From Mesorhizobium sp. M00.F.Ca.ET.216.01.1.1 (GTDB taxonomy: Bacteria; Pseudomonadota; Alphaproteobacteria; Rhizobiales; Rhizobiaceae): DNA of 64,000 nt. The notes under the pieces were generated by a model. The model saw only the letters and a list, made by a program, of their open reading frames with translations. It had not been told where the DNA came from and did no database searches. The stretch covers positions 186,001 through 250,000 of the forward strand of contig NZ_SADR02000004.1 in NCBI RefSeq assembly GCF_004010325.2. The letters run 5' to 3'. The position numbers and the translations under genes are program-made. Below are positions 1-64,000 of this stretch, piece by piece; the stretch's first letter is position 1, and each line of letters opens with the position of its first letter.

Positions 1-452
1 AGGGGCAGGGCTTCGTCCAGCTGATGCAGCAATTGCCGCAGGAGCGACTGCAGATCGGCACCGGCGCCATCGCCATGATCGAGCGGGCGCTGGCGCTGAC
101 CATCGACTACGTCAAGGAGCGCAAGGCCTTCGGCAAGGCGATCATCGAGTTCCAGAACACCCAGTTCAAGCTCGCCGAACTGAAAACCGAGGCGACCATC
201 GGCCGTGTCTTCTACAATGACTGCGTCACCCGCCACATCAATGGCGGCCTCGACCCGGTGACGGCCTCGATGGCAAAATACTGGCTGTCCGACCTGCAGG
301 GCAAAGTGGTCGACGAATGCCTTCAATTGCATGGCGGCTATGGCTACATGAATGAATATCCGATCGCCCGCATGTTCCGCGACGCCCGCGTCCAGCGCAT
401 CTACGGCGGCACCAACGAGATCATGAAATTGCTGATCGGGCGCTCTCTCTGA
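1..452 (+). CDS. Acyl-CoA dehydrogenase, C-terminal part (gene enters from left edge)
   Basis: The reading frame is open from the first bases of the window and ends with TGA at 450-452, so only about the last 150 residues are present. They form the C-terminal four-helix FAD-binding domain of the acyl-CoA dehydrogenase family. Visible family motifs are RKAFGK, QLHGGYGYM, and GGTNEIMK near the end, where the flavin and active-site region lies. The enzyme oxidises an acyl-CoA to the trans-2-enoyl-CoA and passes electrons to electron-transfer flavoprotein. The thiolase gene begins 32 bp downstream on the same strand, so this is the first visible gene of a beta-oxidation operon. Chain-length preference cannot be read from this fragment. 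Confidence 0.93.
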   Translation, partial: GQGFVQLMQQLPQERLQIGTGAIAMIERALALTIDYVKERKAFGKAIIEFQNTQFKLAELKTEATIGRVFYNDCVTRHINGGLDPVTASMAKYWLSDLQGKVVDECLQLHGGYGYMNEYPIARMFRDARVQRIYGGTNEIMKLLIGRSL

Positions 453-484
453 GCGACTTTTCAGCAAACCCAAGGAGCAGGAAA

Positions 485-1693
<1,209 letters not shown>

Positions 1694-1708
1694 CGGGGAG
1701 AGAAACCG

Positions 1709-3928
1709 ATGAGCTACACTAATTTCACCCTCGACATCGACGCCGACGGCATCGCGCTGGTCACTTGGGACATGCCCGGCCGTTCGATGAACGTCTTCAC
1801 CGAAGAGGTGATGCTGGAACTGAACGCTATCGTCGACAAAGTGGCGGGCGACGCAGCGATCAAGGGCGCGGTGATCACCTCCGGCAAGGACACCTTCTCC
1901 GGCGGCGCCGACATCACCATGCTGCAGAAGATGCTGGCGACCTTCGCCGCCGACAAATGCAGCGATCCGGAAAAGGCGACCAGGGCGCTGTTCGACAATG
2001 CCGGCTATATGACCGGTCTGTTCCGCAAGCTGGAAACCTCGGGCAAGCCGTGGGTGTCGGCTATCAACGGCACCTGCATGGGCGGCGCGTTCGAACTTTC
2101 GCTCGCATGCCATGGCCGTGTCGCGGCCGATTCCGACAAGGTCAGGATGGCGCTTCCCGAAGTGAAGATCGGCATCTTCCCGGGCGCCGGCGGCACCCAG
2201 CGCGTGCCGCGGCTGACCGACCAGCAGCAGGCGCTGCAGATGCTGACCTCCGGCCAGACGCTGTCGCCGCAGAAGGCCAAGTCGATGGGCCTGATCCACG
2301 AGATCGCCGAGCCGAACAAACTGGTCGAGACCGCCAAGGCGATGATCAGGAACGGCTTGAAGCCGGTGGCGCCGTGGGACGAGAAGGGTTTCAAGCTGCC
2401 CGGCGGCCCCATCTATTCGGCGGCCGGCGCCAATCTGTGGCCGCCGGCCATCGCCATCCTGCGCCGCGAGACCTATGGCAATTATCCTGCCGCCGCCGCG
2501 ATCCTGAAATGCGTCTATGAAGGCCTGCTGGTGCCGTTCGACACCGCCTTGCGCATCGAGCAGCGCTATTTCACCGAGATCATGCAGACCAGGGAAGCGG
2601 CGGCGATGATCCGCTCGCTGTTCGTGTCGCTGCAGGAACTGAACAAGGGCGCGCGCCGCCCCGCGGACGTGCCGGAAACCAAGTTCAAGAAGATCGGCGT
2701 GCTTGGCGCCGGCTTCATGGGCGCCGGCATCGCCTATGTCACCGCCAAGGCCGGTATACCGGTGGTGCTGCTCGACCGCGACATGGAGTCCGCCGCCAAG
2801 GGCAAGGCGCATTCGGACAGCCTGATCTCGGATCAGGTGAAGAAGGGCCGCGCCAAGCCCGAGGAGAAGGACAAGCTCTTGTCGCTGATCACGCCGACGG
2901 CCGACTATGCCGATCTCGCCGGTTGCGACCTGGTGGTGGAGGCGGTCTTCGAGGACTCGGCGGTCAAGAAGGGCGCCACCGAACAGGCGGAAGCCGTGCT
3001 GAAGCCATCGGCGATCTTTGCCTCGAACACGTCGACCATTCCGATCACCGCGTTGGCGAAGAATTCGGCGCGGCCGAAGAACTTCATCGGCATCCACTTC
3101 TTCTCGCCGGTCGACAAGATGATGCTGGTCGAGATCATCCTCGGCAAGAAGACCGGCGACAAGGCGCTCGCCGCCGCGATCGACTTCGTGCGGGCGATCA
3201 AGAAGACGCCGATCGTCGTCAACGACACGCGCGGCTTCTACGTCAATCGCTGCGTGCTGCGCTACATGTCGGAAGCCTACAAGATGCTGATCGAGGGCGT
3301 TCCGGCGCCGATGATCGAGAACGCGGCGAAGGCCGCAGGCATGCCCGTCGGACCCTTGGCGCTCACCGACGAAACGGCGATCGACCTTGCGCAGAAGATC
3401 ATGAAGCAAACCATGCGCGATCTCGGCGAGAAGGCGGTCGACCAGAGGCAGATGGCGCTGATCAACACACTGGCCGACACTCACGGCCGCTTCGGTCGCA
3501 AGAATGGCAAGGGCTTCTACGACTATCTGGCGAAGCCGGCCAAAAAGAAGCTGTGGCCGGGCCTGAAGGACCTCTATCCGCAGCTTGCACCGGAGAAGGT
3601 CGACTATGAGGAGCTGAAGCAGCGTCTCCTGGTCACCATCGCGCTGGAAGCGGCACGGGTGATGGAGGAGGGCATCGTCACCGATCCGCGCGAGGCCGAT
3701 GTCGGTTCGATCCTTGCCTTCGGCTTCGCGCCCTTTACCGGCGGTGCGCTGTCCTATATCGACGGCATCGGTGCCAAGAAATTCGTCAAGATCGCCAAGG
3801 CCCTGCAGAAGAAATACGGCGCCGAGTTCAAGGCGCCCAAGCTGCTGCTCGACATGGCCGAGAAGGGCGAGACCTTCTACAAGCGCTTTGATCCCTATGC
3901 GAAGAGCGAGGTGAAGAAAGCGGCCTGA
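1709..3928 (+). CDS. fadJ: Fatty-acid oxidation complex alpha subunit: enoyl-CoA hydratase / 3-hydroxyacyl-CoA dehydrogenase
   Basis: 739 residues with two enzymes in one chain. Residues 1 to about 310 are a crotonase domain with the oxyanion-hole segments SGGADI and [10 protein letters not shown]. Both hydratase glutamates are kept, in FELSLACH and LPEVKIG, followed by PGAGGTQ. From about residue 330 there is an NAD-binding fold ([13 protein letters not shown]) and the 3-hydroxyacyl-CoA dehydrogenase signature around SNTSTIPI and HFFSPV. It hydrates trans-2-enoyl-CoA and oxidises the L-3-hydroxyacyl-CoA, supplying the neighbouring thiolase. The gene starts 15 bp after the thiolase stop behind a GGGGAGAG ribosome site. 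Its intact hydratase residues are a useful contrast to the crotonase at 10800-11549. FadB and FadJ types are hard to separate by eye. Confidence 0.95.
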
Positions 3929-3941
3929 CGCCTGGCGGGCC

Positions 3942-4526
3942 ATGTACGTCTGGGCCCGACTCGCGCGCACGATCACCACGGCGCCTCGCCGTGGCCCTTA
4001 TGTGATGGGTGGCGAAAGCCGGCTGGCCTTTCGCTGCCTGCCGACCGACATCGATGCTAACGTCCATCTCAACAATGCACGCTACATGACGCTGGCCGAT
4101 CTCGGCCGCATCGACATTTTCGTGCGCGCGGGTCTCGTCACGCTGGCCAGGAGGAACGGCTGGGCGCCGATGATGGGCGGGCTGCAGTCGGTCTATGTGC
4201 GTGAGATCAGGTTGTGGCGGCGCTTCGAAGTGGTGTCCTCGATCGAGACCTGGGAAGGCACCGGTGTCATCGGCAAGTATCGTTTCGTCCTCGACAACGG
4301 TGAAACCGCGGCGTTGATCATGACGACCGCGGGCTTCTACGATCGTACCGGCCGCCGTTTTCTCGATATTGACGAGGTCGTCGCGGCACTTGGCCACAAG
4401 GTCCAGCCGCGTCCGCTGATGGAGGCCGAGCGGATGTTCATGACCTCGCACCAGGGACTGCGCAGCTTGGCCAAAGCAGGCGGCGCTGCAGGACTGCCGG
4501 TGGACAAATCGGCGAGCGAAGACTAG
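3942..4526 (+). CDS. Acyl-CoA thioesterase-like hotdog-fold protein
   Basis: 194 residues. The segment around residues 30 to 60, with PTDIDANVHLNNARYM, matches the 4-hydroxybenzoyl-CoA thioesterase type of hotdog domain. In that family an acidic residue and an asparagine near NVHLNN contribute to catalysis. The likely role is hydrolysis of acyl-CoA thioesters, which fits its place 13 bp after the beta-oxidation gene on the same strand, but the substrate is not evident. ATG 3942 has only a weak ribosome site; ATG 4002 would shorten the protein by 20 residues. I keep the upstream start because the first residues (MYVWARLARTI) resemble the start of this family. Confidence 0.8.
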   Translation: MYVWARLARTITTAPRRGPYVMGGESRLAFRCLPTDIDANVHLNNARYMTLADLGRIDIFVRAGLVTLARRNGWAPMMGGLQSVYVREIRLWRRFEVVSSIETWEGTGVIGKYRFVLDNGETAALIMTTAGFYDRTGRRFLDIDEVVAALGHKVQPRPLMEAERMFMTSHQGLRSLAKAGGAAGLPVDKSASED

Positions 4527-4568
4527 AAGGGCAAAGGTATTTTTTCCTGTTTTGAAGGAGAGCAAGAC

Positions 4569-5219
4569 GTGCTCTCGCATGACCGCGTATGGGCTGCCAT
4601 CGACGCTCTTGCCGAGCGCTATTCGCTGTCGGCCTCGGGCCTGGCCAGGCGCGCGGGCCTTGATTCCACCGCCTTCAACAAATCGAAGCGGCTGTCATCG
4701 GATGGGCGGCCGCGCTGGCCGTCGACCGAATCGCTGGCCAAGATCATCGAGGCGACCGGCGCCTCGCTCGACGAATTTGCGGGACTGGTCGAAGGCCGTA
4801 GCAAAGCCGCTCCCGGATACTTGCCCATGCGGGGGTCTTCGGTGCCGCTGCTCGGCTTTGCCCAGGCCGGCGCCGGCGGCTTCTTCGATGATGCCGGTTA
4901 TCCGGCGGGTCAAGGCTGGGACCTGGTCGAGCTTCCGGCGCGGGCGAACGAGACCTCTTATGCGCTGAAGGTCCAGGGCGATTCCATGCTGCCGCTATAC
5001 CGCAACGGCGATGTGCTGATCGTCGAGCCGGGCGCGGCCACCCGCAAGGGCGACCGCGTCGTCGTCAAGACCACTGCCGGCGAGGTAATGGCCAAGGTGC
5101 TGGATCGCCAGACGACGAAGTCGATCGCGCTGGTTTCGCTCAATCCCGACCATCCGGACCGCGATATCCCGATGCGTGATATCGAATGGGTGGCGCGGAT
5201 TGTCTGGGCAAGCCAGTAG
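4569..5219 (+). CDS. Phage-repressor-like regulator with S24 (LexA/CI-type) peptidase domain
   Basis: 216 residues starting at GTG with a strong GAAGGAG site 8 bp upstream. Residues 5 to about 72 look like a helix-turn-helix domain (LSASGLARRAGLDSTAFNKS). Residues 90 to 216 are a LexA-type self-cleaving domain: an Ala100-Gly101 bond in the expected cleavage region, Ser139 in QGDSM, and Lys167 in RVVVK, which would be the Ser/Lys dyad. The family couples DNA binding to autocleavage, often after DNA damage. No phage genes surround it, so this is a resident regulator. The next gene starts 9 bp later and probably shares its transcript. The DNA target is unknown. Confidence 0.85.
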   Translation: MLSHDRVWAAIDALAERYSLSASGLARRAGLDSTAFNKSKRLSSDGRPRWPSTESLAKIIEATGASLDEFAGLVEGRSKAAPGYLPMRGSSVPLLGFAQAGAGGFFDDAGYPAGQGWDLVELPARANETSYALKVQGDSMLPLYRNGDVLIVEPGAATRKGDRVVVKTTAGEVMAKVLDRQTTKSIALVSLNPDHPDRDIPMRDIEWVARIVWASQ

Positions 5220-5228
5220 GTCCGGCCG

Positions 5229-6068
5229 GTGCGCCTGTTTCACCTTGCCATGGCCGTTCTGACCATCCCGGCGATGGCTGCAGCGATTGCCGTTGGCGGC
5301 CGCGCCGTACAGCGCGGCGAAAGCGGCGTCACTGTCGACCAGATCGAGGCAAGCGTTGAGGCCACTCCTGAAGCGCCGCCTACATCAGCCATTCCGGGGC
5401 CTCAGCCCCTGAAGCCAACGGCGCATTCCAGGGCGATCGATCCCGCGGCCGTCGTGCCGCCGCAGCTTCCTGCCGAAGAGCTTGAACGGGTCGAACCGCG
5501 CGCGCCGCTGAGCGATTTGTCGCTGGCCGGACCGCCCAAGCCGCCCAAGCCGAAAATGCCCGATGACTGGAACGGGACAAAGCTGTTCCAGCCGGTGGCG
5601 ACCGCCGCCGGGTTGATCGAGGCCAAGGGGTATTCCGTCGCGGTTTCAGGCATCGACGTCGTCAAGCAGGACGAGATCTGCACGGACGACGGCAAATCCT
5701 GGGCTTGCGGCATCCGGGCGCGGACGGCGTTCCGCGCTTTCCTGCGCGGCCGGACAGTGGTCTGCACGGTGCCGCCTGAAGGTGGCCGCGACCTGATCTC
5801 CGCTGAATGCCGCATCGGCAAGCAGGATATCGGCCAGTGGCTGGTGGAAAACGGCTGGGCCCGGGCCGCAAGGGGCGGCCCCTATGTCGAGGCTGGCGAA
5901 AAGGCGAGCACGGCGAAAAAGGGGATTTTCGGGTCGGCGCCAGACCTTTCAGGCCTGCCGCCGGTTCCGGCAGCATCTCGCCCGGCGCCTGCTGCGCCGG
6001 GTTCGATATTGGAGGAAGAGGGCGGCGTTCTCAGGCCGCTAGCTGACCAGCCAGCGCCCGCTGAATGA
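5229..6068 (+). CDS. Secreted SNase-like (thermonuclease-fold) protein, probably catalytically degenerate
   Basis: 279 residues from GTG. Residues 1 to about 24 are hydrophobic and look like a signal peptide or membrane anchor. Residues 45 to 112 are a proline- and alanine-rich linker, and about 128 to 236 resemble the staphylococcal-nuclease fold of rhizobial thermonuclease-family proteins ([14 protein letters not shown], then [20 protein letters not shown]). In active nucleases the first of these segments reads roughly RLxGIDAPE with a catalytic arginine and glutamate. Here Ser140 stands at the arginine position and the glutamate position is unclear, so nuclease activity is doubtful. Four cysteines (151, 160, 179, 194) could form disulfides. 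The 3' end overlaps the convergent lysK gene by 38 bp. Confidence 0.75.
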
Positions 6069-7680
6069 GCGCGCGGGTCTCGGCAATGCCGTAGAGCGCT
6101 GCGAATGAGCCGAAGCGTGGGCCGCGCTCCTGGCCGATCAGCACCTGGTAGATCATCTGGAAGAAGGCGACGGAAACGCCCGGCCCGCCTTCCGGGCTCT
6201 GCTTCGAATGGTCCTGATAGCGCTCGATCCTGCGCGCTACGTTGAGCGCCGCGTTCTGGATCGCTTCGCCGTCGGCTCCCGGCGACAGAGCGGCCAGCGC
6301 ATCCGAAAGTTTGATCAGCGCCTCGCGCTCGACCGCGTCGGCGGCGCGATACACCTTGGCCGGCTTCACGAAATCGTCGTAATAGCGGATCGCATATTCG
6401 GCCAGCCGGTCGAGCTCGGGATGGGTCTTCGGCGTCACGCCCGATACATGGCGCAAAATGAAGCCCCACAGCACATCCTTGTTTTGCGCGTTCGAGGCGC
6501 TGACCAGGTTGAGCAGCAGCGCGAACGGCACCGGCAGGTCGATGACAGGCGGATTGCCGTCATGCATGTGCCAGACCGGATTGCCCAGACGTTCTTTCCA
6601 CTCCTGCCGGCGATAGGCGGACAAGAAGGTGTAATACTCGTCCACCGCCTTCGGAATGACGTCGAAATAGAGTTTCTTGGCCTGTCGCGGCCGCTGGTAC
6701 ATGTAGAGGCCGAGGCTCTCGGTCGGGGCATAGGTCAGCCACTCGTCGATTGTCAGTCCGTTGCCCTTCGACTTCGAGATCTTCTGGCCGTTCTCGTCCA
6801 GAAATAACTCATAGACGAAATGCTCCGGCGCCCGTCCGCCCAGAATGTCGCAGATCCGGTCGTAGATCACCGCATTCGTCTGGTGGTCCTTGCCGAACAT
6901 TTCGAAATCGACGCCGAGCGCTGCCCAGCGCATGCCGAAATCCGGCTTCCATTGCAGCTTCACCTTGCCGCCGGTTACGGAGAGCGTGGTTTCGGTGCCG
7001 TCATCGTCGAAGGTGATGGTGCCGGCCTTGGCGTCGACATGCTTCATGGGGACGTAAAGCACGCGGCCGCTCTTGGGGGAAATCGGCAGAAACGGGCTAT
7101 AGGTCGCCTGGCGCTCTTCGCCGAGGGTCGGCAGCATCACCGCCATGATCTTGTCGAAGCGTTCGGCGGCGCGCAGCAGAACCTCGTCGAAACGACCAGC
7201 CTTGTAATATTCCGTCGCGCTGGCGAACTCGTAGTCGAAGCCGAACGTGTCCAGGAAGCGGCAAAGCATCGCGTTGTTGTGGTCTGCGAAGCTTGCATAG
7301 TCGCCACCGAAGGGATTGGGGACCGACGAGAGCGGCTTGTGCAGGTGCGGCTCAAGTGCAGCGCGATCAGGCACGTTGTCGGGAATCTTGCGCATGCCGT
7401 CCATGTCATCGGAGAAGCACAAGAGCTTGGTCTTGACCGTGTCTCTGGTGAGGACGCGGAAGGCGTGGCGCACCATCGAGGTGCGCGCGACCTCGCCGAA
7501 CGTGCCGATATGCGGCAGCCCCGACGGGCCGTAGCCCGTCTCGAACAGCACGGGCTCGGGAAAATCCGTGTCCTTGTAGCGCTGGATGATCTTTTTGGCT
7601 TCCTCGAACGGCCAGGCTTTGCTTTCAGCCGCTGCCGCAAGCACCTCGGGATTGAGATCGATGATGTTTGATCCCGCCAT
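6031..7680 (-). CDS. lysK: Lysyl-tRNA synthetase, class I
   Basis: 549 residues from ATG 7680, which has a GGAAAA ribosome site at good spacing; a TTG 15 bp upstream is less likely. It is a class I synthetase: the HIGH-like motif appears as PSGLPHIGT near residue 50 and the KMSKS-like motif as KISKSKGNG near the middle. The rest matches the archaeal-type LysRS, which replaces the usual class II enzyme in many alphaproteobacteria. It charges tRNA-Lys in the cytoplasm. It is convergent with the SNase-like gene and their last 38 bp overlap, so there is no room for a terminator between them. Confidence 0.96.
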
Positions 7681-7838
7681 GTCGCTATTTTCCAAATCAT
7701 TCGCCGGCGTCGCCGGAAGAGAGGGTTTTTCAATCGGTCTCTAGGCGCGCCTGTCTTGGGCGTCAACGATTTGCGGCTCTTTTTCCTTGCGGCGCCTACG
7801 CCTCGTTCCTAACTTCAAGGCCACTCGAGGAGTTTTGA

Positions 7839-8252
7839 ATGCCGTTGCTGTCGCCGCATGAAGCCCTGATCTACCTGATGGTCATCACCTCGGCCTCCGA
7901 CCGCGACATGACCGATGTCGAGCTGGCGCGGATCGGCGACGTCATCCGCTCATGGCCGGTGTTCGAGGACTTCAACCAGGACAGGCTGGTTGAGATCGCG
8001 CAGGATTGCCAGAAGAAGCTTCACGAAAAGGACGGGCTGGAAGGCGTGCTGGCACGCGTCGCCGAGGCGCTGCCGGAGCGGCTGCGCGACACCGCCTATG
8101 CCGCAGCCTTCGAGGTCGCGGCCATCGATCTCGAAATGCGCCTGGAGGAGGTGCGGGTGCTGCAGCTCATCCGCCTGAAGCTCGATCTCGACACGCTGAC
8201 CGTCGCCGCCATCGCCCGCGCTGCCAAGGCCCGCCTTCGCACGCTCACTTGA
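7839..8252 (+). CDS. TerB-family (tellurite-resistance-like) small protein
   Basis: 137 residues, all predicted helical, with acidic helices typical of the TerB/TerB-like fold (SPHEALIYLMVITSASDRDM near the start, then AFEVAAIDLEMRLEEVRVLQ). In the family, conserved acidic residues bind metal ions and the proteins are linked to stress responses. The biochemical role of stand-alone copies like this one is unknown. A GAGGAG site precedes ATG 7839. There are no other ter genes nearby, so tellurite resistance should not be inferred. Confidence 0.85.
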   Translation: MPLLSPHEALIYLMVITSASDRDMTDVELARIGDVIRSWPVFEDFNQDRLVEIAQDCQKKLHEKDGLEGVLARVAEALPERLRDTAYAAAFEVAAIDLEMRLEEVRVLQLIRLKLDLDTLTVAAIARAAKARLRTLT

Positions 8253-8267
8253 TGGGGCTTTCGAAAA

Positions 8268-9119
8268 TCAGAAAAAGCTGACCGGAAAATAGCGCAGGTA
8301 GAACTCGGCAAACGTGCCTTTCACGGAAATCTCCTGCAGCGCATAGTCGAATGCCGCGGCCAGCGCCGGATCACCGGCTCGGGTGGCGATGGCCATGCCC
8401 GAGCCGAGATATTCGGGCGCCAGGTACGGCCCGCCGGCAAAGCGGCAGCAGCTCGCAGCGTCCGAGCCGCCAAGCCAGAACGCAAAGCGCATGCCGTCCC
8501 CGAAGGCGGCGTCGATCTTGCCGGCCTTGAGGTCGCTGTAAAGCGCCTCCGGCTTTTCGAAGGGGACGACCTGAACGGTGCTGAAATAATCGCGCAGCAT
8601 CCGCTCATGCGCGGAGCCGGAGACGACGCCGATGCGCTTGCTGCGCAGTCTGTCGAAGATAGGTTCCGCAAAGGCCTTTGTCTTCAGCATGATGAAGCGC
8701 GCCGGAAACTGCAGATAGGAGCGCGAGAAGGCGTATTTCGACCGCGACTCAGACGTGGCGGCGATGCCGGCGATGATCGCCTCGCCTTCGCCCTTCTGCA
8801 ACGCTCCCTCAAGCTCGCCCCATGGCAGCGCCTGGATCTGGCATTTTTCCGCAATGTCGAGTTCGGCGCAGATGGCCCGCGCCAGATCGATGTGGAAGCC
8901 GGACAGCCGGCCGGCGACGTCGAGGAAATTGAAAGGCGGGAAATCGGTGGTGGTGAGGAATCTCAGCCGTGGCAGCGCCGAAAGATCCGGCTTCGGCAGC
9001 CGCTCCTTGGCGTCCCAAAGCACCGGCACCTGCGGCCCTGCAGCACGCGCGGTGCCGGCGAGCGATTGTGTTGCGATCGTCATCGATAGCAGGGCGATGG
9101 ATATCCACCGGAATGTCAC
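8268..9119 (-). CDS. Periplasmic solute-binding protein, family 3 (orphan)
   Basis: 283 residues with a signal peptide at the N terminus (about 1 to 26, ending around AGTARAAG). The mature part matches the amino-acid-type family 3 binding proteins: TTDFPPFNFLDVAGRLSGFH near residue 55, then a DLARAICAEL helix and a second lobe with VGVVSGSAHERML-like content. Such proteins deliver a ligand to an ABC permease or act in signalling. No permease or ATPase gene is adjacent, so the ligand and partner are unknown. It is convergent with the TerB-like gene and divergent from the luxR-type gene, with about 200 bp of shared upstream DNA. Confidence 0.85.
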   Translation of the reverse strand: MTFRWISIALLSMTIATQSLAGTARAAGPQVPVLWDAKERLPKPDLSALPRLRFLTTTDFPPFNFLDVAGRLSGFHIDLARAICAELDIAEKCQIQALPWGELEGALQKGEGEAIIAGIAATSESRSKYAFSRSYLQFPARFIMLKTKAFAEPIFDRLRSKRIGVVSGSAHERMLRDYFSTVQVVPFEKPEALYSDLKAGKIDAAFGDGMRFAFWLGGSDAASCCRFAGGPYLAPEYLGSGMAIATRAGDPALAAAFDYALQEISVKGTFAEFYLRYFPVSFF

Positions 9120-9322
9120 GATAAAGCTCCGCCACTCATGCCCATTGGCTTTTGGTACGAAAACGAGGCAGGCACAACGGTTTTTGGTTTCAACCGGTCG
9201 ATTTAGGGATATGATTTAGTGAGTTTGCAAATAGCTGCGCAGCGTCGGCTGGAAAGTGGGCAGTCACCGAGGCGCAGCTTTGCAATCTCAAGAACGGGAG
9301 GCAACATGGGGTAAATGTTGCG

Positions 9323-10054
9323 ATGAGTCAGTTCGATCGCACACTGGAATTCATCGATCAGCTGCAGCATGCCAGCACGGCGGCAGCGGTCTGCGAACAG
9401 CTGCTCGGCATCACGTCGAACTTCGGCCTGACGGCGCTGATGGCGGGAACGGTTCCGCAGCCGGGCACGCCACGCAGCCAGCAAAAGGATCACGTCCTGC
9501 TCTGCGACTGGCCGGGAGAATGGCTGGAGCGCTATGTGGCGCGCAACTATGTCGATCATGACCCTGTCGTCAGCCACATGAAGCAGCTTCAGGCGCCGTT
9601 CCAGTGGCGGGAAGCATCGGAAAGCATTCGCATCGACAAGAGCAGCGACGAGGTGATGGGCGATGCCAGCGAATTCAAGCTGCGCGATGGACTGGCCTTC
9701 CCGCTGGTCACGCTTGATGGCCAGATCGTCATGGTATCGCTGGGCGGTGAGGCCGTAGAACTGTCGGGAGCTGAGTTCGGCCTGGTGTCGCTGGCGTCAA
9801 CCTATGCGATAGGTCGTGCCATGCAGCTCCACACGATGGCCGGCAAAACCATAGATCACATAGAATTGACACCGCGCGAGCGCGAGTGCCTGCAATGGGC
9901 TGCCGTCGGCAAATCCGAATGGGAGATCTCGCAAATCCTCGGCATCTCGGAGCACACGTCCGAGAAACATCTGCTTAACGCCAAGGGCAAACTTGGTGCC
10001 GTCAACCGCGTGCAGGCCGTCGCGGAAGCGATAAGGCGCGGCTATATTAGTTAG
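9323..10054 (+). CDS. LuxR-family acyl-homoserine-lactone receptor/transcription factor
   Basis: 243 residues. Residues 1 to about 165 are the autoinducer-binding domain. The invariant ligand-pocket residues of TraR/LuxR proteins are present with the correct spacing: Trp67, Tyr71, Asp80, Pro81 and Trp95. Residues 180 to 243 are the LuxR-type DNA-binding domain (LTPRERECLQWAAVGKSEWE, then HLLNAKGKLGAVNRVQAV). It should bind an acyl-homoserine lactone and control the luxI gene 97 bp downstream, through the palindrome at 10083-10100. The arrangement luxR-luxI-crotonase matches the R1 receptor of the Mesorhizobium japonicum circuit as I recall it. Known R1 is very selective for a 2,4-dienoyl signal; whether this one is cannot be read from sequence. 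Confidence 0.93.
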   Translation: MSQFDRTLEFIDQLQHASTAAAVCEQLLGITSNFGLTALMAGTVPQPGTPRSQQKDHVLLCDWPGEWLERYVARNYVDHDPVVSHMKQLQAPFQWREASESIRIDKSSDEVMGDASEFKLRDGLAFPLVTLDGQIVMVSLGGEAVELSGAEFGLVSLASTYAIGRAMQLHTMAGKTIDHIELTPRERECLQWAAVGKSEWEISQILGISEHTSEKHLLNAKGKLGAVNRVQAVAEAIRRGYIS

Positions 10055-10082
10055 GTCGGCCATGCCGGCCTAGAAATTTTTG

Positions 10083-10100
10083 ACTACGTGATCACGTAAT
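10083..10100. promoter_or_regulatory. Candidate lux-type box upstream of luxI
   Basis: A perfect 14-bp palindrome, TACGTGATCACGTA, lies at 10085-10098. One flanking base pair on each side (A10083/T10100) also matches around a single mismatch, giving an 18-bp imperfect dyad. Its centre is 60 bp upstream of the luxI start codon. LuxR proteins bind 18 to 20 bp dyads centred about 42 bp before the transcription start, which would put the start near 10134, a plausible place. Binding by the adjacent LuxR protein is inferred. Confidence 0.65.
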
Positions 10101-10151
10101 TTTCCCGCAAAGGCCTGATCGTATCCTCCTGGTAAACCTAGGAGATAGCCG

Positions 10152-10790
10152 ATGCTTTTTTCCCTCACCACACAGGAATTGATGGAACGTCCCGACCTTT
10201 GGGAGGCCGTTCATCGTTTGCGCTACAAGATCTTCGTCGAGGAGATGGGATGGACCGATCTGAAGCGTCCCGACGGCCTCGAGATCGACCAGTTCGACCA
10301 CGACGAGGCGGTGCATCAGCTCGTCATCAGGAACGGCGAACTCGCCGGTTATCAGCGGATGTTGCCGACGACGCGAGCGCATCTTCTGACCGATGTGCTG
10401 GCGGACCTCTATGAAGGGACGCCACCGTCCGGGCCGAATATCTACGAACTGACCCGCTATGCTGTGGCGCCCGGCTTTCGTGACGGGCGGCGCGGTGTAT
10501 CGACGGTCGGCACCGAATTGATTGCCGGCTTCGTCGAGTGGGGACTGAGGCGCAACGTCAATCAGGTGATCATCGAATTCGAGCCGATGTGGGTCCTGCG
10601 CGCGCTGCAACTGCACTTCCTGGCCACGCCGCTTGGTTACCAGCGTACTTATGGCAACCAGCAGGTGGTCGCCACTTTGCTCACCTTCAACGAGCACACG
10701 CTTGATGTCGTGCGCTCGCGCCGTAATCATTTCGCACCGGTTCTGGCCAGGGGGTATCCCGACTGGCTCGGACTGAAGCAAGCTTCGTAG
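10152..10790 (+). CDS. Acyl-homoserine-lactone synthase (LuxI family)
   Basis: 212 residues, usual LuxI length. The conserved S-adenosylmethionine-site residues are all present: Arg24 and Phe28 in RLRYKIFVEE, Trp34, Asp46 and Asp49 in EIDQFDHD, Arg69, Glu99 and Arg102 in YELTRYAV. It makes an acyl-homoserine lactone from S-adenosylmethionine and an activated acyl chain. The M. japonicum I1 homologue belongs, as I recall, to the branch that uses acyl-CoA rather than acyl-ACP; the linked crotonase here supports an acyl-CoA donor. An AGGAG site lies 7 bp before the ATG. The crotonase gene follows after 9 bp. Confidence 0.95.
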   Translation: MLFSLTTQELMERPDLWEAVHRLRYKIFVEEMGWTDLKRPDGLEIDQFDHDEAVHQLVIRNGELAGYQRMLPTTRAHLLTDVLADLYEGTPPSGPNIYELTRYAVAPGFRDGRRGVSTVGTELIAGFVEWGLRRNVNQVIIEFEPMWVLRALQLHFLATPLGYQRTYGNQQVVATLLTFNEHTLDVVRSRRNHFAPVLARGYPDWLGLKQAS

Positions 10791-10799
10791 GAGGCGACC

Positions 10800-11549
10800 A
10801 TGAACGTCCATCCGCAACCAGAATTGCGCAACCATACGCTGATCGTCACCGTGTCGTCGGAGGATGGCCGGCCAGTGCTGGACAGGCGGGCCTATGAAAG
10901 CCTGGCGAAAACCTTCCATGAAGCTGCCGCCGATGACGAAGTGCGCGTCGTGCTGCTGCGTGGCCTCGCAGGCTGCTTCTGCCTCGGCGGCGACTTTTCC
11001 GAGTTTCTCGATGCCGCCAAGCATCAGCAACTGATCGCCGCCGTCACCGACATGTTTCGCACGCTGGCGACGTTCCCGAAACCGGTCCTTGCCTGCGTCG
11101 ATGGTGATGCCGTTGGCGTCGGCTGCACCATCCTGTTCCATTGCGACATGGTGATCGCGTCGAGCGAAAGCACATTCCGGGTGCCGTTTGTCGATTTCGG
11201 CCTGGTGCCGGACGCGGCGACGAGCATCCTGGCACCACAGAAACTTGGCTACGCCGGTGCTTTCCGCTTCTTTTGCCTCGGCGATACGCTCGGCGTCGAA
11301 GATGCCAAGGCGCTCGGGCTGGTTGCCGAGATCGTGGCGGACGGCAGCGTCGAGGACGCTGCTCTTGGCAGGGCAAGGCAGCTCGTCAAGAAGCCGGTCG
11401 CCGCACTGCTGCAGACGCGTGGCCTGCTCAAGGGCGACACGGGCGCGCTCTGCGACCGCATCGACCAGGAGATCTCGCTGTTCCAGCAAGCGCTGCAGGA
11501 CGACACCACCCTGAAGCGATTGCAGCGGATCGCCCGGCTGGCGGCATGA
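10800..11549 (+). CDS. Crotonase-fold acyl-CoA enzyme linked to the LuxI synthase (candidate dienoyl/enoyl-CoA isomerase)
   Basis: 249 residues with a complete crotonase fold. The oxyanion-hole segments are CFCLGGDFSEF (about 59-69) and DGDAVGVGCTILFHCD (101-116). The two glutamates needed by enoyl-CoA hydratases are absent: Thr110 and Phe130 occupy those positions. The only acid in the active-site strip is Asp138 in FGLVPD, the place of the catalytic acid in enoyl- and dienoyl-CoA isomerases. The ribosome site (AGGAGG) overlaps the luxI stop codon, so translation is tightly linked to the synthase. In the known Mesorhizobium R1-I1 circuit a gene linked to the synthase takes part in making the (2E,4E)-dodecadienoyl signal. 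The isomerase role here is my inference. Confidence 0.88.
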   Translation: MNVHPQPELRNHTLIVTVSSEDGRPVLDRRAYESLAKTFHEAAADDEVRVVLLRGLAGCFCLGGDFSEFLDAAKHQQLIAAVTDMFRTLATFPKPVLACVDGDAVGVGCTILFHCDMVIASSESTFRVPFVDFGLVPDAATSILAPQKLGYAGAFRFFCLGDTLGVEDAKALGLVAEIVADGSVEDAALGRARQLVKKPVAALLQTRGLLKGDTGALCDRIDQEISLFQQALQDDTTLKRLQRIARLAA

Positions 11550-11619
11550 AAGATCATCGCGCGCCGTCGCGACACCGGATCGTTTGCGGAATGGTCCAAT
11601 CCGCGGCGGCTGGGCCCGT

Positions 11620-12522
11620 TTATTTTTCCAGAAAAGACGGCCCTTCGCCGATGATCTTCTTGTCTTCCTTGCCGATGGCCTCGAGATCGCGGCCGTCATA
11701 AGGCAGCGACAACAGGATGCGCCGGATCACCGCCAGCCGCGCCCGCCGCTTGTCGTTGGCCCGCACGATGATCCAGGGTGCGAACTCCTTGTGCGTGCGT
11801 TCGACCATGACATCGCGCGCCTTGGTGTAGTCGTCCCACTTGGTGATGCCGGCGATGTCGATCGGCGAGAATTTCCAGTTCTTCAACGGACTGTAGCGGC
11901 GGTCGTGGAACCGTTCGAGCTGTGTTTCCCGGCCGATGTTCAGCCAGAATTTGAAGAAATGAATACCTTCGTTGCAGATCATCCGCTCGAAATGCGGTGT
12001 TTCGTCCAGGAATTTCTCATGCTGCTCCAGCGTGCAGAAGCCCATCACCGGTTCGACCCCGGCGCGGTTGTACCAGGAGCGGTCGAAGGTGACGAATTCG
12101 CCCGCCGTCGGGAAATGGTCGACATAGCGCTGGAAATACCACTGTCCTGTTTCAGTCGGGGTCGGCTTGGTCAGTGCCACGTTGCGCGCGGTTCGCGGGT
12201 TCATGTACTGGCGCAGCACGAAGATCGTGCCGCCCTTGCCGGCGGCGTCGCGTCCTTCGAACAGCGCCATCACCCGCTTGCCCGTCGACTGCAGCCATGC
12301 CTGTGCCTTGACCAGCTCGATCTGCAGCCGCTCAAGGGTCTCGTCATACTCGGCGCTCTTCATTTTCTTGTCGTAGGGATAACCGCCGGCGGTCAGCTTT
12401 TTGTCCTCGACCCAGTCCGGAAGCGCCGGATTCTCGATGTCGAATTCCCGCTCCTTGCCGTCGACTCTGATCTTCAGCGGCCCGGATGCGGATGCTGCGG
12501 GAGTTTCCTCGGTTTTTTTCAT
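11620..12522 (-). CDS. ppk2: Polyphosphate kinase 2
   Basis: 300 residues. The PPK2 domain spans about 55 to 285, with the Walker A-like loop [11 protein letters not shown] near residue 90 and the Walker B-like segment [11 protein letters not shown] near 145. The family uses polyphosphate to phosphorylate nucleoside diphosphates or monophosphates, usually GDP or ADP. The single-domain length and the N-terminal extension fit the ADP/GDP-phosphorylating class. It is convergent with the quorum-sensing genes (70 bp between stops) and divergent from phoR, so control by phosphate status is possible but not shown by a recognisable Pho box. Confidence 0.93.
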
Positions 12523-12633
12523 CGAGACGAACCTTTCCAGCTTCCGGACTCATGCTATTGGGAGCCTCCAGGCCGGTCCAGCGGAAGTTTCCAGCCGACC
12601 GGCCAACCAAGGCGCGCACGCGAATGGTTGACA

Positions 12634-13899
12634 ATGGCTGAGTTGGGCACAGAGCGGAAAGGCACGGCGCGAGTCCTCGCTGGCCGGCTTTGGAACAGCC
12701 GCTGGCTGCTCGCCGCCGGCATCGTCGCGGTTCTGGCCGCCTATGGGTTCGCCGGCATGTCCGCCTGGGTGGTTGTGCTGGCAGTTGCGCTGCTGTTTGC
12801 CGCCGCGATGCTGCCGAGCGCTGCCGCACGCCAGTTTACGGAGAGCGGGGCGGCGACCGAGGCGGGCGGGCTGCAGCGGCTTTCCGGCGAATACCTCGCG
12901 GCGGCCGTTGCCGATCCGCTGATCATCTTCGACCGCACCGCCACTATCGTCCACGCCAACGCCGCCGCTTTCGCGGCCTTTGGCGGGATCGCGCCGGGCA
13001 TGTCGTTGCCGCTGAAATTCCGTGCGCCGGAGATGCAGGCCCTGCTGGACAGCGTCCTGTCGGGAAACGTCGCCTCCGATGTCGTCGACTATACCGAAAA
13101 GCTGCCGGTCGAACGGGCCTACCGGGTGAGCGCATCCTCGGTCGGCCACGCCACCGATCTCTATGTGCTGGTGTTCAAGGACCAGAGCGAGGCGCGCCGG
13201 ATCGACCGGATGCGCGCCGACTTCATCGCCAACGCCAGTCACGAACTGCGCACCCCGCTCGCCTCGATCTCGGGGTTTATCGAGACGTTGCGCGGCCCGG
13301 CCCGCAACGACCCGGCGGCGCGCGAGCAGTTCCTGCAGATCATGCAGAACCAGACCGGTCGCATGGCGCGCCTGATCGACGACCTGCTGTCGCTGTCGCG
13401 GCTGGAGATGAAGCCTTATCTGAGGCCGGGAACCGAGGTCGACCTGCGCCAGACCGTCGACAGCGTCATCGATTCGCTTGGGCCGCTCGCCAGGGAAAAC
13501 GGTGTCGTAGTCGAGCGGGATTTCGTCGAAGGGCCGCTCGACGTGCCGGGGGACCGGGACGAGCTTTTCCAGGTTTTCGAGAACCTGCTGGAAAATGCCT
13601 GCAAATACGGACAGTCGGGCGGGCGCGTCACGGTGTCGATCGCGCGTAGCGATGCCGCTCCCGAGCCAGGCATCGACGTCACCATCAGGGACTACGGTCC
13701 CGGCATACCCGAAGAACACATCCCGCGCATCACCGAGCGCTTCTACCGCGTCGATGTCGAGAACAGCCGGACGCAGAAAGGCACCGGCCTTGGCCTGTCC
13801 ATCGTCAAGCACATCCTGACGCGCCACAACGCCAGGCTGTCGATCAAGTCGGAAGTCGGCAACGGCGCGGCGTTCTCGGTTCATTTGCCGGCGCGCTAA
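12634..13899 (+). CDS. phoR: Phosphate-regulon sensor histidine kinase PhoR
   Basis: 421 residues from ATG 12634. The frame stays open far upstream (to 11584), but that stretch runs antisense through ppk2 and is not coding. Residues about 18 to 62 hold two membrane segments. About 85 to 185 is a PAS domain, followed by the dimerisation/phosphoacceptor helix with His in NASHELRTPLAS. The C-terminal ATPase has the N box (ENLLENACKYG), DYGPGIPEEH and GTGLGLSIV. This architecture is that of rhizobial PhoR, which senses phosphate limitation with the Pst transporter and PhoU and phosphorylates PhoB. Unusually, pstSCAB and phoB do not follow; phoU comes next. Confidence 0.9.
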   Translation: MAELGTERKGTARVLAGRLWNSRWLLAAGIVAVLAAYGFAGMSAWVVVLAVALLFAAAMLPSAAARQFTESGAATEAGGLQRLSGEYLAAAVADPLIIFDRTATIVHANAAAFAAFGGIAPGMSLPLKFRAPEMQALLDSVLSGNVASDVVDYTEKLPVERAYRVSASSVGHATDLYVLVFKDQSEARRIDRMRADFIANASHELRTPLASISGFIETLRGPARNDPAAREQFLQIMQNQTGRMARLIDDLLSLSRLEMKPYLRPGTEVDLRQTVDSVIDSLGPLARENGVVVERDFVEGPLDVPGDRDELFQVFENLLENACKYGQSGGRVTVSIARSDAAPEPGIDVTIRDYGPGIPEEHIPRITERFYRVDVENSRTQKGTGLGLSIVKHILTRHNARLSIKSEVGNGAAFSVHLPAR

Positions 13900-13949
13900 C
13901 GCAGCACTATATCTGTTGCGCAAGAGTGTGGAGCGTAGCTGTGCGTCCA

Positions 13950-13985
13950 GGTGGGGCGCAGCCCACCGACTGTTTCTTTTTTCTG
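13950..13985 (+). terminator. Terminator-like hairpin after phoR
   Basis: GGTGGG (13950-13955) and CCCACC (13962-13967) form a 6-bp stem with a 6-nt loop. A T-rich run (TGTTTCTTTTTTC) follows after three bases. It lies 51 bp after the phoR stop and would separate phoR from phoU transcription. Confidence 0.5.
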
Positions 13986-14000
13986 TCATCCGGCTAGCGT
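13983..14000 (+). promoter_or_regulatory. Possible Pho box upstream of phoU
   Basis: CTGTCAT at 13983-13989 is an exact match to the Pho-box half-site. Four bases later comes CTAGCGT, which matches 4 of 7 positions, so the 11-bp period of a Pho box is kept. It lies 60 bp before the phoU start codon. Only one half-site is good, so the call is tentative. Confidence 0.35.
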
Positions 14001-14059
14001 ATCAGCGGAGGATTCGAGGAAACGACTCGGCCAGAAGATCCCGGGAAGGCATTTCGTCC

Positions 14060-14785
14060 ATGCAGTCCGTGCACATCGTCAGCGCCTATGACGAAGAACT
14101 GAAGTATTTGTCGAAGCGCATCGCCGCTATGGGCGGCCATGCCGAACGCATGGTCGAACAGGCGATCAGCGCCCTTGTCAACGCCGATCCCGGTCTCGCC
14201 GAGAAGGTCATCCGGGACGATATCGTGCTCGACGAAGGGCAACGCGAGATCGACGACAAGGCGATCGTCATCATTGCCAAGCGCCAGCCGATGGCAACGG
14301 ACCTGCGTGAGATCGTCGGCGCCATCCGTATCTCGGCCGACATCGAACGTGTCGGCGACCTCGGCAAGAATGTCGCCAAGCGAGTGGTGGCCGTCACCGA
14401 CGGGCGCCAGCCGACCAGCCTGTTCCGCGGCCTCGAGGCGCTGGCCGACCTGGCATTGACGCAGCTCAAGGAAGTGCTCGATGTCTACGCCTCGCGCTCG
14501 GTGGAGAAAATCGGCTTCGTCCGCGACCGCGACGACCAGATCGACGCCATGTACACCTCGCTGTTTCGCGAGCTGCTGACCTACATGATGGAAGACCCGC
14601 GCAACATCACGCCCTGCACGCACCTTTTGTTCTGCGCCAAGAACATCGAGCGGATCGGTGACCACGCCACCAACATCGCCGAGACGATCTACTACATCGT
14701 CACCGGCGACCAGATGCCGGCCGAGCGGCCCAAGGGCGACAAGACGGACAAGATCGTGCTTCCGGCATCGCAACCCGCGAAGTGA
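14060..14785 (+). CDS. phoU: Phosphate signalling complex protein PhoU
   Basis: 241 residues from ATG 14060 (MQSVHIVSAYDEEL), preceded by GGGAAGG. The upstream in-frame extension to 13916 lacks coding character and covers the terminator-like hairpin. The protein has the two repeated three-helix bundles of PhoU; each carries the metal-binding pattern, seen as IRISADIERVGDLGKNVAKR in the first half and AKNIERIGDHATNIAE in the second. PhoU dampens Pho signalling by linking the Pst transporter to PhoR. Here it directly follows phoR but pst genes and phoB are not present. Confidence 0.93.
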   Translation: MQSVHIVSAYDEELKYLSKRIAAMGGHAERMVEQAISALVNADPGLAEKVIRDDIVLDEGQREIDDKAIVIIAKRQPMATDLREIVGAIRISADIERVGDLGKNVAKRVVAVTDGRQPTSLFRGLEALADLALTQLKEVLDVYASRSVEKIGFVRDRDDQIDAMYTSLFRELLTYMMEDPRNITPCTHLLFCAKNIERIGDHATNIAETIYYIVTGDQMPAERPKGDKTDKIVLPASQPAK

Positions 14786-14883
14786 AACGACCGCCTCTCG
14801 AATACTTGATCATAGTGCGCTAAACTATCTGGACGTTAAGCTTCTCGGTTCCCTGGTGAAGGTCATGCCTTCAGGAGGCTGCG

Positions 14884-15891
14884 ATGGAATATGTCCGCGA
14901 GTTCGCGCCGTCGCCGCCTTCATCCAGCATTATCGCTTGCAGCGTCTATACGGCCGGCCGGCGTATCGCCGACATTCCGATCGAGGAAGCTGGCGAATGG
15001 GCCAAGAAACCGGGACACGTCGTCTGGATCGGCCTGCTCGAGCCGGACCGCAACCTTTTGCTTCGCGTCCAGGCGCAATTCCATCTGCATGACCTCGCGA
15101 TCGAGGATGCCGAGCATCCGCACCAGCGGCCGAAGATCGAGCAATATGGTGACGCGCTGCTGGTCATCGCCCGCACGGCTCAGCTGATCGACGGGCGCGT
15201 CACCTTCGGCGAGACGCATCTGTTCGTCGGCACGGGCTATATCGTCAGTGTCAGGCACGGGCCGTCGACATCCTATGCCGCCGTTCGCCAGCACTGGGAA
15301 AGCTGCCCGCACTCGCTGGCCAAGGGCGAGGACTTCGTCCTCTACGCCATTCTCGACTTCATCGTCGACAACTACATGCCGGTGCTCGAGCAGATCGAGG
15401 ACGAGGTCGAGGCGATCGAGGACAAGGTTCTGCTGAAGCCGATGACCGGCACCGACATCGAGCGGCTCTATATGCTGCGCCGCGACCTCTTGCGCCTGCG
15501 CAATGCGGCGCTTCCGCTGGTGGAGGTCTGCCGCCGCCTGACCAGCGCCGACCTGCCGCAGATACATGCCGCCATGCACCCGCTGTTTCGCGACGTGACC
15601 GACCATATCCGCACCGTCCAGGAAAAGATCGACAGCCTGCGGGAGGTTCTCGCCTTTGCCTTCGAGGCCAGCCTGCTGGTCGGCCAGAGCCAGGAAACGG
15701 CGATCTCCAAGAAGCTCGCTTCATGGGCCGCCATACTGGCGGTGCCGACGGCGTTTGCAGGCATCTACGGCATGAATTTCAACGACATGCCGGAACTGCG
15801 GATGGAATATGGCTACCCGGCAGTGCTGGCCGCGATCGGCCTGATCTGCACGGTCCTGTACTGGCGGTTTCGAAAGAATGGATGGCTATAG
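14884..15891 (+). CDS. corA: CorA-family magnesium (divalent metal) transporter
   Basis: 335 residues behind an AGGAGG site. About 1 to 265 is the cytoplasmic domain with long helices. The two C-terminal membrane segments lie at about 275 to 295 and 305 to 325. The loop carries GMNFNDMPEL, where Gly-Met-Asn is the ion-selectivity signature of CorA channels. It mediates magnesium uptake, and possibly cobalt or nickel uptake, across the inner membrane. It is convergent with gcrA; its TAG stop runs directly into the G-rich element at 15891-15917. Confidence 0.94.
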   Translation: MEYVREFAPSPPSSSIIACSVYTAGRRIADIPIEEAGEWAKKPGHVVWIGLLEPDRNLLLRVQAQFHLHDLAIEDAEHPHQRPKIEQYGDALLVIARTAQLIDGRVTFGETHLFVGTGYIVSVRHGPSTSYAAVRQHWESCPHSLAKGEDFVLYAILDFIVDNYMPVLEQIEDEVEAIEDKVLLKPMTGTDIERLYMLRRDLLRLRNAALPLVEVCRRLTSADLPQIHAAMHPLFRDVTDHIRTVQEKIDSLREVLAFAFEASLLVGQSQETAISKKLASWAAILAVPTAFAGIYGMNFNDMPELRMEYGYPAVLAAIGLICTVLYWRFRKNGWL

Positions 15892-15981
15892 GGGAATAAG
15901 GGAGTAGGGGAATAGGGCAGTATCAGTGCACGGAGAACGACACTTATTTAAAGCGAAGCGTTGTCCTTCTCCCTACTCCCC
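15891..15981. repeat. G-rich/C-rich inverted repeat between corA and gcrA (possible G-quadruplex, bidirectional terminator)
   Basis: Starting at the last base of the corA stop codon there are four G runs (15891-15894, 15900-15902, 15907-15910, 15915-15917) separated by 4 to 5 bases, which satisfies the standard G-quadruplex pattern. GGGAGTAGGG at 15900-15909 is exactly complementary to CCCTACTCCC at 15971-15980, just past the end of gcrA. The transcript of each convergent gene therefore ends in a G-rich tract. Similar G-rich segments seem familiar from Mesorhizobium intergenic DNA, but I cannot confirm copy number. Confidence 0.55.
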
Positions 15982-15984
15982 TAC

Positions 15985-16503
15985 CTATCTATTCCGCCTC
16001 CGCTCCGAAGCCGGCTGGAACGCAGCGCGGGCGTGGTACTTGCAGTAGGGTCCGGTTTCGGCGGCGTCGTTGCCGCAGAAATGGAAGTCTTCCGAAAGCG
16101 GGTCGCCATTCGGCCATTTGCAGGTGCGCTCGGTCAGCTCGACGAGCTGTAGATGCCGCGAGATCGGCACGACGACGTTCTCGACCGGGCGGATGTAGTG
16201 GCGCGCCAGTGGTTCGGCATCGAACTGCGCCTGCAGCGCGGTTGCGCCGATCGAGCTGGTGACGTGGCGTGCAGCACTTGCGGCGCGCGACACCGATTTC
16301 TGGATCGATGATCCTTGCACGGACTTTTTCTGGCGCGCCGGAGTGGCTGTCGCGCGTCCGCGGCCCGACAGCTTCAACCGATGCACCTTGCCGATGACCG
16401 CGTTGCGGCTGACGCCCCCGAGCTGCGCGGCGATCTGGCTGGCGCTCAGCCCCTCCGACCACAATTTTCTAAGAAGTTCGACCCGCTCGTCAGTCCAGTT
16501 CAT
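15985..16503 (-). CDS. gcrA: Cell-cycle regulator GcrA
   Basis: 172 residues. The N terminus, MNWTDERVELLRKLWSEGLS followed by SQIAAQLGGVSRNAVIGK, is the unmistakable GcrA DNA-binding domain. The C-terminal part has the sigma-70-contacting region with CKWPNGDP and a Cys/His-rich end (FHFCGNDA, GPYCKYHA). In Caulobacter and relatives GcrA works with sigma-70 at promoters carrying GANTC sites methylated by CcrM. The upstream spacer here holds four GANTC sites. The gene is divergent from argD and convergent with corA. Confidence 0.96.
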   Translation of the reverse strand: MNWTDERVELLRKLWSEGLSASQIAAQLGGVSRNAVIGKVHRLKLSGRGRATATPARQKKSVQGSSIQKSVSRAASAARHVTSSIGATALQAQFDAEPLARHYIRPVENVVVPISRHLQLVELTERTCKWPNGDPLSEDFHFCGNDAAETGPYCKYHARAAFQPASERRRNR

Positions 16504-16537
16504 GAGACCGCGCTCCTGCTGAAATGTGCGGCGATCG

Positions 16538-16682
16538 GAATCCTTTCACGACCCGGCTCCCGCCGGGCAGACACCACATATATCGTGTGATTAGGTCCGC
16601 CGCACGAAATCTAGTTATTTTCTCGACTACAAATACCTTATGCGCTGACTCGGTGACAAGAGTCCGACGTGCAACACGAATC
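16538..16682. promoter_or_regulatory. Cluster of four GANTC (CcrM) methylation sites between gcrA and argD
   Basis: GANTC sites lie at 16538-16542, 16647-16651, 16660-16664 and 16678-16682. Four in 145 bp is well above the roughly one per 256 bp expected by chance. CcrM methylation of such sites makes promoters cell-cycle dependent in alphaproteobacteria, and gcrA itself is a known target in Caulobacter. The rest of this 346-bp spacer contains the hairpin at 16796-16822; I see no further gene in it. Confidence 0.6.
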
Positions 16683-16795
16683 GTTTTCCCCAACCTTCCC
16701 GGTCGCTTATGAGCCGGCGCCTTGTCGGAGGGCTTGACGCGCGCCTATGCGCGACGTTTTCGTTGACTTCATGGCCGAAAAACACGATAAGCCGC

Positions 16796-16822
16796 AAAGG
16801 CCGCCGCTTTGGCGGCTTTTTT
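16796..16822 (+). terminator. Intrinsic terminator/attenuator in the argD leader
   Basis: GCCGCC (16800-16805), a 5-nt loop, GGCGGC (16811-16816) and six T residues (16817-16822) form a textbook intrinsic terminator. AAAG on the left and TTTT on the right extend the stem to about 10 bp with one wobble pair. It points toward argD and ends 27 bp before the argD start, so it must either end a short upstream RNA or act as an attenuator. A 17-codon frame at 16771-16824 overlaps it but has no ribosome site. Confidence 0.7.
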
Positions 16823-16849
16823 GATTTTTCGGTTCCGGAGACGCATATA

Positions 16850-18049
16850 ATGAGCGGTTCGGCGCTTTACGACACCTTTGCTCGCGCACCCTTGGCCTTC
16901 GACCACGGGGAAGGCACTTGGCTGGTTACCGACAAGGGTGAGCGATATCTCGATTTCGCCGGCGGCATCGCCGTAAATTCATTGGGTCACAGCCATCCGC
17001 ATCTGGTCGCCGCGCTCACCGAACAGGCCGCCAAGCTCTGGCATGTCTCCAATCTCTACGAGATTCCGGGGCAGAGCCGGTTGGGCCAGCGGCTTGCGGA
17101 AGCCACCTTCGCCGACAAGGTGTTCTTCACCAATTCCGGCGCCGAGGCGCTGGAATGCGCCATCAAGACGGCGCGCCGCTACCAATTCGTCAAGGGCCAT
17201 CCCGAGCGCTTCCGCGTCATCACCTTCGAAGGCGCTTTCCATGGCCGTACGCTCGCGACCATCGCCGCCGGCGGCCAGTACAAATACCTGGAAGGCTTCG
17301 GACCCAAGGTCGAAGGCTTTGATCAGGTCGGCTTCGACGACATCGACGCCGCCGAAAAGGCGATCACGCCCGAAACCGCAGCGATCCTGATCGAACCGGT
17401 GCAGGGCGAGGGCGGTATCCGCCAGGTGCCGACGCAATCGCTTAAGCGGCTCCGGCAGCTATGCGACCAGCACGGCCTGCTCCTGATCTTCGACGAAGTC
17501 CAATGCGGCATCGGTCGCACTGGAAAGCTGTTCGCGCATGAATGGGCGGGCGTCACGCCTGATATCATGGCGATTGCCAAGGGCATCGGCGGCGGCTTCC
17601 CGATGGGTGCCTGTCTCGCCACCGACGAGGCTGCGGCCGGCATGACCGCCGGCGTCCACGGCACCACCTTCGGCGGCAATCCGCTGGCGATGGCGGTTGG
17701 CAACGCCGTGCTCGACGTGGTGCTGGAGGACGGCTTCCTGGCAGATGTCCAGCACAAGGCATTGCTGTTGAAGCAGGGGCTGGCTGGCGTCGCCGACGAA
17801 TTTCCCGAGGTTATCGAAGGCATCAGAGGAACCGGCCTGATGCTCGGCCTGAAATGCGTGATGCCCAACGCCAAGGTGAACATGGCGCTGCGCGACCAGC
17901 ACTTGCTGGCGGTTCCGGCCGGCGACAACGTCATTCGCTTGCTGCCGCCGCTCACCGTCACCGACGTCGAGATCCACGAGGCGCTCGATCGCATTCGCGC
18001 TGGCGCCAGAGGCCTGGCGGATGCCATCGCCGCGGCTGCCGCCAAGTAA
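16850..18049 (+). CDS. argD: Acetylornithine aminotransferase
   Basis: 399 residues from ATG 16850 ([20 protein letters not shown]). The longer open frame from 16709 would run through the terminator hairpin and is not used. It is a class III PLP aminotransferase: the PLP lysine is in [16 protein letters not shown], and [12 protein letters not shown] contains the cofactor-binding aspartate. It converts N-acetylglutamate semialdehyde to N-acetylornithine in arginine synthesis and may also serve lysine synthesis. The argF gene starts 17 bp after its stop, and hslO follows, an order common in this group of bacteria. Confidence 0.95.
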
Positions 18050-18066
18050 TCCCGGAACCATTGCTG

Positions 18067-18978
18067 ATGTCAGTTCGCCATTTCACCGACCTGTCCGCCG
18101 TTTCGGAGGGCGACCTGCGCTTCATGCTGGACGACGCGGTGGTGCGAAAGGCCAGGCTCAAGGCCGGCGAGCGGACAAAGCCGCTCGAAGGCAAGGTGCT
18201 GGCGATGATCTTCGACAAGCCGTCGACGCGCACGCGCGTCTCCTTCGATGTCGGCATGCGCCAGCTTGGCGGTGAGACCATCATGCTGACCGGCACCGAG
18301 ATGCAGCTTGGCCGCTCCGAGACCATCGCCGACACGGCCAAGGTGCTGTCGCGCTATGTCGACGCGATCATGATCCGCACCACCTCGCATGAGCGGCTGC
18401 TCGAACTGACCGAGAACGCCACCGTTCCCGTCATCAACGGGCTGACCGACGACACGCATCCCTGCCAGCTGATGGCCGACATCATGACCTTTGAAGAGCA
18501 TCGCGGTCCGGTGGCCGGCAAGACCATCGCCTGGACCGGCGACGGCAACAATGTGCTGCATTCGCTGCTGGAGGCCTCGGCACGGTTCCGCTTCAACCTC
18601 AATGTCGCAGTACCCGAAGGCAGCGAGCCGGCGCAAAAGCATATCGACTGGTCGAAGACGCATGGCGGCAAGCTGAACTTCACCCGCTCGCCCGAGGAGG
18701 CCGTCCACGAGGCCGACTGCGTCGTCACCGATTGCTGGGTGTCGATGGGCCAGGAGCATCGCGCCCGCGGCCACAATGTCTTCTTGCCCTATCAGGTCAA
18801 TGCGGCGCTGATGGCCAAGGCAAAGCCGGACGCATTGTTCATGCACTGCCTGCCGGCGCATCGCGGCGAGGAGGTCACCGACGAGGTCATCGACGGGCCG
18901 CATTCGGTGGTGTTCGACGAGGCCGAGAACCGGCTCCACGCGCAGAAGGCAGTTTTGGCCTGGTGCCTGGGCGCTTGA
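18067..18978 (+). CDS. argF: Ornithine carbamoyltransferase
   Basis: 303 residues from ATG 18067. Carbamoyl-phosphate site [11 protein letters not shown] is at about residue 50, [11 protein letters not shown] at about 130, and the ornithine-site motif [11 protein letters not shown] near 260. It makes citrulline from ornithine and carbamoyl phosphate in the cytoplasm. It forms an operon with argD (17 bp upstream) and probably hslO (102 bp downstream). Confidence 0.96.
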
Positions 18979-19080
18979 TCTGGGACGGCGTGATGCCTAT
19001 CTGCGGCGCATCACGCAAAAATAGCGCGTTTCGACGCATGCGCCCCGCAGGGCGGCATGGCCGCGCCCCGGAGCTTTGTC

Positions 19081-20091
19081 ATGTTGGAAACTCATCAATT
19101 GACCGAATATAAACCCAAACTCGGCGAATTCGGCTATGCCGGCGACGATCATGTCGTGCCCTTCGAGGTCGGCCCGCTCGACGTGCGCGGCCGCACCGTG
19201 CAGCTCGGGCCGATGCTCGACGCCATCCTCAGCCGCCATGATTACCCTGAGCCGGTCGCCCGTCTCCTGGCCGAGGCTTGTGTGCTGACGGTGCTGCTCG
19301 GCACATCGCTCAAATTCGAGGGCAAGTTCATCCTGCAGACCCGCACCGACGGGCCGGTCGACATGCTGGTCGCAGATTTTTCCACGCCGCATGCGCTACG
19401 CGCCTATGCGCGCTTCGATGCGGACAGGCTGGAGGCCCTGACCGCCGCCGGCGAGACCTCGCAGCAGACGCTGCTTGGCAGCGGCGTGCTGGCGCTGACC
19501 ATCGACCAGGGCGCCCACACGCAGCGCTATCAGGGTATCGTCCAGCTCGACGGCGAGACGCTGGAAGAGGCCGCGCGCACCTATTTCCGTCAGTCGGAGC
19601 AGATCCCGACCGATCTTAGGCTTTCGGTGGCCAAATTGCTGACGCCGGGCGTCGGCGGCGCCCGCGAGCAGTGGCGCGCCGGCGGCCTGCTGGCGCAATT
19701 CCTGCCGCAGTCGGCGGAACGCATGCGCGTGCCCGATCTTCCGGGCGGCGACGGCGATCCGCGCGAGGAAGTCCATCACCCGGACGACAATTCCTGGCAG
19801 GAACTCCTGGCGCTGCTTGGCACCATCGAGCCGACCGAACTGATCGACCCGACGATCGGGGCCGAGCGGCTGCTTTACCGGCTGTTCCACGAGCATGGCG
19901 TCCGCGTCTTTGGCGGCGTCCCGGTCGCCGACCAGTGCTCATGTTCGAGGGAAAAGATCCGCGGCATCCTCGAAGGCTTTTCCGCCGAGGAGATCAGGCA
20001 GAGCACCGAGGACGGCGGCATTCACGTCGCCTGCGAGTTCTGCTCGAAGCAGTATGACTTCGACCCGGCGGAGTTCGCCGCAGGCCAATAA
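19081..20091 (+). CDS. hslO: Redox-regulated chaperone Hsp33
   Basis: 336 residues from ATG 19081 (MLETHQLTEYKPK), which has a GGAG site at proper spacing; ATG 19057 is an alternative adding 8 residues. The zinc centre is present as CSCS near residue 280 and CEFC near 320, the CxC and CxxC pair that releases zinc on oxidation and activates the holdase. Hsp33 protects unfolding proteins during oxidative heat stress in the cytoplasm. It follows argF in the same direction. Confidence 0.94.
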   Translation: MLETHQLTEYKPKLGEFGYAGDDHVVPFEVGPLDVRGRTVQLGPMLDAILSRHDYPEPVARLLAEACVLTVLLGTSLKFEGKFILQTRTDGPVDMLVADFSTPHALRAYARFDADRLEALTAAGETSQQTLLGSGVLALTIDQGAHTQRYQGIVQLDGETLEEAARTYFRQSEQIPTDLRLSVAKLLTPGVGGAREQWRAGGLLAQFLPQSAERMRVPDLPGGDGDPREEVHHPDDNSWQELLALLGTIEPTELIDPTIGAERLLYRLFHEHGVRVFGGVPVADQCSCSREKIRGILEGFSAEEIRQSTEDGGIHVACEFCSKQYDFDPAEFAAGQ

Positions 20092-20115
20092 AAGACTTCC
20101 TCCTCAAAAGATTGC

Positions 20116-20146
20116 CCCTCACCGTTTGCGACGCGGCCGGTGAGGG
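20116..20146. terminator. Inverted repeat between hslO and apaG
   Basis: CCCTCACCG (20116-20124) and CGGTGAGGG (20138-20146) give a perfect 9-bp stem with a 13-nt loop between two convergent genes. There is no T run, so it may be a bidirectional, possibly Rho-assisted, end or an RNA-stability hairpin. Confidence 0.5.
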
Positions 20147-20176
20147 TCAGCGTCGGGCCAAACGTGCCGCGCCGAG

Positions 20177-20569
20177 CTAGTTCACCGTCCGTTTCGTACC
20201 CGGCAAATCGAGCGAGAAGGCGGGGATGTCGACGTCGAACATCTCGCCCCGCTTGTTGCGCATGGTGTAGTGGCCGACCATGATGCCGGAGGGTGTCGAG
20301 AGCGGGCAGCCGGAGGTATATTGGTAGCTGTCGCCGGGGTTGAGCTCAGGTTGATCGCCGACCACGCCGGCGCCGCGCACTTCCTCCACTCGGCCGGTGC
20401 CGTCGGTGATGTGCCAATAGCGCGATAACAGCTGCACGAACTCGTCCGACTGGTTGGCTATGGTCACCTGGTAGCCCCAGACATAACGGTTCTCCGACGG
20501 ATCCGAGCGATCCTCGAGATAGAACGGCCTCACCTGCACTTCGATTTTGCGCGTGACGGCGCGGTACAT
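20177..20569 (-). CDS. apaG: ApaG (CorD) family protein
   Basis: 130 residues from ATG 20569 ([20 protein letters not shown]), with a GGAG site 6 bp upstream; a TTG 12 bp further up is less likely. The fold is the fibronectin-III-like ApaG domain, with [20 protein letters not shown], HWxITDG-type sequence and the GxGVVGDQPxLxPGxxYxYxSG pattern that identifies the family. ApaG is often linked to diadenosine tetraphosphate and magnesium phenotypes, but its molecular function is unsettled. It is convergent with hslO. Confidence 0.94.
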
Positions 20570-20800
20570 GAGCGACTCCAAAACAGCAACAACGGAACTT
20601 TCGGCGCTCTCCGTGAGATGTCAACGGCGCGTGTCCTGTCTTTGCCCGGACCTGAAGGGCAGGTGCCGGCAAACAATGTCATTTAAGTGACATATGACAA
20701 TGATGGTGTGCGCTGGATTGTGCCGGGCGACTCAGCGCTCTGTCGAACTGTTGAAAACGGCCGTCATGCGGGCCAGTTTTTCCGGAGTGACCAGATCTCG

Positions 20801-21955
20801 ATGGAACTGACATTCGCTGCCGCCCTGCTTTCGATCGCTCTCGTTCTTTCAAATCTTGCCAGCATCCTGCTCGCCTCATTCAGGCTGAAGCGGCCACGCA
20901 TCATCGCACCGATAGCCGGCAAAGTGCCGCCGGTGTCGATCGTGGTGCCGTCGCGCGGTGTCGAAACGTTTGCCGAAGAGACGCTGGAACGCGCATTCTC
21001 GCTCGACTGGCCGCGCTACGAGCTCATCTTCTGCGTTGCCCACGCCGACGATCCGGTGGTCAAGCTGATCACCAGTGCCATTGCGCGCTTTCCGAAGGTG
21101 CCGGCCCGGCTGCTGGTCGGTGACGACCGCATCAGCGGCAATCCGAAACTCAATAATTGCGTGAAGGGCTGGGAGGCGGCGCGCCACAGCTGGGTCATCC
21201 TTGCTGATTCCAACGTCCTGATGCCGCGGGACTATGTCCAGCATCTGATGGCGGCATGGCGTCCCGACACCGGCCTTGTCTGCTCGACCCCGATCGGCTC
21301 GCGGCCGGACGGGTTTTGGGCGGAGGTCGAATGCGCCTTCCTCAATACGCTGCAGGCGCGCTGGCAATATGCCGGCGAGGCACTCGGCCTCGGGTTTGCC
21401 CAGGGCAAGAGCATGTTGTGGAACAAGCCCGTGCTCGATGCCATTGGCGGCATCCGCGCCCTTGCCGCCGAGATCGCCGAAGACGCCGCCGCGACCAAGC
21501 TGGTCAACGGTCTCGGACTGCGCGTCAATCTCGTCGCTTCGCCGTTCGAGCAGCCGCTCGGCCAGCGCACGCTTGGCGAAATCTGGTCGCGCCAGGCCCG
21601 CTGGGCGCGTCTGCGCCGCGTCACATTCCCGCTGTTCTTCGCGCCCGAGATCCTGATCGGCGCGGCGGTGCCGCTGGCGCTTGCGCTGGTTGCGGCGGCC
21701 GGCGCCGGCTACAGCCTCACGGCGACCGCCATCGCTGTGCTGGCAATTGCATACGTTCCGGAATGCGCCCTGGCCTCGGCCAAAGGCTGGCACCTGTCGC
21801 TGCGCATGATACCGGCGATGATGGCGCGCGACTGCATCCTGCCGATTGTCTGGCTACGCGGCTGGCTCAGCGGCGCCGTCGACTGGCGCGGCAACACGAT
21901 GACCATCCACACCAGCGCCGTCGCGGAACTGGAAGAGACGCCGTCGGGCGCCTGA
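20801..21955 (+). CDS. Ceramide-glucosyltransferase-type glycosyltransferase (GT21-like), membrane bound
   Basis: 384 residues from ATG 20801; the open frame begins at 20687 but a hydrophobic anchor directly follows this Met (MELTFAAALLSIALVLSNLA). The catalytic domain starts near residue 48 (PPVSIVVPSRG). Aspartates appear in CVAHADDPV and LADSNVLM, and the product-binding motif is RQARWARL, the (Q/R)xxRW signature of GT21 enzymes. Membrane segments follow at about 285 to 345. In rhizobia related enzymes add sugars to diacylglycerol or ceramide-like lipids. Acceptor and sugar are not clear here. It is divergent from apaG. Confidence 0.82.
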   Translation: MELTFAAALLSIALVLSNLASILLASFRLKRPRIIAPIAGKVPPVSIVVPSRGVETFAEETLERAFSLDWPRYELIFCVAHADDPVVKLITSAIARFPKVPARLLVGDDRISGNPKLNNCVKGWEAARHSWVILADSNVLMPRDYVQHLMAAWRPDTGLVCSTPIGSRPDGFWAEVECAFLNTLQARWQYAGEALGLGFAQGKSMLWNKPVLDAIGGIRALAAEIAEDAAATKLVNGLGLRVNLVASPFEQPLGQRTLGEIWSRQARWARLRRVTFPLFFAPEILIGAAVPLALALVAAAGAGYSLTATAIAVLAIAYVPECALASAKGWHLSLRMIPAMMARDCILPIVWLRGWLSGAVDWRGNTMTIHTSAVAELEETPSGA

Positions 21956-21993
21956 GCGTCTCGGCAAGATTAGCGAGACCGCCAGCCCACTCC

Positions 21994-23184
21994 CTATCTG
22001 GCGGTCCTGAGCGCCTGCTCGACGTCTTCGAGCAGATCGTCGGTGTCCTCCAGGCCGACAGACAGCCTGAGCGTGCCCGGCCCAATGCCAAGCTCGGCGC
22101 GCGCCTCGTCGCTCAGATTCTTGTGCGTCGTCGTCGCCGGATGGGTGATCAGGCTCTTGGCGTCGCCGAGATTGTTGGAGATCAGCACGATGTCGAGCGC
22201 ATTCTGGAAGGCGAAGGCCGCCTGCTTGCCGCCCTTGACGTCGAGGCAGATCAGTGTCGAGCCGCCCGACATCTGCTTCTTGACGACAGCCGCTTGCGGG
22301 TGGTCGGCGCGGCCCGGATAGATCACCCGGGCGATTTCCGGCCGCTCGGCGAGGAAATCGGCGATCTTGCCTGCGCTTTCCGTCTGCTGGCGGACGCGCA
22401 GCGGCAGCGTCTCCAGGCCCTTGAGCAGCGTCCAGGCGTTGAACGGCGAGAGGCTGGGCCCGGTGTGACGGAAATAGTCATGCAGGTTTTCGTCGATCCA
22501 CTTCTTGTCCGACAGGATGATGCCGCCGAGGCAGCGTCCCTGGCCGTCTATGTGCTTGGTCGCCGAATAGACGACGATATGGGCGCCGAGCTGCAACGGC
22601 TTCTGCTGCAAGGGGGTGGCGAAGACGTTGTCGACGATCAGCCTGGCGCCGATCGAATTGGCGAGCGAAGCGACAGCGGCGATGTCGACCACTTCCAGCG
22701 TCGGATTGGTCGGGCTCTCCAGGAAGAACAGCTTGGTGTTCGGCCTGACCGCCTTCTCCCAGTTGGCGATGTCGGTGCCGTCGACCAGCGTCGCCTCGAT
22801 GCCGTATCTCGGCGCCAGCGTCTCGACCACCCAGCGGCAGGAGCCGAACAAGGCGCGGGCCGCTACGATATGGTCGCCGGCCTTGGCGCTGCACAGAATT
22901 GCTGCGGTCACCGCGGCCATGCCGGACGCAGTGGCGCGCGCGTCCTCGGCGCCTTCAAGCGCGCACATGCGCTTTTCGAACATGTCGACCGTGGGGTTGG
23001 CGTAGCGCGAATAGATGAAGCCGGGCTCCTCGCCCTTGAAACGGGCCTCCGCCGCCTGTGCGGTCTCATAGACATAGCCTTGGGTGAGGTACATCGCCTC
23101 CGAGGTCTCGCCAAAGCCGGAACGCAGCGTTCCTGCATGCACGAGTGCAGTCTGAGGCTTCCAGTTGCGCTTCTTGCTCGTCAT
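21994..23184 (-). CDS. metZ: O-succinylhomoserine sulfhydrylase
   Basis: 396 residues from ATG 23184 (MTSKKRNWKPQTALVHAG), with AAGG just upstream. A longer frame would cover the riboswitch terminator. It is a PLP enzyme of the Cys/Met-metabolism family: the PLP lysine is in VVYSATKHIDGQGR, and SRYANPTVDMFEKR is the family's N-terminal signature. It makes homocysteine from O-succinylhomoserine and sulfide. A SAM-II riboswitch and terminator sit in its leader, so it should be turned off when S-adenosylmethionine is plentiful. Confidence 0.94.
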   Translation of the reverse strand: MTSKKRNWKPQTALVHAGTLRSGFGETSEAMYLTQGYVYETAQAAEARFKGEEPGFIYSRYANPTVDMFEKRMCALEGAEDARATASGMAAVTAAILCSAKAGDHIVAARALFGSCRWVVETLAPRYGIEATLVDGTDIANWEKAVRPNTKLFFLESPTNPTLEVVDIAAVASLANSIGARLIVDNVFATPLQQKPLQLGAHIVVYSATKHIDGQGRCLGGIILSDKKWIDENLHDYFRHTGPSLSPFNAWTLLKGLETLPLRVRQQTESAGKIADFLAERPEIARVIYPGRADHPQAAVVKKQMSGGSTLICLDVKGGKQAAFAFQNALDIVLISNNLGDAKSLITHPATTTHKNLSDEARAELGIGPGTLRLSVGLEDTDDLLEDVEQALRTAR

Positions 23185-23220
23185 CGCCTTTTTTCCAAAC
23201 ACCAAAAATGGTCCAAACAC

Positions 23221-23252
23221 AAAAAAAACCGGCCGCGAGAGTCGCAACCGGT
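23221..23252 (-). terminator. Intrinsic terminator in the metZ leader
   Basis: Reading the minus strand, ACCGG, a further imperfect TGCGA/TCGCG stem and CCGGT form a long hairpin (23252 to 23228), followed by eight T residues (23228 to 23221). It lies between the SAM-II aptamer and the metZ start. It could be the expression platform, or it could act after an alternative fold. Confidence 0.7.
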
Positions 23253-23276
23253 CCATATGGCCTTTCGGCCCGACGG

Positions 23277-23331
23277 TCCTTTAGCGACTTGTTTAACGTG
23301 GCTGCAAGCCGACCGGCCAAATCACCACGGG
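23277..23331 (-). promoter_or_regulatory. SAM-II riboswitch upstream of metZ
   Basis: On the minus strand the sequence reads CGTGG, then TGATTTGGCC, then CTTGCAGCCACG, TTAAAC and GCTAAAGG. These are the conserved segments of the SAM-II aptamer. The P1 helix pairs CGTGG (23329-23325) with CCACG (23301-23297), and the 3' GCTAAA segment provides the pseudoknot. SAM-II elements are known ahead of methionine genes such as metA, metX and metZ in alphaproteobacteria. Confidence 0.9.
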
Positions 23332-23398
23332 ATAACGACCCTTTAGACCTGCACCGCGCTTGCGTCAATTGCCGGCATGATTAAGAGGTTTGTACCAA

Positions 23399-23443
23399 GC
23401 AGGTTCCGCAAAAGTGTTCCACGGTTTTTCGGCAAGAACCTGC
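23399..23443. repeat. Palindromic intergenic repeat, copy 1
   Basis: GCAGGTTC at the left end and GAACCTGC at the right end are exact inverted repeats around an interior with AAAGTG and CACGGTTTTTCGG. A related, longer copy lies at 36854-36935. The shared core (CAGGTTCCG, AAAAG, CACGGTTTT, AAGAACCTGC) looks like a rhizobial palindromic repeat family. It sits between the metZ leader and dcd. Confidence 0.6.
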
Positions 23444-23486
23444 TACAAAAAACAAGATATCGCCGGCCTTCGAGCGGAGCCAGACT

Positions 23487-24581
23487 TTGCGGCAGACAGG
23501 CATTCTTCCCGATCGGGACATTTCCGCGCTTTTCCAGTCCGGCGCGCTGACGTCGCCGCGTACGCTGGATGCCGACCAGATCCAGCCGGCCAGCCTTGAT
23601 CTGAGGCTCGGTGACAAGGCCTGGCGCGTGCGCGCCTCTTTCCTGCCGGGCCCCAACCACAAGGTCACCGAAAAGCTCGAGCGGCTGAAGCTGCATGAGA
23701 TCAACCTTGCCGAGAGTGCGGTGCTGGAAACGGGCTGCGTCTACATCGTGCCGCTGCTCGAAAGCCTGGCGCTGCCTGCGGCCATTTCCGCCTCGGCCAA
23801 CCCGAAGAGCTCGACCGGGCGGCTCGACATCTTCACCCGCGTGATGACCGATCGCGGCCACGAGTTCGACAAGATCGCCGCCGGCTACACCGGCCCGCTC
23901 TATCTGGAGGTCAGCCCGCGCACTTTCCCGATCGTGGTCCGCACCGGCTCGCGGCTGTCGCAGATCCGGTTCCGCACCGGCAACGCGCTTCTGTCGGAGA
24001 GCGAACTGAATGAATTGCACCGCGCCGAGATGCTGGTGGCCACCGAGCCGCCCAACATTTCCGGCGGCGGCATCGCGCTGTCGATCGACCTCGACGGCGA
24101 CAAGGATGGGCTGGTCGGCTATCGCGGCAAGCACCACACCGGCCTGGTCGATGTCGACAAGCGTGCCGCGCAGGATGTCGTCGACTTCTGGGAGCCGCTC
24201 TACAAGAGCGGCGCCGGTGAACTGGTGCTCGATCCGGACGAGTTCTACATCCTGGTTTCCCGCGAGGCGGTGCACGTGCCGCCGCTCTATGCCGCAGAGA
24301 TGACGCCGTTCGATCCGCTGGTCGGCGAATTCCGCGTCCATTATGCCGGCTTCTTCGATCCGGGCTTCGGCCATTCGGCAGCCGGCGGCACCGGCAGCAG
24401 GGCGGTACTCGAAGTGCGCAGCCATGAGGTGCCGTTCATCCTCGACCATGGCCAGATCGTCGGGCGGCTGGTCTACGAGCATATGCTCAAGCGGCCGCAG
24501 GCGCTCTACGGCACCGATCTCGGCTCGAACTACCAGGCGCAGGGCCTGAAGCTGTCGAAGCATTTCCGCGCCGCGCGCTGA
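23487..24581 (+). CDS. dcd: 2'-deoxycytidine 5'-triphosphate deaminase
   Basis: 364 residues starting at TTG 23487 with GGAG about 9 bp upstream; no ATG in frame gives a complete N terminus. This is the long, duplicated form of the enzyme found in rhizobia, with two dUTPase-like halves. The first half has QIQPASLDLRLGD and SANPKSSTGRLDIFTRV, the second HYAGFFDPGFGHSAAGGTGS and EVRSHEVPFIL. It deaminates dCTP to dUTP for thymidylate synthesis. It is divergent from metZ, with the palindromic repeat in the shared spacer. Confidence 0.92.
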   Translation: MRQTGILPDRDISALFQSGALTSPRTLDADQIQPASLDLRLGDKAWRVRASFLPGPNHKVTEKLERLKLHEINLAESAVLETGCVYIVPLLESLALPAAISASANPKSSTGRLDIFTRVMTDRGHEFDKIAAGYTGPLYLEVSPRTFPIVVRTGSRLSQIRFRTGNALLSESELNELHRAEMLVATEPPNISGGGIALSIDLDGDKDGLVGYRGKHHTGLVDVDKRAAQDVVDFWEPLYKSGAGELVLDPDEFYILVSREAVHVPPLYAAEMTPFDPLVGEFRVHYAGFFDPGFGHSAAGGTGSRAVLEVRSHEVPFILDHGQIVGRLVYEHMLKRPQALYGTDLGSNYQAQGLKLSKHFRAAR

Positions 24582-24672
24582 CTGCCCCATCAGACCGTGC
24601 TTGCCTGACCTGCCGCGCCATGCTTGGCTATCTCTCAAATCTCAAGATGGTTCGGACAAAGGGGAACAAAAA

Positions 24673-25446
24673 GTGCAGATTTCGAGATGGATCGCATCGG
24701 CGGCAACAGCGGCCGTTCTGGTGATTGCAGCCGGTGCCATATCGGCGCAGGCACAGGAAAAATTGAAGATCGGCACCGAAGGTGCGTATCCGCCGTTCAA
24801 CACCATCACCCCTGACGGCAAGGTTGTCGGCTTCGATATCGACATCGCTGATGCGCTTTGCGCGCAGATGAAGGTCGAATGCGAAATCGTCACGCAAGAT
24901 TGGGATGGCATCATTCCGGCCCTCCAGGCCAAGAAGTTCGACGCCATCATCGCGTCGATGAGCATCACCGAAGAGCGCAAGAAGCAGGTTTCCTTCACCA
25001 ACAAATACTATACGACGCCGCTTTCGCTGGTGGCCCCGAAGGACAGCGATCTCGCCTCGACCGAACCGGCAGCACTCGCCGGCAAGACGGTGGGCGCGCA
25101 GGCTTCGACCACCCAGGCCGACTATGCCCAGGATGTTTATGGCAAGGCCGGTGCCGAGGCGAAGCTCTACCCGACCCAGGAAGAGGCGATCACCGATCTC
25201 ATGAACGGCCGTCTTGATGCCGTCATTTCAGACAAGTTCGTGCTGATGGACTGGATGAAGAAGGCAAGCGAGGCCTGCTGCAAGATGGTCGGCGACGTCA
25301 AGGGCACCGAGACGGAAGCCGGCATTGCGGTGCGTCTGGAAGACACGGCGCTGCGCGACAAGCTCAACGCCGCCATCGACGCGATCGTCGCCGACGGCAC
25401 CTACAAGAAGATCCAGGCCAAGTATTTCGACTTCGATATTTACTGA
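24673..25446 (+). CDS. Amino-acid ABC transporter periplasmic binding protein (family 3), orphan
   Basis: 257 residues from GTG 24673, with AAAGGGG 8 bp upstream; the frame opens earlier but the signal peptide begins here. Residues 1 to 26 are a signal peptide ending in ISAQAQ. The mature protein has KIGTEGAYPPFNTITPDGKV and GFDIDIADALCAQMKVECE, typical of Lys/Arg/Ornithine or histidine binding proteins. It probably carries a basic amino acid to a permease encoded elsewhere, as no transporter genes adjoin. A strong hairpin follows the stop codon. Confidence 0.9.
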   Translation: MQISRWIASAATAAVLVIAAGAISAQAQEKLKIGTEGAYPPFNTITPDGKVVGFDIDIADALCAQMKVECEIVTQDWDGIIPALQAKKFDAIIASMSITEERKKQVSFTNKYYTTPLSLVAPKDSDLASTEPAALAGKTVGAQASTTQADYAQDVYGKAGAEAKLYPTQEEAITDLMNGRLDAVISDKFVLMDWMKKASEACCKMVGDVKGTETEAGIAVRLEDTALRDKLNAAIDAIVADGTYKKIQAKYFDFDIY

Positions 25447-25458
25447 GGTCTAAGCTGC

Positions 25459-25487
25459 CGATCTCCCCCACAACAAGGGGGAGATCG
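25459..25487. terminator. Perfect palindromic hairpin between convergent genes
   Basis: CGATCTCCCCC (25459-25469) and GGGGGAGATCG (25477-25487) form a perfect 11-bp stem with a 7-nt loop. It lies 12 bp after the amino-acid-binding gene and 16 bp from the gguC stop. It probably ends both transcripts. This CTCCCCC/GGGGGAG type of palindrome may belong to a repeat family. Confidence 0.65.
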
Positions 25488-25503
25488 AGCTGTTACAACC
25501 CGC

Positions 25504-26496
25504 TCAAAGCGCCTTTACCGCCACCTTCACCGGCTGCTCGATTTCGAGCGGGTTGCGCAGCGGCAGCCCGAAATCCTTGGCCTCGATCTCGAAGACGTCG
25601 CCGGCCTCGGTCCTGATGCCGTCGGCGAAGGACAGCGTCGCCGTGCCGAACATGTGCACATGCACGTCGCCCGGCTGGCGGAAGGCCGCATATTTGAAGT
25701 GGTGATGCTCGAGGTTGGCGATGGTGTGCGACATGTTCGCCTCGCCCGACAGGAACGGCTTTTCCCAAAGCACCTTGCCGTCGCGAATGATGCGCGAGGA
25801 GCCTCTGACGTCGGACGGCAGGTCGCCGATCAGGATCTCCGGCCCGAACGAGGCGTTGCGCAGCTTGGAGTGCGCCAGGAAGAGATAGTTCACGCGTTCG
25901 GTGACGTGGTCGGAAAACTCGTTTGACAGCGTGAAGCCGACGCGGAACGGCGCGCCGTCATCGCCGATGACATAGATGCCGGCGACCTCCGGCTCCTCGC
26001 CGGCATCCTGGGCGAAAGCGGGCGACAACAAAGCTGCACCCGGCGCCACCGCCATGGTGCCGTTGCCCTTGTAAAACCATTCCGGCTGCACGCCGGTCTG
26101 GCCTTTCGCAGGCTTGCCGCCCTCAAGCCCCATGCGGAACATCTTCATGGAATCGGTAAGCTGTTCCTCGCCGTCGCTGCTGAGCTTCTTGTGCATGGAA
26201 TCGCGCGTCGCCGCCGAGCCGAGATGCGTCAGCCCGGTGCCGGTGAGGTGGAGATGCGCCGGATCGGGATGGTTGATCGGCGACGCCAGCCGCCCTTTCT
26301 TGTAGGCAGCGTCGAGATCCACGGTTTCACCGAACCCCTTGCGTTCGATGAGGGCGACGAGCCCGGTGCCGGTGCGCGCCGCCTCCATCGCCAGCGAATA
26401 GACGCTGCGGGCACCGTTGATGATCCGGGTCTTGCCGCCGTTGCGGGCAACGACGCGGATCGTCTCGGCGTCATCGAGGATCTGGGAGATCAGCAT
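25504..26496 (-). CDS. gguC: GguC: fumarylacetoacetate-hydrolase-superfamily (AraD1-type) protein of the chvE-ggu locus
   Basis: 330 residues. The C-terminal two thirds match the fumarylacetoacetate hydrolase fold, with acidic metal-site residues in AGIYVIGDDGAPFRVGFTLS and the EFSDHVTE segment. It is the last gene of the chvE-gguA-gguB-gguC set, the same order as in Agrobacterium. Homologues are annotated as AraD1, proposed to act on 2-keto-3-deoxy sugar acids, which would suit arabinose or galactose breakdown. That function is inferred. It is separated from gguB by a 205-bp spacer with three stem-loops. Confidence 0.88.
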   Translation of the reverse strand: MLISQILDDAETIRVVARNGGKTRIINGARSVYSLAMEAARTGTGLVALIERKGFGETVDLDAAYKKGRLASPINHPDPAHLHLTGTGLTHLGSAATRDSMHKKLSSDGEEQLTDSMKMFRMGLEGGKPAKGQTGVQPEWFYKGNGTMAVAPGAALLSPAFAQDAGEEPEVAGIYVIGDDGAPFRVGFTLSNEFSDHVTERVNYLFLAHSKLRNASFGPEILIGDLPSDVRGSSRIIRDGKVLWEKPFLSGEANMSHTIANLEHHHFKYAAFRQPGDVHVHMFGTATLSFADGIRTEAGDVFEIEAKDFGLPLRNPLEIEQPVKVAVKAL

Positions 26497-26557
26497 GGTG
26501 GGTCCTCTCTCTATTGCCTTGGCCTGGCCTGCCGATCCGGCAAACCCTGCCCGACGC

Positions 26558-26659
26558 GGCTCGGAACAGGTTCCGCGCCACGGGTGAAATTCTTCGTCCG
26601 GATTGCGCTCGCGAAACCTGGTCCCTCAGGGGACTTCTTTGCGCCGGCGGGTTGCCGGC
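26558..26659. repeat. Three successive stem-loops in the gguB-gguC spacer
   Basis: Within the 205-bp gap between gguB and gguC are CGGAAC/GTTCCG with a 2-nt centre (26562-26575, flanked by GGC/GCC to 26558-26579), GTCCC/GGGAC with a 4-nt loop (26621-26634), and GCCGGC/GCCGGC with a 5-nt loop (26643-26659). None has a T run. They may protect or cut the polycistronic RNA, lowering gguC expression. Confidence 0.45.
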
Positions 26660-26701
26660 AGCGCCGCGATGTGACCCGTATGCCTCCTGGTTCTCTCCGG
26701 C

Positions 26702-27994
26702 TTAAGCCTTGTTCTTGTTATAGACGTCGAAGATCACGGCGCCGAGCAGCACCAGGCCTTTGACCACCTGTTGCCAGTCGACGTTGACGCCCATGATCGA
26801 CATGCCGTTGTTCATCACGCCCATGATGAAGCCGCCGACCACCGATCCGATGACCTGCCCCACGCCGCCCATCGCCGAGGCGCCGCCGATGAACACGGCG
26901 GCGATGACGTCGAGCTCGCTGCCGAGTCCCGCCGCTGGCACCGCTTGCCCCAGGCGCGCCGCGATGATCAGGCCGCCAAGCGCCGACAGCACGCCCATGT
27001 TGACGAACACCATCAGGGTCAGCCGATCGGTCTTGATGCCCGACAGCAGCGCTGCCTTGGCGTTGCCGCCCATCGCGTAGATGCGGCGGCCGATCGTCAT
27101 CCTCTTGGTGACGAAGACGAACAGCGCGATCAGCACCGCCATCACCAGCAGGACGACAGGCATGCCCTTGTAGGTCGCGAACTGGTAGACAAGAAACAAC
27201 ATCAGGGCACTGACCACCATCGTCTTGACGGCGAACAGGGTGAAGGGCTCGGCTTCATAGCCGTGCCGCTCGCGGTTGCGGCGTGCGGTGAGCCCGAAAT
27301 AGGCATAGGCCAGGACGCCGACGATCCCGATCACCACCGTCGTCATATGCAGCGTCAGGCCGCTGCCGACGATGGTCTTGCCGGCGGCGTTCACGGTTGG
27401 AGCGATGAGCGTCAGCGTGCCGATCACGTCGGGAATGAAGCCGGAACTGAGCTTGTTGAACACATCCGGCAGCGGGCCGACGGAAGAGCCGCCGCCCAGC
27501 AGGGCCTGGCACATGCCGCGGAAGATCAGCATGCCCGCCAGCGTGACGATGAAGCTCGGTATTCGGTGATAGGCGATCCAGTAGCCTTGTGCCGCGCCGA
27601 TGCAGCCGCCGATCACCAGGCAGATGATCGACACAACCAGCGGATTGCTCAACGGACCGAGGTGCCACGTCACCATCATGTTTGCCGCAAGCGCGCCGAT
27701 GAAGCCGGCAACCGAGCCGACGCTGAGGTCGATATGGCCGGAAACGATCACCAGCAGCATGCCCAGCGCCATCACGATGATGAAGCTGTTCTGCTGTACG
27801 AGATTGCTCAGGTTCAGCGGCTTGAACAGCGTGCCTGAGGTGGTGAACTGAAAGAACAGCATGATGGCGATCAGCGCCAGCACCAGGCCATATTCGCGCA
27901 GATTGGTGACCAGCGCCGAGACGGCAACGCGCGGTCCCTGCTGTAGGTCTTCGGCGACGCCGCTCTGCGGCGCGGGAGCGCTGTCGGTGCTCAT
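26702..27994 (-). CDS. gguB: GguB: sugar ABC transporter permease
   Basis: 430 residues with about ten or more hydrophobic segments and the permease signature of the BPD_transp_2/RbsC class ([19 protein letters not shown] near residue 105, [19 protein letters not shown] near 385). It forms the membrane channel for sugars delivered by ChvE. Its start overlaps the gguA stop in an ATGA tetrad, so the two are translationally coupled. Gene order and family match the Agrobacterium gguB gene. Confidence 0.93.
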
Positions 27995-29523
27995 GATGCT
28001 TTTCCTTCTCCGCGAACGATGGCGCGCATGATCTTTTCCTGGCTGGCGTCGCTTGCCGCCATTTCGCCGACGATGCGTCCTTCGTTCATGACATAGATGC
28101 GGTCGGTGATGCCGAGCAGTTCGGGCATTTCCGACGAGATGACGATGATCGCCTTACCTTCGGAGGCGAGGCGCGCGATGATCGTATAGATTTCGTATTT
28201 GGCGCCGACATCGATGCCGCGTGTCGGCTCATCGAGGATCAGCACTTCCGGGTTGGCGAACAGCCACTTCGACAGCACCACCTTCTGCTGATTGCCGCCG
28301 GAAAGGTTGCCCGTCATCTGGTAGACGCTGGAGGCGCGGATGTTGGTCCTGCCGCGATAGTCGTTGGCGACGGAGAGCTCGCGCATGTCGTCGATCACGC
28401 TGTGGCGCGACACTCCGGGAAGATTGGCCAGCGTGATGTTGTGCTTGATATGGTCGATCAGGTTGAGGCCATAGGTCTTGCGGTCCTCGGTGACGTAGGC
28501 GATGCCGTGTTCCACCGCCTTGCTGACCGAGGAAATATCGATCGGCTTGCCGTTGAGGAGCACGTCGCCGGTGACGCGGCGGCCATAGGACCGGCCGAAC
28601 AGGCTCATGGCGAATTCGGTGCGGCCGGCGCCCATCAGCCCAGCAATGCCGACCACCTCGCCTTTGCGCACATCGATATCGATGCCCTTGATCACCTGCC
28701 GCTCGGGATGGATCGGGTGATAGACCGACCAGTTCTTCACTTCGAGCACGATCTCGCCAATCTCTGGCTCGCGCGGTGGGAAACGGTCGTCGAGCGAGCG
28801 GCCGACCATCGAGGTGATGATGCGGTCTTCGCTGATGTCTTTCTTGTCGAGGGTCTCGATGGTCCGTCCGTCACGGATGATGGTGACCTTGTCGGCGACC
28901 CGGTTCACCTCGTTGAGCTTGTGCGAGATCAGGATCGAGGTGATGCCTTGCCGCTTGAATTCGAGCAGCAGATCGAGCAGCGCTTGGCTGTCCTTTTCGC
29001 TGAGGCTCGCCGTCGGTTCGTCGAGGATCAGCAACTTCACTTCCTTGCTGAGCGCCTTGGCGATTTCGACCAGTTGCTGTTTGCCGACGCCGATATTGGT
29101 GATCAGCGTCTTGGGATCTTCCTTGAGACCCACCTTCTTGAGCAGGGCGCTGGTGCGCTTCTCATTGGCGTTCCAGTCGATGATGCCGTACGTGGCATGC
29201 TCGTTGCCGAGAAAGATGTTTTCGGTGATCGACAGCATCGGCACCAGCGCAAGCTCCTGGTGGATGATGACAATGCCGAGATGTTCGCTGTCGTGGATGC
29301 CTTTGAAATGGCACTCCTGCCCGCGATAGATGATTTCGCCGTCATAAGTGCCGGACGGATAGACGCCTGACAGCACCTTCATCAATGTCGATTTGCCGGC
29401 GCCGTTCTCGCCGACAACGGCGTGAATCTCGCCTTCCTCGACACGAAGGTTGACGTTCGACAGCGCCTTCACGCCGGGAAACGTCTTGGTGATGTCGCGC
29501 ATCTCCAAAATCGTCGAGGTCAT
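27991..29523 (-). CDS. gguA: GguA: sugar ABC transporter ATPase
   Basis: 510 residues from ATG 29523 ([20 protein letters not shown]). It has two ABC modules, as usual for RbsA/XylG-type proteins. The first Walker A is GENGAGKST near residue 38. The second module has the degenerate loop [12 protein letters not shown], lacking the lysine, and the signature [15 protein letters not shown] with Walker [12 protein letters not shown]. It powers uptake of arabinose, galactose and glucose with ChvE and GguB. A hairpin attenuator lies between chvE and this gene. It overlaps gguB by 4 bp. Confidence 0.94.
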
Positions 29524-29581
29524 TGGGAATACCGCTCCTGCGAGGTCCGCAAACAATACCGGGGTCGCTGGTGAACGAAAA

Positions 29582-29607
29582 GGGGTCCTGCGTTTGCGCA
29601 GGACCCC
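29582..29607 (-). terminator. Intra-operon hairpin between chvE and gguA
   Basis: GGGGTCCTGCG (29582-29592) and CGCAGGACCCC (29597-29607) make a perfect 11-bp stem with a 4-nt loop. On the minus strand it is followed by TTTTCG. It lies 17 bp after the chvE stop. A partial terminator or 3' stabiliser here would give more ChvE than membrane components, a common pattern in ABC operons. Confidence 0.7.
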
Positions 29608-29624
29608 AGGTTTGGATGCTGCGA

Positions 29625-30692
29625 TTACTTCAGCTCGTCGGCCTTGATGTAGCCGGAATCGACCACCAGCGCCTGGTAGTTCGACTTGTCGACATCATGC
29701 GGCGTCAACAGGATCGAGGGAACGACCTTGACGTCGTTGTTGTAGGTCTTGGTGTCGAGGCCGTCCGGCTTGCCGCCCGAAAGCACCTTGTCGACGAGCT
29801 CGACGGTTGCCTTGGCCAGTTCGCGGGTGTCCTTGAACACGGTCGAGTACTGTTCGCCGGCAATGATCGCCTTGACCGAAGCGGTCTCGGCATCCTGACC
29901 GGTGACGACCGGCCACGGCTGATCGGCCGTGCCGTAGCCGACGGCGCGCAGCGAAGCAATGATGCCGCGCGACAGGCCGTCATACGGCGAGAGCACGCCA
30001 TCGACGCGGCTGCCATCCGAGTAGTTGGCGGAGAGCAAATTGTCCATGCGGGCCTGGGCGGTCGCCGCCAGCCAGCGCAGCGTGCCGACCTTGTCCATGC
30101 CCATCTGGCCGGACTTGACGACGAGGGTCTTGTCGTCGATCAGCGGCTGCAGAACCGACATGGCGCCGTTATAGAAGAAGAAGGCGTTGTTGTCGTCTGG
30201 CGAACCGCCGAACAGCTCGATGTTGAACGGACCCTTCTTCTCCGGGTAACCAAGGCCCTTGAGCAGTGATTTGGCCTGGATGACGCCGACGCCGAAATTG
30301 TCGAAGGTGGTGTAGTAGTCGACGTTTCCGGTCTTCTTGATCAGGCGGTCGTAGGCGACGACGACGACGCCCGCGTCAGCGGACTTCTGCAGCGCGTCCG
30401 CCATCGTGGTGCCGTCGATCGAGGCGATGATCAGCGCCTTCGGGCCCTTGGTGATTTCGTTTTCCAGCTGGCTGAGCTGGTTCGGAATGTCGTCCTGCGC
30501 GTATTGCAGGTCGACGGTGTAGCCGAGAGCCTCGAGCTGGGACTTGACGGCATCGCCGTCGTTGATCCAGCGCTGCGAGGTCTTGGTGGGCATCAGCACG
30601 CCGACCAGGCCTTTATCGTCTGCATGTGCCGTAACGGTCATGGCCGCGAAGCCAACCGCCAGAGCGGCGACCAAAGTCTTGATGATTTTCAC
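29625..30692 (-). CDS. chvE: ChvE: periplasmic multiple-sugar-binding protein
   Basis: 355 residues with a signal peptide (about 1 to 24, ending VTAHA). The mature protein is a type I sugar-binding protein (Peripla_BP_4): [20 protein letters not shown] at the N terminus, [19 protein letters not shown] in the first lobe, and [15 protein letters not shown] in the second. In Agrobacterium ChvE binds arabinose, glucose and galactose for uptake and for VirA signalling and chemotaxis. It is the first gene of the operon and divergent from the LysR-type regulator gene gbpR. Confidence 0.95.
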
Positions 30693-30926
30693 ATTAACTC
30701 TCCCTGGTTGATGAACGCGACACCTCGGGGCTTCGCGGGCCGCGCAGTCGAGCAGAAGCGCAAAGGCGCTGCTGTCGTCATGCCGATCTCCGGTATCCTC
30801 CCAATCGGCCCCAGGACGCTGATTTTAGTCGATACGATTTTTCTCGTAAGCGACCGTCGGGCCTCAGGACGCGCGAAGGGTGCTGTCCTTTGCCATAACT
30901 GTCAAATGCGATCTTTGGTGGTTGCT

Positions 30927-30942
30927 ATATCGAAATCGATAT
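30927..30942. promoter_or_regulatory. Dyad in the chvE-gbpR spacer, candidate GbpR site
   Basis: ATATCG and CGATAT flank a 4-bp centre, giving a 16-bp inverted repeat 67 bp before the gbpR start. The whole spacer (30693-31008, 316 bp) is non-coding and holds both promoters. A LysR protein would be expected to bind such a dyad, but the assignment is inferred. Confidence 0.4.
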
Positions 30943-31008
30943 GTAGAACAAGCCACGCTATCTCCCCGGATTGTTGGTCGGCTACGAACGACAAGCAAGG
31001 AAAAAATC

Positions 31009-31998
31009 ATGGCAGCACTGCGAAATCCTGATGGACTTTCAGACGGTTACGACGAAAGTCCTGGCAGCAGTGAAACCCTGCTGCGTAGCGGACTCAACCT
31101 GCGCCATATGCGTATGATCGTTACGCTCGACGATCACGGCCGCGTCAGCGCCGCTGCCCAGGTGATGAACATCTCGCAGCCTGCCGCCTCGCGCATGATC
31201 GCCGAGATGGAGGCGGTGCTCGACGTCAAGCTGTGCGAAAGGCTGCCGCGCGGCATCACGCTGACGCCCTATGGCAAGGCTCTGGCCAGGCGCGCTCGTT
31301 CGATCCTGCTGGAGATGCGCGAGGTTGACCGTGAGATATCAGAGCTCAAGGCGGGCAAGGGCGGCTCGGTGTTCCTCGGCGCCGTGACGGCGCCAGCGAT
31401 TGAACTGGCGGTGCCGGCGATCCGTGAAATCCGGCGCATTTATCCGCGCATCGAGATCAACATGCAGGTCGAGACCTCCAATGTGCTGGCGCGCGAATTG
31501 ATCGCCACGCGCCATGACTTTATCATCGCGCGCGTTCCCGATGACCTCAATCCGCGGCTGTTCGAGTCGCGCGTGATCGGCGTCGAGAAGGCCTGCCTGA
31601 TCGTGCGCCGCGGCCATCCGCTGACCAGGGGCAAGGCGGTGGGGTTGGAGGAAACCGCCGCCTATGACTGGGTTTTCCAATCTGGCGGCTCGCCGCTGCG
31701 CCAGGCGATGGAAAGCAACTTTTTGAACCGCAACATCCCTTTGCCGGACCGCATCCTCAACACCAGCTCGCTACTCTTGACCCTGGTCATGGTGGCCCAG
31801 TCCGACGCCATTGCGCCGGTGTCGATCCAGGTGGCGAAATTCATCCAGAACCCCGACGGCCTGGCCGGCGCCATCGACGTCGTGCAGACCGAGTTCGACA
31901 TCGAGGTCAGGCCCTACAGCCTGATCACGGTGAAGAACCGCGTGCTGTCGCCGGCGGCCAAGATGCTGCACGACTTTATCTTGCGGGAAGTGGGATGA
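31009..31998 (+). CDS. gbpR: GbpR: LysR-type regulator of the chvE operon
   Basis: 329 residues from ATG 31009 (MAALRNPDGLSDGYDESPGS), with AAGGAA upstream; the open frame from 30880 has no better start. The winged helix near residues 30 to 90 contains VSAAAQVMNISQPAASRMIA, typical of LysR proteins. The rest is the two-lobed effector domain. Divergent placement from chvE matches GbpR of Agrobacterium, which activates chvE in response to sugars. Confidence 0.92.
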   Translation: MAALRNPDGLSDGYDESPGSSETLLRSGLNLRHMRMIVTLDDHGRVSAAAQVMNISQPAASRMIAEMEAVLDVKLCERLPRGITLTPYGKALARRARSILLEMREVDREISELKAGKGGSVFLGAVTAPAIELAVPAIREIRRIYPRIEINMQVETSNVLARELIATRHDFIIARVPDDLNPRLFESRVIGVEKACLIVRRGHPLTRGKAVGLEETAAYDWVFQSGGSPLRQAMESNFLNRNIPLPDRILNTSSLLLTLVMVAQSDAIAPVSIQVAKFIQNPDGLAGAIDVVQTEFDIEVRPYSLITVKNRVLSPAAKMLHDFILREVG

Positions 31999-32002
31999 CG
32001 GC

Positions 32003-32076
32003 TGGAGCGGGTAGCGGGAATCGAACCCGCGCGTTCAGCTTGGGAAGCTGACAGGCTGCCATTACATCATACCCGC
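32003..32076 (-). tRNA. tRNA-Gly (anticodon CCC)
   Basis: The minus strand from 32076 to 32003 folds as a tRNA. The acceptor stem pairs GCGGGTA with TACCCGC. The anticodon arm is TCAGC, loop TTCCCAA, GCTGA, so the anticodon is CCC, which reads GGG glycine codons. The T arm holds GGGTTCGATTCCC-type sequence. CCA is encoded at the 3' end (32005-32003). It lies just downstream of gbpR on the opposite strand. Confidence 0.97.
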
Positions 32077-32267
32077 GCAGCAGCCTCGTTACCATGCGAG
32101 CTGCGGTTCGGGCAATCGCAAAGCGATCCGCTCGTTTCGCTTACGCAAGGCAGCCATATGGCTGGCGAGATTCCATGCGAGGCCGTCCCTGCGCGAGAGC
32201 GGTTGCAGGCCGTATCGCAATTTATCAATATCTCTGTTCCTGATCTGGCCCGAAAAGGGAGGATTTC

Positions 32268-32633
32268 ATGAGAACTTTGCTGACCGCAGCGTTATTGTGC
32301 GGATTCGTGACCGCAGCTCATGCGGGCATGTCGGTTTCGGTCGAATGGGGCCCAACCAAGAAGTGTTTTGACAGCAAGTCACCACCCATGAAGCTTACCG
32401 GAGTTCCAGCGGGTACCGCGAAACTGGACATTCGCATGGTCGACCTGGATGCGCCGGATTTTGCTCACGGCGGCGGCAGGGTGGCATATTCCGGAAATTC
32501 GCTGCCTTACGGCGCGTTTTCATACCGGGGGCCATGCCCTCCCTCACCGCATACATATCAGTTCACGGTCAAGGCACTTGATGCTGCTGGTAAGACGGTC
32601 GGAACGGCAAAGGCAAAGAAGCGATTTCCGTAG
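32268..32633 (+). CDS. Small secreted PEBP/YbhB-like protein
   Basis: 121 residues with a signal peptide (1 to about 19, ending TAAHA) and a GGGAGG site. The mature part has the phosphatidylethanolamine-binding-protein pattern in reduced form: CFDSKSPPMKLTGVPAGTAK, then MVDLDAPDFAHGGG, and YRGPCPPSPHTYQFTVKALD. It is shorter than typical PEBP/YbhB proteins (about 150 to 185 residues), so the ligand pocket may be reduced. Function in bacteria is largely unknown. It stands alone between the tRNA and a small membrane protein gene. Confidence 0.8.
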   Translation: MRTLLTAALLCGFVTAAHAGMSVSVEWGPTKKCFDSKSPPMKLTGVPAGTAKLDIRMVDLDAPDFAHGGGRVAYSGNSLPYGAFSYRGPCPPSPHTYQFTVKALDAAGKTVGTAKAKKRFP

Positions 32634-32754
32634 GGACGCCGATACAGCCACCGCATGGCTGGGTGATCCGGATCCGGAGCACGGCCTTGATGCCGGGCGG
32701 GCAAGTGCGTAATTCTACCGTACCCGAATCGGGGCGACCGAATCTGGAGGCACC

Positions 32755-33018
32755 TTGTCCGCACTGACACGCTTTCTCGGCGATACGCCGCTCAGGGTTC
32801 TCCTGAAGCTGCTGGTGGTCTCTTTCCTCGTCGGCCTGGTCATGAACGCCTTCGGGTGGTCGCCTATGGATGTGCTTTACGGCATCCGGAAATTCTTCAT
32901 CGATCTGTGGAACCTAGGCTTTCACGCCATCGACCGGTTCCTCGGCTATATCCTGCTCGGTGCCGCGATCGTCGTGCCTGCCTTCATCCTGCTGAGGATC
33001 GCCAACTACCGCAAGTGA
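32755..33018 (+). CDS. Small inner-membrane protein (DUF6460-like)
   Basis: 87 residues starting at TTG 32755 behind GGAGG. There are two membrane segments, at about 14 to 34 (LLKLLVVSFLVGLVMNAFGW) and 60 to 82 (FLGYILLGAAIVVPAFILL). It resembles short membrane proteins conserved across Rhizobiales, which I recall as DUF6460, with no known function. Its last 13 bp overlap the 3' end of the convergent deacetylase-like gene. Confidence 0.8.
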   Translation: MSALTRFLGDTPLRVLLKLLVVSFLVGLVMNAFGWSPMDVLYGIRKFFIDLWNLGFHAIDRFLGYILLGAAIVVPAFILLRIANYRK

Positions 33019-33923
33019 ACCATCAGGCGTAGCTCGAAGCCACCTCGAACAGGATGGCGTGGCGCGGCCAGTTCGACCACGTCCGTCGAATAGCCGCCGC
33101 CGATGACGCCGCAGACCGGAATGCCGAGCGCATGGAAATGACCGATCACCATGTCGTCGCGGGCACGCAGCCCGTCATTCGATAGCGACAACCGGCCAAG
33201 CCGGTCCCGAGCATGGACGTCGACCCCGGCGTTATAGAAAACAAGATCCCAGTGCGCTTTCTCTGACAGACCCGGCAGGATGTCGCCCAGCCGCTCGATA
33301 TAGGCCGCATCGCCGGTGCCGTCCGGCAAGGCGACATCGAGGCTGGAGGCGATCTTGCGCACCGGATAGTTGCGCTCGCCATGCATGGAAAAGGTGAACA
33401 CCCGCGGCTCGTTGCCCAGAATGTCGGCTGTGCCGTCGCCTTGATGCACGTCGAGATCGACAACCAGGATGTTGCGGGCGGCACCTTCGGCGAGCAGCAC
33501 CAGCGCGGCGACCGCCACGTCGTTGAAGGTGCAGAAGCCGGCGCCTTGCGCCCGCCGCGCATGGTGGCTGCCGCCGGCGCTGTTGCAGGCGATGCCGTTC
33601 AGCAACGCCAGCCGCGCCGTCAGCACCGTGCCACCGGTGGCCAGCTGCGCCCTGAGCGAGACGCGTGGCCCAATCTGAAAGCCGATCTCCCGCTCAACCT
33701 GGGCAGGCACTTCGCAGGCAACCACCTGTTCGACATAGTCGGCCGCATGGGCGAGCTTCAGCCATGGTGCCGGCGTCGGATCGGGCACGTTGAGTGCGCT
33801 CGGCACGGCCAGTCCGCGCGCGCTCAAAGCCTGCATCAGCAACGGATATTTGCTCATCGGGAAGCGATGATTGACGGCGAAGCCGGCGTCGTAGCCGGGA
33901 TGATGAACGATCTGCAGGGGCAT
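33006..33923 (-). CDS. Histone-deacetylase-superfamily hydrolase
   Basis: 305 residues from ATG 33923 (MPLQIVHHPGYDAGFAVNHR); the frame opens earlier without a good start. It has the zinc amidohydrolase signatures of this superfamily: SHHARRAQGAGFCTFNDVAV near 130 to 150, the zinc ligands in VDLDVHQGDG and GVDVHARD, and GGGYS near the end. Bacterial members act on acetylated polyamines or similar small amides, or produce acetoin-related effects. The substrate here is unknown. It is convergent with the small membrane protein gene. Confidence 0.88.
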   Translation of the reverse strand: MPLQIVHHPGYDAGFAVNHRFPMSKYPLLMQALSARGLAVPSALNVPDPTPAPWLKLAHAADYVEQVVACEVPAQVEREIGFQIGPRVSLRAQLATGGTVLTARLALLNGIACNSAGGSHHARRAQGAGFCTFNDVAVAALVLLAEGAARNILVVDLDVHQGDGTADILGNEPRVFTFSMHGERNYPVRKIASSLDVALPDGTGDAAYIERLGDILPGLSEKAHWDLVFYNAGVDVHARDRLGRLSLSNDGLRARDDMVIGHFHALGIPVCGVIGGGYSTDVVELAAPRHPVRGGFELRLMVHLR

Positions 33924-33978
33924 GAGGTGCTGTCTGACGGGCCTGCGCCAGTTATGAATTTCGGTTGGCCGCGGTGGG

Positions 33979-35388
33979 ATGAGTGATTGCGCGGTGACGG
34001 GAAATTGGGGCAGATCGGCTATTCGATCAAGCCGCAATGAGGAAGCAATCCTGGATCAGGCGTCGACAACGGCCAATATCCGATCCTTCGCCGTCACCAA
34101 CCGCTCGGTGCTCGCCATCGCGGTGCCGATGACGCTTGCCTATCTGACGACGCCGCTGCTCGGTATCGTCGATACGGCCGTGGTCGGCCAGTTTGGCGAT
34201 GCAGCCCTGCTTGGCGGCCTGGCGGCAGGCGCCCTGATCTTTGATGTCGTCTTCACCAGTTTCAATTTCTTGCGCTCCGGCACCACCGGCCTCGTTGCCC
34301 AGGCTTTCGGTCGCGGCGACCAGTTGGAAGAGCAGGCGGTGTTCTGGCGCGCGGTGCTGATCGCCGTTATCGCCGGCATCGTGCTCGCCGCACTTGCGCC
34401 ATTGGTCGCCGTCGCCGGACAGTGGTTCATGGGCGCCGAACCGCGCGTCAGCGAGGCGATGGCCGTTTACATCTGTATCAGGCTGCTCGCAGCGCCCTTC
34501 TCGCTGATCAACTACGCCATCCTCGGCTATGTTCTGGGGCGCGGCGAGGGTGGGCTTGGGCTGATGCTGCAGCTGGTGCTCAACGGCATCAATATCGCGC
34601 TCTGCTCCCTGCTTGGCTTGAAGCTCGGATGGGGCGTCGCCGGCGTCGCCTGGGCAACTGTCACCGGCGAATTCCTGGCCATGCTGCTTGGCCTGGCAAT
34701 CGTTATCAGGCGGTTCCGTGCGGCACCTCGACTGCCGCGCCATCGCGTCCTCGACCTGCCGGCATTCCTGCGCATGCTATCGCTCAACCGCGACATCATG
34801 ATCCGCTCGTTTTCGCTGCTCGCAGCTTTCGCGCTGTTCACCCGCCAGGGCGCGCAGTTCGGCACGGTGACGCTGGCCGCCAACGCGGTGCTGATGAACT
34901 TCTTCCTTATCGCCGGCTATTTCCTCGACGGCTTCGCCACAGCCGCCGAACAGCTTGCCGGACGTGCCGTCGGCGCGCGTGCCGCGATACCCTTCCGGCA
35001 GGCGGTGCGGCTGACGCTGTTCTGGGGCTTCGGGCTAGCGGGCGCGGCAACGCTCGTCTTGCTGTTGGAAGGAACCGATCTGGTTGCCCTGATCACCACA
35101 TCTGAAGATGTTCGCGCCGTTGCCGACATCTATCTGCCGTGGGCGGCGTTCACCGCGTTAAGCGGCGTGCTGGCGTTCCAGATGGACGGCGTCTTCATCG
35201 GCGCCACCTGGTCGCGCGACATGCGCAACATGATGCTTCTGTCCTTCCTTGCGTTCAGCGCCGCGTTGCTCATCATGGCGTCGGCCTTCGGCAATCACGG
35301 CCTGTGGGCGGCGCTGCATGTCTTTCTGCTGGTGCGCGGTTTTAGCCTGCTTGCCATCCTGCGACTGCGGGTGCGCACAGCCTTCTAG
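33979..35388 (+). CDS. MATE-family (DinF-type) efflux transporter
   Basis: 469 residues with twelve hydrophobic segments. The first lies after residue 40, in the MTLAYLTTPLLGIVDTAVVG stretch typical of DinF-type MATE transporters. Two homologous halves are visible. It exports drugs or metabolites in exchange for sodium or protons. The start is uncertain: ATG 33979 has GGTGGG directly against it, and GTG 33994 is an alternative. The gene is divergent from the deacetylase-like gene by 55 bp. Confidence 0.9.
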   Translation: MSDCAVTGNWGRSAIRSSRNEEAILDQASTTANIRSFAVTNRSVLAIAVPMTLAYLTTPLLGIVDTAVVGQFGDAALLGGLAAGALIFDVVFTSFNFLRSGTTGLVAQAFGRGDQLEEQAVFWRAVLIAVIAGIVLAALAPLVAVAGQWFMGAEPRVSEAMAVYICIRLLAAPFSLINYAILGYVLGRGEGGLGLMLQLVLNGINIALCSLLGLKLGWGVAGVAWATVTGEFLAMLLGLAIVIRRFRAAPRLPRHRVLDLPAFLRMLSLNRDIMIRSFSLLAAFALFTRQGAQFGTVTLAANAVLMNFFLIAGYFLDGFATAAEQLAGRAVGARAAIPFRQAVRLTLFWGFGLAGAATLVLLLEGTDLVALITTSEDVRAVADIYLPWAAFTALSGVLAFQMDGVFIGATWSRDMRNMMLLSFLAFSAALLIMASAFGNHGLWAALHVFLLVRGFSLLAILRLRVRTAF

Positions 35389-36464
35389 CTGAGCGGCTTG
35401 GATGCCCATTGATCGAGACTGATATCGCGCAACTCCCGCAGCGACGTGAGCCGTTCCTTCTCGGCAAAGCGGAGCATCCCGGCAACGATGCGGCCCGGCA
35501 GCGAGGGCCCGGCATAGATCATGCCGGTATAAAGCTGGACGAGATCGGCGCCTGCGCGCATCTTTTCCACTGCCGTCTCAGCGGAGTCGACGCCACCGAC
35601 GCCGATGATGGCGCGGTCCGGGCCAAGTAGCTTGCGCATCTTGGCCAGCACGATGGTCGAGCGCTCGAACAGCGGTTTTCCCGAAAGCCCGCCGGTTTCG
35701 CTGGCAAGGCCAGCGCTGCGCAGCGCCGGCCGCGCGATGGTTGTGTTGGAGACGATGATACCGTCTATTTGCTTGTCGGCAACCTCGGCGGCGATATCCC
35801 TCAGCTCCGCCTCGACCAGGTCCGGCGCGATCTTGAGGAAAATCGGCGGTTTCGCCGAAGCTCTCGCACGCGCGGCCATAACGCGCAACAGCAGTTCGCC
35901 AAGCTGTTCGCGCGCCTGCATGTTGCGCAAGCCCGGCGTATTCGGCGAGGAGATGTTGATCGTCAGGTAAGTGGCGTACGGCGCAAACCTGATAACGCCG
36001 CGTTCGTAGTCGCCGATGCGGTCGGCGCTGTCCTTGTTGGCGCCGATGTTGACGCCGACGACGCCAGCGCGGCCCTTGCGGGCGGCAAGGCGTTTTTCGG
36101 CGGTATCGTGGCCCTCATTGTTGAAGCCCAGCCGGTTGATCACGGCTTCGTCTTTCGTCAGCCGGAAAATCCGCGGCTTCGGGTTGCCCGCCTGCGGCAG
36201 CGGCGTCACCGTGCCGACCTCGGCGAAGCCGAAGCCGAGGCCAAGCAGCGCGTCGGGCACCTCGGCGTTCTTGTCGTAGCCGGCGGCCATGCCGAGCGGA
36301 TTCGGGAAATCGATGCCGCAGACGCTGACCTTCAGCCGGTTGTCGCGCGGCGCGCGCCCGGCGACCGGCAGGCCGCATCTCAGCGCCGCGATCGACAGCC
36401 CATGTGCGGTTTCCGGATCGAGCGTGAACAGGAGTTTCTGGCCGATCCGGTCAAGCGCGCTCAT
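35385..36464 (-). CDS. pyrD: Dihydroorotate dehydrogenase (quinone)
   Basis: 359 residues, class 2 (membrane-associated). FMN-binding and catalytic segments are visible: NPLGMAAGYDKNAEVPDALL near residue 55, FNNEGHD, VNISSPNTPGLRNMQ with the catalytic serine region near 170, and GVGGVDSAETAVEKMRAGA near 300. It oxidises dihydroorotate to orotate, passing electrons to quinone, in pyrimidine synthesis. Its ATG overlaps the stop of the DUF952 gene (ATGA), so the pair is translationally coupled. Confidence 0.96.
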   Translation of the reverse strand: MSALDRIGQKLLFTLDPETAHGLSIAALRCGLPVAGRAPRDNRLKVSVCGIDFPNPLGMAAGYDKNAEVPDALLGLGFGFAEVGTVTPLPQAGNPKPRIFRLTKDEAVINRLGFNNEGHDTAEKRLAARKGRAGVVGVNIGANKDSADRIGDYERGVIRFAPYATYLTINISSPNTPGLRNMQAREQLGELLLRVMAARARASAKPPIFLKIAPDLVEAELRDIAAEVADKQIDGIIVSNTTIARPALRSAGLASETGGLSGKPLFERSTIVLAKMRKLLGPDRAIIGVGGVDSAETAVEKMRAGADLVQLYTGMIYAGPSLPGRIVAGMLRFAEKERLTSLRELRDISLDQWASKPLS

Positions 36465-36811
36465 TCTGCCTCCGGCGCCGGGAATTGGTGCATGCCGTCG
36501 GCGCCGAGCGGCAATGGCTGCACCCGGACGACGGCCTCGAGGTCGAGCGGGCCGTAGAGATGCGGGAACAACGCGCCGCCGCGCGAGACTTCGTATTTCA
36601 GCGCATCGCCCAAGCGCGCGCCGTCGACGGCGACCAGCAGCAGCCCGGTCTGGCCGGCAAAATGTCTTGCTGCCGTTTCCCTGACTTGCCCGGCAGTGGA
36701 AAAATGGATGAAGCCATCGGCAACGTCGATCGGCGCTCCGGTGAAGCCGCCGTTTCTTTCAGCCTCGCGCCACAGCGCTTCAGGAACTATCTTGTAGATA
36801 ATCTGAGACAT
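36461..36811 (-). CDS. DUF952-family protein
   Basis: 116 residues from ATG 36811 (MSQIIYKIVPEALWREAERN). The frame remains open to 37030, but that part covers the palindromic repeat and has no coding pattern. The protein matches the small DUF952 family: FTGAPIDVADGFIHFSTAGQ, then a central VAVDGARLGDALKYEVSRG and PHLYGPLDLEAV. The family is structurally related to ADP-ribosyl-type folds but is uncharacterised. The gene is coupled to pyrD by a 4-bp overlap, a linkage common in rhizobia. Confidence 0.88.
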   Translation of the reverse strand: MSQIIYKIVPEALWREAERNGGFTGAPIDVADGFIHFSTAGQVRETAARHFAGQTGLLLVAVDGARLGDALKYEVSRGGALFPHLYGPLDLEAVVRVQPLPLGADGMHQFPAPEAE

Positions 36812-36853
36812 GGTTGCGCTATAGTCCGAACGAACCATGCGGGGAAGGGGCAA

Positions 36854-36935
36854 GCAGGTTCCGGAAAAGCATGCGCTCGGGCTTGACCCAGGGCTTGACC
36901 CGAGGGTGTCACACGGTTTTCCGACAAGAACCTGC
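36854..36935. repeat. Palindromic intergenic repeat, copy 2 (with internal insert)
   Basis: GCAGGTTC at 36854 and GAACCTGC ending at 36935 are the same terminal inverted repeats as in the copy at 23399-23443. The interior shares GGAAAAG and CACGGTTTTCCG. A further element is inserted: CTCGGG and CCCGAG surround a tandem duplication of GGGCTTGACCC. It lies between the DUF952 gene and the periplasmic protein gene. Confidence 0.6.
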
Positions 36936-37015
36936 GCAAAATGGAAGGCCGGAGTTCTTCCCAACTTCCGGCGCAACATGTGATAGATTGCACTAATTGG
37001 CCCATGGAGGACAAC

Positions 37016-37453
37016 ATGCGTCTGCAGCACGTCTTGATCCCCGCAGCACTTGTCTCGCTCGTCGCGGCATCGGCCTTTTCCGAGGAACCCGAGCGCTACC
37101 GGCTGGAAAAGTCAGCCAACGGCTACGTCCGCATGGATACCCAGACCGGCGCCATGTCGATTTGCGAGGAGCGTTCCGGCCAGCTCGTCTGCAAGATGGC
37201 GGCAGACGAACGCGCCGCCTTGCAGGATGAGATCGACCAGCTGCAAAGCTCGGTGAAGGCGCTCGACGAGCGTGTCGCCAAGCTCGAAAGCTCGCCGACC
37301 GCCCGGCTGGAATCGACTTTGCCGACCGAGGAGGAGTTCAACAAGACGATGAGCTACATGGAGCGCTTCCTGCGCGGCTTCATGGATATCGTCAAGGACA
37401 TGGACAAGGACAGCGGTGAGGATGGCGCCAAGCCCAGTCCGCAAAAGACCTGA
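37016..37453 (+). CDS. Periplasmic coiled-coil protein of unknown function
   Basis: 145 residues from ATG 37016 with GGAGG 6 bp upstream. Residues 1 to 22 are a signal peptide (LIPAALVSLVAASAFS). The segment about 30 to 62 has two cysteines in a MSICEERSGQLVCKMAADER pattern seen in small Rhizobiales proteins. Residues 62 to 95 form a heptad-rich coiled coil (LQDEIDQLQSSVKALDERVA). The acidic and lysine-rich C terminus is unstructured. I do not recognise a function. It stands alone, 138 bp before the response-regulator gene. Confidence 0.8.
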   Translation: MRLQHVLIPAALVSLVAASAFSEEPERYRLEKSANGYVRMDTQTGAMSICEERSGQLVCKMAADERAALQDEIDQLQSSVKALDERVAKLESSPTARLESTLPTEEEFNKTMSYMERFLRGFMDIVKDMDKDSGEDGAKPSPQKT

Positions 37454-37590
37454 CCGGCACGCAAGCTGGTCTTGGGGAAAATCTGCGTACGGGCTTTGCC
37501 GCTTGAAAACAGCCGATAACGCCGCATAATCGTTCTGGCCCGTAAACCGTAAAAAAGCAGACAATCGGCAATGGGGCCAGGGAGGGATAT

Positions 37591-38250
37591 TTGCCGTCCG
37601 GCTATACGTTCGTCATTGCCGACGATCATCCGCTTTTCCGCGGCGCGCTGCGAGAGGCGCTTGCTGGCATCGGCAACGTTGCCGCCATCCATGAGGCCGG
37701 TGACTTCGAAAGCACCAAGGCGCTGGTCGTGGCCAATGAGGATGTCGACATGGTGCTGCTCGACCTGTCGATGCCAGGTGCGAGCGGCCTGTCCGGTCTG
37801 ATCTCGCTGCGCGGCATCCATCCGGCGGTGCCGCTGGTGGTGGTGTCGGCGCATGACGACCCGGTGACCATCCGGCGCGCGCTCGATCTCGGCGCCTCGG
37901 GCTTCATCTCAAAGTCGGCCAGCATGGAGGAGATCCGCAGCGCCGTGCAGTTGGTGCTTGCCGGCGATATCGCGGCTCCGGTCGGCATCGACCTCGGCGT
38001 CGAGCCCGACCCTGAGATTTCGGACCTGATCAAGCGACTGCAGGCGCTGACGCCGCAGCAGACGCGCGTGCTCGGTATGCTGGCGGAAGGGCTGCTCAAC
38101 AAGCAGATCGCCTATGAGCTCGGCGTGTCGGAAGCGACGATCAAGGCGCATGTCTCGGCGATCCTGCAGAAGCTCGGCGTCGACAGCCGCACCCAGGCGG
38201 TGATCCAGCTCGCCAAGATCGGCAGCGACCCGCTGCAGGCGGTGAGCTGA
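37591..38250 (+). CDS. NarL/FixJ-type response regulator
   Basis: 219 residues from TTG 37591, with GGAGGG 7 bp upstream. The receiver domain spans 1 to about 120, with acidic residues in IADDHPLF and the phosphoacceptor aspartate in MVLLDLSMPG. The LuxR-type DNA-binding domain is at about 150 to 212 (LTPQQTRVLGMLAEGLLNKQ). It needs a sensor kinase; the symporter-fused hybrid kinase at 39932-43414 is the likely partner, since this pairing is typical in rhizobia. Two unrelated genes now lie between them. Confidence 0.9.
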   Translation: MPSGYTFVIADDHPLFRGALREALAGIGNVAAIHEAGDFESTKALVVANEDVDMVLLDLSMPGASGLSGLISLRGIHPAVPLVVVSAHDDPVTIRRALDLGASGFISKSASMEEIRSAVQLVLAGDIAAPVGIDLGVEPDPEISDLIKRLQALTPQQTRVLGMLAEGLLNKQIAYELGVSEATIKAHVSAILQKLGVDSRTQAVIQLAKIGSDPLQAVS

Positions 38251-38261
38251 GCCCTCGGGCC

Positions 38262-38500
38262 TAACGCTGTTCATTGTCCGACACCAAGGGGACCAGCAGT
38301 CCGCCAGCGATCCCTTCGATCAACTGGCCAGTCTCGCGCGCGGCGTGCGCCGATCGCGGCACCAAGACCGAGTGATGCGAGCGCCACGAAGGGAATGCCG
38401 GCGACCCAAGGCAAGCGCGGCGCCCGCGCGTAGAGGGCGATCCCCATCGAGGGGCCCCAGCGAGTCCTTGAGGTCGACCGCCACTGATGAAGCCGCCATG
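38262..38500 (-). pseudogene. Frameshifted remnant of a membrane protein C terminus (transporter-like)
   Basis: On the minus strand three reading frames in succession give protein-like sequence: SVAVDLKDSLGP, then MGIALYARAPRLPWVAGIPF continuing as VALASLGLGAAIGAR, then RETGQLIEGIAGGLLVPLVS ending in DNEQR. The middle piece is a membrane helix. Together they resemble the end of a multi-pass transporter broken by two frameshifts. No intact frame covers it. It abuts the methyltransferase stop codon. Confidence 0.4.
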
Positions 38501-38507
38501 ATCGGCT

Positions 38508-39164
38508 TCAGCCGAGCCGCACGGACAGCTCGACGTCCTCGCCGAAGGGCGTGGACATGTAGCCCCCTGCGGGCGAGCGCACGCGGTCCAGGTATTCGGG
38601 ACAGAAATTGGCGTTGTCGGCGACGACCAGCGCGCCCGGCCTCAGGCGGCTCTCGACCAGGCTCAGGATCTCCGGGTAGAGCGCCTTGGCGCCGTCGAGC
38701 AGCAGCAGGTCGATCGTTTCGGGTAGATCGGCCCTCAGCGTCTCCAGCGCGTCGCCCTCGCGGATCTCCACCAGGTCGATGAGGCCGCCTTCCGTCAGGT
38801 TGGCCTTGGCCCGCACCACCTTGGACGGCTCGAACTCGCTGGTGATCAGGCGACCGCCGCCATTGTCCCGGAGCGCGGCGGCGAGGTAGAGCGTCGAGAT
38901 GCCGAACGAGGTTCCGAATTCAATGATGATACGCGCGCCGCTGCTTCGCGCCAGCATGTAGAGCAGCGTGCCGATCTCAGGCGAAACCGCGAGCCAGAGA
39001 TCCTTCAGCCTGCCGTAGAAATCGAGGTATTCGGTCTTGCTTCGCAGCAGACGTGCCCGCTCATCGCGGGAGAACCCGGCCATTGCGGGACTAGCTGCCG
39101 CATCGGCCTCTTTGAACAGGCGAGCCAGCAGGAGTGCAAGGGGGGCTTTGGTCAGGGTGGTCAT
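38508..39164 (-). CDS. SAM-dependent O-methyltransferase
   Basis: 218 residues. The Rossmann methyltransferase fold begins near residue 75 with IIEFGTSFGISTLYLAAAL, which binds S-adenosylmethionine. TSEFEPSKVVRAKANL and DLLLLDGAKALYPE follow, as in the caffeoyl-CoA/catechol O-methyltransferase family (Methyltransf_24). The acceptor is unknown. It is divergent from a TetR-family gene, 93 bp apart, which probably represses it. The pair separates the response regulator from its likely kinase. Confidence 0.85.
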   Translation of the reverse strand: MTTLTKAPLALLLARLFKEADAAASPAMAGFSRDERARLLRSKTEYLDFYGRLKDLWLAVSPEIGTLLYMLARSSGARIIIEFGTSFGISTLYLAAALRDNGGGRLITSEFEPSKVVRAKANLTEGGLIDLVEIREGDALETLRADLPETIDLLLLDGAKALYPEILSLVESRLRPGALVVADNANFCPEYLDRVRSPAGGYMSTPFGEDVELSVRLG

Positions 39165-39257
39165 GAAGGTCTCCGGTGGAAAAATGATTGCGTCCTTGTG
39201 TTGTGCTAAAATACGAATAATCCTTCATGTTTCCAATTCGCATTGCCGAGCCGAGCC

Positions 39258-39890
39258 ATGACTGAACGTCCAAGCCATTCGATTTCCTCGCGAAAACAGC
39301 CCAAACAAGCCCGCGCCACGGAGCTCGTCGCGGCGATCTTGGAAGCCGCTCTTCAGGTTTTGGCGAAGGAAGGCGCGCAGCGGTTCACTACCACGCGTGT
39401 GGCCGAAAAGGCTGGCGTGAGCGTCGGATCGCTCTATCAGTATTTCCCGAACAAGGCGGCGCTGCTCTTCCGGCTGCAGAGCGACGAATGGCGGCAGACG
39501 AGCGATCTGCTGCGCGATATCCTCCAAGAGGTCCAGAGACCACCTCTCGAACGGCTGCGTATACTGGTCCACGCTTTCATCCGCTCCGAATGCGAAGAGG
39601 CGGCGGTGCGCGGTGCGCTCAATGACGCAGCGCCGCTTTACCGGGACGCGCCCGAGGCGCACGAGGCCAGGGCCTCGGGAGAGCGCACCGTCCAGATATT
39701 CATGCGGGAGATGCTGCCACAGGTTCCGGAGGCTGTCCGCACCTTGGCCGGCGAACTGATCACGACGACACTCAGCACCGTGGGGAAGGATTTTTCGGGA
39801 AGTCCTCGAACACCGGCCGAGATCGAAGCCTATGCTGACGCGATAGCCGATATGTTCTGCGCCTACCTTCGAAACCTCGGACACCGCTGA
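39258..39890 (+). CDS. TetR/AcrR-family transcriptional regulator
   Basis: 210 residues from ATG 39258; a TTG 15 bp upstream is the alternative. Residues about 22 to 68 are the TetR DNA-binding domain, with RFTTTRVAEKAGVSVGSLYQ and YFPNKAALLF. The C-terminal domain has the helical ligand pocket found in members that answer to small toxic molecules. The divergent methyltransferase gene is its likely target, and the AT-rich spacer at 39165-39257 its likely operator region. Confidence 0.9.
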   Translation: MTERPSHSISSRKQPKQARATELVAAILEAALQVLAKEGAQRFTTTRVAEKAGVSVGSLYQYFPNKAALLFRLQSDEWRQTSDLLRDILQEVQRPPLERLRILVHAFIRSECEEAAVRGALNDAAPLYRDAPEAHEARASGERTVQIFMREMLPQVPEAVRTLAGELITTTLSTVGKDFSGSPRTPAEIEAYADAIADMFCAYLRNLGHR

Positions 39891-39931
39891 GGCAGACGCA
39901 GAGTCTGTATTGGAACCTTCGCGGGTGACGA

Positions 39932-42900
39932 TTATTCAGCCGCCGACGCCAGCGGCCTGACCCTGGCCATCATCGAGCGCAGCACGGCCGGCTTCAGCGG
40001 CTTGTTGATCACCGGCACGTCGAGACTGCCGGCAGCGGCGCGCACCTCGCTGGAGCGGTCGGCGGTGACCAGCACGGCCGGCATGTCCTGGCCGTGGATT
40101 GCGCGTAGCTTCGCAATCAGCTCGAGGCCAGTCTTGCCGTCGAGATGATAGTCGGCAAGCACGATATCCGGTCGATACATGCCCGCGAAATCCTCCGACC
40201 CCGAAAGCGTCTCGACGTTGCAGCCCCAGCCTTCGAGCAGCAGCCGCATGCCGTCGAGGATGCGGGCGTCGTTGTCGATGCAAAGCACGTGGAGCCCAGC
40301 AAGCGAGTTGCTGGCGCGGGCGGGCGCCCTGGTCTCGACCTCGCGGCGCGGCTCCTGCACCGCCGCTACCGGCAGGATGACGGAAAAGCGCGTGCCCTTG
40401 CCCGGGTTCGAGAAGATCCGGATTTCGAGGCGCAGCACCCTGGCGATGCGGTCGACGATGGAGAGGCCGAGGCCGAGGCCTTCCGCCTCGCGCGCGCCCT
40501 CGTCGAGCCGGGTGAACTCACGAAACACCGTGTTCAGCTCGTCGCCGGCAATGCCGATGCCGGTGTCGATCACCTGTATCTCGGCCAGTTCGCCGCGCCG
40601 CCGCACGCCGACCAGGATGCGGCCGCGACGCGTGTATTTGATGGCGTTGGACACCAGGTTCTGGATCAAGCGGCGCAGCAGGTTGCGGTCGGTCTCCACG
40701 CTGAGCGATGACGGCATGATCGTCAGATCGAGCTTCTTTTCCGCAGCCAGCGGTCGGAAGTCGTTTCCGATCTGGCGCAGCAGCCCGTCCAGGCTGAAGG
40801 CGGTATCGTCCGGTTTCATCGCACCGGCATCAAGGCGGGAAATGTCGAGCACGGCGCCAAGGATGGTCTCGACCGATTCCAGCGACGATTCGATGTTGAT
40901 CGCCGCCTTTCCGGCCGGTCCCTTGCCGGCCTTCTCGATCAGCGACGAGCAATAGAGCCTGGCGGCGTTCAGCGGCTGCAGGATGTCGTGGCCGGCGGCG
41001 GCGAGGAAACGTGTCTTGCCGAGATTGGCCTCCTCGGCCAGCATCTGCGCCTGCGCCAGCTCCTCGTTGACACGGGTCAGCTCGGCGGTGCGGCTCCTGA
41101 CGCGTTGTTCGAGCGATTCATTGGCGCGCTTTAGGGCCAGATCCTGTTCGACGCGTCCGGAAATGTCGGCATAGGTGGCGACGATGCCGCCGTCCGGCAT
41201 CGGGTTAGAGCGCAATTCCAGGATGCGGCCGCTGGTCTTCAGCTCCATCTGCCACGGGCTGACGAAACTGGTCAGGCGGTTCAGCATCGCCACCCGCTGA
41301 TCGGCTGGGATGTCGCCGCGCTCGGCAAGATGATGCAGGATGCGGTCGAGCGAGACACCGACCTGGCCCATCTCGTCGGGCAGGTCGAACAGCGCCCGGT
41401 ACTGGCGGTTCCAGCAGATCAGGCGGAAATCCCTGTCGAAGACGGTGATACCCTGTTCCATCTGGTCGAGCGCGATCTGCAACAGGTCGCGGTTATGCTG
41501 CAGCGCCTCGGTGGCGTCATCGAGCAGGCGGAAGGCATCCTTGGATTCGCGGTCGTTGCGCCGCAGCAGCAGCGACAGGATCAGCCGTGCCGAGGAGGAA
41601 CCGACCGCGCTCGCCAACAACTGTTCGGAGAAGCGGATGACCTCCATGCTGGCCTGCTCATTGCCATGCAAGGAGGTGCCGTTACTTTTCTCGAAGGATT
41701 GAAAGGAGCGTTCGGTGCGTTCGACGCCGAGATAGCGCGCGATCGTGTCCTTGAGGTCGTTGACGGTGATGGCGGTGCGGAAGCGGCGCAGGCTGGGCAT
41801 CGGGCCGGCGTCGCGCGGCACGAAGATCGACGCCTGGATGCGTTCCAGCGGCACCGATGCGCGCGACAATGAGCCGAGCACGAAGAACAGCGTGTTGATC
41901 GACAGGCTCCACAGAACGCCATGGTTCAGCGGCTCGGCTGCGGTGCCGAACAGCGCCTGCGGCCGCAGCGCTTCGAAGCCGAACAGGCCATGGACGATGA
42001 TGCCGGTATCGGGTGCGGCGAGCGAGGGAAGCAGCAGCGTGAAGCCCCAGACGGCGATGCCGGCGACCATGCCCAGTGCCGCACCCCTGCCGTTGGCGCC
42101 GCGCCAGATCAGCCCGCCGATCAGCGCCGGCGCGAACTGCGCGATTGCCGCGAACGACATCAGGCCGATGGAGGAGAGCCGCGCGCTGTTGGTGCTCTCG
42201 CGGTAATAGAGGAAGGCGATGAACAGCATGATGAAGATCGCCGCCCGCCGCACGTTGAGGATGAGCGTCGACCAGTCGTCGTTTTCGGACGTTGGGGTCT
42301 TGAGCAGCCGACGCACGAACAGCGGAATGATGAGGTCGTTGGAGATCATGATCGACAGCGCAACGCTTTCGACGATCACCATCGCGGTTGCCGCCGACAG
42401 CCCGCCGATGAAGGCCGCCATGGCCAGAACGTCATGGCCGCTGAACAATGGCAGCGACAGCACATAGAGATCGCTGCTGGTCCTGGTGCCGACCAGTGCC
42501 AGGCCGGCGAGCGCGATCGGCAGCACGAACAAATTGATCGCCACCAGATAGAGCGGAAACACCCATGTCGCGGTGCGCAGTTCGGCCTCGCCGCGGTTCT
42601 CGACAATGGTGACGTAGAACTGGCGCGGCAGCATGAGGATGGCGAAGCCGCTCAGGCCGGTCAGCACCAGCCAGGTGGCGAGCGACGTGCTGTAGCCCAT
42701 CGCCTGCCGCACTTGCATGTTCTGTGCAAGCTTGTCGAACATATCGCCCGGCCCGCCGAAGATCAGGAAGGTCACCATCAGGCCGATCGCCAGGAAAGCG
42801 GCGAGCTTGACCACGGTCTCGACCGCGATCGCCAGCACCAGTCCGTCCTGGTGCTCGGTGGCGTCGGCATGGCGCGTGCCGAACAGCACCGCAAACAGCG

Positions 42901-43414
42901 CCAGCAGCATGGCGACGACCAGCGAGATATCGCTGACGAACGGATCGAACGATGGCGGCGAGCCGGTATAGTGTTCGACCATCAGGCTGACCGAGCCGGA
43001 GATCGCTTTCAACTGCAGCGCGATATAGGGCACGGCACCGATGGTCGCGATCAGCGTGGCGATCGCCGCGACGGTGAAGCTCTTGCCGTAGCGGGCACCG
43101 AGAAAGTCGGCGATCGAGGTTATCTTCTCGGTCTTGGCCAGTCTGATGATGCGTTGAAGCAGCGGGAAGCCGAACACGAACACCAGCACCGGTCCGATAT
43201 AGATGCCGAGGAATTCGAGCCCGCGCTCGGAAGACAGGCCGACCGAGCCGAAAAAGGTCCAGGAAGTGCAGTAGATGGCGAGGCTGAGCGCATAGATGAA
43301 CGGCCGGGCGCGGCCGGCCCCTGATGTCGCCGCGCGCCGGTCGCCGAGGCTGGCGATGACGAAGAGCAGCGTGACATAGGCGATCGCGATGATGACGATG
43401 AACCAGCCTTGCAC
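39932..43414 (-). CDS. Hybrid histidine kinase with N-terminal sodium/solute-symporter-like domain
   Basis: 1160 residues from GTG 43414, with GGAGG upstream. Residues 1 to about 480 are a multi-pass domain of the sodium:solute symporter (PutP) type. A PAS domain follows near 650 to 760 (LDQMEQGITVFDRDFRLICW). The phosphoacceptor is His809 in GHDILQPLNAARL. The ATPase has N box LVSNAIKYTRRGR and GLGLSIV. A receiver domain ends the protein with Asp1088 in VLADYHLDG. Similar proteins (CbrA and NahK types) link nutrient sensing or uptake to a NarL-type regulator. The ligand is unknown. Confidence 0.92.
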   Translation of the reverse strand: MQGWFIVIIAIAYVTLLFVIASLGDRRAATSGAGRARPFIYALSLAIYCTSWTFFGSVGLSSERGLEFLGIYIGPVLVFVFGFPLLQRIIRLAKTEKITSIADFLGARYGKSFTVAAIATLIATIGAVPYIALQLKAISGSVSLMVEHYTGSPPSFDPFVSDISLVVAMLLALFAVLFGTRHADATEHQDGLVLAIAVETVVKLAAFLAIGLMVTFLIFGGPGDMFDKLAQNMQVRQAMGYSTSLATWLVLTGLSGFAILMLPRQFYVTIVENRGEAELRTATWVFPLYLVAINLFVLPIALAGLALVGTRTSSDLYVLSLPLFSGHDVLAMAAFIGGLSAATAMVIVESVALSIMISNDLIIPLFVRRLLKTPTSENDDWSTLILNVRRAAIFIMLFIAFLYYRESTNSARLSSIGLMSFAAIAQFAPALIGGLIWRGANGRGAALGMVAGIAVWGFTLLLPSLAAPDTGIIVHGLFGFEALRPQALFGTAAEPLNHGVLWSLSINTLFFVLGSLSRASVPLERIQASIFVPRDAGPMPSLRRFRTAITVNDLKDTIARYLGVERTERSFQSFEKSNGTSLHGNEQASMEVIRFSEQLLASAVGSSSARLILSLLLRRNDRESKDAFRLLDDATEALQHNRDLLQIALDQMEQGITVFDRDFRLICWNRQYRALFDLPDEMGQVGVSLDRILHHLAERGDIPADQRVAMLNRLTSFVSPWQMELKTSGRILELRSNPMPDGGIVATYADISGRVEQDLALKRANESLEQRVRSRTAELTRVNEELAQAQMLAEEANLGKTRFLAAAGHDILQPLNAARLYCSSLIEKAGKGPAGKAAINIESSLESVETILGAVLDISRLDAGAMKPDDTAFSLDGLLRQIGNDFRPLAAEKKLDLTIMPSSLSVETDRNLLRRLIQNLVSNAIKYTRRGRILVGVRRRGELAEIQVIDTGIGIAGDELNTVFREFTRLDEGAREAEGLGLGLSIVDRIARVLRLEIRIFSNPGKGTRFSVILPVAAVQEPRREVETRAPARASNSLAGLHVLCIDNDARILDGMRLLLEGWGCNVETLSGSEDFAGMYRPDIVLADYHLDGKTGLELIAKLRAIHGQDMPAVLVTADRSSEVRAAAGSLDVPVINKPLKPAVLRSMMARVRPLASAAE

Positions 43415-43663
43415 GTCTCGAAATTCCTCCCGTGCCGATTTTTTTCATCCGGCCCGTCAAACGCAATCACAGCTTGACCATCAAGTCCATCACGGCTTTG
43501 GGCGCATGACGGCTGCGGTTCCGGGCACTGTTGGTCGGTGCAACCGGTTGCTTCCCCTTTTTTGCTCCTGTTGCAACCGCAGGCTTTTGTTATGTTGCCT
43601 TAGGGTCGGCGCCGAAAGATGCGGCGGGACGACGGCACGGCCCGTCATGGCAAGGAGGGTCGA

Positions 43664-44086
43664 ATGCTGAAAGAATTCCAGGAGTTCATTTCCAGGGGTA
43701 ACGTGATGGACTTGGCGGTCGGCGTCATCATCGGCGCCGCCTTCGGCAAGATTGTCGATTCGCTGGTCAACGACATCATCATGCCGATCATCGGCGCAAT
43801 TCTTGGTGGGCTGGACTTCAACAACTACTTCTTTGCCCTGTCCTCTGCCGTTAACGCCACATCCCTGGCCGACGCCAAGAAACAGGGCGCTGTTTTCGCC
43901 TATGGCAGCTTCATCACCGTGGTGCTGAATTTCCTCATCCTCGCCTTCATCATCTTCCTGATGGTCAAGGCGGTGAACACGCTGCGCAGGCGGCTGGAGG
44001 CCGAGAAGCCTGCGGCGCCCGCAGCGGCGCCACCCGCCGATGTCGCCCTGCTCACCGAAATTCGCGATCTCCTCGCCAAAAAATAG
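43664..44086 (+). CDS. mscL: Large-conductance mechanosensitive channel
   Basis: 140 residues from ATG 43664 behind AGGAGGG. The N terminus, [20 protein letters not shown] followed by [17 protein letters not shown], is the MscL pore helix. A second membrane segment lies at about 78 to 102 ([20 protein letters not shown]), and the C-terminal helix carries [10 protein letters not shown]. It opens under membrane tension to release solutes after osmotic downshock. A good terminator follows. Confidence 0.96.
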
Positions 44087-44111
44087 CGCAAGGGCAGATT
44101 TCTGGACCAAG

Positions 44112-44143
44112 ACCCCGGTCGTTCGCGGCCGGGGTTTTCTGTT
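44112..44143 (+). terminator. Intrinsic terminator after mscL
   Basis: CCCCGG (44113-44118) and CCGGGG (44129-44134) form the stem, followed by TTTTCTGTTTT. It is 26 bp after the mscL stop and 54 bp before the aminotransferase gene. Confidence 0.8.
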
Positions 44144-44196
44144 TTCGCCTGTCGTAAAACAGGCTAGCAGTCCAGCAGGCGAAAACGGACCTATCC

Positions 44197-45363
44197 ATGA
44201 CCCTGATCGAAAATCTGCGCGCCGAAGCCCGGGCCGCGCCCGAAAGCGGCATTGTCGCCGTCATGAACCGCGGCCGCGGACGCGACGGCATGATCCCGCT
44301 CTGGGCCGGCGAGGGCGATCTGCCGACGCCCGCCTTCATCACCGATGCCGCTGCCCGGGCGCTGGCCGGCGGCGAGACCTTCTATACCTGGCAGAAAGGC
44401 ATTCCCGAATTGCGGCAGGCGCTCGCCCGCTACTACGACAGGCATTTCGGCAAGAGCTTTGCCGAGGAAGAATTCATCGTCACCGGCTCCGGCATGCACG
44501 CCATCCAGCTGGCGCTCGACGCGGTCGCCGGCACGGGCGACGAGGTCGTCTACCTGTCGCCAGCATGGCCGAATTTCGCCGCTGCCGCTGGTGTCGCGGG
44601 CGCTGTGCCGGTTGCGGTCACGCTCGACCAGTCTGGCAATGGCTGGTCCTGCGACGTCGGCAAGATCGCAGCGGCGATCACGCCGCGCACTAAGGCGCTG
44701 TTTGTCAACACGCCCTCCAACCCGACCGGCTGGACCGCCGACAGGGAGACGCTGCAGGCGATTCTCGACCTTGCCCGCGAAAGGGGCCTGTGGATCATCG
44801 CCGACGAGATCTATTCGCTGTTCCACTACGGCCATGGCCGTGCGCCCTCCTTCATCGATATCATGGCCGACGAGGACCGCATCCTGTTCGTCAACAGCTT
44901 CTCCAAGAACTGGGCGATGACCGGCTGGCGCATCGGCTGGATCAAGACCCATCCCGCCTTGCAGCAGGTTTTCGAGAACCTGGTCCAGTACTCGACGTCG
45001 GGCGTTGCCCAGTTCATGCAGCGCGGTGCCGTCGTCGCCCTCGACGAAGGCGATGCCTTCATCGTCGAGCAGGTGGAGCGGGCGAGGGCGGCGCGAGACC
45101 TGGTCTGCGGCATCCTCGCCGAGACAGGCCATGCGCGGTTCACCGTGCCGCAGGGCGCGTTCTACCTGTTCTTCGCCGTCGACGGCATCACTGATTCACG
45201 CGCGGCAGCCTTCGACATTGTCGACCAAGCCAATGTCGGGTTGGCGCCCGGCACCGCCTTCGGCCCCGGCGGCGAAGCTTTGCTCAGGCTGTGTTTCCAC
45301 CGCCGCCTCGACCAACTCGAGGAAGCGGCGCACCGTCTGGCAAAGTGGATTAAGACTGTTTGA
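44197..45363 (+). CDS. Class I/II pyridoxal-phosphate aminotransferase
   Basis: 388 residues. PLP-fold motifs are all present: NTPSNPTGW near residue 170, IADEIYSLFHYG, the PLP lysine in FVNSFSKNWAMTGWRIGW near 240, and the C-terminal RLCFHRRLDQLEEA. It belongs to the AspC-like aspartate/tyrosine aminotransferases; the exact substrate is not clear. It stands alone between mscL and the convergent hemA gene, whose 3' end is 13 bp away. Confidence 0.9.
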   Translation: MTLIENLRAEARAAPESGIVAVMNRGRGRDGMIPLWAGEGDLPTPAFITDAAARALAGGETFYTWQKGIPELRQALARYYDRHFGKSFAEEEFIVTGSGMHAIQLALDAVAGTGDEVVYLSPAWPNFAAAAGVAGAVPVAVTLDQSGNGWSCDVGKIAAAITPRTKALFVNTPSNPTGWTADRETLQAILDLARERGLWIIADEIYSLFHYGHGRAPSFIDIMADEDRILFVNSFSKNWAMTGWRIGWIKTHPALQQVFENLVQYSTSGVAQFMQRGAVVALDEGDAFIVEQVERARAARDLVCGILAETGHARFTVPQGAFYLFFAVDGITDSRAAAFDIVDQANVGLAPGTAFGPGGEALLRLCFHRRLDQLEEAAHRLAKWIKTV

Positions 45364-45376
45364 GCAGGCGGCGGCT

Positions 45377-46654
45377 TCAGCCGCCGGACTTCGGCACCAG
45401 CAACGGGATGACGCGGTCGCTTTCAGCCACGGCAGGCCGGCCAGCCGAGCCATAGGGTATGCCCAAAGCATCCCAGGTCTCGACCAGGGCGTCTTGAAGT
45501 TCCGCGATCAACTGATCCGAATGGAACGGCGTCGGCGTGATGCGCAGCCGCTCGGTGCCGCGCGGCACCGTCGGATAGTTGATGGGCTGGATGTAGAGAC
45601 CATGGACGCCAAGCAGGCGGTCGCTGGCCATCTTGCAGAGCTCGGGGTCGCCGACCAGCACTGGCACGATGTGAGTGGGGGACTCCATCACCGGCAGGCC
45701 GGCAGCACCAAGAACCTCTTTCGTCCGCGTCGCCTGGCGCTGCTGCGCGTCGCGCTCGGCCTGCGAGTGCTTCAGATGGCGGATGGACGTGGTGGCGGCG
45801 GCGGCGATGGCCGGCGGCAGCGCCGTGGTGAAGATGAAGCCCGGCGCATAGGAGCGCACGGCGTCTATCACCGCACTGTTGCCGGTGATGTAGCCGCCGA
45901 GGGTGCCGAACGCCTTAGCCAGCGTGCCTTCGATGATGTCGATGCGATCAGCCAGCCCTTCACGTTCGGTGATGCCGCCGCCGCGCGGTCCGTACATGCC
46001 GACGGCATGGACCTCGTCGATATAGGTCATGGCGTTGTAGCGCTCGGCGAGTTCGACGATCTGCTTGATTGGCGCGATGTCGCCGTCCATCGAATAGACG
46101 CTCTCGAACACGATCAGCTTGGCGCGCTCGCGGCCCGCCGCCTGCAGCAGGCTTTCGAGATGGGCGACGTCATTGTGGCGGAAGATCTTCTTCTCGGCGC
46201 CCGAGCGCCGCACGCCTTCGATCATCGAGGCGTGGTTCAATTCGTCCGAGATGATCAGGCAGTTGGGCAAGAGCCGTGCAATGGTCGAGATCGACGCCTC
46301 GTTGGAGACGAAGCCGGAGGTGAAGACCAGCCCCGCTTCCTTGCCGTGCAGGTCGGCAAGTTCCAGTTCAAGCTCGACCAGTGGATTGCTGGTGCCGGAG
46401 ATATTGCGGGTGCCGCCGGCGCCGGATCCCATCTTGCCGGCTGCGTTCTTGAACGCGGCGATGACGTCGGGATGCTGGCCCATGCCGAGATAGTCGTTGG
46501 AGCACCAGACGGTGATTTCCTGGGCGCGGCCGTTAGAGCGCCAAATGGCTCGCGGAAATTTTCCCACGATGCGCTCGAGGTCGGCGAAGATACGATAGCG
46601 CCGCTCTGCATGGAGCTGGTCGATCGCATCTTCGAAGAACCGCTGGTAATTCAT
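45377..46654 (-). CDS. hemA: 5-aminolevulinate synthase
   Basis: 425 residues from ATG 46654 ([20 protein letters not shown]), with GGAAGG upstream; the longer frame to 46816 covers the promoter. Glycine- and succinyl-CoA-site motifs are clear: [38 protein letters not shown] and the PLP lysine in [17 protein letters not shown]. It makes 5-aminolevulinate by the C4 pathway used in alphaproteobacteria. A perfect FNR/FixK box lies 125 bp upstream, consistent with induction at low oxygen. Confidence 0.96.
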
Positions 46655-46778
46655 GTCACCTTCCCAATTTTTGCGTGGGATCATAATCATTGCCCCAATC
46701 GGCGTCCACCTGGCCTTTTTGGTCAAAATGCCACGCCCCAAGCCTGTTCCTAACGACCACGGTTCGTGGCCTATTCCC

Positions 46779-46792
46779 TTGATGTGGATCAA
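46779..46792. promoter_or_regulatory. FNR/FixK-type box in the hemA-galE spacer
   Basis: TTGAT-GTGG-ATCAA is a perfect match to the anaerobox consensus TTGAT-N4-ATCAA. Its centre is 131 bp from the hemA start and about 136 bp from the divergent galE start. Low-oxygen control of hemA is known in several rhizobia, so hemA is the likely target. The rest of this 267-bp spacer holds only a small CCACG/CGTGG dyad at 46757-46769. Confidence 0.75.
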
Positions 46793-46921
46793 TTTTGTTT
46801 CAGGACGATGCCACACGCCCGAGGAACCGGTAACCGTAAGCTCTAATGGTCTTTCGGTGGCCTTTTCAGTAAGGCGGCTGTTGAGACAGTTCCCGATAAA
46901 TCATGAACAGCGAGGACGCGG

Positions 46922-47917
46922 ATGACGGTTTTGGTGACAGGCGGTGCCGGGTATATCGGCAGCCATATGGTCTGGGAGTTGCTGGATGCGGGCGACAGCG
47001 TGGTCGTTCTCGACCGGCTTTCGACCGGCTTTGAATGGGCGGTGGCGCCCGAGGCAAAGCTCGTCGTCGGCGATGTTGCCGACAAGGAATTGGTCGGCTC
47101 GATCATCCGTGACAACAAGGTCGACGCGATCATCCATTTCGCCGGCTCCATCGTCGTTCCAGAATCGGTCGCCGACCCCCTCGGCTACTACGAGAACAAC
47201 ACCTGCAAGACGCGCACGCTGATCGAAACCGCGGTGCGCGAAGGCGTGCCCAATTTCATCTTTTCCTCGACCGCCGCCGTCTATGGCGGTGCCGGGCTTG
47301 AGCCGGTGCGCGAGGACGCCCGCCTTGCGCCGGAATCACCCTACGGCCTGTCCAAGCTGATGAGCGAATGGATGCTGCGCGACGCGGCGATCGCCCATGG
47401 GCTGCGCTATACGGTGCTGCGATACTTCAACGTCGCCGGCGCCGATCCGAAGGGGCGCACCGGCCAGTCGACCCCCGGCGCCACGCATCTGATCAAGGTT
47501 GCCGCCGAGACGGCGCTCGGCAAGCGACCGTTCATGCAGGTGTTCGGCACAGACTATCCGACGCCGGACGGCACCTGCATGCGCGACTATATCCACGTCA
47601 GCGACCTGGCTGCGGCGCATCGACTGGCCCTTCAGCGGTTGCGCGCCGGGGGGCAAAGCCTGGTCGCCAATTGCGGCTACAGCCACGGCTATTCGGTGCT
47701 CGAAGTCATCGACAGTGTTCGCCGCACCTTTGGCCACGACTTCGAGGTGCGGACGGGTGAGCGTCGCCCCGGCGACGCGGCGGCCGTGGTCGCCAATTCA
47801 GAACTCGCCCGCAGCGAACTCGGCTGGACGCCACAGCGTGATGACCTCGACCTGATCGTTGCCGACGCGCTGGCCTGGGAGCGCATCCTGACCAGCAAGA
47901 ATTCGGCGCGCAGCTGA
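46922..47917 (+). CDS. galE: UDP-glucose 4-epimerase
   Basis: 331 residues. It is an extended short-chain dehydrogenase: NAD-binding GGAGYIGSHMVWEL at the N terminus, FSSTAAVYGG with the catalytic serine/threonine, and YGLSK with the Tyr-x-x-x-Lys pair near residue 142 to 146. LRYFNVAGADPKGRTGQ is the GalE substrate-site signature. It interconverts UDP-glucose and UDP-galactose, feeding exopolysaccharide and lipopolysaccharide in rhizobia. A GAGGA site precedes the ATG. It is divergent from hemA. Confidence 0.94.
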   Translation: MTVLVTGGAGYIGSHMVWELLDAGDSVVVLDRLSTGFEWAVAPEAKLVVGDVADKELVGSIIRDNKVDAIIHFAGSIVVPESVADPLGYYENNTCKTRTLIETAVREGVPNFIFSSTAAVYGGAGLEPVREDARLAPESPYGLSKLMSEWMLRDAAIAHGLRYTVLRYFNVAGADPKGRTGQSTPGATHLIKVAAETALGKRPFMQVFGTDYPTPDGTCMRDYIHVSDLAAAHRLALQRLRAGGQSLVANCGYSHGYSVLEVIDSVRRTFGHDFEVRTGERRPGDAAAVVANSELARSELGWTPQRDDLDLIVADALAWERILTSKNSARS

Positions 47918-47969
47918 GATCGATGGGCTCGTAGATCAAGCGCAGAAGCGCTATTGAAGGGCTTCACGG

Positions 47970-47989
47970 CGGAGCGTGGAGGCGCTCCG
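47970..47989. repeat. Small hairpin between galE and dadA
   Basis: CGGAGCG (47970-47976) and CGCTCCG (47983-47989) form a perfect 7-bp stem with a 6-nt loop, 29 bp before the dadA start. It has no T run, so it may be a leader structure rather than a terminator. Confidence 0.35.
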
Positions 47990-48017
47990 GCCGTATTAAA
48001 TCCTTTGGGGAAGCGGC

Positions 48018-49268
48018 ATGAAGATCGTGGTGCTTGGGGCTGGCGTCGTCGGAACGGCGGCCGCCTATTATCTGGCAAGCGACGGCCACGAGGTGACCGT
48101 GATCGAGCGCCATCCGGCAGCGGCGCGTGGCACTAGCCAGTCGAATGCCGGCCTGGTGTCGCCCGGCGACGCCACCGCCTGGGCTTCGCCTGCCGCGCTG
48201 AAGACGTTTCTGCGTGCGCTCTACAATCACGATCTCGGCATCAAGGTGCGGCTGCGCTTCGATCCCTATTTTCTCGCCTGGAGCCTGCGTTTCCTGCGCC
48301 AATGCACGCATGCGCGCCTGCGCGCCAACACCGACATCAAGCTGCGCCTGGCGCTCTATTCCCGCGACTGCACCAATGCGCTCTCGGCCGACACCGGCAT
48401 TCACTATGACGAGCGCAAGAAGGGTATTCTCTACTTCTTCCGCACGCAGCAGAGCCTTGATAGCGGCGCCGACAATTACCGCTATCTCGCCAAGCATGGC
48501 CTGCCGATCGAGATCGTCGGCCGCGACCGTCTGGTCGAGCTCGAGCCCGGCCTTGCCGGCGCCAGGGAGAAGATCGCCGGCGGCGTCTATTCGCCGATCG
48601 ACCAGACCGGCGATTCCCGGCAGTTCGTGGAAAATCTGGCAGCCTACGCCGCCGACAAACTCGGCGTCCGATTTCTCTACAACACCACTGTCGAAGGCCT
48701 CGACATCGAGGGCGATCATGTGCGCGCGGTGATTACCTCGGCCGGCCCGGTCACCGGCGACGCCGTGGTGATCTCGATGGGGCCGGAAAGCGGCCTGCTC
48801 GGCCGCCGCTACGGCATCGATCTGCCGGTCTATCCGGTCAAGGGTTACACCGCGACCGTGCCGCTGGAGGACGAGAGCAAGGGGCCGACAATGGGCGGCG
48901 CCGACGAGGATCGGCTGATCGGTTATTCCAGGCTCGGCAACCGGCTGCGGCTGGCCTCGACGGCCGAATTCACCGGCTTCGACCGCAGCCACCGGCCGAG
49001 CGATTTCGCGGCGATGTTCAAGACCGGCAAGGAACTCTTTCCCGGTGCTTTCGATGAGAACAAGGCCGAGCTCTGGGCCGGCTTGCGGCCGATGATGCCG
49101 AATTCGGTGCCGGTCATCGGCCAGGCGCGCTATAGAAACCTCTATCTCGACACCGGCCACGGTCATGTCGGCTGGACCATGGCCTGCGGCTCCGGAAAAT
49201 TTCTCGCCGATGTGGTGGCCGGCCGCAAGCCGGAGATCGATCCGCAAGGGCTGGTCTACAGGAACTAG
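48018..49268 (+). CDS. dadA: D-amino-acid dehydrogenase
   Basis: 416 residues. FAD-binding motif VLGAGVVGTAAAYYLASDGH starts at residue 5. SQSNAGLVSPGDATAWASPA is the DadA-family signature, and the C-terminal NLYLDTGHGHVGWTMACGSG closes the flavin fold. It oxidises D-amino acids, classically D-alanine, to keto acids with electrons going to the respiratory chain. The next gene begins 3 bp after its stop and encodes an ornithine-racemase-type domain. The usual partner would be an alanine racemase, so the natural substrate here may be D-ornithine or another basic D-amino acid. Confidence 0.92.
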   Translation: MKIVVLGAGVVGTAAAYYLASDGHEVTVIERHPAAARGTSQSNAGLVSPGDATAWASPAALKTFLRALYNHDLGIKVRLRFDPYFLAWSLRFLRQCTHARLRANTDIKLRLALYSRDCTNALSADTGIHYDERKKGILYFFRTQQSLDSGADNYRYLAKHGLPIEIVGRDRLVELEPGLAGAREKIAGGVYSPIDQTGDSRQFVENLAAYAADKLGVRFLYNTTVEGLDIEGDHVRAVITSAGPVTGDAVVISMGPESGLLGRRYGIDLPVYPVKGYTATVPLEDESKGPTMGGADEDRLIGYSRLGNRLRLASTAEFTGFDRSHRPSDFAAMFKTGKELFPGAFDENKAELWAGLRPMMPNSVPVIGQARYRNLYLDTGHGHVGWTMACGSGKFLADVVAGRKPEIDPQGLVYRN

Positions 49269-49271
49269 GCA

Positions 49272-51098
49272 ATGTCCGGACCGCAAGTCGCCATCGACCT
49301 CGGCCGCATCGAGCGCAACGCACGCACGATCGTCGAACGCTGCGCGCTGTCCGGTATTAAGATTTTCGGCGTCACCAAGGGCACCTGCGGCATGCCGCAG
49401 GTGGCGCGCGCCATGCTGCGCGGCGGTGTCGCCGGCATCGCCGAATCGCGCTTCGAAAACATCCGCAGGCTGCGCGACAGCGGCATCACCGCCCCGATCA
49501 TGCTGCTGCGCAGCCCGCCGGTTGCTCGCGTCGAGGAAGTGGTGCGCAGCGTCGACATCAGCCTGCAATCCGAGCTTGCCATCATCCGCGAGATATCGCG
49601 CATCGCCGAGCGCATGGGTCGGGTCCACGACATCATGCTGATGATCGATCTCGGCGACCTCCGGGAAGGCATCTGGCCGAACGATCTCGTGTCGACGGTC
49701 GAACAGATACTGGCACTCAAGGGCGTGCGCATCGCCGGCATCGGCACCAATCTGGGCTGCTTCGGCGCCATCATGCCGACGGAAGAAAACCTCGGGCAAC
49801 TGGTCGCCCATGCCTACAAGACAGAGCGTCTGTCCGGCGCAAGGCTGGACTGGATCTCCGGCGGCGCCTCATCGTCGCTGCCGCTCTTGCTGGAAGGCAG
49901 GCTGCCCGTCGGCATCAACAATCTGCGGGTTGGCGAGGCGATCTTGCAGGGCGGTGTCGAAACCTTCCGCGAGGCGCCGTGGGAAGAACTCGAACCGGAC
50001 GCCTGCCGCCTGACCAGCGACATCATCGAGGTCAAGCTGAAGCCGTCGCGGCCGATCGGCGAATCCGGCTACGACGCTTTCGGCAACCAGCCGGTGTTTG
50101 CCGACGAGGGTGACAGGTTGCGCGCCATCGCCAATATCGGCCGTGAGGACGTGCTGATCGAAGGGCTGACGCCTATCGCCAAGGGCGTTCGGGTGCTCGG
50201 CGCCTCCAGCGACCATCTGCTTCTCGACGTGACCGACGCCGACCCGCCGCCTGCCGTCGGCGACCGCGTCGGCTTTCGCATGAGCTATGGCGCCATGCTG
50301 ATGGCTATGACTTCGGAATATGTCGAAAAGGCCCCGATGCATGACGTCGCGGATTTCTCCGGCCGCAAGATGGTGTCGATCACGGCCGAGCCGGCCGCGG
50401 CCGGCATACTGGCCAGGGAAGCGACCGGTGCGCGGCTGGAGGCGATGAATTTCGATGTGATCGAACTGGCAGATATCGAACGGCCGCCTTCCGGCTTGAT
50501 CCGCTTTACCGCCGGTGGCGATCGCCGCATCGCCCACAAGGCGCTGACAGCGACGGCACGGGCAACGCACTCTTTCGGCCTGATCTGGATCGATTCCATC
50601 GCCGCGCTGATGCCCGAAGACGAAGACGGCATCGACCTGGCCGAGTCCTCAGTGCTGGCGCGAGCGCTTGGCCTCGATCACAAGCCAGGCGCGCTGCAGC
50701 CGCAGCTGTCGCCGGAAAACGTCGTCATCGTCGGCCTGCGTCATGCCGATCCGGCCGAGGCGCGGGTGCTGAAGGATTCGCGGCTATCGGCCTTCACCAT
50801 GACCGATATCGACGCCACGGGTATGCGCGACGTGATGCGTGAAGCCATCCACATCGCCTCCTCCGGCACGCAAGGCTTCCATGTCAGCTATTCGCCTGAT
50901 GTGACCGAATTCGCCGGCTGGCCGGCAGGCTCCGGCGGTCTCACCGTGCGCGAAACGCATCAGGCGATGGAGGCGATAGCGCTCTCCGGCGGGCTGCTGT
51001 CGATGGATATTTCCGGCCTGACACCCGACTTCGAACCGCGGCTGGCGACGGAAACGGTCAACTTCGTCATGTCCGCCTTCGGCAAGCGGATTCTGTAG
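49272..51098 (+). CDS. Ornithine-racemase-like PLP domain fused to a degenerate arginase domain
   Basis: 608 residues. Residues 1 to about 355 are a PLP racemase of the alanine-racemase N-terminal fold. The PLP lysine is Lys36 in FGVTKGTCGMPQ, and IDLGDLREGIWPNDL and IGTNLGCFGAIMPTEENL match ornithine racemases closely. Residues about 366 to 608 are an arginase/ureohydrolase domain, alignable to the end (GGLTVRETHQAME, FGKRIL). Four of six manganese ligands are gone: Arg418 replaces the GGDH histidine, Ile443 and Ala445 replace His and Asp in DAHxD, and Ser541 replaces the first Asp of the DxD pair. Asp441 and Asp543 remain. Catalysis by this half is therefore unlikely; a sensing or scaffolding role is inferred. 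It is co-transcribed with dadA. Confidence 0.88.
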   Translation: MSGPQVAIDLGRIERNARTIVERCALSGIKIFGVTKGTCGMPQVARAMLRGGVAGIAESRFENIRRLRDSGITAPIMLLRSPPVARVEEVVRSVDISLQSELAIIREISRIAERMGRVHDIMLMIDLGDLREGIWPNDLVSTVEQILALKGVRIAGIGTNLGCFGAIMPTEENLGQLVAHAYKTERLSGARLDWISGGASSSLPLLLEGRLPVGINNLRVGEAILQGGVETFREAPWEELEPDACRLTSDIIEVKLKPSRPIGESGYDAFGNQPVFADEGDRLRAIANIGREDVLIEGLTPIAKGVRVLGASSDHLLLDVTDADPPPAVGDRVGFRMSYGAMLMAMTSEYVEKAPMHDVADFSGRKMVSITAEPAAAGILAREATGARLEAMNFDVIELADIERPPSGLIRFTAGGDRRIAHKALTATARATHSFGLIWIDSIAALMPEDEDGIDLAESSVLARALGLDHKPGALQPQLSPENVVIVGLRHADPAEARVLKDSRLSAFTMTDIDATGMRDVMREAIHIASSGTQGFHVSYSPDVTEFAGWPAGSGGLTVRETHQAMEAIALSGGLLSMDISGLTPDFEPRLATETVNFVMSAFGKRIL

Positions 51099-51106
51099 CT
51101 ACAACG

Positions 51107-52483
51107 TCAACTGCGGGCATCGACAGCCGCGCGCCAGGAGCGCGCATAATTCGCCCACGCCGGATCGGCCGGCGGATCGGTCTTTTCGCCTTTGCCCTGG
51201 GCAAGGCGATGATCCGACGCCAGCAAGGCAGCGCCGATACTGGTGCCGGTCGCAGCCTCGGACGCAATGACGACGCGCGCCGTCGCCGTCGCCAGCATGC
51301 TGACAAAAAGCCGGTTGCGGGCGAACGGCCCCTCGACGATGGCCGGGCCGTCGGCGCCGATCAGGTCGAGGCAGGTGGCGGTCGTCAGTGCCAGGTAGAA
51401 AGAGATGGCGGCAAAGCGCTGGCCGGTGTTGATGCCGTCGGCATTGAGCCATGCGGCGGTGTGGTGCGGAAACGGCCCCGAGCCTTGTTGGGTCGAGGGC
51501 AGCAGGGATGCCTTGCGAGCGAGCACTGTGGCGACATCCGCTTCGGTCCAGTCTTCCGATCGGCCTTCCGTCAACACGGAAAACTCGCGGCCGCCCATGA
51601 AGCGCGCGGACGGAACGGGGTCGCCGAGCGCGTTGACATTGACCAGCGTGTCACGTGCCGGATCAAGCGTAATTTGCCTGCCGCCGACCGCCATAGACAC
51701 CACCCAGGTGCCGGTCGAGACGACGGAGAAAGGCGGCTTGTCAGACAGCAGATGCGGCAGCAGCGAGGCGTTGGAATCGTGCAGGCCGCAAAACACCGGC
51801 GTTTGCGGATCGAGCCCGGTTTGCCGGGCAAGCGCGGGCAGGATTGTGCCGAGGCGGTCTTTCGCTGGCCTCACCGGCATCATCAGCCGACGCCATTGCA
51901 TCTTGTCGACCAGCGACGAGAAATCAGCTTTCCACGGATTCCATAGATCCGTATGGCAGCCGAGCGAGGTCACCTCGTTGGCGGCGCGGCCGGTCAGCCG
52001 CAAGGCCCAGTATTGCGGATACATGAGAATCGCTGCGGCCTTGGCGAACTCTGCCGGGAAACTCCTTTGCTGCCAGAACAACTGCGCGCCGAGATTGAGG
52101 CCGACCGGCAGGCGCGGCGTGCCTGTCTCAGTGAAGGCTGGGCGAATCTCGTCATAGTCCGCTGCAAAACTATCCGGCCCATCGAACTCATAGTCCAGGA
52201 CCGGCAGCGCCAGTTGGCCGGCTGCGTCCACCAGCACCGCCGTCGCGCCATGCGTAGTGATCGATATCGCGTCGATACGCTGCTCGCGATTGATCTCGGC
52301 GAGGCTGCCAAGGATGAAGGTCCACAATCGCTCGACATCGTGGTGCGGATAGCGGCCGTCAGCGGCGGGTGCGTTCGCCACGCGGCGCAACGTGGCCTCG
52401 CGCATGGATGCGAGATCGACCAGCGCCACCTTGGCATTGGTCTTGCCGATATCGATGACGGCGACGTGGCGGATATCAGTCAT
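51107..52483 (-). CDS. rhaK: Rhamnulokinase (FGGY family)
   Basis: 458 residues from ATG 52483 ([20 protein letters not shown]). It is an FGGY sugar kinase with the N-terminal phosphate-binding DIGKTNAK loop and the ADP-site [11 protein letters not shown] segment in the second half. In Rhizobium leguminosarum the rha-locus kinase phosphorylates rhamnulose and is also needed for rhamnose uptake. It is the last gene of rhaRSTPQUK; its start overlaps the rhaU stop as ATGA. Its 3' end is 8 bp from the convergent racemase-arginase fusion. Confidence 0.92.
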
Positions 52484-52797
52484 TCCATATGGAACACGGT
52501 TTCCAGCGGCACCGCCACCGGCTCGTTGTCCGGCTTCGTCTCCATGATGTCGGCCATGTATGCCCACCATCGCTGCATCACCGGATGCTTCGGCAGATCG
52601 TCCATGCCGTGGCCGTCATGCCGCCACAGCACGCCGAACAGGATATTTGTCTCTTCGTCGAGATGGATCGAATAGTCGGAGACGCCGGCCTGCTTCAGCA
52701 GCGCAACCAGCGATGGCCAGATTTCGTCGTGGCGCTTTTTGTATTCGGCCCTCATGCCGGGCTTGAGCTTCATCTTGAACGCATATTTCTCGGCCAT
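52480..52797 (-). CDS. rhaU: L-rhamnose mutarotase
   Basis: 105 residues, the normal length (RhaM/RhaU). Family motifs are [20 protein letters not shown], then [18 protein letters not shown] and a C-terminal [15 protein letters not shown]. The conserved histidine and tryptophans line the sugar pocket. It interconverts alpha- and beta-rhamnose for the isomerase. Its ATG overlaps the rhaQ stop by one base (TGATG) and its own stop overlaps rhaK, so the three genes are tightly coupled. Confidence 0.95.
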
Positions 52798-53798
52798 CAG
52801 GCGAAGCGCTCCCGGCGCAGCCGCCGCCAGACGATCGGCAGCGCGATGACAATGATCAGCAGCAGGCCGATGAAGATCGACATGACGATGCCGGGCACGT
52901 TGAGCAGGCCGAGGCCGAACGTCACCAGCCCCATGATGAAGGCTGCGAGCACCACGCCCCCTATGCTGCCAGCGCCGCCCAGTATGCTGACGCCGCCGAG
53001 CACCACCATTGTGATGACCTCCAATTCGTAACCTTGCGCGATCGACGGCCGGGTCGAGCCGAGCCGCGAGGTGATCAGCACCGAAGCGATGCCCGACATC
53101 AGGCCGGTCAGGCAGAACAGGATGAATTTGATGCGATCGACGCGCACACCGGAAAACTGCGCCGCGACCGGGTTGTTGCCGATGGCAAAGACCCGGCGGC
53201 CGAAACTCGTCCGGTGCAGCACGAACCAGTAGATGACAGCTGCAACGAGAAACAGCGCCAGTTCGAACGACACCACCCACCAGACGTAACCTTGGCCGAA
53301 GAAGGCGAAACTTGAGGGATAGCCCTTGTAGGACTGGTCGCCGAGAATGATGAAGGCGATGCCGCGAAACAGGCTCATCGTGCCGATGGTGACGACAATC
53401 GATGGCAGGCCCAGCCTGGTGACGAGCAGCCCGTTGAAAGCGCCGCAGCCGAGACCGACGACGATGCCGATCGCCACCAGCGCCGGCATGCCGGCGCCGG
53501 CCTGCACCGCCATGCCCATCATCGTCGAGGCCAGCGCAATGATGGCGGCAACCGACAAGTCGATCTCACCGGAAATGATCAGCAGCGCCATGGCGAGCGC
53601 GATCAGCGCCTTTTCGGTGAAGTTGAAGGTCAGATCCGACAGCGACCATGGGTCGAGGAAGTAGGGCGAGGCAAAGCTGTTGATCGCAAAGATGGCGACC
53701 GCCACCGCGACCAGTAACGCCTCCCAGGAAAAGATCGCCGAACTGAGCGGCTTGTCGAGCCGATCGGGAATATGGCGTGGGGCAGGGGTGTCGGTCAT
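52797..53798 (-). CDS. rhaQ: Rhamnose ABC transporter permease RhaQ
   Basis: 333 residues, with about eight to ten membrane segments and the RbsC-type signature [20 protein letters not shown] near residue 78 and [19 protein letters not shown] near 265. It is one of two paralogous permeases of the rhamnose transporter. Its ATG overlaps the rhaP stop (ATGA). Naming RhaQ versus RhaP follows gene order in Rhizobium leguminosarum. Confidence 0.92.
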
Positions 53799-54772
53799 GC
53801 CGCTTCCGCCTTTCTGAGGATGATGCGGCCCTGTCGGCGTTCACCGCGCGCGTTGAGCACCACGGCCAGGATGATGGCACTGCCGGAAATCGCCATCTGC
53901 CAGAAGGGCGAGATGTTGATGACCGGCAGTGCGTTGGAGATGATACCGAGGAACAGCGCGCCGAGCACAGCACCGCCGACCGAGCCGATGCCGCCGGCAA
54001 TCGAGATGCCGCCGATGACGCAGGCGGCGATGATGTTGAGTTCGTAGCCGTTGGCGACCTCGACCGAGGCGATGACGTAACGCGAGATCCACAGGTAGCC
54101 GCAGAGACCTCCGATCATTCCAGAGAGGCAGAAGACGATGAACTTGGTACGGCCGACATCGATGCCGGCATAGACCGACGCGGTCGGATTGACGCCGATG
54201 GCGTAGATCGAGCGGCCGAGCGCGGTACGCGTCATCAGCAGGAAGAACAGCGCGATGACCAGTACGGCGATCCACGACAGCACCGGAATGCCGAGGAGCG
54301 CCGCGCGCTGCAGGCCGATGAAGGCTGGGCTCATCTGGTCGGCATTGACCCAGGCGCCGCCGGAAATGACGAAGGTGGCGCCGCGATAGATGGTGAGCGT
54401 GCCAAGCGTCACCACGATCGACGGGATGTTCAGCCGCCACACCAGGAGGCCGTTGATGGCGCCGAGCGCCAGTCCTACCAGAAGCGCCGCGACGATCAGC
54501 AGCGGGATCGGGATTGCCGGATGCGCGGCGTTCAGCATCGCCACCACCATGCCGGTGAAGCAGAGGTTGGAAGCCATCGACAGATCGATAGAGCGGGTCA
54601 GGATCACCACCATCTGACCCAGAGCCAGGATCATCAGGATCGAGGTGTCGTTGAATACCTGGCGCAGATTGGCCGGGTCGGAAAAGCCTGGAAAGCGCGT
54701 CGAGATAAGCCCGATCAGCACGACGATTGCCGCGAGCAGCCAGACTTCACGATATCTGAGGAAAGCCTTCAT
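53795..54772 (-). CDS. rhaP: Rhamnose ABC transporter permease RhaP
   Basis: 325 residues with about eight to ten membrane segments and the signature TRSIDLSMASNLCFTGMVVA near residue 60 and GGISIAGGIGSVGGAVLGA near 245. It pairs with RhaQ to form the membrane channel for L-rhamnose. Its start overlaps the rhaT stop by 4 bp and its stop overlaps rhaQ by 4 bp. Confidence 0.92.
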   Translation of the reverse strand: MKAFLRYREVWLLAAIVVLIGLISTRFPGFSDPANLRQVFNDTSILMILALGQMVVILTRSIDLSMASNLCFTGMVVAMLNAAHPAIPIPLLIVAALLVGLALGAINGLLVWRLNIPSIVVTLGTLTIYRGATFVISGGAWVNADQMSPAFIGLQRAALLGIPVLSWIAVLVIALFFLLMTRTALGRSIYAIGVNPTASVYAGIDVGRTKFIVFCLSGMIGGLCGYLWISRYVIASVEVANGYELNIIAACVIGGISIAGGIGSVGGAVLGALFLGIISNALPVINISPFWQMAISGSAIILAVVLNARGERRQGRIILRKAEAA

Positions 54773-56310
54773 TCCGCGATCCCCGCTGCTGTCCTGACTA
54801 GCGTTTCGGCGTCGAGCCCCTTGTTGTCGTAGACCGAAGCGATGCGGCCTTCGCGCATGACGACGACGCGGTCGGACATGCCGAGGATCTCGGGCAGCTC
54901 GGACGACACCATGATCACCGACAAGCCTTGCGCGACCAGCTCGGCCATGAAACCGTGCACGGCGGCTTTGGAGCCGATGTCAATGCCCTTGGTCGGCTCG
55001 TCGAGGATGATCACCCTGGGCGCAGTCGCCAGCCATTTGGCAATGACGATCTTCTGCTGGTTGCCGCCCGACAGCGTGCCGACGTCCTGGCTGAGCGAGG
55101 AGGCGCGCAGGTCCAGCCGCTCGGTGTAGGAGCGGGCCAGCGCGAACTCCTCGGCGAGCCGCAACATGCCTGACTTGGACGTGCGCCTGAGCGAAGGGAG
55201 CGAGACATTCTGGAAGATCGGCAGGCCGATCACCACGCCCTGCTTGCCGCGCTCTTCCGGCACGTAGACGATGCCGGCCTCTATCGAATCCGCCGCAGAC
55301 TTCGGCGCGATCGGTTTGCCGTCCAGCGTGATCGTGCCGCTGCTGGTGCGGGTGATGCCTGATATCGCCTGCATCACCTCGCTGCGGCCGGCGCCAACAA
55401 GGCCGTAGAAGCCGAGGATCTCGCCTCTGTGCAGTTCGAAGCCGATGTCGTCGAACTCGGTCGGGTGCGACAGGCCGGAGACGGAAAGCACCGGCGCGCC
55501 GATCTCGGCCTTGCGCTGTGGAAAGATATGGTCCACGGCGCGGCCGACCATCATGCGCACGATCTGGCTCTGGCCGGCATCCTTGATCAGCCCTTCGCCG
55601 ACCATCTCGCCGTCGCGGAACACCGTATAGCGGTCGGCAATGCGATAGATCTCGTCGAACTTGTGGCTGATGAACAGGATCGCCTTGCCTTCGCTCTTCA
55701 GGAATTCGATGAGCAGGAAAAGCTCTTCGATCTCCTTCATCGAAAGTGCTGCGGTCGGCTCGTCCATGATGACGATCTGCGCGTCGATCGACATGGCGCG
55801 CGCGACGGCCACGAGGTGCTTGTTGGCGATGCCGAGGTCCTTCAGCCGCGCGTCGGCGTCGATGTGGCTGGCGCCCATTGTGCCCAGCACTTCCTTCGCG
55901 TTCTTGCGCATGGTGCGCCAGTCGATGGTGCCGAAGCGCGTTCGAGGTGCATGGCCGAGAATGATGTTTTCGGCGACGGTGAGATCATCGAACAGCACGG
56001 TTTCCTGGTGGATGGCGGTGATGCCGTGCCCGAAAGCGGCATGGGCGCTGGGCAAGGTGACGGGCTGGTCGTCGATGCTGATCGAACCTGAATCGGGCTG
56101 GTAGATGCCGGTCATGATCTTGACCAGCGTCGACTTGCCGGCGCCGTTCTCACCGATCAGCGCGGTCACCTGGCCGGGATAGAGCGACAGGCTGACATCA
56201 TGCAGCGCGCGCACGCCGGGAAAGCTTTTGCTGATGCCGGATAGCGTCAGCCGCGGAACTGAAGGCAAAGGCTGCTCCTCTGCCAAATTAGGTTGGGCTG
56301 TCGTGTCCAT
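54769..56310 (-). CDS. rhaT: Rhamnose ABC transporter ATPase RhaT
   Basis: 513 residues from ATG 56310 (MDTTAQPNLAEEQPLPSVPR); no strong ribosome site is visible, and the frame opens 90 bp earlier. There are two ABC modules: the first has GENGAGKST, the second the degenerate GLVGAGRSEVMQ loop and signature [15 protein letters not shown] with LDEPTKGIDIGS. It energises the RhaP/RhaQ channel. It is unrelated to the proton-symporter also called RhaT in E. coli; the name follows rhizobial usage. Confidence 0.92.
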   Translation of the reverse strand: MDTTAQPNLAEEQPLPSVPRLTLSGISKSFPGVRALHDVSLSLYPGQVTALIGENGAGKSTLVKIMTGIYQPDSGSISIDDQPVTLPSAHAAFGHGITAIHQETVLFDDLTVAENIILGHAPRTRFGTIDWRTMRKNAKEVLGTMGASHIDADARLKDLGIANKHLVAVARAMSIDAQIVIMDEPTAALSMKEIEELFLLIEFLKSEGKAILFISHKFDEIYRIADRYTVFRDGEMVGEGLIKDAGQSQIVRMMVGRAVDHIFPQRKAEIGAPVLSVSGLSHPTEFDDIGFELHRGEILGFYGLVGAGRSEVMQAISGITRTSSGTITLDGKPIAPKSAADSIEAGIVYVPEERGKQGVVIGLPIFQNVSLPSLRRTSKSGMLRLAEEFALARSYTERLDLRASSLSQDVGTLSGGNQQKIVIAKWLATAPRVIILDEPTKGIDIGSKAAVHGFMAELVAQGLSVIMVSSELPEILGMSDRVVVMREGRIASVYDNKGLDAETLVRTAAGIAE

Positions 56311-56396
56311 ACTTGTATCAGGCCCTGAAGTAAGGTCCGTTTTTAAAGTCGCGGCGGGAGCTGAGCCCCGCCGCGCCAGCTCGAGGGGCTCCAGGA

Positions 56397-57392
56397 TCAA
56401 TAGATCTTGGAGAACTTTTCGATGTTCGTCTTGTCGAACTGGAAGGGCGGAGCCATCGCAGCCGAGTTGGTATCGTCGAGCGTAACCTTGCCGACGCGGC
56501 CGATCGACAGCGTCGCGCCAGGTTTAGCTTCTTCCTTCTTCACCGCCAGATCATGGGCGAGGTAGACGGCCGAATAGCCGAGGTCGATGGGGTTCCACAG
56601 CGCGACCGCCTGGCTGGCGCCGTTGTCGATGAACTTCTTGAACTCGGACGGCAGCGCCAGCCCGGTGACGTTTACCTTGCCGATCAGGCCTTCGTCGGTC
56701 ACCACCTGGGCTGCGGCAACGACGCCGACCGTGGTCGGTGCGATGATCGCCTTGAGGTTCGGATAGGACTTCAGCAGGCCCTTGGCCTCGTCCGTGCTCT
56801 TGGCCGAGTCGTCATCGCCATAGACGGTGGCCACGAGCTTGATCTTCGGGAATTTCTCCGGCAGCACCTTCTTGGCAGCGTCGATCCAGGCGTTCTGGTT
56901 GGTCGCGGTGGACGAAGCCGACAGGATGGCGACTTCGCCGCCTTCCGGCAGGTAGTCGGCGGCAAGCTTGATGATGGTCTCGCCGATCAGGCCGGTGTCG
57001 GATGGGTTGAGGTGCAGTTGGCGGCCCTCGGGCGCCACGCCCGAATCCCACGAGATCACGGTGATGCCGCGGTCCATCGCCTTCTTCAGCGCCGGCACCA
57101 GGGCATCGGCGTCATTGGCCGAAATGGCGATGGCATCGACCTTCTGGGCGATCAGCGAATTGACCACTTCGATCTGCGCTTCGGCGGTCGCCTTGGTCGG
57201 GCCGGTATAGATGATGTCGACATCGCCGAGTTCCTTGGCCGCCTCTTCGGCGCCCTTGTTGGCGGCATCGAAGAAGCCGTTGCCAAGCGACTTCACCACC
57301 AAAGCGATCTTGACGTTATCGGCATAGGCAGCGTTCACGAACATGGCGGCCGAAAGCGCCGCCATCACCATCAGTTTCCTCAAAATGCTCAT
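56397..57392 (-). CDS. rhaS: Rhamnose-binding periplasmic protein RhaS
   Basis: 331 residues from ATG 57392 behind GGGAGGA. Residues 1 to 24 are a signal peptide (MVMAALSAAMFVNAAYA). The mature protein is a type I sugar-binding protein: KIALVVKSLGNGFFDAANKG, then DAIAISANDADALVPALKKA and VISWDSGVAPEG. It captures L-rhamnose for RhaTPQ. It follows rhaR on the same strand, 55 bp apart. This is not the AraC-type RhaS regulator of E. coli. Confidence 0.92.
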   Translation of the reverse strand: MSILRKLMVMAALSAAMFVNAAYADNVKIALVVKSLGNGFFDAANKGAEEAAKELGDVDIIYTGPTKATAEAQIEVVNSLIAQKVDAIAISANDADALVPALKKAMDRGITVISWDSGVAPEGRQLHLNPSDTGLIGETIIKLAADYLPEGGEVAILSASSTATNQNAWIDAAKKVLPEKFPKIKLVATVYGDDDSAKSTDEAKGLLKSYPNLKAIIAPTTVGVVAAAQVVTDEGLIGKVNVTGLALPSEFKKFIDNGASQAVALWNPIDLGYSAVYLAHDLAVKKEEAKPGATLSIGRVGKVTLDDTNSAAMAPPFQFDKTNIEKFSKIY

Positions 57393-57447
57393 CGAATATC
57401 CTCCCTTGAGCGTTGCATTCCATCGCCGCTGCGCGCGTGAGTTCGTC

Positions 57448-58257
57448 TCAGGCCTGCAGCGAAGATTCTTCCCTGTTGCTTGCCGGTTTGCGGGCGACAA
57501 CCAGCGCCACGCCCGCGGTCTCGAGCATCTTGGCCTCGCGGTCCTCGATGCCGTCGTCGGTGACGACCGTCGCGATGCGCGACAGGCCGCACAGGATCAG
57601 GCTGGAGCGTTTGCGGAACTTCGACGAATCGACCAGCACCACCAGCTCGTCGGCCTGGTCGATCAGCTTCTGCTCGGCCTGGATCAGCAGCGGATCGCCT
57701 TCCATCAGGCCAAGCGGACCAAGCCCTTGCGCGCCCATGAACATGCGGCGCGCATAGAAATTGCGCGTCACGTCATTATCGAAGGGCGACAGGATGATGT
57801 TCTGCTCGCGGTAGATGGTGCCGCCCGACAGCATCACCGTGTTCTTGGAGTGTTTGAGCAGGTGCTCGGCGATCGGGAAGGAATTGGTGAAGATCGGCAT
57901 GCGACGGCCGGTCAGGAAATGCACCATCTGGAAGGTGGTGGTGCCGCCGTTGATGATGATCGGCTCGCCATCCTTGCACAGTTCCACCGCTTCCCGTGCG
58001 ATCGCCCGCTTCTGCGCGGCGTTGAGCGCTTCGTTGACGGAGAAAGGCCGGCCGGCAAGGCCGATGAACTGCGGCGGGGAGATTGCCTCGGCGCCGCCAC
58101 GCACGCGGCGCAGGCGCTTTTGCACATGCAATGCCGCGATGTCGCGCCGGATCGTCGCCTCGGACGAATCCGTCAGGTCGACCATCTCCTGCACCGTCAC
58201 CACAGGTTTTTCCTGGACGGCCGACAGAATGATCCTGTGGCGCTCTTTCTCGTGCAT
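57448..58257 (-). CDS. rhaR: DeoR-family regulator of rhamnose use
   Basis: 269 residues from ATG 58257 (MHEKERHRIILSAVQEKPVV), with GGAGG before it. The N-terminal DeoR helix-turn-helix contains VQEMVDLTDSSEATIRRDIA. The effector domain has the sugar-isomerase-like fold with INGGTTTFQMVHFL and DSSKFRKRSSLI. DeoR proteins repress sugar operons and respond to phosphorylated sugars. It heads rhaRSTPQUK and is divergent from rhaD, with repeated ATTGA-type motifs in the shared spacer. Confidence 0.93.
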   Translation of the reverse strand: MHEKERHRIILSAVQEKPVVTVQEMVDLTDSSEATIRRDIAALHVQKRLRRVRGGAEAISPPQFIGLAGRPFSVNEALNAAQKRAIAREAVELCKDGEPIIINGGTTTFQMVHFLTGRRMPIFTNSFPIAEHLLKHSKNTVMLSGGTIYREQNIILSPFDNDVTRNFYARRMFMGAQGLGPLGLMEGDPLLIQAEQKLIDQADELVVLVDSSKFRKRSSLILCGLSRIATVVTDDGIEDREAKMLETAGVALVVARKPASNREESSLQA

Positions 58258-58300
58258 GGTTCCTCCCTGCCCGAGCATCTAGGCACCCAAAACGCGCAGT

Positions 58301-58371
58301 GTCAATCATTTCCAATCAGATAATTTCATTGTGCAATGCAATATGATTGATATTGATCGTTTGTGATTGAC
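58301..58371. promoter_or_regulatory. Repeat-rich operator region between rhaR and rhaD
   Basis: GTCAATCA (58301-58308) is the exact inverted repeat of TGATTGAC (58364-58371). Between them are CCAATCA (58312-58318), TGATTGA (58344-58350) and ATTGATC (58352-58358). Five copies of the same short motif in 71 bp of AT-rich DNA look like a DeoR-type operator array controlling both directions. RhaR is the likely ligand. Confidence 0.6.
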
Positions 58372-58442
58372 AACGCCGCCGCTTGCGTAGAAATTCAGAC
58401 CAAAGGGACCGCGCCGTTTGCGTGTCTCAAGGGAGGATACCT

Positions 58443-60545
58443 ATGCTCGACAAGCGCTCCAGCACGCGCCTCGCCAACCTTTGGGATGATGCCAAGGCCC
58501 AAGCGATGAGCGAGCCGGAACTTCTGGTCTATCGCTCGAACGTTCTCGGCTCCGACAAGCGCGTCACCAACTATGGCGGCGGCAACACCTCGTCCAAGAT
58601 CCGGCGGAAGGATCCGCTGACGGGCGAGAGCGTCGAAGTGCTGTGGGTGAAGGGTTCGGGCGGCGACAGCGCCTCGATCAAGCTCGACGGCTTCGCCACC
58701 CTTTACATGGACAAGCTGCGCGCGCTGAAAGGTCTCTATCGCGGCCCCGAGCATGAGGACGAGATGGTGGGCTATCTGTCCCATTGCACCTTCAACCTCA
58801 ATCCGCGCGCCGCCTCGATCGACACGCCGCTGCACGCCTTCGTGCCGAAGCCTCATGTCGATCATATGCATCCCGACGCTATCATCGCCATTGCCGCCGC
58901 CAAGGATTCGAAGGCGCTGACGAAAGAGATCTTCGGCGACGCGATCGGCTGGCTGCCATGGAAGCGTCCGGGCTTCGAGCTCGGCCTGTGGCTGGAAAAA
59001 TTCTGCTTTGAAAACCCTGAGGCCAAGGGTGTCGTGCTGGCAAGCCACGGCCTGTTCACCTGGGGCGACACGCCGAAAGAAAGCTACGAGACGACGATCT
59101 CGGTGATCAACCAGGCGATCGACTGGTTCGAGCGCAAGTCCAAAGGCAAGCCGATCTTCAGTGGCGAAGTGGTCAAGTCGCTCGACGCAGCCGCCCGGCG
59201 CGCCGTGGCGGCAAAACTGATGCCGAGGATCCGCGGCCTGATCTCGGAGAAAAGCCACAAGCTTGGCCATTTCGACGATTCGCCTGCTGTGCTCGAATTC
59301 GTCAATTCCAGGGATTTGCGTCCGTTGGCGGCCCTCGGCACGTCCTGTCCGGACCATTTCCTGCGCACCAAGATCCGGCCGCTGGTGATCGAATTCGACC
59401 CGAAGAATCCCGATGTTGATGCCGTCATCACGCGTCTCACAGACGACGTGGCCGCCTATCGTGCCGGCTATCAGGCCTATTACGACCGCTGCAAGCACGC
59501 CGATTCGCCACCTATGCGCGATCCCAATGCCGTGGTCTATCTGATGCCGGGCGTCGGCATGTTCACCTTCGCCAGCGACAAGGCGACGGCGCGTATTTCA
59601 GGCGAATTCTACGTCAACGCCATCAATGTCATGCGCGGCGCCTCGACGGTCTCGACCTATGTCGGCCTGCCCGAGCAGGAAGCCTTCGACATCGAATACT
59701 GGCTGCTCGAGGAAGCAAAGCTGCAGCGCTTGCCGAAGCCGAAAGCCTTGGCCGGCCAGATCGCACTGGTCACCGGCGGCGCCGGCGGCATCGGCCGCGC
59801 GACCGCCAACCGGCTGCTGCGCGAAGGCGCTTGCGTTGTGCTGGCCGACATCGACGAGACCGCCCTTGCCAGCGCCAATGACGAACTGGCCAAGGCCTAC
59901 GGCAAGGACTTCGTCCGGCCGGTGGTCATCAACGTCACCGCCGAGGACCAGGTGATCTCAGGTTTTGCCGAGACGGCAGTCGAGTTCGGCGGCATCGACA
60001 TTCTGGTGTCGAATGCCGGCCTGGCGTCCTCGGCGCCGATCGAGGAGACCACGCTGGCGCTGTGGAACAAGAACATGGACATCCTGTCGACCGGCTACTT
60101 CCTCGTTTCCAGGGAAGCATTCCGGTTGTTCCGCGCGCAAAAAATCGGTGGCAATGTTGTCTTCGTCGCCTCCAAGAACGGTCTCGCCGCATCACCCAAT
60201 GCCGCCGCCTACTGCACGGCCAAGGCCGCCGAGATCCACCTGGCGCGCTGCCTGGCGCTGGAGGGCGCGGAAGCGCAGATCCGGGTCAACGTCGTCAATC
60301 CGGATGCAGTGCTGCGGGGCTCGAAGATTTGGACAGGCGAGTGGAAGGAACAGCGTGCCGCCGCCTACAAGATGTCGACCGACGACCTGGAGGAGCATTA
60401 CCGCTCGCGCTCGATGCTGAAGCGTTCGGTGTTCCCCGAAGACATCGCCGAGGCGATCTATTTCTTCGCCTCAGATATGTCTGCCAAGTCGACCGGCAAC
60501 ATCATTAATGTCGACGCGGGCAACGCCCAGAGTTTTACGCGCTAG
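58443..60545 (+). CDS. rhaD: Bifunctional rhamnulose-1-phosphate aldolase / short-chain dehydrogenase
   Basis: 700 residues from ATG 58443 behind GGGAGG. Residues 1 to about 430 are a class II aldolase/adducin domain, with the metal site in HVDHMHPDAIIAIAAAKD and SHGLFTWGDTPKES. From about 435 there is a short-chain dehydrogenase, with LVTGGAGGIGRATANRL and the catalytic YCTAKAAE. The first part splits rhamnulose-1-phosphate into dihydroxyacetone phosphate and L-lactaldehyde; the second probably oxidises the lactaldehyde to lactate. This two-in-one form is typical of rhizobia. It is followed by rhaI after 68 bp. Confidence 0.94.
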   Translation: MLDKRSSTRLANLWDDAKAQAMSEPELLVYRSNVLGSDKRVTNYGGGNTSSKIRRKDPLTGESVEVLWVKGSGGDSASIKLDGFATLYMDKLRALKGLYRGPEHEDEMVGYLSHCTFNLNPRAASIDTPLHAFVPKPHVDHMHPDAIIAIAAAKDSKALTKEIFGDAIGWLPWKRPGFELGLWLEKFCFENPEAKGVVLASHGLFTWGDTPKESYETTISVINQAIDWFERKSKGKPIFSGEVVKSLDAAARRAVAAKLMPRIRGLISEKSHKLGHFDDSPAVLEFVNSRDLRPLAALGTSCPDHFLRTKIRPLVIEFDPKNPDVDAVITRLTDDVAAYRAGYQAYYDRCKHADSPPMRDPNAVVYLMPGVGMFTFASDKATARISGEFYVNAINVMRGASTVSTYVGLPEQEAFDIEYWLLEEAKLQRLPKPKALAGQIALVTGGAGGIGRATANRLLREGACVVLADIDETALASANDELAKAYGKDFVRPVVINVTAEDQVISGFAETAVEFGGIDILVSNAGLASSAPIEETTLALWNKNMDILSTGYFLVSREAFRLFRAQKIGGNVVFVASKNGLAASPNAAAYCTAKAAEIHLARCLALEGAEAQIRVNVVNPDAVLRGSKIWTGEWKEQRAAAYKMSTDDLEEHYRSRSMLKRSVFPEDIAEAIYFFASDMSAKSTGNIINVDAGNAQSFTR

Positions 60546-60613
60546 TCGATCAGGGGGCGCCTGCGCCGCAGGCGGATGAGGGGCAGCGCCGGCCGACCAT
60601 ATTGGGAGGAACT

Positions 60614-61906
60614 ATGTCCGAAACCATCATCTCCGCCGACCTCGTCGACCGCCACAACGCGGCGCGCAAGGCCGACCTCGAGCGCGACTATCAATCGCTG
60701 GGCGAGCGCCTCGACCGTCGCGGCATCGCCATCGACGCCATTCGCGACAAGGTCGAAGAATTCGCCGTTGCCATCCCGTCCTGGGGCGTCGGCACCGGCG
60801 GCACCCGCTTCGCCCGCTTTCCCGGACCCGGCGAGCCACGCGACATTTTCGACAAGATCGAGGACTGCGCTGTCATCCGGCAATTGACGCAGGCGACGCC
60901 GACAGTCTCACTGCACATTCCGTGGGACAAGGCCGACCCGAACCGGCTGAAACAGGCCGCATCCCGCTTCGGCCTCGGCTTCGACGCCATGAACTCCAAC
61001 ACCTTCTCCGATGCGAAAGACCAGAAGCTTTCCTATAAATTCGGCTCGCTGTCCCATGCCGATGCCGGCACGCGCCGGCAGGCGGTCGAGCACAATCTCG
61101 AATGCATAGAGATCGGCAAGACGCTGGGCTCCAAGGCATTGACGGTGTGGATCGGCGACGGCTCGAATTTCCCCGGCCAGGTCAATTTCGCCAAGGCATT
61201 CGAGCGCTATCTCGACGCCATGAAGGAGATCTACTCCGGGCTGCCGGACGACTGGAAACTGTTCACCGAGCACAAGATGTACGAACCGGCTTTCTATTCG
61301 ACTGTCGTGCAGGATTGGGGCACCAACTACATCATCGCCAAGGAATTGGGCGACAAGGCCTTCTGCCTAGTCGACCTTGGCCATCATGCGCCCAACGTCA
61401 ACATCGAGATGATCGTGTCGCGGCTTATCCAGTTCAAGAAGCTCGGGGGCTTCCACTTCAACGATTCGAAATATGGCGACGACGACCTCGACGCCGGCTC
61501 GATCGATCCCTACCGGCTGTTCCTGGTTTTCAATGAACTGGTCGATGCCGAGCTTTCCGGCGCCGAAGGTTTTGATCCGGCCCACATGCTCGACCAGAGC
61601 CACAATGTCACCGACCCGATCGAAAGCCTGATGCTGTCGGCGGTCGAGGTACAGCGCGCCCATGCGCAGGCGCTGCTGGTCGATCGTAAGGCACTGGCAG
61701 AATTCCAGGACGCCAATGATGCCCTGATGGCGACGCAGACGCTGAAGATCGCCTACCGCACCGATGTCGAGCCGATCCTCGCCATGGCGCGGCTGAACAC
61801 GGGGGGCGCCATCGATCCGGTCGCCGCCTACCGGGCCGCCGGCTACCGGGCGAAAGTCGCGGCAGAGCGGCCAGCGGTCGCCAGCGGTGGCGGCGGGATT
61901 GTTTGA
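60614..61906 (+). CDS. rhaI: L-rhamnose isomerase
   Basis: 430 residues from ATG 60614 with GGGAGGA upstream. It is the RhaI type common in Rhizobium and Pseudomonas, a TIM-barrel sugar isomerase. Metal and substrate residues fall in IPSWGVGTGGTRFARFPGPG, TEHKMYEPAFYSTVVQDWGT, LVDLGHHAPNVNIEM and GFHFNDSKYGDDDLDAGSID. It converts L-rhamnose to L-rhamnulose. It is co-transcribed with rhaD and divergent from rhaRSTPQUK. Confidence 0.95.
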   Translation: MSETIISADLVDRHNAARKADLERDYQSLGERLDRRGIAIDAIRDKVEEFAVAIPSWGVGTGGTRFARFPGPGEPRDIFDKIEDCAVIRQLTQATPTVSLHIPWDKADPNRLKQAASRFGLGFDAMNSNTFSDAKDQKLSYKFGSLSHADAGTRRQAVEHNLECIEIGKTLGSKALTVWIGDGSNFPGQVNFAKAFERYLDAMKEIYSGLPDDWKLFTEHKMYEPAFYSTVVQDWGTNYIIAKELGDKAFCLVDLGHHAPNVNIEMIVSRLIQFKKLGGFHFNDSKYGDDDLDAGSIDPYRLFLVFNELVDAELSGAEGFDPAHMLDQSHNVTDPIESLMLSAVEVQRAHAQALLVDRKALAEFQDANDALMATQTLKIAYRTDVEPILAMARLNTGGAIDPVAAYRAAGYRAKVAAERPAVASGGGGIV

Positions 61907-62026
61907 TATCTTGTTCACCCGGCTTGGCGCCATTTGAGTGCCACCGGTGCCGGTCGTCTCATTGGTAGTGGACTCGATCACCTCCGCAGGCTCTTCTAGG
62001 CGCACCAACGCCCTCGGAGAATGGCC

Positions 62027-63766
62027 ATGCACCTCACCCGCCGGACACTGATCGCCCTCAGCCTCTCGCTTACCTTCGCCTTTACGCCGCTGACGACTAT
62101 CTTCGCCGCCTCGCCGCAGCCGGCGAAGGGCGAGCACGGCATGGTGGTGACCGCCCAGCGCCTGGCCTCGGAAGTCGGTGTCGATGTCCTGAAGAGAGGC
62201 GGCAATGCCGTCGATGCCGCGGTCGCCGTCGGCTACGCGCTGGCTGTCGTCTATCCGACCGCCGGCAATATCGGCGGTGGCGGCTTCATGACCATCCGTT
62301 TCAAGGATGGCCGCTCGACCTTCCTCGATTTCCGCGAGCGCGCACCGCTTGCCTCGACCAAGACCATGTATCTCGACAAGGACGGCAAGCCGGTGAAGGG
62401 CGCCAGCCTCGATGGCTATCTCGCGGTCGGCGTGCCGGGCTCGGTGGCCGGCTTCGAGACCGCGCGGGAGAAATACGGCACGCTGACGCGGCAGCAGTTG
62501 ATGGCGCCGGCCATCCGCTACGCCAGAGACGGGTTTGTGCTAGGGTCCGGCGATGCAGCCTCACTCCAGGGCGGCGCCGAGCGCTTGGCGAAGGACCCGG
62601 CGGCGGCCGCCATCTTCCTCAAGCCGGACGGCAAACCTTACACCGTCGGCGATCGGATCATCCAGGCCGACCTTGCGGCCTCGCTCAATACCATTTCAGA
62701 ACAAGGCCCGGACGCCTTCTACAAGGGAGCCATCGCCGATGCCATCGTCAAGGCGAGCGGCGAGAAGGGCGGCATTCTGGCCAAGGCGGATTTCGAACGA
62801 TACGTGGTCCGCGAGCTCAAGCCGGTGACCTGCAGCTATCGCGGCTATGAGATCACGTCCTCGCCACCGCCAAGTTCCGGCGGTGTCATCATCTGCGAAA
62901 TCCTCAACGTGCTGGAAGGCTACCCGCTGTCCTATCTCGGCGCCGGCTCGGCCGAGACGGTCCACATCATGGTCGAGGCGATGCGCCATGCCTATGTCGA
63001 CAGGAATTCGGCGCTCGGCGATCCCGACTTCGTCGACAACCCGGTCTCAAAGCTGCTCGACAAGGCCTATGCCAGGGATATCCGCGAAAAGATCGATCCG
63101 TTCCAGGCCGGCGTATCTCAAGACCTGATGCCAAAGGGCTTTGGCGAGAGCAAGGAGACGACGCATTATTCGATCATCGACAATGACGGCAACGCGGTTG
63201 CGGTGACCTACACGCTGAACGGCTCGTTCGGCGCAGGCGTCGTTGCCGACGGCACCGGCATCCTGCTCAACAACGAGATGGACGATTTCACCCAGAAGCC
63301 CGGCGTGCCCAATCTCTACGGCCTGGTCCAGGGCGAGGCCAACGCCATCGAGCCGAGAAAGACGCCGCTGTCGTCGATGAGCCCGACCATCGTCGCCAGG
63401 GACGGCAAGCCGTTCATGATCATCGGCAGCCCCGGCGGCTCGCGCATCATCACCATCACGCTGGAAGCGATCGTCAACGTCGTCGATCACGGCATGAACA
63501 TCCAGGAGGCGATCGATGCGCCGCGCATCCATCACCAATGGCTGCCCGACAAGGTCTATATCGAGCCCTATGGCCTGTCGCCGGATACCGAAAAACTGCT
63601 TGCCGGCATGGGCTACCACCTCGATCTCGGCGATGCGACCTGGGGCCAGGCGGCCGGTATCCTGGTTGGCGGCAAGAGCCTGGCGGAAATCCAGAAGGGC
63701 GGCGGCGCCCGCTACAACGGCGCCATCGACAGCCGTGCCGCTTCCGGCGAGGCGCTTGGATATTAG
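62027..63766 (+). CDS. ggt: Gamma-glutamyltransferase
   Basis: 579 residues from ATG 62027, which fits the GGAGA site better than ATG 62021. A signal sequence with an Arg-Arg start (LTRRTLIALSLSLTFAF) leads to the periplasm. The large subunit has FLDFRERAP (the gamma-glutamate-binding arginine) and the autocleavage threonine is in KETTHYSIIDNDGNAVAVTY. GSPGGSRIITI follows. The pro-enzyme cuts itself before this threonine into two chains and breaks down glutathione and other gamma-glutamyl compounds. It follows rhaI by 120 bp but is probably a separate unit. Confidence 0.95.
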   Translation: MHLTRRTLIALSLSLTFAFTPLTTIFAASPQPAKGEHGMVVTAQRLASEVGVDVLKRGGNAVDAAVAVGYALAVVYPTAGNIGGGGFMTIRFKDGRSTFLDFRERAPLASTKTMYLDKDGKPVKGASLDGYLAVGVPGSVAGFETAREKYGTLTRQQLMAPAIRYARDGFVLGSGDAASLQGGAERLAKDPAAAAIFLKPDGKPYTVGDRIIQADLAASLNTISEQGPDAFYKGAIADAIVKASGEKGGILAKADFERYVVRELKPVTCSYRGYEITSSPPPSSGGVIICEILNVLEGYPLSYLGAGSAETVHIMVEAMRHAYVDRNSALGDPDFVDNPVSKLLDKAYARDIREKIDPFQAGVSQDLMPKGFGESKETTHYSIIDNDGNAVAVTYTLNGSFGAGVVADGTGILLNNEMDDFTQKPGVPNLYGLVQGEANAIEPRKTPLSSMSPTIVARDGKPFMIIGSPGGSRIITITLEAIVNVVDHGMNIQEAIDAPRIHHQWLPDKVYIEPYGLSPDTEKLLAGMGYHLDLGDATWGQAAGILVGGKSLAEIQKGGGARYNGAIDSRAASGEALGY

Positions 63767-63780
63767 ATTTCGTACGCCCC

Positions 63781-63832
63781 GGGTCTGGTGAGAGTCAGGT
63801 CAGCCCGGCATCACCTGAATATCGGCAGACCC
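63781..63832. repeat. Nested inverted repeat after ggt
   Basis: GGGTCTG (63781-63787) is complementary to CAGACCC (63826-63832), and GGTGA (63787-63791) to TCACC (63811-63815). It lies between two convergent genes and may act as a bidirectional transcript end. Confidence 0.35.
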
Positions 63833-63834
63833 AG

Positions 63835-63999
63835 TCAGATGACCAGCGTTATGGTGGACGCAATCAGCAGCACGGCCGCAATGCCGACGAACAGCGCGTA
63901 GATGCGGGGCCGGTCGAGCAAAAGCGCGTTTCCCGATATCCAGGCCGCCGTGGCGCCGCCGAGTGCGTAAAGGAAGCCATTGCGGTGCCCGAAAGCCAT
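63835..63999 (-). CDS. Small membrane protein, short or cut by the right edge
   Basis: A minus-strand frame reads from ATG 63999 to TGA 63835, 54 residues. It begins MAFGHRNGFLYALGGATAAW and has two hydrophobic segments (about 8 to 24 and 36 to 53) with a short RPR-containing loop. Codon use is GC-rich at third positions, like real genes here. Only one base lies beyond the ATG in the window, so the gene could also be the C-terminal end of a longer membrane protein. I do not recognise a family. Confidence 0.5.
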   Translation of the reverse strand: MAFGHRNGFLYALGGATAAWISGNALLLDRPRIYALFVGIAAVLLIASTITLVI

Positions 64000-64000
64000 C

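Follow-up and report, generated by a model that had tools for sequence, protein, structure and literature searches.

Three complete open reading frames, all on the plus strand, form one unit within the window, that is, the whole 64-kb stretch of DNA analyzed (C443:186001-250000 of genome G000, a 7.24-Mb assembly of 690 contigs). The first, R1 (9323-10054, 243 aa; Pfam Autoind_bind 8e-25 and GerE 8e-16), encodes a LuxR-type signal receptor and activator. The second, I1 (10152-10790, 212 aa; Autoind_synth 1e-15), encodes a LuxI signal synthase predicted to be of the acyl-CoA type. The third (10800-11549, 249 aa; ECH_1 1e-36) belongs to the crotonase superfamily and its product is a predicted enoyl- or dienoyl-CoA isomerase. 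The earlier note had located the three genes at these positions, and both the ORFs and the Pfam domains agree with it. It had also claimed that the ribosome site of the crotonase gene overlaps the I1 stop codon. Indeed, the motif TAGGAGG (10788-10794, plus strand) contains both the stop of I1 and the Shine-Dalgarno sequence of the crotonase gene, and 9 nt separate the TAG from the crotonase ATG (10800). Upstream of I1, a lux box, CTACGTGATCACGTAATTTT (10084-10103, plus strand), holds a 14-bp perfect palindrome, TACGTGATCACGTA (10085-10098), the center of which lies about 60 bp ahead of the I1 start codon. The palindrome occurs once in the 64-kb window; it was absent from the earlier description of the locus.

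The top PDB match of R1 is LasR. When the ligand domain of R1 is aligned with that of LasR, the conserved residues W, Y, D, P, W, and G are matched; the claim that R1 possesses all ligand-pocket residues is to be restricted to this set. I1 carries R24, F28, W34, E44, D46, D49, R69, E99, and R102, all the residues that we take to be conserved in the LuxI family, as had been proposed. Its best PDB match is 6wn0, a 4-coumaroyl-HSL synthase (94 bits), followed by 5w8a/5w8c (91 bits), 6wns (88 bits), 3p2f (66 bits), and LasI (53 bits); identity is 34% with 6wn0 and with 5w8a, over 177-183 residues. We assume that 6wn0 corresponds to RpaI and 5w8a to BjaI, the latter a member of the acyl-CoA subgroup. 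By sequence similarity, I1 falls within the acyl-CoA subgroup of LuxI synthases. A second CoA-type luxI is also present in the genome.

Relationship with the published Mesorhizobium circuit

A circuit of this kind was described in 2023 in M. japonicum MAFF 303099. According to the accessible text of the article, the unit is composed of R1, I1, and mlr5639, with an inverted repeat located 61.5 bp upstream of I1, and the I1 promoter is activated by R1 together with the signal, in a positive autoregulation (PMC10470506). The signal is 2E,4E-C12:2-HSL, also found in two other Mesorhizobium strains, and in that study the usual homoserine-lactone fragments were not evident for it. Deletion of mlr5639 leaves little 2E,4E-C12:2-HSL, most of the signal being lost. 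Of nearly 500 Mesorhizobium genomes, about 90% were reported to carry R1-I1 homologues, and Nitratireductor and Methylopila to have three-gene units of a related kind. How the crotonase contributes is a question posed in print by the same authors (PMC10470506). The circuit named in the earlier note exists as described.

Among the 80 named loci closest by I1 (best 80 of 142), MAFF 303099 does not appear, and the copies of M. loti DSM 2626 (locus L130) served as the reference for orthology. DSM 2626 is a synonymous accession of NZP2213 (PMC7643969, accessible part), a strain given as a proven producer of 2E,4E-C12:2-HSL in the available text of PMC10470506. Identity to these copies reaches 92% for R1, 90% for I1, and 91% for the crotonase. 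The three orthologues are adjacent, in the same order and on the same strand, with alike spacing, and the palindrome lies close to the 61.5 bp published for the inverted repeat. The suggested orthology is supported on these grounds, and the flanking genes are conserved as well. We therefore regard it as nearly certain that the locus belongs to the R1-I1-crotonase circuit. The locus itself is not new: such a locus, the conservation of R1-I1 across the genus, and the idea of a three-component system are already in print.

Distribution and genomic setting of the unit

Of 119 genomes sampled from the genus, 106 have I1 (at E up to 1e-40) and 104 have the crotonase (at E up to 1e-60). The association is not a matter of chance: all 104 crotonase carriers also have I1; the I1 carriers without crotonase are G008 and G082. 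In the set of 80 named loci (best 80 of 142), 77 are named Mesorhizobium, and the genome of the window is assigned to this genus on that basis; I1 and the crotonase are found in 80/80 and a full R1 in 79/80, R1 of the remaining locus, L140, being cut by a contig end. Where a full crotonase is present, it starts -4 to +83 nt after I1 at 143 of 144 loci. The exception, L075 (gap of 626 nt), is an artefact, its I1 being cut by a contig end; L075 was left out of the counts of changes and clusters given below, and L140 was left out for R1. Protein counts refer to distinct sequences, and locus counts include some genomes twice.

At the family level, with at most six candidates scored per genome, 24 of the 394 sampled genomes, belonging to 9 of 109 genera, have the crotonase (E up to 1e-64). 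I1 (71-83% identity) stands directly upstream of the crotonase at 18/18 loci from other genera, and R1 is present at 17 of them, the last one being cut by a contig end. In the order sample (397 genomes), an I1 relative (E up to 1e-55) occurs in 18 genomes and the crotonase (E up to 1e-52) in eight. The I1 relatives of 10 of the 18 carriers are more distant (47-59%); next to luxI, a crotonase (34-45% identity) is found in seven of these 10, spread over four other families. Within the 7 kb inspected per locus, no crotonase was found beside luxI in G686, G707, and G411. In the second copy of G530, only the first 118 residues of the sister's crotonase were matched.

The crotonase could also be a β-oxidation gene that stands beside I1 by chance. 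Indeed, fadA-like (485-1693) and fadB-like (1709-3928) ORFs, named from reading the sequences, are found some 7-10 kb upstream, followed by a thioesterase-like gene (3942-4526) named in the same way. We give this reading practically no weight: an orthologue without I1 occurs in 0/119 genus genomes and at 0/18 loci of other genera, the LuxI-linked crotonases form one clade (100/99), and the mlr5639 mutant loses the signal according to the accessible text of PMC10470506.

The fadA-, fadB-, and lexA-like genes, lysS, terB, and a binding-protein gene precede R1 in 4/4 crotonase-bearing stretches from Mesorhizobium, and the same series, from fadA to the binding-protein gene, is present in 10/10 stretches from other genera; the thioesterase-like gene accompanies it in all of them except L202. 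In the crotonase-less G008 (L215) this backbone is retained, and in G082 (L216) the binding-protein gene alone lies within the stretch. None of the backbone genes was found in the stretches of the distant relatives L218-L220. Among the 13 genus genomes devoid of I1, ppk2 is present in 12, and a binding-protein gene (at least 63%) lies beside it in 7/12. Three of these seven stretches are clean empty sites, with less than 200 bp between the two genes (L238, L239, and L241). The ORF that separates the two genes resembles, from reading the sequences, a glycosyltransferase gene in L233, L242, and L243 and a penicillin-binding-protein gene in L237. The remaining five of the 12 stretches have a different neighborhood. 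Judging from these comparisons, R1, I1, and the crotonase gene form a discrete module that occupies a single site. The series from fadA to phoR is complete in two of the 12 circuit-less stretches, L233 and L242. Since circuit-less stretches carry the fad genes, the fad neighbors are not specific to the circuit. A linkage with β-oxidation as substrate supply was considered and rejected, the proximity of the fad genes being inherited background.

Active site and origin of the crotonase

In the accessible part of the DspI paper, a pair of glutamates separates hydratases from monofunctional isomerases (PMC5834635). In the crotonase these two positions are occupied by T110 and F130, and T110, F130, D132, and D138 are invariant in 112/112 distinct orthologues. 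At positions 110, 130, 132, and 138, the residues of E. coli PaaG are T, F, K, and D, whereas glutamates at 110 and 130 and a glycine at 138 are found in PaaF, in FadB, in the FadB of this genome, and in paralogue L039 of this genome. T and F combined with Glu138 are found in the genome's own paralogue L035, in the PDB relatives 4nek, 7bor, and 6lvo, in 7/7 distant LuxI-linked crotonases, of which two are almost the same, and in 15/15 unlinked relatives sampled at class level. No LuxI match was found within the loci of these 15. The crotonase lacks the hydratase pair and keeps a single acid at 138, as do the monofunctional isomerases of the PaaG/ECI type. PaaG catalyzes a 3-to-2 isomerization with one catalytic acid, according to the available text of PMC4498308. 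That text names a glutamate as the catalytic residue of PaaG; the aligned residue of the E. coli protein is an aspartate.

From the absence of the hydratase glutamates and the retention of D138, it follows that the crotonase is probably an isomerase rather than a hydratase, and its active site suggests that it shifts double bonds instead of adding water. Alternatively, it could act like a DSF synthase, as a hydratase/dehydratase responsible for the 2E bond. The crotonase fold and the family names would agree with this, and DspI, of the DSF type, is proposed to form a 2-unsaturated signal by dehydration (PMC5834635, accessible part). However, all 112 orthologues are devoid of both catalytic glutamates. 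This makes the alternative highly improbable, and the name hydratase was rejected for the same reason. In the literature searched, mostly outside subscription journals, we found no published isomerase assignment of this gene, and the texts consulted report no assay of an enzyme of its family. The AlphaFold model made from the window crotonase and 19 orthologues (85-92% identity) is poor, with a mean pLDDT of 45.5.

Which bonds an isomerase of this type would shift is a finer question. Human and rat dienoyl-CoA isomerases have Asp, Glu, Asp, and Asp at the four places when aligned by eye. The acids of their GGGVD and VKE motifs correspond to T110 and F130; with these two acids missing, the crotonase was not assigned to the dienoyl-CoA isomerase family. 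The last bond shift toward the conjugated product may thus need another enzyme. Hence, the crotonase might be only a 3-to-2 enoyl-CoA isomerase, interconverting 2E,5Z and 3E,5Z, with a housekeeping enzyme completing 2E,4E. Its one acid, at the ECI/PaaG position, and the two replaced dienoyl-CoA isomerase acids speak for this, as does the isomerase-type paralogue with Glu138 in the genome (39% identity to the crotonase). Nevertheless, the close LuxI-linked group has Asp138 where the 7/7 distant linked and 15/15 unlinked proteins have Glu. Moreover, D132 is kept as in dienoyl-CoA isomerase, which suggests a specialized reaction, even if this residue is also present in the genome's own paralogue and in 2/15 unlinked relatives. 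On balance, we hold the restriction to 3-to-2 isomerization to be unlikely, though well ahead of the hydratase, and prefer an isomerase that brings both bonds into conjugation.

In two trees, the LuxI-linked crotonases (16 close and seven distant rows) stand apart from all other rows (100/99); these trees contain long branches and a thin sampling of unlinked relatives, and the second, from which FadB rows were left out, includes 8/15 unlinked relatives and the genome's own paralogue. In the LuxI tree, all crotonase-linked synthases are found in one group (95/93), together with L060 and L061, which have lost the crotonase, the second copy of G530, and the unlinked L192. With one exception, the neighbors of the linked synthases in this group carry or once carried the crotonase. 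An adjoining group is unlinked and includes the second CoA-type luxI of this genome. These topologies fit one gain of the crotonase and later losses, and Asp138 appears to be the derived state.

Loss of the crotonase and the proposed signal pathway

L060 and L061 are sisters in the LuxI tree (100/99). What is left of the crotonase corresponds to about residues 190-249 in L060, and to about residues 1-31 plus the end in L061; the remnants differ, and therefore the break points of the deletions differ. Their lux boxes retain 2/7 palindromic pairs, against 4-7 of 7 in the other distinct upstream regions (the misplaced L075 excepted). Imperfect lux boxes, with 4-5 pairs, also occur in about a dozen loci that bear the crotonase. 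At sites of I1 that are invariant in 104 other distinct rows, both genomes show L83M, F143V, M146V, A151T, and a changed G33. Eight R1 sites that do not vary in 94 Mesorhizobium rows are changed in both genomes: M40I, G42A, M86L, G113R, V136A, M137L, H170Q, and R239H. When clusters of Mesorhizobium rows are taken as a control, the pair has eight such sites in R1, against 0-2 in 182 other clusters, and five in I1, against 0-4 in 168 other clusters; L142, the stem of which is equally long, has one and zero. Five of the six R1 changes within the ligand domain align with LasR 36, 38, 79, 126, and 127, presumably pocket positions. The probability of this enrichment is 0.0026, a post hoc value that depends on this list of pocket positions and concerns one lineage. 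Such co-changes point to a probable natural switch of signal in one Mesorhizobium lineage; the sober alternative is a relaxed constraint on a decaying circuit.

The same pair of genomes, with I1 and R1 changed and the crotonase lost, is what would lead one to suppose that the orthologous genes of the present strain make an acyl-HSL other than 2E,4E-C12:2-HSL. However, I1 and R1 of the window retain the residues that are changed in the pair, and MAFF 303099 shares one signal with two more Mesorhizobium strains according to the available text of PMC10470506. A different signal in this strain is, in our view, quite improbable.

We favor, with a probability of roughly 0.7, an orthologous circuit in which an isomerase of the crotonase family would make a vaccenate-derived C12 dienoyl-CoA 2E,4E. 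Signal-bound R1 would bind the lux box and activate the I1-crotonase operon of this strain. I1, given its kinship with CoA-type synthases, would couple S-adenosylmethionine with an acyl-CoA, and the crotonase, given its active site, would be a single-acid double-bond isomerase. By established pathway logic, three rounds of β-oxidation of vaccenate followed by a dehydrogenation lead to 2E,5Z-C12:2-CoA. Here, cis-vaccenate would yield 5Z-C12:1-CoA after the three rounds, and an acyl-CoA dehydrogenase would then form 2E,5Z-C12:2-CoA. The crotonase would move these bonds into conjugation, alone or via 3E,5Z, and I1 would convert the resulting 2E,4E-C12:2-CoA into 2E,4E-C12:2-HSL. We lean slightly toward a vaccenate-derived substrate for the crotonase. 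Two signals of roseobacters, 2E,5Z-C12:2-HSL and the 3E,5Z isomer, have the same omega-7 position, and a biosynthetic shift into conjugation, to 2E,4E, was suggested by the authors, as the accessible part of PMC6356624 indicates.

A broader and tentative scenario is that a single event within this order brought an enoyl-CoA isomerase of housekeeping type next to a CoA-type luxI, and that this isomerase underwent a Glu-to-Asp change in the Mesorhizobium branch, and makes vaccenate-derived 2E,5Z-C12:2-CoA conjugated 2E,4E. One isomerase would then separate this dialect from the 2E,5Z dialect of roseobacters, and at least one Mesorhizobium lineage would have deleted the enzyme, with receptor pocket, synthase, and promoter changing along. 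If so, crotonase-less strains should use a non-conjugated signal, and the crotonase-less pair would be a natural experiment on the joint change of signal, synthase, and receptor. The invariant active site (112/112) makes the published question of how the crotonase contributes testable, in terms of an isomerase, Asp138, and 2E,5Z- or 3E,5Z-C12:2-CoA. What is new here is the isomerase prediction, the single LuxI-linked clade that reaches four other families, and the loss of the crotonase with its co-changes.

The MAFF 303099 circuit resembles the present one in its three genes, their order, strand, and close spacing, in a lux box about 60 bp before I1, and in the pairing of a CoA-type synthase with a third gene of the crotonase family. 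The strain is different, and the I1-crotonase gap is 9 nt here vs. 8 bp stated for MAFF 303099. RpaI and BjaI, CoA-dependent LuxI proteins, are the top structural matches to I1; their substrates are p-coumaroyl- and isovaleryl-CoA (PMC10470506, accessible part), and in the literature searched we found no mention of a linked crotonase for them, unlike the present locus. PaaG and enoyl-CoA isomerases share with the crotonase a single active-site acid and the T and F that replace the hydratase glutamates; PaaG functions in phenylacetate breakdown, whereas the LuxI-linked crotonases are a separate clade. In dienoyl-CoA isomerase (2vre, 1dci), the aspartates of VKEVD and LAAD align by eye with D132 and D138, but T110 and F130 stand where that enzyme has the acids of GGGVD and VKE, and by sequence the crotonase is not a member of that family. 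Finally, the DSF signal is a fatty acid and is made without LuxI. In the DSF synthases RpfF and DspI, an enzyme of the crotonase family sets the double bond of the signal, as proposed here, and DspI, unlike the linked crotonase, retains the glutamate pair, according to the available text of PMC5834635.

Genomic surroundings of the circuit

Upstream of the R1-I1-crotonase circuit, a beta-oxidation block is made up of fadA-, fadB- and thioesterase-like ORFs (window 485-4526), the order of which is identical in two genomes devoid of the circuit as well. R1 and I1 are separated by 272-282 nt in 19 loci. At one of these, the 3' end of R1, the promoter and the lux box appear to have been duplicated in tandem (L107:4700-5010), and one of the duplicated lux-box copies is degenerate.

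Crotonase deletion and other luxI genes

In two sister genomes, G008 and G082, the crotonase gene is deleted at the R1-I1 locus (L060 and L061, respectively), with break points that are not alike. Both loci also carry changes in the lux box, in I1 and in R1 at positions aligning with the LasR pocket.

The source genome of the window has four LuxI matches in all, two of them weaker (L003 and L004). A second CoA-type luxI relative, 47% identical to I1, is found on contig C98 (L062:4660-5262), and roughly 3.5 kb separate it from a LuxR-type gene; a crotonase match was looked for across the 10 kb of this locus and none was found.

Distant R-I-crotonase units

In three genomes of another family of the same order (G612, G747, and G731; loci L175, L176, and L177), a crotonase of 41-45% identity directly adjoins an I1 relative of 52-54%. 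A second copy of a distant unit is present on contig 20 of G530 (L190), its crotonase being matched over the first part only. The L175, L176, and L177 crotonases have Glu, not Asp, at the catalytic place, and these units possibly make a signal other than that of the Mesorhizobium circuit.
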